From positions 1 through 27,611 of the IMG/VR virus record IMGVR_UViG_3300044625_001244: 27,611 nt of DNA; one strand, given 5' to 3'. Each line of letters starts with the position of its first letter. Within the stretch, counting starts at the first letter, position 1. Source of the stretch: a virus. The notes beneath the pieces were generated by a model that was not told the origin of the DNA, did no database searches, and saw only the letters and a program-made list of their open reading frames with translations. Below, piece by piece: positions 1-27,611 of the stretch. A program made the translations under genes and the position numbers.

Positions 1-191
1 TGCCGGAATGTCGGCTGGTCGAGTTCAGACAGAAACTCACGCACGCCGTCGGGGTCTGGCGTATAGCCCATCCCGCCGGTCAGCGTTGCCTTCTGCCGAC
101 GGCCGCACCCCTCCACACCCGCCACGGCCGCGAGGCCGAGCAGCAGCACAACCACGAACAGACGCAAGGCCTTGTAGTCAGCGGGAGGCAT
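1..191 (-). CDS. Partial lipoprotein-like gene, cut by left window edge
   Basis: A frame from ATG 191 is open to position 1, giving at least 63 residues: MPPADYKALRLFVVVLLLGL, then AAVAGVEGCGRRQKATLTGG. A basic residue, a hydrophobic core and 'VEGC' make a signal peptide with an imperfect lipobox, so a lipoprotein is likely. AAGGG lies about 11 bases before the ATG. It overlaps the preceding membrane gene by 14 bases, an arrangement known for i-spanin/o-spanin pairs. The second half (MGYTPDPDGVREFLSELDQP) is soluble. The 3' end lies outside, so the function cannot be settled. Confidence 0.62.
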   Translation of the reverse strand, partial: MPPADYKALRLFVVVLLLGLAAVAGVEGCGRRQKATLTGGMGYTPDPDGVREFLSELDQPTFR

Positions 192-729
192 CGGCGGCAG
201 CCCTTGCGACGTCACGATAGGCAGCCACCCACGCCGCACGCTGCGCAAATGACAACGGGCCGCCGGACGTTCCGGCCGCATGATCGAGGTACTCCTTGAT
301 CGCCTCGCGTGCCCTGGGGTGCTTGTCGCCAAGGCTCACGCCGCGGCACCGCAGCTCGCGGGCTCGCATCCGCAGCTGGTCGACAGCCTGGCCCGACTTC
401 AGCAGCGGCTCGGCCTGCATGCCGTCCCACTCGATCTCGGCTGCGAGCTCCTCGAGCAGGGCTGCAGTCGTGGCAGCGTCTGCGGATGCGTCGGGGCCGG
501 AGAACTTGCCGCGAAGCACGATGCCGTGATCGGGCGTCGGACCAGGGGCAGGGGATGGCGCGCCCTCCTGGTGGCGGGACCACGAATAGGCCGCAGCCGC
601 CACGAGGGCCGCAGCCGCGATGTGCTTCGGCTCGATGGACGGGAGCCGGTCCGAGTGTGCCTTGGCAAACGCGAGCAGCTGCGTGCCGAACGCGACGGCA
701 ACGGCCGCGACCAACAGAACCAACGTCAT
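178..729 (-). CDS. Membrane protein, possible lysis accessory (183 aa)
   Basis: Start ATG 729 overlaps the preceding TGA as ATGA. Residues 2-22 (TLVLLVAAVAVAFGTQLLAF) are a clear transmembrane segment, and 36-49 (HIAAAALVAAAAYS) a second hydrophobic stretch. After a Pro-rich linker (GAPSPAPGPTPDH) comes a soluble helical domain with Ala, Glu and Arg. Layout (membrane anchor plus periplasmic/cytoplasmic helices) would suit a holin-like protein or an i-spanin, but family motifs are absent. The following gene starts within its last 14 bases and is also membrane/lipoprotein-like. Confidence 0.72.
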   Translation of the reverse strand: MTLVLLVAAVAVAFGTQLLAFAKAHSDRLPSIEPKHIAAAALVAAAAYSWSRHQEGAPSPAPGPTPDHGIVLRGKFSGPDASADAATTAALLEELAAEIEWDGMQAEPLLKSGQAVDQLRMRARELRCRGVSLGDKHPRAREAIKEYLDHAAGTSGGPLSFAQRAAWVAAYRDVARAAADASR

Positions 730-1112
730 GCGGACCTCACGATGTGCAGCAGCTGCTCGATCGCCCCGCCGGCCAGGGCCAGCACGAGGGAACGGATGGC
801 CGGCCTGGCGAGCACGTAGAACGGATACAGTGGGAGCGGCACGCACTTGTCCGCCAGCGAGTCGAACAGGTCCGCGACGGCCGACAGCACCAGTGCCTTT
901 TTCTCGTCGCCGGTCATCGAGGAGATCGCATCGCACTGCTCCACGAGCAGGTGCAGCAACGCGACCATCAGCGTGCCAAACTCCTGCCAGGTCAGGCCGT
1001 CGGCTGCGGCAGACTGTGCTGCGGCGATGAACGCCTTCGCGCTGGCAACAGGGCCAGCGGCCCTGGCGTTGGCGACCGCCAGCGGAGCCTCTGCGATTCG
1101 TGCGTTGCTCAT
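726..1112 (-). CDS. Small helical phage protein with conserved LTWQEFG/RSLVLA block (128 aa)
   Basis: The start ATG 1112 overlaps the previous stop by 4 bases (ATGA). Residues: MSNARIAEAPLAVANARAAG, then FIAAAQSAAADGLTWQEFGT, LMVALLHLLVEQCDAISSMT, GDEKKALVLSAVADLFDSLA, CVPLPLYPFYVLARPAIRSL, VLALAGGAIEQLL. The pattern 'LTW.EFG.L.vALL.L......d......KKa.Vl.aVA.LFD..aDk.vP......vl.RP..RslvLa' is one I associate with planctomycete prophages. Amphipathic and hydrophobic helices suggest membrane association, and it sits beside two membrane-type genes. Function unknown; a lysis role is possible. Confidence 0.72.
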   Translation of the reverse strand: MSNARIAEAPLAVANARAAGPVASAKAFIAAAQSAAADGLTWQEFGTLMVALLHLLVEQCDAISSMTGDEKKALVLSAVADLFDSLADKCVPLPLYPFYVLARPAIRSLVLALAGGAIEQLLHIVRSA

Positions 1113-1615
1113 GTGTCCGCCGTGCTCCCGACACCGACCACCAGGATGTCGACCTCGACGCTCCCGGCCGACGGATTCGACACGTACACGACGTTGTTGA
1201 CGCCGGCCGTCACTGCCCATCCGTCGGTGTAGTCCGCGATCCGGAAGTCGCCTCCGCGATTCACTCGCGCGGCGTACCCCGTCGTATCTCCGGCGATCGT
1301 GGCAACCAGCACGTACCGGCTGGCTGTCGTGGTGTTCACGACCAGGAAGAACTCCTTGAGCGTGCTGATCACGACCTTGCCACCGAACCCGAACGCCGTC
1401 GCGCCCAGGTTCTGCAGGTCGAGGGAATACGACTGACCCGACGGGATCGTGATGCGATCCCTCCACGCTGCGTTGGCCTGGCCCGACCCGGTGCCGTTGG
1501 CGACGGTCCTCGAGGTCTTGATCTCGACCGTCTCGGCCAGACTGCCGATCGTCGGGGAGTCCGCGAACGAATAGGTGACTCGTGAATTGCCGGTGACTGC
1601 GAGCGTGGTCGACAT
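1109..1615 (-). CDS. Beta-rich hypothetical structural protein (168 aa)
   Basis: A Ser/Thr/Val/Gly-rich all-beta protein: MSTTLAVTGNSRVTYSFADS, SLAETVEIKTSRTV, DRITIPSGQSYSLDLQNLGA, KVVISTLKEFFLVVNTTTAS, DFRIADYTDGWAVTAGVNNV, and a C-terminal strand pair VEVDILVVGVGS. It has no cysteines and no signal peptide. The alternation of strands and small polar residues resembles phage decoration or fibre-type domains, but no family is recognised. Start fixed by TAATG; the stop overlaps the next start as ATGA. Structural role by composition only. Confidence 0.75.
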   Translation of the reverse strand: MSTTLAVTGNSRVTYSFADSPTIGSLAETVEIKTSRTVANGTGSGQANAAWRDRITIPSGQSYSLDLQNLGATAFGFGGKVVISTLKEFFLVVNTTTASRYVLVATIAGDTTGYAARVNRGGDFRIADYTDGWAVTAGVNNVVYVSNPSAGSVEVDILVVGVGSTADT

Positions 1616-1857
1616 TATTGAATCAGCCCTTCCTCGTACAGTTTCTTGGCCGTGGCTATGTTGCAGCCGAGTTCAAACGCCAGCAGCTCCCAGAATGTGC
1701 AGGTTGTTTTCTTGCTGCTGGTGATCGAGCCGATGCCGACTCTCCGCGTCGGCTGGTAGTGCACGTGGTGCCCGCCCTCACCAGGAGGCGCGAGCGGCTC
1801 GCGGCCCCTGGAGGTGTGCCGGAACAGGCTTTCCTCGATCCGTGCCCGGCGAATCAC
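1615..1857 (-). CDS. Small hypothetical protein (80 aa)
   Basis: It starts with GTG 1857, with GGAG 7 bases upstream in a clear site (GAAGGAGTTCGCC). The protein is basic and Arg/His-rich at the N-terminus (MIRRARIEESLFRHTSRGRE, then GEGGHHVHYQPTRRV) and ends with a helix (FWELLAFELGCNIATAKKLY). The C-terminal 'leLGcniatAKkLyeeGLI' has the shape of a short helix-turn-helix, but too little is conserved to say. No metal or catalytic motif is certain. The 33-base gap before it holds only its ribosome site; its TAA overlaps the next ATG as TAATG. Confidence 0.68.
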   Translation of the reverse strand: MIRRARIEESLFRHTSRGREPLAPPGEGGHHVHYQPTRRVGIGSITSSKKTTCTFWELLAFELGCNIATAKKLYEEGLIQ

Positions 1858-1890
1858 GGCGAACTCCTTCTCCCTCCATTGTACGAATGT

Positions 1891-2748
1891 TCAGGGGCGT
1901 CCAGCCGCCAGCAACTCCGCGACCCTGGACTGCAGAGCATCGAAGCCGGAGTCGTTGTCGATGTAGTGGTCGATCAGACCAGGCGAGACGCCGGACTCGC
2001 TGGAGTGCTGGCACACGGGGCCGGCGGACGATCGCCGCACGCACCACACCTCGCCTCCGCGATCTCGGATGTGCCGGGCCTCGTTGTCGAAACGAACGTC
2101 TGCCACCGCCACGACTTTGGCACCGGCCTGCCGACAGGCCTGCACACGCTGGTCGGCAAGGCGAACCCATACGTCCTCGCCCACCATGTGGCGTCCCCAC
2201 TCCGTGCCGAGCAGCTGCAGCAGCTGCCGTGGGCTTTTGCCCAGGGCGTCGATCGCGGCCTCCTTGGTCGGCCTGGCCCTGAGCGTCTGCTCTGGAATCC
2301 CAAGCATCACGGACAGCATCGCGTACAAGGGGTCGGCCAACTGCAGCACGACGGCCCCTGGGATCATGCCAGCCACCAGCGTCTTGCCGACGCCCGCCCG
2401 GCCCGTGATTCCGATCAGCCGAAACGAGTCGGCTGCGTCTCGCTCGACTCCCGCTATTCGCTCGTGCATGGCCTGGTGACGGGCCTTCACAGCAGCCCAG
2501 GCCGACTCCATCGCCTCCACCTGGGGATGGCACTTGCCACCGTCGCAGCAGCCGCCGTCCAGGGCCGCACGCAACCCGGCGTTCTCGTCCGTCAGCCTGT
2601 CTATCTTGCTCACCAAAACCTCCCGCTCGAGCTGTAGCCTGCGACTGTCTGCCGCCAAGGAACCGGCCGTCCCGGTCCATTGGCCCTGGTACCGCATCGC
2701 CCTGCGCTTGCACTCCTCCAGGTACTCATCCGTCAGCAACTCGCTCAC
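1891..2748 (-). CDS. Deoxynucleoside monophosphate kinase with phage-type N-terminal extension
   Basis: A 285-residue protein from GTG 2748 (GTGA overlap, GGAG 7 bases upstream). Residues 1-100: SELLTDEYLEECKRRAMRYQ, then GQWTGTAGSL, a coiled coil and CCDGGKCHP, a Cys cluster seen in small phage proteins. Residues 110 to the end form a P-loop kinase: GITGRAGVGKT (113-123), SPRQLLQLLGTEWGR (172-186), the signature of T4 gp1-type dNMP kinases, and AVADVRFDNEARHIRDRGG (215-231). The enzyme phosphorylates dNMPs to feed phage DNA synthesis. The fused N-terminal half is unusual; in other phages similar sequence forms a separate or differently fused protein. Confidence 0.85.
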   Translation of the reverse strand: MSELLTDEYLEECKRRAMRYQGQWTGTAGSLAADSRRLQLEREVLVSKIDRLTDENAGLRAALDGGCCDGGKCHPQVEAMESAWAAVKARHQAMHERIAGVERDAADSFRLIGITGRAGVGKTLVAGMIPGAVVLQLADPLYAMLSVMLGIPEQTLRARPTKEAAIDALGKSPRQLLQLLGTEWGRHMVGEDVWVRLADQRVQACRQAGAKVVAVADVRFDNEARHIRDRGGEVWCVRRSSAGPVCQHSSESGVSPGLIDHYIDNDSGFDALQSRVAELLAAGRP

Positions 2749-3818
2749 GACCGGCTCCGCAGGTCTCGGTCGCACCAGATCGGCATCGCCCTGGTGACTT
2801 CGTTTCGCGCGTGGTCAATGACGATCGCGGCCTGGCACGGAGCCTCGAACCCTGCCTTGATCCGCACGGCATAGGGCGAATGGCCGATCACGGAACCGTT
2901 GCTCACGTATCTCCCTGCACGCAGCCACCCGAAACTGTGATAGTGGCCGAAGCAGGTCAGGTCCGCGCGGCGGCTGGCATCCCATGCCGAGATCGCCTTC
3001 ATCGCAGGCAGCGCCAGACCGTAGGTGCCGCCCTGGTACTTGATCGAGAACCCGTGCAGGAATCGGATGGTGAAGGCGTCGAGCGTCACGTAGTTCAACT
3101 CGCCCGTGGCAACCTTCCACTCCACGTTTGCGTTCGTCTCGGCAGCGGCCAGCGTGAGGTAGAGGTGCTGCTCATACGACCAATCCAACTCCGTCTGCAC
3201 GCGAAGTTTCTCGGTCGCCCGGCCGTGGTTGCCGCTGTTGGTGGCAACGATCACGCTGCCGGCCTGCTGCGCCACCGCGTCGATCAACGTCCGCATGCGT
3301 GCGCCGATCCATCGCAGTGCCTTCAGGGGGTGGCTGGCGTTCGTCTCGGCCAACTCCGGGTGGATCATGCCGCTGATCAGATCGCCACCCAGCCACACAA
3401 CCACTCGGTCGATGTCGGCCAACTGCCGCTCGTGCTCGAGCAGTCGGAAAAACCGCTCCTGCAATTCCGACAGCCGCTTGTCGCACACGGCCGGGTTGTA
3501 TTCGTTCAGGCCGTTCACCTGCTCGAGATGCACTACCTCCTCGCAGTGAACGTCCGACAGCAGCACCACCATCGTCGCCGCGTTCTTCCTGCCGCGCTTG
3601 CGTGTTGGCTTCGGGCGGACGATCGGCTTGATGCCCTGCAGCTGCAGGAGCGAATCGGCCCGCTCGCGCTCGGCGTCGATCTGCGAGAGCGCGGTCTTGT
3701 ACCTGGCCCGCAGCGTCGCCACCTCTCCGCGAAGGCGGGCGATCTCCGCATCGGACGCCAGGCGGTCGGCGTGAGACACCTCGGCCGCCAACTCGGCTGC
3801 TATTTTTGCGCGAGCCAT
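2745..3818 (-). CDS. Calcineurin-like metallophosphoesterase
   Basis: A 357-residue protein with all motifs of the superfamily: LLSDVHCEE (Asp89, His91), WLGGDLISG (Asp146), TNSGNHGRA (Asn197, His198), FLHGFS (His255) and FGHYHSFG (His292, His294). These residues bind two metals that hydrolyse phosphoesters. A long N-terminal coiled coil (residues 1-60) precedes the enzyme. Phage members of this type are usually annotated as putative DNA exonucleases or phosphatases (SbcD/Mre11 relatives), but the substrate cannot be told. ATG 3818 replaces an upstream in-frame start whose extra residues are shadow of the previous gene; AGGAG lies 12 bases before it, and it overlaps that gene by 19 bases. Stop overlaps next GTG as GTGA. 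Confidence 0.88.
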   Translation of the reverse strand: MARAKIAAELAAEVSHADRLASDAEIARLRGEVATLRARYKTALSQIDAERERADSLLQLQGIKPIVRPKPTRKRGRKNAATMVVLLSDVHCEEVVHLEQVNGLNEYNPAVCDKRLSELQERFFRLLEHERQLADIDRVVVWLGGDLISGMIHPELAETNASHPLKALRWIGARMRTLIDAVAQQAGSVIVATNSGNHGRATEKLRVQTELDWSYEQHLYLTLAAAETNANVEWKVATGELNYVTLDAFTIRFLHGFSIKYQGGTYGLALPAMKAISAWDASRRADLTCFGHYHSFGWLRAGRYVSNGSVIGHSPYAVRIKAGFEAPCQAAIVIDHARNEVTRAMPIWCDRDLRSRS

Positions 3819-4045
3819 CGTTCGATGCCGCTCCTGCCTATGGGGAATCCGCGTCGCTTCAGGACGTTCGAGAGGGCGTTGGAGAACCCTCGCTTGCTGC
3901 ACGACAAGTCGCCGGCCAGAAACTGAGCCTTGAGCTGCTCGATCTCGGACTGCAGATCCTCCGGAAGCGTGCGCTCCCAGAAGGCACGGGGCCGTGGCAA
4001 CTCGGACCGGAGCTCATCGAGCAGGCTCGACTGTTTTGTTCTCAT
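3800..4045 (-). CDS. Small HTH-like protein (81 aa)
   Basis: The sequence MRTKQSSLLDELRSELPRPR, then AFWERTLPEDLQSEIEQLKA, QFLAGDLSCSKRGFSNALSN, VLKRRGFPIGRSGIERWLAQ reads as a charged N-terminal helix, a helical pair and a closing helix with 'rGfpIgrSgIerWLa'. That last phrase resembles a recognition helix as in small phage DNA-binding proteins (and loosely DUF3486). I prefer ATG 4045 to a GTG at 4063; the 32-base overlap with the previous gene is unusual for this window. It could be a regulator or a DNA-metabolism accessory, given the nuclease-like and kinase genes that follow. Basic, about 9-10 kDa. Confidence 0.68.
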   Translation of the reverse strand: MRTKQSSLLDELRSELPRPRAFWERTLPEDLQSEIEQLKAQFLAGDLSCSKRGFSNALSNVLKRRGFPIGRSGIERWLAQK

Positions 4046-4319
4046 ACCCCGAGCCTGCCACACTCGGCGTATCGGTCAATGCCGGTTCCGGCCCGATCCC
4101 CAGGCTGCGGCCGACACGATTCATCCACTTCCTGCGGCGTGCACATCCGCAGTCGCGCCCGCCAGTAGCCTTGGCAAGCCTGTCCTCAGTGATGCCGACC
4201 GCCGACAGCCCGACGGCCACGATGTCACCGAGCCCCGGCGTGCACCGGCGGCGAGGGTAGGGCGGCTGCCTCTCGACGCCGCACACGGAGCATCGGCCGT
4301 CAACGAACGAGCAGAGCAT
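4014..4319 (-). CDS. Cys-rich small protein, zinc-ribbon-like (101 aa)
   Basis: Cysteines are arranged as C3, C10-x2-C13, C26 and C57-x-C59: MLCSFVDGRCSVCGVERQPP, then PRRRCTPGLGDIVAVGLSAV, GITEDRLAKATGGRDCGCAR and a basic helix RRKWMNRVGRSLGIG. The 'LGDivAvGLsavGiT..R' and 'CGCa.R...lN' blocks recur in uncharacterised small proteins I link with planctomycete prophages. A zinc-bound nucleic-acid-binding or assembly role is conceivable, not shown. The start is set by TGATG overlap with the previous stop, and the end overlaps the beginning of the next gene by 32 bases. Confidence 0.72.
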   Translation of the reverse strand: MLCSFVDGRCSVCGVERQPPYPRRRCTPGLGDIVAVGLSAVGITEDRLAKATGGRDCGCARRRKWMNRVGRSLGIGPEPALTDTPSVAGSGYENKTVEPAR

Positions 4320-5839
4320 CAGACCAGCCGCAGCTTGAGGCCGGACACTCCCGTTAGGTTGCGTTGATACACGATCCCTCCGGCAAAACGATTCTTGATC
4401 GTCGTGTAGAAAAGGTTGCTGAACGGAACCAGAACCTCATCGCCAGACAGCAACTTCATCCCACGCGCGGACCACTTCTTGTATACGTCCCACGCAAACG
4501 CTTCTTCCTCCCAGTTGTAGAGCATGATATGCCCCTTACCGAACCAGCTCTCGACCTGGCTGCTCAAAGACACCTCGAGCCGCATGGCAACGTGCACTGC
4601 GACAGACCACTCTCCTCGCTGCCCTGGTTGGGTTTCAGAAAACTCTCCGAAACCACCCTTTTGCCTCGGGGTGACGCACGGCCTGCCTGGTGCCGCGTGA
4701 ATGGTGGCTGCAATCTCCGCTCGTCTTAGCGTGCCAATGGTTGTGCCTTGATTCGTGATTGCCTGGAACGCAGTGCCGGGATTGTCCGAATACCAAAACA
4801 CGCCGCTTGCTAGTTGCGTGCCGTCCTCCCAAACATTCGTGAGCTCGTATGTTTTGCTTTGAAACTGGTCCGGATTGTCGGATGGAAAGTCGAGCATGAA
4901 TCCCAACTGCAAGCCCGTGAACGACTGCCCCTCCACTGCGTGCGTGACATGCCCGCGAGGAAGCCGATACTCGCATGGAGTGATCTGTATCTGCGGAACG
5001 TCATCGAGGCTTTCATCGTCGTTCTCGGTGTATATCGGCGGCAGTGCGAGCGAGCACGTGTCGGCGTGATCGGCAGGCAGCGCAGACTCCACTTCATCGG
5101 TGACCCGATACAGAAAATGAAAGCCGGCCGCCTCACCGCCAGGAGATACGACGCTGTACCCGCCATCCGAAAACGGACACTCCTCAAATAAATGGCGAAC
5201 GCCTGGAGCGACGAACGGAAGTGGAGCGATGTTCGGTACATTCAGCCAGTTTGTTTTTTCGACAGGGTTCTCCTGGTAATAGCCCAGACCCAGGTTCGTG
5301 GCGAATGAAATGCCGAACGGGTCGTGCGATTGCATGACATAAAACGCCAGCAACGCCTTGCCATTCCCGACGTCTTTGCAACTGACCTGGAAAAACTCGC
5401 CGGCGTATATCGTCCCATCGCCGGCATAGTCGAAGGCAGGCACGGACGGGACTGCGATCTTGTGCAGCTGCGACCCCTGTGCGTCCAGCACTGCTACCTC
5501 GTACCAGAATGACGTTGCCAGCATGGAGGTTTGCTGGAACGGATCGCCAACTAGTCGCTCGACCTCCATGCACGAAAGCATATCGCCAGGCGACGCCGCG
5601 CCCTTCACTCGTTTGACCACCACGGTCAGCGAAGCATCGTCGCCATCCTCGTCGCATCCGAAACCGAACGTGCACTCGATGTTGTTGGGCGGGGCAGAAA
5701 ACGGGCGCACGCCCCAGGTGACAGAACCGTACCCACTGCTGGACTTGATGATGGGCGTGGCACTGCCATCAAACAAAATCGACTGCGTGCTTGGTCCCAC
5801 GCACTCGCAGCACCGGCACGCGTGCATCCGTCTGGGCAT
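4319..5839 (-). CDS. Large hypothetical tail-region protein (506 aa), lower-GC gene
   Basis: The N-terminus MPRRMHACRCCECVG has a Cys cluster (C-x-CC-x-C) that could bind a metal. The rest is beta-rich with many aromatic residues (GYGSVTWGVRPFSAPPNNIE, FQQTSMLATSFWYEVAVLD, YAGDGTIYAGEFFQVSC, NLGLGYYQENP, EVSLSSQVESWFGKGHIMLY) and an acidic centre (IYTENDDESLDDV). No transmembrane segment, signal or enzyme motif is seen, and I know no family. By eye the gene has near 50-55% GC against the higher value of its neighbours, with more A/T at third positions, suggesting later acquisition or rapid change. It may be a host-range or tail-tip protein. AGGTGA precedes the ATG; the stop overlaps the next ATG as TGATG. 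Confidence 0.8.
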   Translation of the reverse strand: MPRRMHACRCCECVGPSTQSILFDGSATPIIKSSSGYGSVTWGVRPFSAPPNNIECTFGFGCDEDGDDASLTVVVKRVKGAASPGDMLSCMEVERLVGDPFQQTSMLATSFWYEVAVLDAQGSQLHKIAVPSVPAFDYAGDGTIYAGEFFQVSCKDVGNGKALLAFYVMQSHDPFGISFATNLGLGYYQENPVEKTNWLNVPNIAPLPFVAPGVRHLFEECPFSDGGYSVVSPGGEAAGFHFLYRVTDEVESALPADHADTCSLALPPIYTENDDESLDDVPQIQITPCEYRLPRGHVTHAVEGQSFTGLQLGFMLDFPSDNPDQFQSKTYELTNVWEDGTQLASGVFWYSDNPGTAFQAITNQGTTIGTLRRAEIAATIHAAPGRPCVTPRQKGGFGEFSETQPGQRGEWSVAVHVAMRLEVSLSSQVESWFGKGHIMLYNWEEEAFAWDVYKKWSARGMKLLSGDEVLVPFSNLFYTTIKNRFAGGIVYQRNLTGVSGLKLRLV

Positions 5840-5847
5840 CCATCACC

Positions 5848-6408
5848 TCACATGACTGCCACGGCCCACTTGTTCGGGCCTGTCGGGCCGGCACCTGACG
5901 GCCCGTTCGTCTGGACCCACAGCAGCTGCACCAGGCCGCACGACTTGCTCTCGAGCTGCGTGGCGTCGTTGTTCTTCACGCCGGCGAACTTGTGCGATGT
6001 GCTTGTCATGCTCACCTTGCAGGCGAACACGCCGCCGACTGCGGCCGTGCCGATCGACTGATTTTTGATCGGCTCCAGGCACACCACGAACCTGTCGGCA
6101 TGGGAGGATGTCGTTGGAGTCACGCCTCTCAGGACAGGCTTCTCTGCGAACGACAGCTCTTTTGCGGGGCCGTCCGATGGGTCGATGACAACGCCGCCGA
6201 TCCCCAGCACGCCAAACCGCTGAACGTCGCTGCCGCTGTCGTTCTTGATCAACACGGTGTTGGAAGCCTGCTGCCAGGCCTGCAGCGCAGACCCGCCGAA
6301 CAGGGGCAGGTTCTCTTGCGTCTGCTGGACGGTCTGGACAATCTGGTTCCATGTGCCTGCGTTGATTCGCAGCTTCTGGCCCGGTCGTACCTTGCTGAAG
6401 TCTGGCAC
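5848..6408 (-). CDS. Conserved virion protein with VRPGQKLRI/TWNQIV motif (186 aa)
   Basis: The N-terminus MPDFSKVRPGQKLRINAGTW then NQIVQTVQQTQE matches the 'kVrpGdplri.a..wN.lv.aa' head of fibre- or spike-associated phage proteins. Beyond a short linker the protein is all beta: NTVLIKNDSGSDVQRFGVLG, IGGVVIDPS, RFVVCLEPI, GVFACKVSMTS, SKSCGLVQLLWVQTNG, ending KWAVAVM. This suggests a repeated beta domain like those of phage spikes or needles. Role: structural, probably at the tail tip, by position between two other structural genes. Start after a 10-base gap; no odd features. Confidence 0.75.
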   Translation of the reverse strand: MPDFSKVRPGQKLRINAGTWNQIVQTVQQTQENLPLFGGSALQAWQQASNTVLIKNDSGSDVQRFGVLGIGGVVIDPSDGPAKELSFAEKPVLRGVTPTTSSHADRFVVCLEPIKNQSIGTAAVGGVFACKVSMTSTSHKFAGVKNNDATQLESKSCGLVQLLWVQTNGPSGAGPTGPNKWAVAVM

Positions 6409-6418
6409 GTGTCAACTC

Positions 6419-7348
6419 TCAGGGCTGGGGCTGTCCGCCGCCAAACTCGCCCTGAGCCTGCGGCACAATCGGGGGGCTCAACGACGCGAAGTTCGTGCCG
6501 ATCGATAACTGTCCAAAATCGGTTTTCTCGTAGATGTCGTTGACGAAGACGAACCGCGGTCGCTTCACGAGGCTGCCGCTGCTCTCCTTGTCCTCGTACA
6601 CGACCCACATGTATTGCCAGCCTTCTTTCTTGGAAACGGTCACCTGCCCGACTTTGAAGTTCTCCCTGTTGGGGATCGCACGGAACGAATAGGTGATCGT
6701 GATCTTGTTGTCGTTCCGATTGCGGTCGGCCCTCGCTCCCATGAACAGACACTCGCCTGCATCGAAAATTCGGAATTTCTTGCTGTTGATCGTTCCGGTC
6801 AGGTTGTGCAGGAGCGACACGTACTCGTCGGTCACATACTCCTGCGGCCAGGTCCACGACTCCGTGAAATTGAATTGCGGAACAACCTTGTCGACGCCCT
6901 GCACCGATCCTCCGGAGCAGTTGATGGCACCGTAGAACTGAGGAGGGAACTCGTCTTTGGCGAAGCCGGCCTCGCCGCCCCACTCGGCGGCACCGTTGTA
7001 GTAGGCCTGGTACACGTGCTCCGTGCCGCCGGTCGTATCCCAGGAAAGAGAATTGGAAACGGCCTGCTGGTTGTCATCGTTCTCCGGATCTTCGTTCTCG
7101 ATGTTTGGCTGCTTGTAGGAGGCCGCTATCTCCCACCACCCATCTCCGAGAGGCTTGACGTCCAGGCTTTGCCTGGTGTGCGTCTGCCAGTTGATCGGCA
7201 TCAGCCCTTCTGCGTACGACTCGGCGGCAGCGTAGGACCACTGCTCAGAGATCAGCACCCGGCGGCTGATCGTGCGGACCGTCTTGCCGTTCTCGGTCGT
7301 GAGCTGGCCGGTGTAGGAATCGTGAAGTTCAATCTCGCGCTGTGCCAC
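6419..7348 (-). CDS. Conserved tail-tip type structural protein (309 aa)
   Basis: A beta-rich protein: MAQREIELHDSYTGQLTTEN, GDGWWEIAASYK, DTTGGTEHVYQAYYNG, GAINCSGGSVQGVDKVVPQF, WTWPQEYVTDEYVSLLHNLT, GARADRNRNDNKITITYSFR, WQYMWVVYEDKESSG, and a Pro/Gly/Gln-rich tail ending EFGGGQPQP. The blocks GSVQGVD, LTGTIN and ITITYSF are ones I associate with unannotated proteins downstream of tape measures in planctomycete prophages. Directly after the tape measure it could be a distal tail or baseplate protein, but no named family is recognised. Acidic Glu/Asp/Asn stretch near 83-92. It lies 11 bases after the tape measure stop. Confidence 0.75.
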   Translation of the reverse strand: MAQREIELHDSYTGQLTTENGKTVRTISRRVLISEQWSYAAAESYAEGLMPINWQTHTRQSLDVKPLGDGWWEIAASYKQPNIENEDPENDDNQQAVSNSLSWDTTGGTEHVYQAYYNGAAEWGGEAGFAKDEFPPQFYGAINCSGGSVQGVDKVVPQFNFTESWTWPQEYVTDEYVSLLHNLTGTINSKKFRIFDAGECLFMGARADRNRNDNKITITYSFRAIPNRENFKVGQVTVSKKEGWQYMWVVYEDKESSGSLVKRPRFVFVNDIYEKTDFGQLSIGTNFASLSPPIVPQAQGEFGGGQPQP

Positions 7349-7359
7349 GATTCCCCCGT

Positions 7360-9720
7360 TCAGCTAAATGCCAGACCGCTGCTCTTGATCCCGGCCGCGA
7401 TCGCCTTCAGGAATCCCGTCTGCTCGCTCATCGACGCCGCGATCTTCTCAAGCACGGACAACTGGGCCTCCGCGGACGCCGCCAACTTGTCGGGGCTGGC
7501 CACCTGGGCCGAAGCCTCAACGCCCGAGGCCAGGTTGTCTGGCACCGGCGGCACGGTGATGACGCCGCCGCCCTGGCCGTTCGCGCGGGCGTCTGCGGCC
7601 ATCATGCCGGTGTTCTCCGCGATCTTCTCCGTCGCGTCTGCCGTCCGCTCGGCAGCGTTGAGCTGCGGTCCGACGCCCATCTGCGAGGCGATCGAGGCCG
7701 AGAACGTGCCGAGCGTGCTGGCCCCATCCTTCGACTTCGAATCCGCTGAACCTTCCGACGGCAGCGACATCGAGCCGCCGGCATCGGATGCGGCCGGCCG
7801 CTTGACCTCCTCGGCCGCTTTGTCCTCTGCCTTCGTCTCCTCGCCCAGTGCACGCTTGCGAGCCTCGTCCCGTTTCTTGCGAAGGTCCTCGAGCTCTGCC
7901 TCGTCGCGGGCCTTCTTCTCCTCGCGTGCCTTCGCCCGCTGGTCAGCCGCCTCTGTCCTGGACTCCTTGCGCGCGTCCGCCCGCGAATCCGCCGTCGGGT
8001 TTCTTGACCGCTCCTTTGCGATCCTGGCATCAACATCGGCCAGGGCCTTCTTCAATCCGTTGGAGGCGAACCGCCAATCGAACGCCGCCTTGAAATACAA
8101 GCTCAACTTCTCGAACTTGGATTGGAGCGAGTAGATGTCCGAGCCGAACAGGCCCATGAAACGATCGAGCCCCTCGGTGGCCTTGTCCCACATGAACGAG
8201 AACGCACTCGCCAGGCCGTCGGTTGCCGATTGCGTGATGTCGGTGATCTTGTCCCAGCCCTGCTCCAGCACAATCCGCAGGTTCGCCATAGCCAGGGCAC
8301 CGGCAGCGGAGAAGTCCGCGCGGCCGATTGCAGCCATCATCGCGTCGGTCTCTCGCTTGAACGCTGGCGAGAGCTGCCGGCCCGCGACAACGATCAACGC
8401 CAGGCCGGCCGTGATCGTGGCGACCGCAAGGCCGACCGGAGTGGCAAGCGCGGCCAACGCCGCAGTGACCACCGACACACCGGTCGCCAGGACCTTCAGT
8501 GCAACGCCGCCGACAATGGATGCGGTGCCGAGCACGACCAGGCCAGCAGCTGCACCGGCGGCGATCTTTCCGAACGTCGGGAAGGCCGTCAGGAACCATG
8601 TCACACCATCGAGCAGCCCCGTGATGAATCGCGTGGCGATCGCAAGCGACGGGCCGAGCGAAGTTGTGAACGCGATCGCCACCCGCTCGACGGCATCGGT
8701 GATCCGCTTGAACGAGCCACTGATCCCGCCCATCCGCTGGTCGAAAGCCTCGGCGTTGGTGCCCGCCTGGCCCATCGCCTGAGCCATCTTCTCGAACCCG
8801 GCGGAACCGTCCTTCATCAGAATCGTTGCGGCCTTCAAACCATAGGAGCCGAAAATCTTATACATCACCTTCGCACGATCACCGGCACCGAGCTTGTCGA
8901 GCTTGTCGCGCAGGATGTCCATCTGCCGGCCGAGCGGAAGCATCTTGCCGGTCGCGTCCCGAAACGAGTCGGTGGAGAGGCCGACCATCTCCAGCCCCTC
9001 GGCCGCGGAGTCCGCACCGGTCGCAAGCCGGAGCATGGTGGTCTTGAGGGCGGTGCCCGCGTCGCCACCCTTCACCATGTTGTTCGCCAGGATCGCCAGG
9101 GCCTGCGACACCGTATCCATCGACTGATTGGCGTCCTTCGCCACGGCACCGACGTTTGAAAAGGCCTCGACCATCTGCGGAATGTCGGTCGAAGACGAAT
9201 CGGCAGCGGCCTTCAGGATGTCGGTGGCCCGCTGCGTGGACTCACCGAACACGTTCATGGCATCGCTCGCAACCTCGGCCGCCTGGGTGGCCTCGACGCC
9301 AGAGTTGCTGGAGAACTTCACGACCGCCTCGGCCGCACCGTTCAAAGCCTGCTCGAGCGGCATGCCTGCTTTGATGAGCGCGGTGAACGCGTTGGCAATC
9401 TCCGTCGGCCCGCCGACCCCAGCCTTCGAGAGCTCGAGCGACTTCTGCTTGACCTTCTCCATCTCCTTCGCGGTCAGGCCGGCCGACGCCCTGGCGTTGA
9501 GCAGGGCGTCCTCGAACGTCGCGGCCTTCTTCGCAGCCAGGACCATCGGCAAGCCGATGGCAGCACCGCCCAACGCGAGGCCGGTGCCGACCTTCTGCAT
9601 CGCCGCACCCGTGGCCCGCAGCCGGTTCTCCACCCGCTTCATGGCCTGGTGGAACTTGCCATCCTTGGCGAAAATCTCGACAAACGCGCCGCCGGCTCGG
9701 ATGCTTGATGCGGAGGCCAT
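7360..9720 (-). CDS. Tail tape measure protein, TP901 type
   Basis: A 786-residue protein that sets tail length inside the tube. It shows the family core at about 60-250: ATFEDALLNARASAGLTAKE, VGGPTEIANAFTALIKAGMP, MNVFGESTQRATDILKAAAD, ANNMVKGGDAGTALKTTMLR, and the ILMKDGSAGF/QRMGGISGSFKRITDAV steps to 345. Hydrophobic Ala/Gly/Val-rich segments at about 386-446 may insert in the host membrane at DNA ejection. A charged coiled coil (DARKESRTEAADQRAKAREE and onward) spans about 575-645, followed by a Ser/Pro/Ala linker and a helical end. At roughly 0.15 nm per residue this predicts a tail near 115-120 nm. Start fixed by TAATG overlap with the chaperone. Confidence 0.93.
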   Translation of the reverse strand: MASASSIRAGGAFVEIFAKDGKFHQAMKRVENRLRATGAAMQKVGTGLALGGAAIGLPMVLAAKKAATFEDALLNARASAGLTAKEMEKVKQKSLELSKAGVGGPTEIANAFTALIKAGMPLEQALNGAAEAVVKFSSNSGVEATQAAEVASDAMNVFGESTQRATDILKAAADSSSTDIPQMVEAFSNVGAVAKDANQSMDTVSQALAILANNMVKGGDAGTALKTTMLRLATGADSAAEGLEMVGLSTDSFRDATGKMLPLGRQMDILRDKLDKLGAGDRAKVMYKIFGSYGLKAATILMKDGSAGFEKMAQAMGQAGTNAEAFDQRMGGISGSFKRITDAVERVAIAFTTSLGPSLAIATRFITGLLDGVTWFLTAFPTFGKIAAGAAAGLVVLGTASIVGGVALKVLATGVSVVTAALAALATPVGLAVATITAGLALIVVAGRQLSPAFKRETDAMMAAIGRADFSAAGALAMANLRIVLEQGWDKITDITQSATDGLASAFSFMWDKATEGLDRFMGLFGSDIYSLQSKFEKLSLYFKAAFDWRFASNGLKKALADVDARIAKERSRNPTADSRADARKESRTEAADQRAKAREEKKARDEAELEDLRKKRDEARKRALGEETKAEDKAAEEVKRPAASDAGGSMSLPSEGSADSKSKDGASTLGTFSASIASQMGVGPQLNAAERTADATEKIAENTGMMAADARANGQGGGVITVPPVPDNLASGVEASAQVASPDKLAASAEAQLSVLEKIAASMSEQTGFLKAIAAGIKSSGLAFS

Positions 9721-10414
9721 TAGTCACCAAACACCGCCGCAAAATCCTCGTCAGTCAGGACTTTCGGTTGTGGCGGTTTGTAGTAGGGGTTGAACTCGTT
9801 GGGGGAGTATTGCTCGCGGCGTATCCGCACATCTCTGTTGATGCTGGCCTGCTGCGCTAACACGTGCGCTGTGTGATTCCATGCGTCTTTTTGCCTTGCT
9901 TCCGCCGCCCAGGTGAGCCCGCGGAGCGTCCATGGACGGGGGTCGACTCCGAGGATTCCTCCGAGCTGGTAGCACAGTTTGTAGACGTCAACAGGCTGGC
10001 TACTTCCTGCTCGATCTGCCGGCTCGCCATGTCCACCTGCTTTGCCACCTGCGCCACCACTTCCCTGTCTGCCTCGACGGCTCGATTCCAGAGTCTCATC
10101 AGTGCCGGCTGAATCTGCTTCCGGCAAAAAAAAATCGCCTCCTTCACCAAGGCGTTCAACGACTCGTTCAGCACATCGGCGTCGAACCCGTTGGCAAACT
10201 CCTCCGGCGAAACGCCCCGTGCCTCGCACTGCTCGGCGCACAACTGGTAGAGCACATGCCCCAGGGTGAAAGCGTCGGCCAGCTGCGTCAGGCACTCTCG
10301 CGTCGTGGCAAGCGTGGTCATGTCCACGCCGGCGTTTAGCTTGACCCGCTCCCACGCGCCGAGCGATCCGGCGATGTCCCAGGTGCGGCCCTTGTTGTCT
10401 CGGAACTGTTTCAT
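9720..10414 (-). CDS. Tail assembly chaperone, -1 frameshift fusion (gpGT-like)
   Basis: The -1 frame carries a second conserved domain with no start codon of its own: KLCYQLGGILGVDPRPWTLR, GLTWAAEARQKDAWNHTAHV, LAQQASINRDVR, ending YYKPPQPKVLTDEDFAAVFG. The 'aGi.GvDP.pwTLR.L ... W.htA.llA ... NRD' pattern is that of T-domains of tail chaperones. A -1 shift from the 185-residue frame gives a product of 231 residues from the same ATG. Its TAA overlaps the tape measure ATG as TAATG. The shift could occur at T9 (10134-10126) or, judging from where protein-like sequence changes frame, near the codons ACA AAC at 9982-9977. The first 45-50 residues after T9 in the shifted frame look non-natural. 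Confidence 0.78.
9857..10414 (-). CDS. Tail assembly chaperone, unshifted form (gpG-like)
   Basis: A 185-residue protein from ATG 10414, set by the ATGA overlap with the tube gene stop. It begins MKQFRDNKGRTWDIAGSLGA, then helical segments (VLYQLCAEQCEARGVSPEEF ... IQPALMRLWNRAVEADREVV ... MASRQIEQEVASLLTS). Codon third positions stay GC-rich to about 9985, after which the frame becomes Ser/Thr/Gly/Arg-rich and ends HGITQRTC, typical of a shadow tail. Lambda-type phages make a gpG-like protein and a frameshifted gpGT fusion that bind the tape measure and recruit tube subunits. Position immediately before the tape measure fits this. A run of nine Ts lies at 10134-10126 inside it. Confidence 0.8.
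   Translation of the reverse strand: MKQFRDNKGRTWDIAGSLGAWERVKLNAGVDMTTLATTRECLTQLADAFTLGHVLYQLCAEQCEARGVSPEEFANGFDADVLNESLNALVKEAIFFCRKQIQPALMRLWNRAVEADREVVAQVAKQVDMASRQIEQEVASLLTSTNCATSSEESSESTPVHGRSAGSPGRRKQGKKTHGITQRTC
10126..10134 (-). other. Slippery T9 run in chaperone gene
   Basis: Nine consecutive Ts on the coding strand, read as ATT TTT TTT TGC in the 0 frame, contain the heptamer T TTT TTT, a canonical -1 slip site (X XXY YYZ). Homopolymers of nine can also cause RNA polymerase slippage. Both frames remain open beyond it. It is otherwise odd in GC-rich DNA, so it is probably selected or a sequencing hazard. Confidence 0.6.
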
Positions 10415-10782
10415 TTCCCGTGCGCCCACTGCTTCAGCGTGAACCGTGCCACCACCGCCTCATCGAGAGGCTCGTCGGCCGAACATTCGGACACGACAAA
10501 ATCAGCCGACACATTCCGCAGACCGTTGCTCGTGGACACGGTGACGAACGTGCCACGCGACTCGGCGGCACGAAGCCTGTCTGCGTCAGCCGGCTTTAGC
10601 ACCTCGACATCGAACTCGTATGTCCTATGGGTGACCACCGTGCTCTCGACGTTGTGCAGGTAGCCGGTGGCATCGACCTCGCGGGTCCTGCGGCGCACGC
10701 TGACGCTGCGGACGCCGGCCAGGATGGACCCGTCCACAGCGAACGTGCAGTCGCGGCCGAGCAGAAACTTGTCACCCGGCAC
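10411..10782 (-). CDS. Tail tube-type protein 2 (123 aa)
   Basis: A 123-residue protein beginning MPGDKFLLGRDCTFAVDGSI, then GVRSVSVRRRTREVDATGYL, THRTYEFDVEVL and FVTVSTSNGLRN, ending ARFTLKQWAHGK. Its order of blocks parallels the preceding tube-type gene: 'LLGRDCTF' against 'LGKDATF' and 'REVDATG' against 'AEADVTT'. It could be a second tube subunit, the main tube with the other as a minor or terminator form, or an initiator. It starts 16 bases after the first gene's stop, and its own TGA overlaps the next ATG by 4 bases. No Ig-like decoration domain is present. Confidence 0.65.
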   Translation of the reverse strand: MPGDKFLLGRDCTFAVDGSILAGVRSVSVRRRTREVDATGYLHNVESTVVTHRTYEFDVEVLKPADADRLRAAESRGTFVTVSTSNGLRNVSADFVVSECSADEPLDEAVVARFTLKQWAHGK

Positions 10783-10798
10783 CGATCACCTCCGAGCG

Positions 10799-11161
10799 TC
10801 AGGCTCCCGTCGACCCACCAGGAGTCTTGCGGAGGGTGATGGTGCTCTCGATGGCACCGTCGAGCTCCTGCGGCTCGCTGATGCTCATCACCTGGTACAC
10901 GCCGCCGGCGGACAGGAAGCCGTTGGTGACGGTCACGCTGCCGGTGGCACCCTGGGTTGCCGAGTGGTTCAGCACCACAACCTCGATGTTCGTCTGCGAA
11001 CGAACGAACGCGAACTCCTTCTCGCTGCCGCTGGCCCGCGTGGTGACGTCCGCCTCGGCCGCCGTCTCCTTGGTGATCGTGACGCTTTTCACATCGTCGT
11101 TCGAGATTCCGGGGCCGGAGAACGTGGCGTCCTTGCCGAGCTTGTAGGTGTGCGAGGGCAT
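10799..11161 (-). CDS. Tail tube-type protein 1 (120 aa)
   Basis: A 120-residue beta-rich protein (LGKDATFSGPG, VKSVTITKETAAEADVTTRA, TNIEVVVLN, GSVTVTNGFLSAGGVYQVMS, SITLRKTPGG). The pattern 'LGrDaTf ... gV.SVt... e.DvTtr ... beta-hairpins' fits small tail tube proteins that stack as hexameric rings along the tape measure. It shares length and order of blocks with the next gene, so the two look like diverged duplicates. The ATG 11161 has CAGGAG 7 bases upstream. Its own candidate promoter precedes it, which would suit a highly expressed tube protein. The exact family is not recognised. Confidence 0.65.
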   Translation of the reverse strand: MPSHTYKLGKDATFSGPGISNDDVKSVTITKETAAEADVTTRASGSEKEFAFVRSQTNIEVVVLNHSATQGATGSVTVTNGFLSAGGVYQVMSISEPQELDGAIESTITLRKTPGGSTGA

Positions 11162-11206
11162 GAATTGCTCCTGGTCGTGTGCGCTGGCGGAACACTAGCC
11201 GCCTGA

Positions 11207-11221
11207 ACACCAGTATACCAG
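11207..11221 (-). promoter_or_regulatory. Candidate extended -10 promoter / repeated operator motif, copy 2
   Basis: On the minus strand the site reads CTGGTATACTGGTGT, 14 of 15 identical to the motif at 22921-22935. It contains the extended -10 TGG-TATACT (-10 at 11217-11212); no good -35 is seen. A start near 11205 would leave about 44 bases before the ATG of the first tube-type gene. It lies in one of the few sizeable gaps of the tail region, with weak inverted bases GGCGG/CCGCC downstream of it. Confidence 0.5.
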
Positions 11222-11227
11222 CCTCGA

Positions 11228-11953
11228 TCAGAGTCCTCCGACGCGAAATGAGTTCACGACGTCGCCGTTTTCGACGCACACCCGGATGGCCCGGGACATG
11301 TACGGTCGTTTCGGGTACGCGAACGTCTCGCGGAACTTCGTCGGCTCCCACCGCCGCGTGTTCTTCGGTGAACGGCCGACTCTCCACCACCCCAAAATCC
11401 CCTTCGTGTAGGACCTGGGATACTTGGGAATCCACGCCCACGCCTGCATCTGCATGGTGCCTCCGAACTCGTGCAGACTTGCCAGCCATGCACCGCCTTG
11501 CATGAACGAGCCGATCACGACTGACTCATGCACCGGATCGTAGGCAAACACGATGTCGCGCCGCATCGTGCCGGTGTGCGTGTTGGGCGGCGTGCCCGGC
11601 GCAGACGCATGGCCGAGAGGCCACTTGATCTCGTCCAGCCGCTGCATCAGTTTTTTCTTGTCTCTGTCCTTCACCGTTGGAGATCGGATCAACTCCTCCA
11701 ACTTCATTTTGGGGTTGTCGCGCATCACCTTCAGTTTGGGCCTGGCGAGCCCCTTCTTCTGGATGCTTCGCCGTGCTGTCTGCATGACCTTGTAGCCGGC
11801 CTTCCGCAGTGCCTTGGCCTTCCTCTTTCCGATCATGGCGATCACATCCTCGCGGTCGAGGAAGTAGTCGAAGTTGATCCGCATCGGCACCCGGCCGCCA
11901 GCGAGCGACAGGCCGGAACCAAGACCGCCACCGGAAGGGAGGAACAGGGCCAT
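11228..11953 (-). CDS. HK97-gp10-like tail protein
   Basis: A 241-residue protein. The basic helical region (MIGKRKAKALRKAGYKVMQT ... ARRSIQKKG), the TGTMRRDIVFAYDP and VVIGSFMQGGAWLASLHEFG blocks, and YPKRPYMSRAI near the C-terminus are hallmarks of the HK97 gp10 / lambda gpZ-like family. These proteins complete the head-proximal end of siphovirus tails before joining the head. The N-terminus is Gly-rich (LPSGGGLGSGLSLAGG). The start lies 2 bases after the preceding stop. The final residues VNSFRVGGL end before a 66-base gap that holds a promoter-like repeated motif. Confidence 0.85.
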   Translation of the reverse strand: MALFLPSGGGLGSGLSLAGGRVPMRINFDYFLDREDVIAMIGKRKAKALRKAGYKVMQTARRSIQKKGLARPKLKVMRDNPKMKLEELIRSPTVKDRDKKKLMQRLDEIKWPLGHASAPGTPPNTHTGTMRRDIVFAYDPVHESVVIGSFMQGGAWLASLHEFGGTMQMQAWAWIPKYPRSYTKGILGWWRVGRSPKNTRRWEPTKFRETFAYPKRPYMSRAIRVCVENGDVVNSFRVGGL

Positions 11954-11955
11954 CG

Positions 11956-12426
11956 TCAGCCTCCGGCTGTTATCGTGGCACGAGGCACTCGATACGTGAT
12001 GACGATCTGCGAAAGAAACACGCGGCTGTCCGTCAGCGAATCCCGGTCGAACGTGGTCTCGATTGCCGACGCCTGGTACAGCACGCCCTCGGGCACGGCC
12101 ACGAGCTGCGAGCGGATGGCATCAACCATCTCCTGCGCCAGCAGCACCAGGGCGTCGACGGCCTGGTTGCTGCCGTCGACATGCTGGCCTAGAACGATCG
12201 CCACCTGGTGGGTGAACAGGTCTTGTCCGCGGCTCGCTCGCTCGGTCTCGACGCTGCCTGGAACGACCGACACCTTCAGCGATCGCAGCTCGGAGCCTTC
12301 GTAGTCTGGCACGTACCGACGCACGGCACTGATCGTCTGGTACGGAGCCGAAAACTCATGGCTCGACAGGCCGGCCGCCAGGGCGTCGGCAATCTGCACG
12401 GCGATCGCATCTGTGGGCATTGTCAC
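11956..12426 (-). CDS. Putative tail terminator/completion protein (156 aa)
   Basis: A 156-residue protein (MTMPTDAIAVQIADALAAGL ... SLKVSVVPGSVETERASRGQ ... QVAIVLGQHVDG ... TDSRVFLSQIVITYRVPR). The helix, beta strands, helix and final beta strand layout, with the phrase 'beta-VSVVPGS-beta', fits tail terminator proteins of lambda gpU type in size and position (between gp10-like and head genes). I do not recognise a specific family, so this is a position-and-layout call. GTG 12426 overlaps the previous TGA (GTGA), with AAGG 4 bases upstream; ATG 12420 with the same AAGG 10 bases upstream is equally possible. Confidence 0.55.
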   Translation of the reverse strand: MTMPTDAIAVQIADALAAGLSSHEFSAPYQTISAVRRYVPDYEGSELRSLKVSVVPGSVETERASRGQDLFTHQVAIVLGQHVDGSNQAVDALVLLAQEMVDAIRSQLVAVPEGVLYQASAIETTFDRDSLTDSRVFLSQIVITYRVPRATITAGG

Positions 12427-13478
12427 GCGGCCTTGGGGCCGTCCTCATGATTCATTTTCTCAAGCAACGACAGGTTGCCAGCCAGACGCTGGTCTGCTGG
12501 GTCTCGTTTGAACGCTTCCCTGGCGTGCGCCACCGCCTCGGGCAGCAGCTGCAGACGCCACGCCGCCACGCACGCCAGGTCGTGCGGACGCGGACCGTAT
12601 GCCCTCGGGTCGCTCGTGTGACTCATCGCCCTGGGATCGCAAGCGGCTGCGTGCCGAGCGTAGTGCAGGACGGCCGCCTGGTCGCCCTCCACGTAGGCCA
12701 ATTCGGCCAACGCCAGGAACGGCTCAGGCTCGTGCGGGGAGGCCAGGATTGCTTCGAGCAGACGATGCTTGCAGCGTTCCGGCTGCAGTTTCGCCAGGGC
12801 GCGGAACGCATACGCCCGCTCGTGCGGCGACCCGCCTGGCATGCTCAGGTACGACTCAAACGCAGACGCCGCCATCGGGTCATCGCAGTAGTCCAACTCG
12901 CGCGCCAAATACCAGTGCATGCGGGCGTCGAGCGGATTCTCTCGCACGGCCTGCCGCAGCAGCGTCAGGTCGCTCTTGTGCACCTTCCCCGGCTCTCTGT
13001 TGTGACGGATCACGAACGACTCAGAGTGGGTCTGGACCTCCTCGCCGTTCCAACGCACGAGGCCTTCATGCGTCGCGCCCTGCCACCGATAGCCAGACCG
13101 CAGGTGAACGCGATCGGACAGAAACCGAAGGTCGGCCGACCACTGATACGGGTATCGAAGTTTCGTCGTGGCTGGAGTCCAGGCCTCCTCGAGCGCGTCC
13201 CTCCATCCTGGATCGAGCACCTCGTCCATGTCGAGCCGCACAGCGACATCGACGTAGGCAGGCAGGTGGTACAGAGACAGATTGTGTGCGTCATCCCAAC
13301 GCCACGGGATCGGGGCTCCTCCCGCCACCATCACGCCGGCCTGCTCGAGCAGCTGCTGCGTGCCATCGGTCGAGCCGGTGTCCGTGACCACGCGGCAGTC
13401 GGCCTCACGACACGAAGCCTCCCAGGCCTCGACGTTGCCCGCCTCGTTCTTCGCCAGTGCGTATATGCCGACTCTCAT
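12423..13478 (-). CDS. Family 2 glycosyltransferase with TPR-like C-terminus
   Basis: A 351-residue GT-A fold enzyme. It begins MRVGIYALAKNEAGNVEAWE, followed by VVTDTGSTDGTQQLLEQAG (sugar-nucleotide binding) and VRLDMDEVLDPGW, whose DMDE is the expected metal-binding acidic motif (about residues 83-86). THEGLVRWNGEE and SFVIRHNREPGKVHKSD follow. From about 170 the protein is helical with tetratricopeptide-like repeats (ENPLDARMHWYLARELDYCD ... RAYAFRALAKLQPERCKHRL). Such GT2-TPR proteins occur in phage and bacterial glycan clusters. It is the last gene of the glycan trio and overlaps its neighbours as ATGA before and GTGA after. The acceptor is unknown; the adjacent Ser/Thr-rich collagen fibres are plausible. 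Confidence 0.88.
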   Translation of the reverse strand: MRVGIYALAKNEAGNVEAWEASCREADCRVVTDTGSTDGTQQLLEQAGVMVAGGAPIPWRWDDAHNLSLYHLPAYVDVAVRLDMDEVLDPGWRDALEEAWTPATTKLRYPYQWSADLRFLSDRVHLRSGYRWQGATHEGLVRWNGEEVQTHSESFVIRHNREPGKVHKSDLTLLRQAVRENPLDARMHWYLARELDYCDDPMAASAFESYLSMPGGSPHERAYAFRALAKLQPERCKHRLLEAILASPHEPEPFLALAELAYVEGDQAAVLHYARHAAACDPRAMSHTSDPRAYGPRPHDLACVAAWRLQLLPEAVAHAREAFKRDPADQRLAGNLSLLEKMNHEDGPKAA

Positions 13479-14032
13479 GTGAGCACCGCCACCCGTCGCA
13501 GGCCGTCGTTGATGAACTCGGCCGTTCGATTGGCCTCGCGGGCGAACACCTCGACCGCATGCGCCACATCTGGATTGCAGCAGTCATCGGCCAGGATCGC
13601 CCGGCAGTGTGCGACGAGCCGCAGGTCAGCCAGGGCACCGGCAAACGAGTGGTCTCCGTCCACGTGAGCGAAGCACGCCCTGGGCAGGCTCTTGATCGCA
13701 TGACTATCGACCACCACCAGGTCCGCCTCGATCTGGTGGCGTTCGATGAGGGCCTTCGCGTGCGCCAGGCAGTCAAGCGAGTCATCGTCCATGCACCCGT
13801 CCACGCACAGGAAACTTGCACGAGGGGCCACGGAGTTGAAGGCCAGGAGCGAATAGCCGCAGCGTGTGCCGATCTCGATGACGCGGCGTGGTGCGTAGCG
13901 CGCGCAGATTGCGGCCTTCATCGCGTAGTGGCCGATCACCTTCGAGTCGCAGTAGAACCAATCGTTCTCTCGCCAGTTTGATTCCAGCAGAGACTTGACC
14001 CGGTCGTAGACTGTCAACTGCACCGACGTCAT
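13475..14032 (-). CDS. Class I SAM-dependent methyltransferase (Methyltransf_24 type)
   Basis: A 185-residue enzyme expected to transfer a methyl group from S-adenosylmethionine. Seen: motif I RRVIEIGTRCGYSLLAF (about 68-84), the acidic end of strand 2 FLCVDGCMDDDS, and motif-IV-like CFAHVDGDHSFAGALADLRL. This layout is typical of small Methyltransf_24 proteins in polysaccharide and glycan clusters. The start ATG 14032 forms ATGA with the previous stop; the residues upstream are shadow. The stop in turn overlaps the glycosyltransferase start as ATGA, so the three glycan genes are co-translated. The likely substrate is a sugar on a fibre or virion glycan, by context only. Confidence 0.85.
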   Translation of the reverse strand: MTSVQLTVYDRVKSLLESNWRENDWFYCDSKVIGHYAMKAAICARYAPRRVIEIGTRCGYSLLAFNSVAPRASFLCVDGCMDDDSLDCLAHAKALIERHQIEADLVVVDSHAIKSLPRACFAHVDGDHSFAGALADLRLVAHCRAILADDCCNPDVAHAVEVFAREANRTAEFINDGLRRVAVLT

Positions 14033-15090
14033 GGCCGCTCCAGCAATCCGCAGACTTCTCGCAGGTCGAGCTCCACAAGCCACGCCTCCGCATCACGGAC
14101 TCCGAACGATGCGACGAGTCGGCCTTCCTTGCGGGCCAGGCCGGCGGCGAACTCGATCGCCCGCAGTTCTCGGAAGGCGAACGGTCGGGAGACTCCGGTG
14201 ATCGACCACCCGGCCGCTTCATCGAACTCGACAAACCGGTGCTCGTAGATGCGGCGTCCCCCGTCCTCTGCCACCTCGTGCACGATCGCCAGCCACAGGG
14301 CGTTGCCGATGGGGACGAGCTGCGAGCCGCCCCGGAACCCTGCCGCCAGGTGAGGGGCAGGGGAGCCAATCGTGACCTGCCATGCACCGCCAGGTTCCTG
14401 CCGCACCGTTGCCGTGTGGCCCTGGACGCTACACGCATACAACCACTCGCGCCGGCCCGCGATCGGCATCCAGTTTTTTTCGTGCACGCCTTGCGCCGTG
14501 GCCGGGCAGCACAGATCGACGTAGGCACCGCGCCTGCGGTCGAGCGTGCCGCTGGCGATCCGGCACGTTCCGTCGAACGGGTGCCAGTTGCGGACGGTTG
14601 CCGAGCACGTGATCAACTCGCCCACGCGATTCAGCCGCACATCCTCCAGGCCAGAAACCGGATACGTTGTCTGGTCGTACTCGGACTCGACTTTGTGCAG
14701 CACGCCGCTGACCAGCAGCTGCTCGTCCAGGTCCACCAGGATGTTCTCGGTGCGAATGACTTCGCCATCCTCCTCGGGGATGATGTACCGACCGTCGACG
14801 ATTCTGTAGTTGCTCGAGCGGACGTTGACCGTCCACCCATCGTCAGCAGCAACGATCGACGGATTGAACAACGACCACTCGCGGTGATTGCAGTCGACGT
14901 CGAGCCGAACGAACCGTGCGGCCACGGACTCCTCGAGCAGCTGCGTGTACCAGGTACGGTTTCGTCGCACGAGTGGCTCAAGACCAGGCGGGAGCTCTTG
15001 CCGCAGCAGCTGCTCGCAGGCACGACGGCCGGCGTCGAGCTCGTCAGCGTAGTACGCATGCGCGGCGATTGCGTGCAGGTGCTCGATCAT
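14029..15090 (-). CDS. Glycosidase-like beta-propeller protein (GH43/GH130-type) with TPR-like N-terminus
   Basis: A 353-residue protein from ATG 15090. Residues 1-55 (IEHLHAIAAHAYYADELDAG, then RRACEQLLRQELPP) look like the helical repeat that precedes glycan enzymes. The rest shows five-bladed propeller features: FNPSIVAADDGWTVNVRSSN, PVSGLEDVRLNRVGELITC with the acidic EDxR motif, HEKNWMPIAGRREWLYACS, and GFRGGSQLVP. Proteins of this type usually sit beside glycosyltransferases and act on, or bind, oligosaccharides (GH130 enzymes are phosphorylases of mannosides). Whether it is catalytic cannot be judged. Its TGA overlaps the next ATG by 4 bases. The 44 bases before the start hold no strong ribosome site, only GAAGCC. 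Confidence 0.75.
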   Translation of the reverse strand: MIEHLHAIAAHAYYADELDAGRRACEQLLRQELPPGLEPLVRRNRTWYTQLLEESVAARFVRLDVDCNHREWSLFNPSIVAADDGWTVNVRSSNYRIVDGRYIIPEEDGEVIRTENILVDLDEQLLVSGVLHKVESEYDQTTYPVSGLEDVRLNRVGELITCSATVRNWHPFDGTCRIASGTLDRRRGAYVDLCCPATAQGVHEKNWMPIAGRREWLYACSVQGHTATVRQEPGGAWQVTIGSPAPHLAAGFRGGSQLVPIGNALWLAIVHEVAEDGGRRIYEHRFVEFDEAAGWSITGVSRPFAFRELRAIEFAAGLARKEGRLVASFGVRDAEAWLVELDLREVCGLLERP

Positions 15091-15133
15091 GGCTTCAGTC
15101 GTACACCATCGGAACTGGCTGGCAATGCCGCCG

Positions 15134-15529
15134 CTAGATGGTCGAAGCCTCGCGGAACGCGGCATCGAGAGCGGCATCGTCCATGCCGAGCGATGCTGCC
15201 AACGGAGTCAGCCACAAATGCGAGCGTTCTATCCAGGGAGCGTACTCCCACTCCACGCGCACGCTTTCGCGGGTGACGGGATCGGCAATCGTGTCGATCG
15301 CCGCATCGACCGAGGCCAGGGAAATGCCGTGGCGAACCAGATACAGTCGGACCTGGCGCGCCGTGATGGAGGCCGGCACCGGCGACGTATCGGGTGCCTT
15401 TTCCCAGTTTGCAGGCAGTTGCGATTCAGGCACGGCCGTGCACCCTGCGGGCGGTGCCCAAGTTTCGGGTACATCGTCCCGCACGAACGTCACCACGCGG
15501 CCGAGCGAGTCAAGGATTGCCAGGGCCAT
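15134..15529 (-). CDS. Small tail-associated protein with RQVRLYL/LGMDDAALDAAF block
   Basis: A 131-residue protein from ATG 15529 (GAGG 7 bases upstream; an in-frame TTG lies 18 bases earlier). The N-terminal part is beta-type (MALAILDSLGRVVTFVRDDV ... CTAVPESQLPANW). The C-terminal half, ITARQVRLYLVRHGISLASV ... VRVEWEYAPWIERSHLWLTP ... LGMDDAALDAAFREA, is a helical pattern I recognise at the ends of many phage tail-fibre-operon proteins, usually without a known function. Position right after the fibre gene suggests a fibre assembly chaperone or small tail component. No catalytic motif is visible. Confidence 0.72.
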   Translation of the reverse strand: MALAILDSLGRVVTFVRDDVPETWAPPAGCTAVPESQLPANWEKAPDTSPVPASITARQVRLYLVRHGISLASVDAAIDTIADPVTRESVRVEWEYAPWIERSHLWLTPLAASLGMDDAALDAAFREASTI

Positions 15530-15543
15530 TGTTTGCCTCGTAA

Positions 15544-17559
15544 TCAAAAACAGGTCACACGAACAAAACCGTCAGAACCGTTGCCCCCCGCACCGCTGTT
15601 ACTCCCGTTAGCGGACGCTCCACCGCCTCCGCCTGCCGCGCCGTATCCGTACCCGTTGCCTCCGTTCCCTGCTGGGCCGGTCGTGTTGGCATTTCCGCCA
15701 CTTCCGCTCACGCCGATCAACTGCCCTGCGGATGCCATCGCGTTCGTGCCGCCCCACCCTCCTACACCAGCCGTTCCGGCGTTTGAGTTTGGCGTCACTG
15801 CGTAGGCAGTGTTGAGGTATTCACACCTGGAGCTCCAGCCGGAGCCGCCGCCTGTGCCGAACGAATCTGCGGCACTGATGCCGCCGCCGCCGCCGCCTCC
15901 GGCTGCAACCCATCCGGAGTTGCCTGCACCGACAGCGTTGGGAGTTGAGGCACCTCCGGTGCCTCCAGCTCCTCCCCACGAATATTCGGTGACCGGCTGC
16001 GATCCGGCAGCCTGCGACTGCCCGCCGCTGCCGCCGCTCGTTGTTCCACCAGAGCCAAGCAGGCCACCGCCCGCGCTGATGTAAAAATACGAGCTCGAAG
16101 TCTGCACAGCAGACACACCGCCCGAACTTCCGTTTGCGCCGTCTGTGTTATCTGCCGTTCTGGCCGCGCCACCTGCACCGCCAGCACCTACGGTAATTGT
16201 CAGCGTGCTAGTCTCGAACTGCGACACGGCGTAAACGCCGGTACGGATTCTGCCGGCCGCCGCCCCGCCTCCACCGCCGCCGCGGACAGTACCGGCAGCT
16301 CCACGGCGGCCGGAGCCGCCGCCGCCTCCGCCGCCGATCGCCTCAATGATTACGAACCGCACGCCTGTGGGAATGGCCCACGTGTAGGAGCCATTCGTGC
16401 CTGTCGCTGCAGCAGGCTTCGAGGACCTGGTGAACTCATAGAACGCCGGAAGCGTAATCGCGCCGGTCGCACCGTTCACGCTCGTGAGATTCGCGCTCAC
16501 CGTGCCACTCGACACTGATAGGCCGCTGCCGACGATCACGGTCCCGGCCGTCGATGTTGTCGCGGCTGGCAGCGTGGCGAATGTGGAATTTCCTCGCAGG
16601 TACGTTGTCGAGGAGGCCGTGCCGGTTCCCAGCCTGGCCGGGTCGAGCACACCAGTTGTCAGCGCGGACGCTGCGTGCGTGTGCGAAGAACTCGCCGCGC
16701 CGATCGAGGAAGGGGAGATCGGATCACTGCCGTCGTAGGCGTGCTGCGACGCATGGGCTGAGGGGACAAACTCCGTCGGCACATTGGACAGCAGCAAATA
16801 GTCGCTAACGCCGGCCTCGCCCGTCGGCCCCGTGCTGCCCGTCGGGCCAGGCTCCGTCGATGGTGCACCCGTTGGCCCCGTCACAGTTGATTCCGCGCCC
16901 GCAGGGCCCGTGCTTCCAGTTGGTCCCGTCACAGTCGACGCTGCACCCGCACTGCCCGTCGGACCCGTGATCGCCAGCAGGTCGATCTTCGGTGATCCCC
17001 ACGACCCAGAGGCTTTCGGGCCGTAGAAGTCTGCCGCGTTGGTGTCGATGTACCAATCGCCATCGGCACCGTAAGCAGACAGCGGGGCGTGGTCGCCGGC
17101 CAGGAGCGTGGCACCTCGAGCACCCGTCGCGCCCGTGCTTCCCGTGGCTCCCGTAACTCCCACGCCCGTAGGTCCCGTGACGTTCGATATGCCCGCCGGC
17201 CCCGTCGGCCCCGGCGTGGTCGATTGCGGACCCGTCGGCCCCGGCGGCCCGCTCTGCAGTTGGATGCCGACGCCCCACGAGCCGCTGGCCTTGGGACCGT
17301 ACAGCACGCCACCAGAAACGTCGAGCCAGAAGTCTCCGCTCGCGCCGAACGATCCAGTGGGCGCGCCGCTTCCCGAATAGAACTTGGCACCGTCGACGCC
17401 AGGCGAGCCCGTCGGCCCCGTTGTTCCGTTGCCAGGAGCCCAGGCCGTCCCGTTCCAAAACAGCCCAGCACCGGTTGCCGGTGCCGTCGCGGCGACAGTG
17501 CGGCCCTGCAGCTGCGTGGCGTTTCCGGACGAGGGGCTACTGATCGAAAAGAACGGCAT
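15544..17559 (-). CDS. Collagen-like tail fibre with glycine-rich adhesin tip (671 aa)
   Basis: The head ([19 protein letters not shown]) and two copies of the [10 protein letters not shown] module (about 58-98 and 150-190) match the neighbouring gene. Collagen-type repeats occupy roughly 103-150 and 198-250. A typical fibre block follows: HASQHAYDGSDPISPSSIGA, SHTHAASALTTGVLDPARL, TTYLRGNSTFATL (about 269-330), then SVNGATGAI. From about 375 the C-terminal third is beta-rich and extremely Gly/Ala/Ser-rich, with poly-glycine runs, as in the glycine-rich domains of fibre tips that bind receptors. It is the likely receptor-binding fibre. GC-rich repeated DNA on both strands creates many false reading frames here. 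Confidence 0.85.
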   Translation of the reverse strand: MPFFSISSPSSGNATQLQGRTVAATAPATGAGLFWNGTAWAPGNGTTGPTGSPGVDGAKFYSGSGAPTGSFGASGDFWLDVSGGVLYGPKASGSWGVGIQLQSGPPGPTGPQSTTPGPTGPAGISNVTGPTGVGVTGATGSTGATGARGATLLAGDHAPLSAYGADGDWYIDTNAADFYGPKASGSWGSPKIDLLAITGPTGSAGAASTVTGPTGSTGPAGAESTVTGPTGAPSTEPGPTGSTGPTGEAGVSDYLLLSNVPTEFVPSAHASQHAYDGSDPISPSSIGAASSSHTHAASALTTGVLDPARLGTGTASSTTYLRGNSTFATLPAATTSTAGTVIVGSGLSVSSGTVSANLTSVNGATGAITLPAFYEFTRSSKPAAATGTNGSYTWAIPTGVRFVIIEAIGGGGGGGSGRRGAAGTVRGGGGGGAAAGRIRTGVYAVSQFETSTLTITVGAGGAGGAARTADNTDGANGSSGGVSAVQTSSSYFYISAGGGLLGSGGTTSGGSGGQSQAAGSQPVTEYSWGGAGGTGGASTPNAVGAGNSGWVAAGGGGGGGISAADSFGTGGGSGWSSRCEYLNTAYAVTPNSNAGTAGVGGWGGTNAMASAGQLIGVSGSGGNANTTGPAGNGGNGYGYGAAGGGGGASANGSNSGAGGNGSDGFVRVTCF

Positions 17560-17568
17560 TGTTCATCC

Positions 17569-18456
17569 TCACCCTGCGTACATGAACGGACGCCAAACGC
17601 CACCATCGAACACGACGAGAGCCTTCGCCTGGCCGTAGTACGCATTGAGCGTGACCACGCCCGTCGAGGTGTTCGTCCTGATCTCCAGCTGATTGCCGAT
17701 GGCTTCGGTTTCGGTCAGCACAAAATCGAACCCGGCACTGACGCCGGTCGGAAGAACGACGTATCGCGTGCTGCCGTTGGCCGACAGGAACTGGTACTTG
17801 TCGCTCGTGCTGGTCAGCGTTTTCGTTCCGGTCAGAATCTCGACGTTGACACCGCCGCGTGCGCCTGCGCCCGTCGGGCCCGTGCTCCCCGTAGGTCCGC
17901 CCGACGGGCCGGTGCTTCCCGTCGCGCCCGTCGGGCCCGGCGTGGTCGACTGCGGCCCGGTCGGCCCGGTCACCGTGGATTGCGGCCCGGTGCTACCCGT
18001 CGGGCCTGTGCTTCCTGTTGGGCCTGTGACGGTCGATTGCGGTCCGGTGGTCCCGGTGGGTCCGGTGCTGCCCGTCGGGCCGGAGACGGTCGATTGGGGG
18101 CCTGTGCTGCCCGCCATGCCGGTCGGTCCGGTGCTGCCCGTGGGGCCTCCCTGGATCGACAGGCCTCCTCCCCAGGAGCCGCTGGCCTTCGGACCGTAAA
18201 GGTAGCCAGTGCCGTAGTCGATGTACCAATCGCCGCTGACGCCCAGGGCGTTGGACGGCGTGCCGGAGCCACTGTAGATCTTCGGGCCGTCGGCACCGTG
18301 CGGACCCGTCGCACCGGTCACGCCCTGGCTGCCAACCCATGCCGATCCGTTGTACGTCAGCACCGTGCCTGCGGCCGGTGCGGTGACGCCAACGGGCACG
18401 CCGGCCAGCTGCGTGGCGTTGCCCGACGATGGACTTGTGATCGAGAAGAACGGCAT
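17569..18456 (-). CDS. Collagen-like tail fibre protein, short paralogue (295 aa)
   Basis: Residues 1-45 are a conserved head ([17 protein letters not shown], then a TYNGSAWV block). Residues 58-98 carry the module KIYSGSG...GDWYID...[10 protein letters not shown], which I know from phage and bacterial fibre proteins. Residues about 103-201 are Gly-X-Y repeats, mostly GPT and GST triplets interrupted by PQST inserts, expected to form a collagen-type triple helix. Residues 202-295 are a beta-rich C-terminal knob ([20 protein letters not shown] ... [15 protein letters not shown]). A trimeric virion fibre is the natural inference. It is a paralogue of the next gene, with which it shares the head and module; the gap between them is 8 bases. 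Confidence 0.85.
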
Positions 18457-18830
18457 CAGTCACTCTCCAGCAACTGCGTGTGGATTCGGCGGATTCGTTG
18501 GCCGCGATCGGCCCAGGCCCAGGGATTGCTACCACCACCTGGGATCATCACCTCGAAGGTTCTCCGCGTCCCGCTCGCATCGGTCTCGTGTATCTTGTCG
18601 CCGCGCTTCGGGGCGTCTTTGTAATCGTCCACGCCCACGAAAAAGTCGCGCGTCTCAAACCGCACCAACTGCCCGGCCGCATCCGTCGCATCCCACCTGG
18701 TCATGCCGATGGTCGCGGCGACCGACTTGGCGAACATCGCCCCAGCAGGCTGGTACTCGACCATCACCGAAAGGTGCTCCTTTCGCTGCTGCTCGAACCA
18801 ACTGACGCCTCTGGCGATCATGTCCTGCAT
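18456..18830 (-). CDS. Head-tail joining protein, lambda FII-like
   Basis: A 124-residue protein with an N-terminal helix ([20 protein letters not shown]) then beta-rich sequence: [41 protein letters not shown], ending [19 protein letters not shown]. The helix-then-beta-barrel layout, the P-x-R-G-D-x-I step and the place right after the decoration protein fit lambda gpFII-like head-tail adaptors, which form the ring between connector and tail tube. Identity to FII itself is not obvious, so this is a position-plus-layout call. The ATG 18830 has AGGTGA 3-4 bases upstream. Its TGA overlaps the next gene's start by one base. Confidence 0.62.
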
Positions 18831-18855
18831 TGGTCACCTGCTGTGTGCGCCACGG

Positions 18856-18894
18856 GGGCCGGGCGGCGCGGACGCGTCCGCTGCCGCCCGGCCC
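18856..18894 (-). terminator. Long GC-rich hairpin after the DUF2190 gene
   Basis: Starting 12 bases after the stop codon, GGGCCGGGCGGC (18856-18867) pairs with GCCGCCCGGCCC (18883-18894) over 12 bases. Inside, a perfect 14-base palindrome GCGGACGCGTCCGC continues the stem after a single bulged base. No U-run follows, so it is either a U-less terminator or an mRNA stabiliser between the head genes and the connector/fibre genes. Confidence 0.65.
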
Positions 18895-18906
18895 TTGCCG
18901 CACGGA

Positions 18907-19233
18907 TCACGAGCCGGGCCAGAGCTTGACCTTCACGGCCGCGTCGGTGGTGGCGGGCTTCGCGGCGACGTAGCCGGCCTGAACACCCGTCACGCCGGTC
19001 ACGGCCTGCGATCCGTACAAGTACACCTTCGCGCCCAGCGCGTAGTCCGTGCCGGCACCGGTGGGCTTCGGGATGTAGAACACGCCCTCGACCGCCACCG
19101 CACCGAGCGCACCGGCCGCGATCGGCCTGGGGGCCACGCCCACCATCGTGCCGATCTGGATCACATCGCCCGCCGACACCGCCGACACCGGCGTGTAGTC
19201 GATCAGGTCTCCGTCCTGAACATAAGCACCCAT
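18907..19233 (-). CDS. DUF2190 family protein, probable capsid decoration
   Basis: A 108-residue all-beta protein: MGAYVQDGDLIDYTPVSAV, AGDVIQIGTMVGVAPRPIAA, VAVEGVFYIPK and a Val-rich C-terminus (KVKLWPGS). These blocks match DUF2190, a family next to capsid genes that includes capsid cement/decoration proteins; it would sit on the outside of the head and stabilise it. The ATG 19233 is chosen because GAGGA lies about 9 bases upstream and the residues before it are not family-like. The gene stands alone between two strong hairpins (19276-19309 and 18856-18894), an arrangement fitting a protein needed at capsid-like copy number. Confidence 0.82.
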   Translation of the reverse strand: MGAYVQDGDLIDYTPVSAVSAGDVIQIGTMVGVAPRPIAAGALGAVAVEGVFYIPKPTGAGTDYALGAKVYLYGSQAVTGVTGVQAGYVAAKPATTDAAVKVKLWPGS

Positions 19234-19275
19234 CGAATGGTCCTCGCAAAAAAGGTTTGTGGTTTCGTTCGTCAT

Positions 19276-19309
19276 GCCGGCGGGCAGCATGTTCACGCTG
19301 CCCGCCGGC
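19276..19309 (-). terminator. Strong hairpin after the capsid gene
   Basis: A perfect 13-base-pair inverted repeat, GCCGGCGGGCAGC against GCTGCCCGCCGGC, with an 8-base loop lies 23 bases after the capsid stop. A T-run (6 Ts at 19256-19250 on the transcribed strand) occurs about 20 bases further on, not directly after the stem. It could be a partial terminator or a 3' stabiliser that keeps capsid mRNA abundant. Confidence 0.65.
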
Positions 19310-19332
19310 CACGGTTTGCACTCTCGTCAGGC

Positions 19333-21189
19333 TCAGGCAGTTGCCATGCGGTAGGCCGCGAGGCTTTCCGCCTTGGTCACGCCGAAGTCCATGAAGCCGC
19401 GGAGGCCGACCCCCAGGAGCTGGTAGTCCGGCTGGACCTGCTCGATGGTAGGCACCTGCTGACCGTTCAAGAACACGACGTCGAGGGCCGGGAGGTCCAT
19501 CGCGTCGGCCATCAGCCACCAGGTCGTGCTGGAGGTGAGGTAGGCCGAAGTGACCACCCGGTACCGACCCTGCAGCACGTTGGCGTTGGGGGCGGCCGTC
19601 GTGTTGCCGCTGATCAGCAACGCGCTGGTCATCAGCTCCGCAGCGGTCAGCTCGAGCTCCGGCGGAACGAGCAGCACGCGCGGCGGGATGCCGAGCGGGT
19701 TGCCGTCCGGATCGGTCAACCGACGCCAGGCCGTGGCGGCGGTCTTCAGGCTGGACAGCGACAGCGCGTTCCCAGCGGCCGCCGAGGCCTTCTGGTAGTA
19801 GGTGCTGTTCGCACTCTCGAACTCGGCCCAGATGGCTTCGTTGAGTGCCAGGCCGGCACCACGACCCATCCGCTGCGGCACCATCGACAGCGCGTTCAGG
19901 TCATCGTTGATGATGTCCTGACGAGTGAGCTGCGTGGTGATGCCGTAGGTGTCGGCCGCCAGGGACCGCTTCGAGTCGGAAGCCTGAGCCACCTTGAGCT
20001 CCCCGGCGTTGCCGATCCGCTGGAACTTGAACGAGCCGTTGAGACGCAGCAGGTTGATGTTCTTGAAGTCCGTGACGCTACGGACCGCGGAAATCTCCTT
20101 CCACGTGTTCTCGACGCTCATGAACCCCGCGAGCAGGAACTTGTTGACCAGGGCGGCCAGCAGGTTCTCGATGGCATGGGTGGCGAAAGCCGCCTGAATC
20201 ATCGGGGCCAGCGTGCCGCTGGTGACCCGATCGGAACCGGTGTAGCCGTTGGCCTTTGCGGCCTTCACGAGCACCTGTCCGACCGACACGTCTCGGCGGG
20301 CCTTGTCGGCCGCTTCGAGCGTCCTTTCATCGAACGCCTTGTCGACGTTCGGCAGACCGCCCTGCATGCACAGGGCCGCCTCGATCACCTTGTCGCCCGA
20401 AACGGGCTCCGACGCGTGGATCGCCGGGAGGGCGGGCCGTGCGTCGCGCGTGGCCTGGAGCTTCTGCATCTTCTCGACATCTCCCTTGAGGGACTCGAAA
20501 GCCGCCTTCAGTTCGGCGGTGCCTTCGGCCTCGACCTTCGGGGCCTCCACGGCGACGCTCGCCGTGGCTTCCGTCTTTGGCAGCTCGGCCTCGACGGGCG
20601 TTTCGTTGGCGTCGTGCGCCATGGAATCACCTTCTTCACTCGCTTCCGCAGCGATCGCGGCCGACGTACTGGGGTCGGCTCCCATGAGGACGATGGATGT
20701 CTCGCGGAGGGCACTGGCACGCACCACCGAGATCGGGCCGGTGAACTCGCGGCCGTTCACGGTCACAGACTCGCCCGGCCCGACGTTCTCGATGCGGCCG
20801 GTGTCTGCTCCGATTGACGCCTGAAACCGCATGCCTCGTTTGGCGAGGGCGATGACCTTCTGCGCTGTCTCGCCGGCCCCGATGAGCTCGCCCGCGATCA
20901 CGAGCTGCTGCCCGTCGCTGGTGATGCTCGAGCTCTGGCCGAGCACGCTGTCAATCGAGGAGTCGTGGCCCCACAGGATCGGGATCGCCTGCCGGCTGGT
21001 GTCCATGCCCGCCAGGTCCACGACCAGAGGATTGCGCGACCACGACTGCCGGATCGCCCGGCCGGTGTAGGCCACAAGCTCGAACGTCGGCACCTGCTCG
21101 GCGGCGTCTGCGGCCTTCAGCGCAAACTCGGCCTCGATGGCGCACAGCCGAGGCTCGACACTGGTGGCCGGTCGGTTCTTCTGCTTCAC
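19333..21189 (-). CDS. Prohead protease fused to major capsid protein
   Basis: A 618-residue two-domain protein. Residues 1 to about 185 are a HK97/U35-type maturation protease: AIPILWGHDSS with probable catalytic His75, RFQASIGAD with probable Ser125, and the family's VVRASALRETSIVLMGADPS end. A charged Glu/Ala/Lys-rich stretch (about 190-290, EELP-type, coiled-coil-like) corresponds to a scaffold or delta region. The rest is a HK97-fold capsid protein ending GVGLRGFMDFGVTKAESLAA. The protease normally trims scaffold from the prohead. Start GTG 21189 is set by the GTGA overlap with the portal stop and AGGAG 9 bases upstream; residues before it are a shadow of the portal. An internal ATG at 20622 (residue 190) has GAAGGTGA upstream and could yield capsid protein alone (429 aa). 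A strong hairpin follows the stop. Confidence 0.9.
   Translation of the reverse strand: MKQKNRPATSVEPRLCAIEAEFALKAADAAEQVPTFELVAYTGRAIRQSWSRNPLVVDLAGMDTSRQAIPILWGHDSSIDSVLGQSSSITSDGQQLVIAGELIGAGETAQKVIALAKRGMRFQASIGADTGRIENVGPGESVTVNGREFTGPISVVRASALRETSIVLMGADPSTSAAIAAEASEEGDSMAHDANETPVEAELPKTEATASVAVEAPKVEAEGTAELKAAFESLKGDVEKMQKLQATRDARPALPAIHASEPVSGDKVIEAALCMQGGLPNVDKAFDERTLEAADKARRDVSVGQVLVKAAKANGYTGSDRVTSGTLAPMIQAAFATHAIENLLAALVNKFLLAGFMSVENTWKEISAVRSVTDFKNINLLRLNGSFKFQRIGNAGELKVAQASDSKRSLAADTYGITTQLTRQDIINDDLNALSMVPQRMGRGAGLALNEAIWAEFESANSTYYQKASAAAGNALSLSSLKTAATAWRRLTDPDGNPLGIPPRVLLVPPELELTAAELMTSALLISGNTTAAPNANVLQGRYRVVTSAYLTSSTTWWLMADAMDLPALDVVFLNGQQVPTIEQVQPDYQLLGVGLRGFMDFGVTKAESLAAYRMATA
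20618..20640 (-). promoter_or_regulatory. Possible internal ribosome binding site for free scaffold-capsid protein
   Basis: Within the protease-capsid gene, GAAGGTGA precedes an in-frame ATG (20622-20620) at suitable spacing. The ATG falls exactly at the junction between the protease domain and the scaffold-like stretch. Initiation here would give a 429-residue protein (MAHDANETPVEAE...). This is analogous to the lambda C/Nu3 arrangement, where an internal start supplies scaffold. Not proven by sequence alone. Confidence 0.5.
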
Positions 21190-22601
21190 GACTGCGACTC
21201 CTGGGGCTGCTGCGTTGGCTGCGGTGCCTGCTCCTCGAGACCGAGCTCGCGGAGAAGGGCCTTCTCGGCCGCACGCTGCCGCAGCACCTCTCGCCAATCG
21301 GTGCCCAACTTCGAGCACTCGTCGGCCAGCGTGGTCGTGTTGTTTGACAATCTGATCGTCTGCGCGTCGGCCTCCTTCGTGGGGTCGACATGCTCCCAGC
21401 CCTGCCAAATCCAACGCCAATTCCAGGTGGCGACGGGGGGCAGGCCGTCGGGCAGCAGGCCGCGCACAAGCGCGGCTTCATCGAGCCACTCCGACAGCAG
21501 CGGGTCGAGCACGTTGCGCTCGAGGTCCTCACGCAGGCAGTTCACACTCTTGCGGTAAACCAGGTAGTCGCCACGCATCGAGCTGTACGACGCCTGCGAT
21601 GAGTCAAGCGCGGCGACGATGTACGGCAGGTTCAGGCAGCGGGCGATCTGATTCAGCAGCCGCTTCTCGAACGCGTCGAACGTGGTGGTCGGATGCTCCG
21701 GCTTCATTTGCGTTGCGTCCCACCCGTCGGGCAGGCTCATCGCCATGCCGCGCACGATGGGCATCGTCTCCCAGCCGGGGAGCGGTGCCGTGCCAGCGTC
21801 GCCGCTGGGCATGTTCGTGTGGATGAGTGCAGCGAAGTCCGCCGCCGTCTCTGCCGCCGTGACGGTCGCCAGCGTGTACCGCCGCAGCATTGCGAACAGT
21901 TCAAGGGCCGGGACGATCTCGCCCACGCCGCGGTGCTGCCCTGGCCGGGTTCTGTTTGCCCAGTGCAGCACGCGATCTGCTGGCACCCACTCGCCGGAGT
22001 TGCCCGTCCATGTCAACGAGCCAGGGTGGTGCGTCAGGATGTGCCACTCGGTGACGTTTCCAGCCTCATCAAGACGCAGGCCGTCGATCGCCCCGAGTTC
22101 GAGAATCCAGGTTGGGTTTGCCACCTGGTCGGCCTCGACAAGTCGGATGTCGAGCTGCACGCCGTCCAGCTTGGTGTTGGTCTGCTTGACCGCAAACGCC
22201 TCTCCGTCGGTCGCCCGGGCAATCCGCATCGTGCGAAGTTTCGCGGCCAGGTCGATGGCCCGGCCCCACTCGTGCACTGCGTGCTCGATCTGTCGCACGC
22301 GGGCGTCCTCGGGCGGAACCTCTGTGATCTGCAGCTGCAGCCGGGGTCCGGTGCCGACCAGGTCCGTCGCCAACGTGGACAGCATCCCGGCCAGGTACGA
22401 GTTGTTGGCGGCCTCGTACCTCGAGCGGACTCGCAGCGTGCGGCGGATGCCGGGATGCAGGGCCGCGTCGGCGGACAGCCAATCAGCCTGCGCCCAGTGC
22501 CGCTGATTCAGCGGCGTGGTCTGCGCGGCGTCGTATCTCGCCTCCACCTGCTCAGGTGCGGCTTCGTGCAGGCGACGATTGAAGAATCGAAGCAGGCCCA
22601 T
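21186..22601 (-). CDS. Portal protein, lambda gpB family
   Basis: A 471-residue protein that forms the dodecameric ring at one capsid vertex, through which DNA enters and leaves and onto which the terminase docks. Family features: the N-terminus MGLLRFFNRR, R-x-L-R-x-R-S-R-Y-E-A-A-N-N block around 57-70, NSYLAGMLSTLATDLVGTGP, WILELGAIDGLRLDE, HILTHHPGS, VLHWANRTRPGQHRGVGEIV (about 210-230), and the C-terminal YIVAALDSSQASYSSMRGDY. Length is near that of lambda-type portals (about 500 aa). The C-terminal 20 residues are Gln-rich. The start is fixed by the one-base overlap with the preceding stop, and the stop overlaps the next GTG as GTGA. Confidence 0.92.
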   Translation of the reverse strand: MGLLRFFNRRLHEAAPEQVEARYDAAQTTPLNQRHWAQADWLSADAALHPGIRRTLRVRSRYEAANNSYLAGMLSTLATDLVGTGPRLQLQITEVPPEDARVRQIEHAVHEWGRAIDLAAKLRTMRIARATDGEAFAVKQTNTKLDGVQLDIRLVEADQVANPTWILELGAIDGLRLDEAGNVTEWHILTHHPGSLTWTGNSGEWVPADRVLHWANRTRPGQHRGVGEIVPALELFAMLRRYTLATVTAAETAADFAALIHTNMPSGDAGTAPLPGWETMPIVRGMAMSLPDGWDATQMKPEHPTTTFDAFEKRLLNQIARCLNLPYIVAALDSSQASYSSMRGDYLVYRKSVNCLREDLERNVLDPLLSEWLDEAALVRGLLPDGLPPVATWNWRWIWQGWEHVDPTKEADAQTIRLSNNTTTLADECSKLGTDWREVLRQRAAEKALLRELGLEEQAPQPTQQPQESQS

Positions 22602-22885
22602 CAGCGCGGCGGATACCCTGGGAGGCCGGCCATGCCTGGAGGCGGATACACATCCGACACGGCCGTGGGATCGGATGCGTTTGATGCGTTGCCCATCACC
22701 AGCTGGGCGCAGCGGAGGGCATGAAACGGAGAACGGCTCACGCCCTGCATGGCGATCGCAAACTTTGCAGCCGCGATCTGCTTGTCGAGATCGTGTTGCT
22801 CGACCTCACCCGCATCGGTGCGGGCCCGCTTGGGCTGCGCCAGATTCGCCGCCAAGGCGGCGAGGATGTCTTCGGCACTGGACAC
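22601..22885 (-). CDS. gpW-like head-tail connector protein
   Basis: A 94-residue protein from GTG 22885, chosen because GGAGGA lies 5 bases upstream; the frame's earlier GTG has no such site. The N-terminal 40 residues (SSAEDILAALAANLAQPKRA, then a beta-type turn and LDKQIAAAKFAIA) match the helix-beta-helix layout of lambda gpW-type joining proteins, and the place between terminase and portal is the classical one. The C-terminal half is longer than lambda gpW (68 aa) and has a Pro/Gly-rich tail ending PPPGMAGLPGYPPR. Known role of the family: sealing the portal after packaging and giving a platform for the next connector. Its TGA overlaps the portal ATG as TGATG, indicating translational coupling. 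Confidence 0.7.
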   Translation of the reverse strand: MSSAEDILAALAANLAQPKRARTDAGEVEQHDLDKQIAAAKFAIAMQGVSRSPFHALRCAQLVMGNASNASDPTAVSDVYPPPGMAGLPGYPPR

Positions 22886-22920
22886 ACTGATCCTCCGGTG
22901 GAGAGCAAAGCACGCTCTAC

Positions 22921-22935
22921 ACACCAGTGTACCAG
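22921..22935 (-). promoter_or_regulatory. Candidate extended -10 promoter / repeated operator motif, copy 1
   Basis: On the minus strand the site reads CTGGTACACTGGTGT, and with flanking bases forms two perfect tandem copies of ACACTGGT. It contains TGG-TACACT (-10 at 22931-22926), an extended -10 arrangement, with no convincing -35. A start near 22919 would leave a leader of about 34 bases before the gpW-like gene. The same 15-mer with one change occurs at 11207-11221 before a tail-tube gene, which supports a regulatory role. Confidence 0.5.
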
Positions 22936-22957
22936 TGTTCAGCAGTGACCAATGCCA

Positions 22958-23074
22958 CTACGACCGCAGGAACTCGATCAACAGGCCTCCTTCGGAGTCG
23001 GCATCGAGCTCCTCGAAGAAGTCTTGATCCTCGTCTTGGAACATGCGGGCGGCCTCCTGGTCGGATGCCGTCAT
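22958..23074 (-). CDS. Acidic microprotein (38 aa)
   Basis: A short frame from ATG 23074 to TAG 22958 encodes 38 residues beginning MTASDQEAARMFQDEDQDFF and ending in LLIEFLRS. It is strongly acidic, with about a dozen Asp/Glu. Third codon positions are mostly G or C, as in confirmed genes here, and it fills a gap otherwise without a gene. It starts 15 bases after the previous stop, with CGGGA about 8-9 bases upstream as a weak ribosome site. It may be a small scaffold, an inhibitor or a DNA mimic, but nothing in the sequence selects among these. Confidence 0.55.
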   Translation of the reverse strand: MTASDQEAARMFQDEDQDFFEELDADSEGGLLIEFLRS

Positions 23075-23089
23075 TTTACGATGTCCCGA

Positions 23090-23701
23090 TCAGACCGCTT
23101 TCCTGGTCCGCTCCAGCAGGGCGCGGAGGGTTGCGCAGTGTTCTGCCGACACAACGGGCCAGGAATCTGCTGCGTTGAGAATCGCCACCCGCTCCTCGTC
23201 GGTAAGCGTTGGCTGCGGCGTGCGGTAGAGCGGAACAATGTCGTCCACGCCGTACCCATTCGTCACGCACATTTCGATTGCGAGTTCGTTCCGCTTGAAG
23301 ATTGCCGCATCGCCAAACTGGTAGCCAAAGGCAGGCGACCAGACCGCCCACGCCACCGGCTCCTGTTCCGAAACCTCTGCCTGTTTTTCTTTCGGCAGAT
23401 GTTCCGTAACAATCTCGTCGGTTCCGACGCCCCACGCAGCGTCGGTCTTGGCGGCGGCGTGACGGTCGAGTGCGTCTGGCGGGCGAATATCCGACCGCCA
23501 ATCTGTGGGCATCGACCCCGGCCCGCTCGTCGGCCAGCCAATGCCGTCAGCAGCGGGGCCGGGGTCGACAGTTCGGTCTCGCTCGCGGAGCATCGAGTCG
23601 GCAATCCACAAGGCCCGCTCTGCGGCCTCATCGTCAATGTCGCAGCCAGCGGCAAGTAGCCCCGTCAGCGCGGCGGCGGCGAAGTGATCGCGGTCAGTCA
23701 T
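23090..23701 (-). CDS. Phage accessory protein with VPLYRTPQPTLTDEE block (203 aa)
   Basis: The real start is the ATG at 23701 (MTDRDHFAAAALTGLLAAG), with GGGG just upstream; residues before it lie in the structured intergenic element and are Arg-rich, not protein-like. Residues 1-45 form an Ala-rich helical block ending WIADSMLRERDRT, a pattern common at the N-termini of small phage proteins. A Pro/Gly/Asp-rich linker follows. The C-terminal part runs EPVAWAVW, FKRNELAIEM, then IVPLYRTPQPTLTDEE, a block I recognise from many uncharacterised phage proteins, and ends in a helical tail. No catalytic motif or membrane segment is visible. Function unknown. The next small gene starts 15 bases after its stop. 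Confidence 0.78.
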   Translation of the reverse strand: MTDRDHFAAAALTGLLAAGCDIDDEAAERALWIADSMLRERDRTVDPGPAADGIGWPTSGPGSMPTDWRSDIRPPDALDRHAAAKTDAAWGVGTDEIVTEHLPKEKQAEVSEQEPVAWAVWSPAFGYQFGDAAIFKRNELAIEMCVTNGYGVDDIVPLYRTPQPTLTDEERVAILNAADSWPVVSAEHCATLRALLERTRKAV

Positions 23702-23722
23702 GTCATGCCCCAGGAGTGACGC

Positions 23723-23799
23723 CCGGTGCCTTCGCCTGTGCCGCCGATTCGGCTGGACTGTTGCACGGCCGCTGCAGCGGCCGACAGGCGAAGGGCCGG
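23723..23799 (-). other. Structured intergenic RNA element, three-way-junction-like
   Basis: In the 104-base gap between two genes lie nested inverted repeats. The outer arms 23723-23739 and 23784-23799 pair over 11 perfect bases (ACAGGCGAAGG with CCTTCGCCTGT), plus CCGG with CCGG after a small internal mismatch. They enclose a perfect 18-base palindrome (23766-23783) abutting the right arm, and a second small hairpin GCCGA-T-TCGGC near 23743-23753. Together they can fold as a closing stem with two branches. No U-run follows on the transcribed strand. It may be a terminator, an RNA-processing or stability element, or a protein-binding site. Confidence 0.6.
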
Positions 23800-23805
23800 T
23801 GTCTG

Positions 23806-24117
23806 CTAACGGTAGCGGATCACGGCGAACCACTGACGCCTGGCCGGAGAGTAGGCCACGCCTTCCTCGATGATCACGCGGCGACCTCGCCGGGCGTCCT
23901 CGAAGAAACAACAGGCCTGCCGTGCGGCCTCCGGCGTCGAGCCGCAACCGATGCCCTCCGTGCAATTGCAGCCGGAGTGGACGAGAGCACCACGCCGGGC
24001 CAGCACAACAGCGTGGTCCTGCGCCGTCACCACCACGGCCGGCCGGCGCACGACGATCGTCTCGGCTTGGGCGACCGAAACGAACAGCACCGCCATCACG
24101 AACAAAAGCGACCTCAT
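23806..24117 (-). CDS. Small secreted Cys-rich protein (103 aa)
   Basis: The N-terminus MRSLLFVMAVLFVSVAQA is a clear Sec signal peptide with likely cleavage after AQA, leaving about 85 exported residues. The mature part has a Cys-rich centre (HSGCNCTEGIGCGSTPEAA, then QACCFFEDARRG) and a beta-type end (YSPARRQWFAVIRYR). I prefer the ATG at 24117 with AAAGGA about 8 bases upstream to an ATG three codons earlier, which would put extra residues before the signal. The 86-base gap before it contains only a small inverted repeat (24138-24153). An exported non-structural protein between terminase and connector genes looks like a moron: cell-envelope modification or superinfection exclusion are possible roles, but nothing proves one. 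Confidence 0.8.
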   Translation of the reverse strand: MRSLLFVMAVLFVSVAQAETIVVRRPAVVVTAQDHAVVLARRGALVHSGCNCTEGIGCGSTPEAARQACCFFEDARRGRRVIIEEGVAYSPARRQWFAVIRYR

Positions 24118-24203
24118 GTGCAGCATCCTTTCAAGCAGGAGGAACGAACCTCCGTGCAGATTGCCACAGTGCTGCCGATGGTCAATGCCAACCTGGCCGG
24201 CCG

Positions 24204-26369
24204 TCAGCGGCCCATGCGTGCCATGAGCTCCGCACGCTTCGCAGCCAGGGCCTCGCGGTCATATTGCGGCCTGGGGGCGGACGTTGCCCTGGCCTGGACG
24301 CCCACGGCCGAGACTCCGCTATAAGACGCGGCGACAGCCGCTCCGATCACGCAGTCCCACCAGTGATTGTCTCGGCCTGGTATTAGCCGCCACTCATCGA
24401 CAACGCGATTCTTCGCCATCACGCGAGTGGGGTACTCGGCCGACATGTGCTCGGCAAGCAGGTCGTGCTGGCCGGCGTGGATCGTGAACGCCTGCGGATC
24501 TCCGACGGCCAACTTGCACCGGGCTGCCACAAAGGTTTTCCAGGCATTGGTGTCAAACAGGATGTGCCGCTGCCGTCCAATGGTGCTCGTTCTCCAGTTC
24601 GATCCGACACGCTCGCCGCGGTCTGGCTTCTTGTCCGAGATTGTCGAGCCGCTGGCACCGACGAAACGGCCATGCGACGGGAACACTCGCGGCCCCCAGG
24701 GCGAACGCCTGGCGAAGTCTCGCACGACGCCCTGCGTCTGCGCCCAGTTGGCGTCGATGAGCAGCTGCCCGACGCGCAGCACGGCATCGTCTCCCTCGCG
24801 CGTGAACTCCCGCTCGAGCAGGTCGCCGCACACTCGCTCCAATCCAGCGTGGATCGCGGCCTCGAGCGACGCACCGCCCGCCGCCTTCATCAGCGTTTTC
24901 TTTATGTCTCGCAGGGTAAAGTATGGCCGACTCTGGTCGGGGTATGTTCCGTAGGACACAACATGGCCCCGCAGCTGGTCGCCCCACGCCACGACCAGCC
25001 AATACAACGCCCGCTCCTGGACGTCGACAAAAGCAGTGAGGGTGTCGAGGCCACGGGGGACGATCCACCGCTGCACGTTGATGGCACGTGCCGCGACCTC
25101 TGGTGCCTTCAGTGCATCGGACCGAGCCTCGTCCATCAGAGGCTCGTTCTGAAACTCTGCCTGGAACGCGGCCTCGCCGCGGTCGATCCTGAGATTCCAA
25201 GCGTGCTGGATGGCCGAGAGCTCGTCCTCCTGCTTGCGGTCGGGCCAGGCCACGCGGCAACCAGCGTCCATCTGCTCGCGGTGCTCGGAGTAGAACCCGT
25301 CGGCTTCTTCCGTGCCGATGCCGGAACGCTGTCCGCGCCGACGCAACTCGGCGTACTGCTCCCACATGCCGGTGTCGGTCGGCCACTCGTACACGAGTTT
25401 CGTCCGCTGGCCCTGCCAGGCAGGATGCCGCTCCCGGTCCAGGAGCCGATCGGCCAGATCGTCTGGAGAAACGACTGTCACGGTGCACAGACCGGCGATC
25501 TTCACGCCCGGCCCTGCGAGGCCCAAAATTGCCCCTTTTAGGACAGCCTCGCGGCTGGCGACCTGGGATGGGCTGCGAGCACTTTCGTCGGTTTGGGGGT
25601 CATCTATGAGCACCAGGGAGGGCCTGACCTTCCTGCCGTCGCTGGCACGCTTGGCGGTCATGCCTCGTATCCGTCCGGTGATGCCGGCCACGCGGATGAT
25701 CCCTGACGATGCGGCCGATCCTGGGATGGTGGGGAACTGCACCTCGTTGGCGGTCCATTGGATATGAGTCGGCTTCCCCTTGTAGAGCTGGCCCATGGCG
25801 CGCTGGTGAATCCGCTCGAGCGCGACGATCGGATAGACCGCCTCTGGGAAGTCCTCGAGCAGGAGGGCGTTGGTCTCGCACTCCACCTTGATGCTATCGA
25901 GCATCGTGGACGCATGCCCCTCGTCGCTGCCGATGATCGCCACGAAGTCTCGGTGCCCGTACAGCAGGGCCCACAATGCTCCGGCTTCGACCAGGCTTGT
26001 CTTGCCGCTACCTCGGGGCATGGCAAAGGCGAACAGTCCGCCCTTCGTGACCGAGGCCTCGATCGCGTCGATCACTCGAAGGTGGTCGGCCGACCAGGGG
26101 AGGCAGAACGTGGCCGGCTGGTACGACTCGCAGAACATCCGGAACGACTTGGCTGCAGCATCCTTGCGGGCCTGGTCCACGACTTCGGGCAGGTTGCCGA
26201 TGTCACGGCCAGACTCGGACAGGGCCGCTGCTCGTGCTGCGGCCCTGTCCTTGATGCTGTCGTACTGGGTTCGAGGTGCCCCCAGACGCTTCCGCATATC
26301 CGAGACATCCCGCAGCTGCTTGCGGAGTCTCTGCTCTGCCTCGATCGCCCGCTGTAGCGGATCGCTCAT
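24204..26369 (-). CDS. Terminase large subunit, GpA-like
   Basis: A 721-residue DNA-packaging motor. It translocates DNA into the prohead with an N-terminal ATPase and cuts concatemers with a C-terminal nuclease. Seen: a charged coiled-coil-like N-terminus (1-70); Walker A AMPRGSGKT (Lys about 123); Walker B LVLIDDPQTDE (252-262); SPDDLADRLLDRER (301-314); and nuclease-type acidic positions in TAFVDV (about 449), LLIDA (539) and RDNHWWDC (672). The NHWWDC block resembles the C-terminal signature of lambda GpA-type terminases. The ATG at 26369 lacks a clear Shine-Dalgarno site, and the start is 3 bases after the previous stop, so translation is probably coupled. The C-terminal 30 residues are Arg/Ala-rich and may contact the portal. 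Family call is firm; cos or pac type cannot be told from the sequence. Confidence 0.93.
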   Translation of the reverse strand: MSDPLQRAIEAEQRLRKQLRDVSDMRKRLGAPRTQYDSIKDRAAARAAALSESGRDIGNLPEVVDQARKDAAAKSFRMFCESYQPATFCLPWSADHLRVIDAIEASVTKGGLFAFAMPRGSGKTSLVEAGALWALLYGHRDFVAIIGSDEGHASTMLDSIKVECETNALLLEDFPEAVYPIVALERIHQRAMGQLYKGKPTHIQWTANEVQFPTIPGSAASSGIIRVAGITGRIRGMTAKRASDGRKVRPSLVLIDDPQTDESARSPSQVASREAVLKGAILGLAGPGVKIAGLCTVTVVSPDDLADRLLDRERHPAWQGQRTKLVYEWPTDTGMWEQYAELRRRGQRSGIGTEEADGFYSEHREQMDAGCRVAWPDRKQEDELSAIQHAWNLRIDRGEAAFQAEFQNEPLMDEARSDALKAPEVAARAINVQRWIVPRGLDTLTAFVDVQERALYWLVVAWGDQLRGHVVSYGTYPDQSRPYFTLRDIKKTLMKAAGGASLEAAIHAGLERVCGDLLEREFTREGDDAVLRVGQLLIDANWAQTQGVVRDFARRSPWGPRVFPSHGRFVGASGSTISDKKPDRGERVGSNWRTSTIGRQRHILFDTNAWKTFVAARCKLAVGDPQAFTIHAGQHDLLAEHMSAEYPTRVMAKNRVVDEWRLIPGRDNHWWDCVIGAAVAASYSGVSAVGVQARATSAPRPQYDREALAAKRAELMARMGR

Positions 26370-26372
26370 TGG

Positions 26373-26576
26373 CTACTTTTTTCGCGGCCGGCCTTGATCC
26401 GTCCTCTCATACGCTTCCGCGTCCCTGCGAAGGATGAACCACTGACCGTCGATCACGATGGATCGCACCACGCCTTCCTTTGCTCGGACTCTGATCCAGT
26501 GTCTTGACACATCGGCCAACTTGGCCGCTGTGCCCACGCTCACCCACTCGTCCGGGTTGAAGTTTCTGACGATCAT
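26373..26576 (-). CDS. Small winged-HTH DNA-binding protein, candidate small terminase
   Basis: A 67-residue protein with an N-terminal helix-turn-helix of the MerR/excisionase type: WVSVGTAAKLADVSRHWIRV, then a beta wing (VRSIVIDGQWFILRRDAEAY) and a basic tail (GRPRKK). I prefer the ATG at 26576, with GAGGG 5 bases upstream, over a TTG at 26588 that overlaps the DUF5131 stop. It ends 3 bases before the terminase start. Lambda Nu1, the small terminase partner of GpA-type large subunits, has a winged HTH of this class, so position and fold suggest a minimal small terminase. A transcriptional regulator or excisionase-like protein is the alternative. It lacks the C-terminal oligomerisation and GpA-binding part of Nu1. 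Confidence 0.75.
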   Translation of the reverse strand: MIVRNFNPDEWVSVGTAAKLADVSRHWIRVRAKEGVVRSIVIDGQWFILRRDAEAYERTDQGRPRKK

Positions 26577-26584
26577 GGACGCCC

Positions 26585-27352
26585 TCAAAAAAGCCTACCA
26601 GCAACCGCCGGCACGGTCCGCGGCGTCGGGTACTCGCGGACGATCTGACCGTCGAGCTCGATGCCCATCTCGGTGCGGATGCCGCTGCTCTGCTTGTGGA
26701 AAAACGCGACGCCAGCCTCGGAGCACTTCACGTGCATGGCCCTGGCCCATGCCTTGTCCTCCTTGCGGTAGCCAGGACCAGACTCGCCTCCGTAGATGAT
26801 CCAGTCAATGCCGCTGATGTCCAGATCGTCCAGGGGGCCAAGGGCAGGCTCGTAGGAGATGAATCGAACCACGGCCGGGATGTGGCGCAGGTGGTCAACT
26901 CGATCGGCCACTCGCATGTCCTCGACGCTGGTGCCGAGCCAGACATGCGGCCAGCCTTCCGGCCCCCAATCGGGCGGCAGGTTGTCCGCTATCCGCTGCG
27001 GTCGCTTGGTCAGCAGCTGCCAATCCAGGCTGGTGCACTCGCGGATCAAGTCCCACAGGATTGGCCGCGTCGCGTCGGCCGTCGGGTGATCCTCGAACAC
27101 ATCGCACAGGCTGGCGCAGAACACACGCCGCCGAACACCGTCGCGCTTGGCTGCGTTGTTCCAGGTGCGGACGTTCTTCCACGGGGTCTTGGTGACCTGC
27201 CGTTCGCTGCCCGGTCCCCACAGTCGCAGACTCATGCGGTCCCTGGTCAGGCGTTCTGCGTAGCAGTTGGCACAACCGGCCGACACCTTGATGCAACCCA
27301 TCCACGGGTTGAATGTGTGATCCGTCCAGGCAATCAGCGTTTCTTCAGACAT
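26585..27352 (-). CDS. DUF5131 / phage Gp37-Gp68 family protein
   Basis: A 255-residue protein with the family's N-terminal signature: WTDHTFNPWMGC, then SAGCANCYAE. This places three cysteines at about 20, 27 and 30 (C-x6-C-x2-C). Later blocks also fit the family: TKRPQRI, WLGTSVE, RFISYEPALGPL, WIIYGGESGPG and the C-terminal FHKQ. The family (PF07505) is widespread in phages and has been proposed to have a radical-SAM-like fold; its reaction is not established to my knowledge. I chose the ATG at 27352, not an in-frame start 33 bases upstream, because AAGGAGG lies 9 bases before it and the upstream residues would overlap the promoter. The stop overlaps the region of the next gene's possible TTG start. 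As first gene after the promoter it probably has an accessory or host-modifying role. Confidence 0.88.
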   Translation of the reverse strand: MSEETLIAWTDHTFNPWMGCIKVSAGCANCYAERLTRDRMSLRLWGPGSERQVTKTPWKNVRTWNNAAKRDGVRRRVFCASLCDVFEDHPTADATRPILWDLIRECTSLDWQLLTKRPQRIADNLPPDWGPEGWPHVWLGTSVEDMRVADRVDHLRHIPAVVRFISYEPALGPLDDLDISGIDWIIYGGESGPGYRKEDKAWARAMHVKCSEAGVAFFHKQSSGIRTEMGIELDGQIVREYPTPRTVPAVAGRLF

Positions 27353-27374
27353 GACTACTGTCCTCCTTGGTTTG

Positions 27375-27403
27375 ATTATATCCAACTGGCGATTCTGTGT
27401 CCA
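27375..27403 (-). promoter_or_regulatory. Strong sigma70-type promoter for the late operon
   Basis: Read on the minus strand, TGGACA (27403-27398, 5 of 6 to TTGACA) is followed by exactly 17 bases and a perfect TATAAT (27380-27375). A start near 27368 would give a leader of about 16 bases containing the AAGGAGG ribosome site before the ATG at 27352. It is the only near-consensus promoter I saw, and it stands before a run of about 30 co-directional genes, so it is a good candidate for an upstream late promoter. Confidence 0.75.
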
Positions 27404-27416
27404 CGGCAGACGATGC

Positions 27417-27554
27417 CTAGAACATCGTCCGAACCTCGATCACCCAATCTCCGTTCACGTAATCGACTCGCGCGTGCAGGTCTTGCTTGATCAACTCCTT
27501 GACGAGCTCAGCGAGCTCGAACACCAGGCCACCAGGCAGAACGATCTTTCCCAT
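27417..27554 (-). CDS. Small hypothetical protein (45 aa)
   Basis: A 45-residue protein starting MGKIVLPGGLVFELAELVK. The ATG at 27554 is chosen because GAGGAG lies about 8 bases upstream; the frame is open further upstream but without a better signal. The sequence has a short amphipathic helix rich in Leu, Glu and Lys, then a beta-type end (VDYVNGDWVIEVRTMF). It has no cysteines, no membrane segment and no motif I recognise. It ends just before the promoter that faces the DUF5131 gene, so it probably belongs to the preceding transcription unit. Function unknown. Confidence 0.6.
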   Translation of the reverse strand: MGKIVLPGGLVFELAELVKELIKQDLHARVDYVNGDWVIEVRTMF

Positions 27555-27558
27555 CTCA

Positions 27559-27611
27559 TCACTCCTCGGACATGTGCAACCGATCACCAGGCTCGGCGGC
27601 ACCGTGCCGCC
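27559..27611 (-). CDS. Possible 3' end of an upstream gene, cut by the window edge
   Basis: One minus-strand frame is open from the right edge to two consecutive TGA codons at 27561-27556. The readable C-terminus is about 16 residues and ends LHMSEE. It would stop 4 bases before the ATG of the next gene, the tight packing seen elsewhere in the window. Only spacing and frame support it, because the fragment is too short for composition or family evidence. No function can be given. Confidence 0.35.
   Translation of the reverse strand, partial: RHGAAEPGDRLHMSEE

Follow-up and report, generated by a model that had tools for sequence, protein, structure and literature searches.

The protease, the scaffold and the major capsid protein of tailed phages are encoded in several arrangements. 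In HK97, the protease (gp4) and the delta domain with the capsid protein (gp5) are separate genes. In lambda (C/Nu3) and Mu (I/Z), an internal, in-frame start where protease and scaffold meet gives co-terminal products whose shared C-terminal part is scaffold only, the capsid protein being encoded separately. Herpesviruses use the same nested, co-terminal logic in UL26/UL26.5, where the short form has its own promoter and excludes the capsid protein. Protease-capsid fusions are likewise a known kind. PHROG 4523 is named 'major head and protease protein', and NCBIfam holds two fusion models, NF045541 and NF045540. In phages S1, R4C, VP882, RcKemmy, MD8, F10 and mEp043, a single gene encodes all three parts (protease, scaffold and capsid). 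The available text of the MD8 study describes this one-gene arrangement and also cites the lambda C/Nu3 overlap (PMC8508860), and capsid and protease are fused in RcC-cluster phages (PMC8601537). The annotations examined for NF045541/NF045540-type fusions give the full-length product only and describe no internal start, so that virion proteomics, capsid N-termini and expression constructs may be misread. In a literature search covering few subscription journals, neither an internal start nor RNA hairpins were found to be described for any protease-capsid fusion, and the word protease is absent from the R4C cryo-EM paper. The head of a tailed phage takes hundreds of capsid subunits but few protease molecules, and fusing the two genes would seem to fix them at a 1:1 ratio. 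A conserved nested start would resolve this problem by giving little protease and much capsid protein from one gene.

The window considered here comprises 27,611 nucleotides of viral DNA (IMG/VR record IMGVR_UViG_3300044625_001244, positions 1 to 27,611), and its relevant features are collected in Table 1. The initial annotation had described a single 618-residue protease-capsid frame, which is present on the minus strand with profile matches to both parts. It had also presented separate protease and capsid genes as the usual layout and the fusion as an exception; the first may be the commoner arrangement, but fused genes are too well known for the second to stand. The gene order is terminase (24204-26369), a small gene, portal, fusion, decoration protein and head-tail joining protein, and many NF045541/NF045540 fusions are likewise placed after the portal and before the decoration gene. 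The four-base overlap of portal stop and fusion start recurs, with ATG or GTG starts, in 22 of 30 relatives with portal gene sequence, the fusion starts having been picked by a simple score. No sigma-70-like promoter was found in 19100-21400, which is weak evidence, as this consensus may not suit the host. Between the head and tail genes, a collagen-like, tail-fibre-like protein is encoded at 17569-18456 (minus strand).

Table 1. Features of the fusion locus, in window coordinates
Feature	Position	Strand	Basis
Portal protein, directly upstream of the fusion	21186..22601	-	profile matches
AGGAG, Shine-Dalgarno (SD)-like run serving the fusion start	21198..21202	-	sequence
GTGA, portal stop codon overlapping the fusion GTG by four bases	21186..21189	-	
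Fusion ORF of 618 aa with GTG start: prohead protease, scaffold (delta) and major capsid protein	19333..21189	-	
Protease domain, residues 35-180, T4 gp21/herpesvirus-protease fold	20650..21087	-	predicted model
Internal ribosome-binding-site-like GAAGGTGA	20627..20634	-	
Internal ATG, codon 190, in frame	20620..20622	-	110/110 distinct relatives with aligned codon
Putative second product, 429-aa scaffold + major capsid protein	19333..20622	-	inference
H1 hairpin UGGCG-CACGA-CGCCA; 5' arm begins at the U of the internal AUG	20607..20621	-	
H2 hairpin, arms CCGUC (20597-20593) / GACGG (20575-20571); strongest covariation	20571..20597	-	
H3 hairpin CCACGGCGA-GCG-UCGCCGUGG	20547..20567	-	
Predicted long helix, residues 224-250	20440..20520	-	AlphaFold2 model
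HK97-fold capsid domain, about residues 274-618	19336..20370	-	profile match + model
Head decoration/cement protein, directly downstream of the fusion	18907..19296	-	profile matches

Both parts of the frame were recognized by profile searches. Residues 63-240 match a head maturation protease family (phrog_3244, E 1e-20), and residues 335-613 match the phage capsid family PF25209 (E 3.5e-35, 123 bits, cut-off 27). The model named 'prohead protease/major capsid protein fusion protein' (NF045541) spans residues 35-614 (E 2.6e-64). As in fusions of this type, a prohead protease and an HK97-type capsid protein share a single frame, but the window's clade scores below the curated threshold (window protein: 217.9 bits against 525), and the window protein is a relative and not a formal member of NF045541. 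Peptidase S78 (PF04586) gave 17.9 and 19.9 bits, under its gathering cut-off of 21, and the HK97 proheadase model TIGR01543 matched weakly and below cut-off (E 2e-4).

An AlphaFold2 model of the fusion was built from family members. The protease modelled alone (pLDDT 87.9) gave Z 10.7 to T4 gp21 and about 7 to 10 to herpesvirus proteases, so that the likeness to the UL26 system extends to the predicted protease fold. Foldseek returned no match for the protease alone at E below 0.001, and the fold assignment therefore rests on the Z-scores. His75 and Ser125, invariant across 29 sequences, are candidate catalytic residues, as would be expected of a capsid-assembly serine protease of the herpesvirus/T4 gp21 fold. 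The capsid domain has an HK97 fold, with Z 12.5 to HK97 1ohg and Z 14 to encapsulins. Between these two confidently modelled domains lies a low-confidence, presumably disordered linker (residues 182-223), which contains Met190. The predicted helix that follows is a probable delta-like scaffold domain, and a product starting at codon 190 would have the layout of HK97 gp5, an HK97-fold capsid protein with an N-terminal scaffold region.

The presence of an ATG with a ribosome site at the protease/scaffold junction, reported in the initial annotation, is confirmed: codon 190 lies in the linker, with GAAGGTGA upstream, in which AGGTGAT matches the anti-SD sequence at the 16S rRNA end over seven bases and at a good spacing. 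The annotation had asked whether relatives lose the ATG or the site, and they retain both. Scans of IMG/VR gave 110 distinct family members with an aligned codon 190, and this codon is ATG in every one of them. Among 33 representatives below 90% identity, the ATG and an SD motif at -15 to -5 were present in 33, and codon 190 is the sole conserved Met with a conserved SD, which argues against chance. The residues encoded under the SD vary (ED, EG, EE, EV, KE, QE, GD, KG), with one-codon insertions too, while SD forms are kept between clades (GAGG, GGAGG, AAGGAG, GGGG or GAAGGTG). Codon 190 had a stronger anti-SD energy than the 415 other in-frame ATGs with which it was compared (P 9e-15, calculated on sequences that are not independent). 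Compared with synonymous shuffles, SD strength was significant at 5% in 0 of 33 single sequences, and a paired test gave P 5e-4. Synonymous conservation across the representatives is at or near the gene's highest in codons 189-214, with GCG191 and GCC194 kept in 32 of 33. In a pattern scan, 56 of 71 new matches with the family's spacing were the fused gene; a control scan with 6-nt spacing, which is not that of the family, gave 0 of 21.

The internal start was also found in distant fusions. Two proviruses about 30% identical, one in a Lentisphaerae MAG (L082) and one in a planctomycete MAG (L083), have a strong SD-ATG at the junction, with GAAGGAGATCTTATG and GGAGGTGCGGACATG, respectively. All 30 L083-like loci with both domains are fused; a strong SD-ATG is present in the linker of 23 and missing from that of the other 7. 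Most Planctomycetota provirus loci that were read have an SD-ATG or SD-GTG at the junction, and some have none. Isolated fusion phages of the NF045541/NF045540 type resemble the window in this respect. Among 15 such phages, of the window's protease type and of the ClpP type, an SD-motif ATG was present at the junction in 14 (Mae-JY22, which was ambiguous, is not counted among the 14), against 17 of 207 other in-frame ATGs; the P value of 5e-14 is optimistic, as the junction ATG was picked after looking. The conservation of the start, its position in the linker and its presence across distant fusion phages strongly suggest that it is used. A conserved in-frame start with a ribosome site at the junction is what characterizes C/Nu3-like nested genes, and the earlier proposal that a nested start could yield both the fusion and free capsid protein gains support from near and distant relatives alike, as far as sequence comparison goes.

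The same nested start was observed without fusion to the capsid protein. Two loci, L229 (1702-2814) and L231 (reverse-strand ORF 9039-10151), contain homologous protease genes with the same SD-ATG, which stop 153 codons past it. In L231, the protease gene is followed by a small gene and then by a separate capsid-like gene, these identities being assigned by position and eye. Lambda and Mu nest protease and scaffold in the same manner, and the analogy to C/Nu3 drawn in the initial annotation fits. The two loci suggest that the nested start predates the fusion to the capsid gene, and their layout may be ancestral to it. In the window, the nested product would include the capsid protein, so that the nesting which lambda, Mu and herpesviruses use for protease and scaffold would be extended to the capsid protein itself. 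A separate observation was made in Psychrobacter phage Y8A (L084:3399-4331), in whose Mu I-like protease gene AAAGGAG precedes an in-frame GTG (residue 189), likely a nested scaffold start.

Beyond what had been annotated, three RNA hairpins were identified at the internal start. Folds of relatives show a common layout despite differing sequences: H1 takes the form U-GGCG-N5-CGCC-A, H2 starts about 25 bases on and H3 about 55 bases on, and the order H1-H3 is kept. Fifty sequences were aligned with MAFFT without structural input; in this alignment 94.3% of cells pair, compared with 88.9% (sd 0.5) in shuffled alignments (reached in 0 of 500 shuffles) and at most 62% when the structure is slid. 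Cells changed on both sides numbered 52, against 11.3 (sd 5.0) in shuffles, and synonymous-codon shuffles gave z values of 10.0 (H1), 10.7 (H2) and 13.4 (H3). On a protein tree excluding the hairpin region, 21 double compensatory changes were reconstructed for H2, and the pair was kept in 39 of 47 changes. The H1 stem is swapped to GAGC/GCUC in L056 and shortened yet kept in L121. A further 73 loci, found via the H1 pattern and aligned by fitting to the covariance model, match that model, and H2 covaries there too. The alignment, the tree and the synonymous-codon controls support a conserved RNA structure that would hold the internal start, and such a structure, embedded where a capsid gene begins, would add a new kind of regulatory element to head assembly.

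Folding energy does not single out the hairpin region, with a mean z of -1.16 against synonymous shuffles where other windows reach -1.56, so that the case for RNA rests on covariation and pairing and not on stability. No Rfam family reached its gathering score in the window, the best local matches being at chance level. With the hairpins, the predicted unpaired fraction is 0.30 for the AUG and 0.39 for the SD (null 0.40 and 0.49), and this lowered access would slow rather than help initiation. In these predictions, a tuning or coupling role appears more likely than an enhancing one. The subclade of L104, L108, L112 and L114 keeps the ATG and SD without a comparable hairpin element, and a covariance-model scan of six isolate loci did not detect the hairpins. 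A stem directly 5' of the SD (H0) recurs in single folds, in a region of poor alignment, and is not claimed as an element.

Taken jointly, two C-co-terminal products, the fusion and a 429-aa scaffold-capsid protein, together with tuning or coupling by the three hairpins, very probably account for the comparative sequence data. Ribosomes starting at the GTG that overlaps the portal stop would make the 618-aa protease-scaffold-capsid fusion, and those starting at the internal SD-ATG would make the 429-aa equivalent of HK97 gp5. The fusion, whose start is in most cases linked to the stop codon of the portal gene, would probably be scarce and the free scaffold-capsid protein abundant. Both forms would probably co-assemble through their shared scaffold and capsid domains. 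In this way the protease would enter the prohead and there remove first-hand both the scaffold and its own domain by cleavage. For the clade of the window, the three-hairpin RNA would tune or couple the use of the internal start. The broader proposition, that a previously undescribed cis-regulatory three-hairpin RNA sets the amount of free capsid protein and that nested starts are general and overlooked in protease-capsid fusions, is on balance probable when both parts are taken together.

For the role of the hairpins, two alternatives are compatible with the two-product explanation. The site lies inside a translated frame, and the predicted resting fold leaves the AUG only partly accessible; ribosomes translating the protease part might therefore open the hairpins and tie free capsid protein to the fusion at a fixed ratio, a reading that is possible but tentative. 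In the mRNA of the RNA phage MS2, the coat operator hairpin includes a start codon. The likeness to the window is one of layout, with no known binding protein here, and it invites the idea of an operator at which capsid, scaffold or decoration protein shuts off capsid synthesis; the start codon inside H1, the constant order of H1-H3 and the lowered predicted access of the AUG agree with it, but the H1 and H2 loop sequences are variable, which is unusual for a protein operator and makes this reading rather unlikely. A DNA element in codons 189-214, such as a binding site, recombination boundary or packaging site, is improbable. The paired arms are also inverted repeats in DNA, and the asymmetry between G-U and A-C was dropped as proof of RNA, as 0.85 observed against 0.79 in synonymous shuffles does not discriminate; however, H2 pairing survives changes in sequence and loop length, unlike a sequence-specific protein site, H1 starts exactly at the start codon, and strong model matches are confined to the internal start among the loci scanned. 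Production of the full-length fusion only, with one protease per capsid subunit, self-cleavage near residue 190 and an incidental ATG and SD, agrees with the single uninterrupted frame in all relatives examined and with the MD8 analysis, whose available text takes a related gene to yield a single product of three domains and leaves an internal start unmentioned (PMC8508860), but is very unlikely, as ATG and SD are kept though the encoded residues vary, a cleavage site leaves the codon-level constraint at the junction unexplained, and the nested start is also present where the capsid gene is separate.

Several minor observations were made. Judging from the distribution of proviruses, this lineage probably infects Planctomycetota or relatives; of 294 genomes sampled in the phylum to which L083's genome belongs, 43 carry fusion relatives. 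Fusion relatives are often several per genome (G001-G293), a common provirus capsid type in that phylum. H3 was considered as a terminator and rejected, as it lacks a U tract, and the minus strand yielded no terminator-like site. A 704-codon open frame (18703-20817, plus strand) runs antisense to the fusion gene and probably results from high G+C codon usage. In L104, L108, L112 and L114, the scaffold region has, in place of hairpins H1-H3, repeated MPTGP/GPTGP-type motifs within about 100 bases downstream of the internal ATG. In the window (20621-20547, minus strand) and in relatives, CGCC is complementary to the 5' arm of H1 and to that of H3 alike, and a swap of partners is possible; in some single folds, the start codon pairs with the 3' arm of H3.
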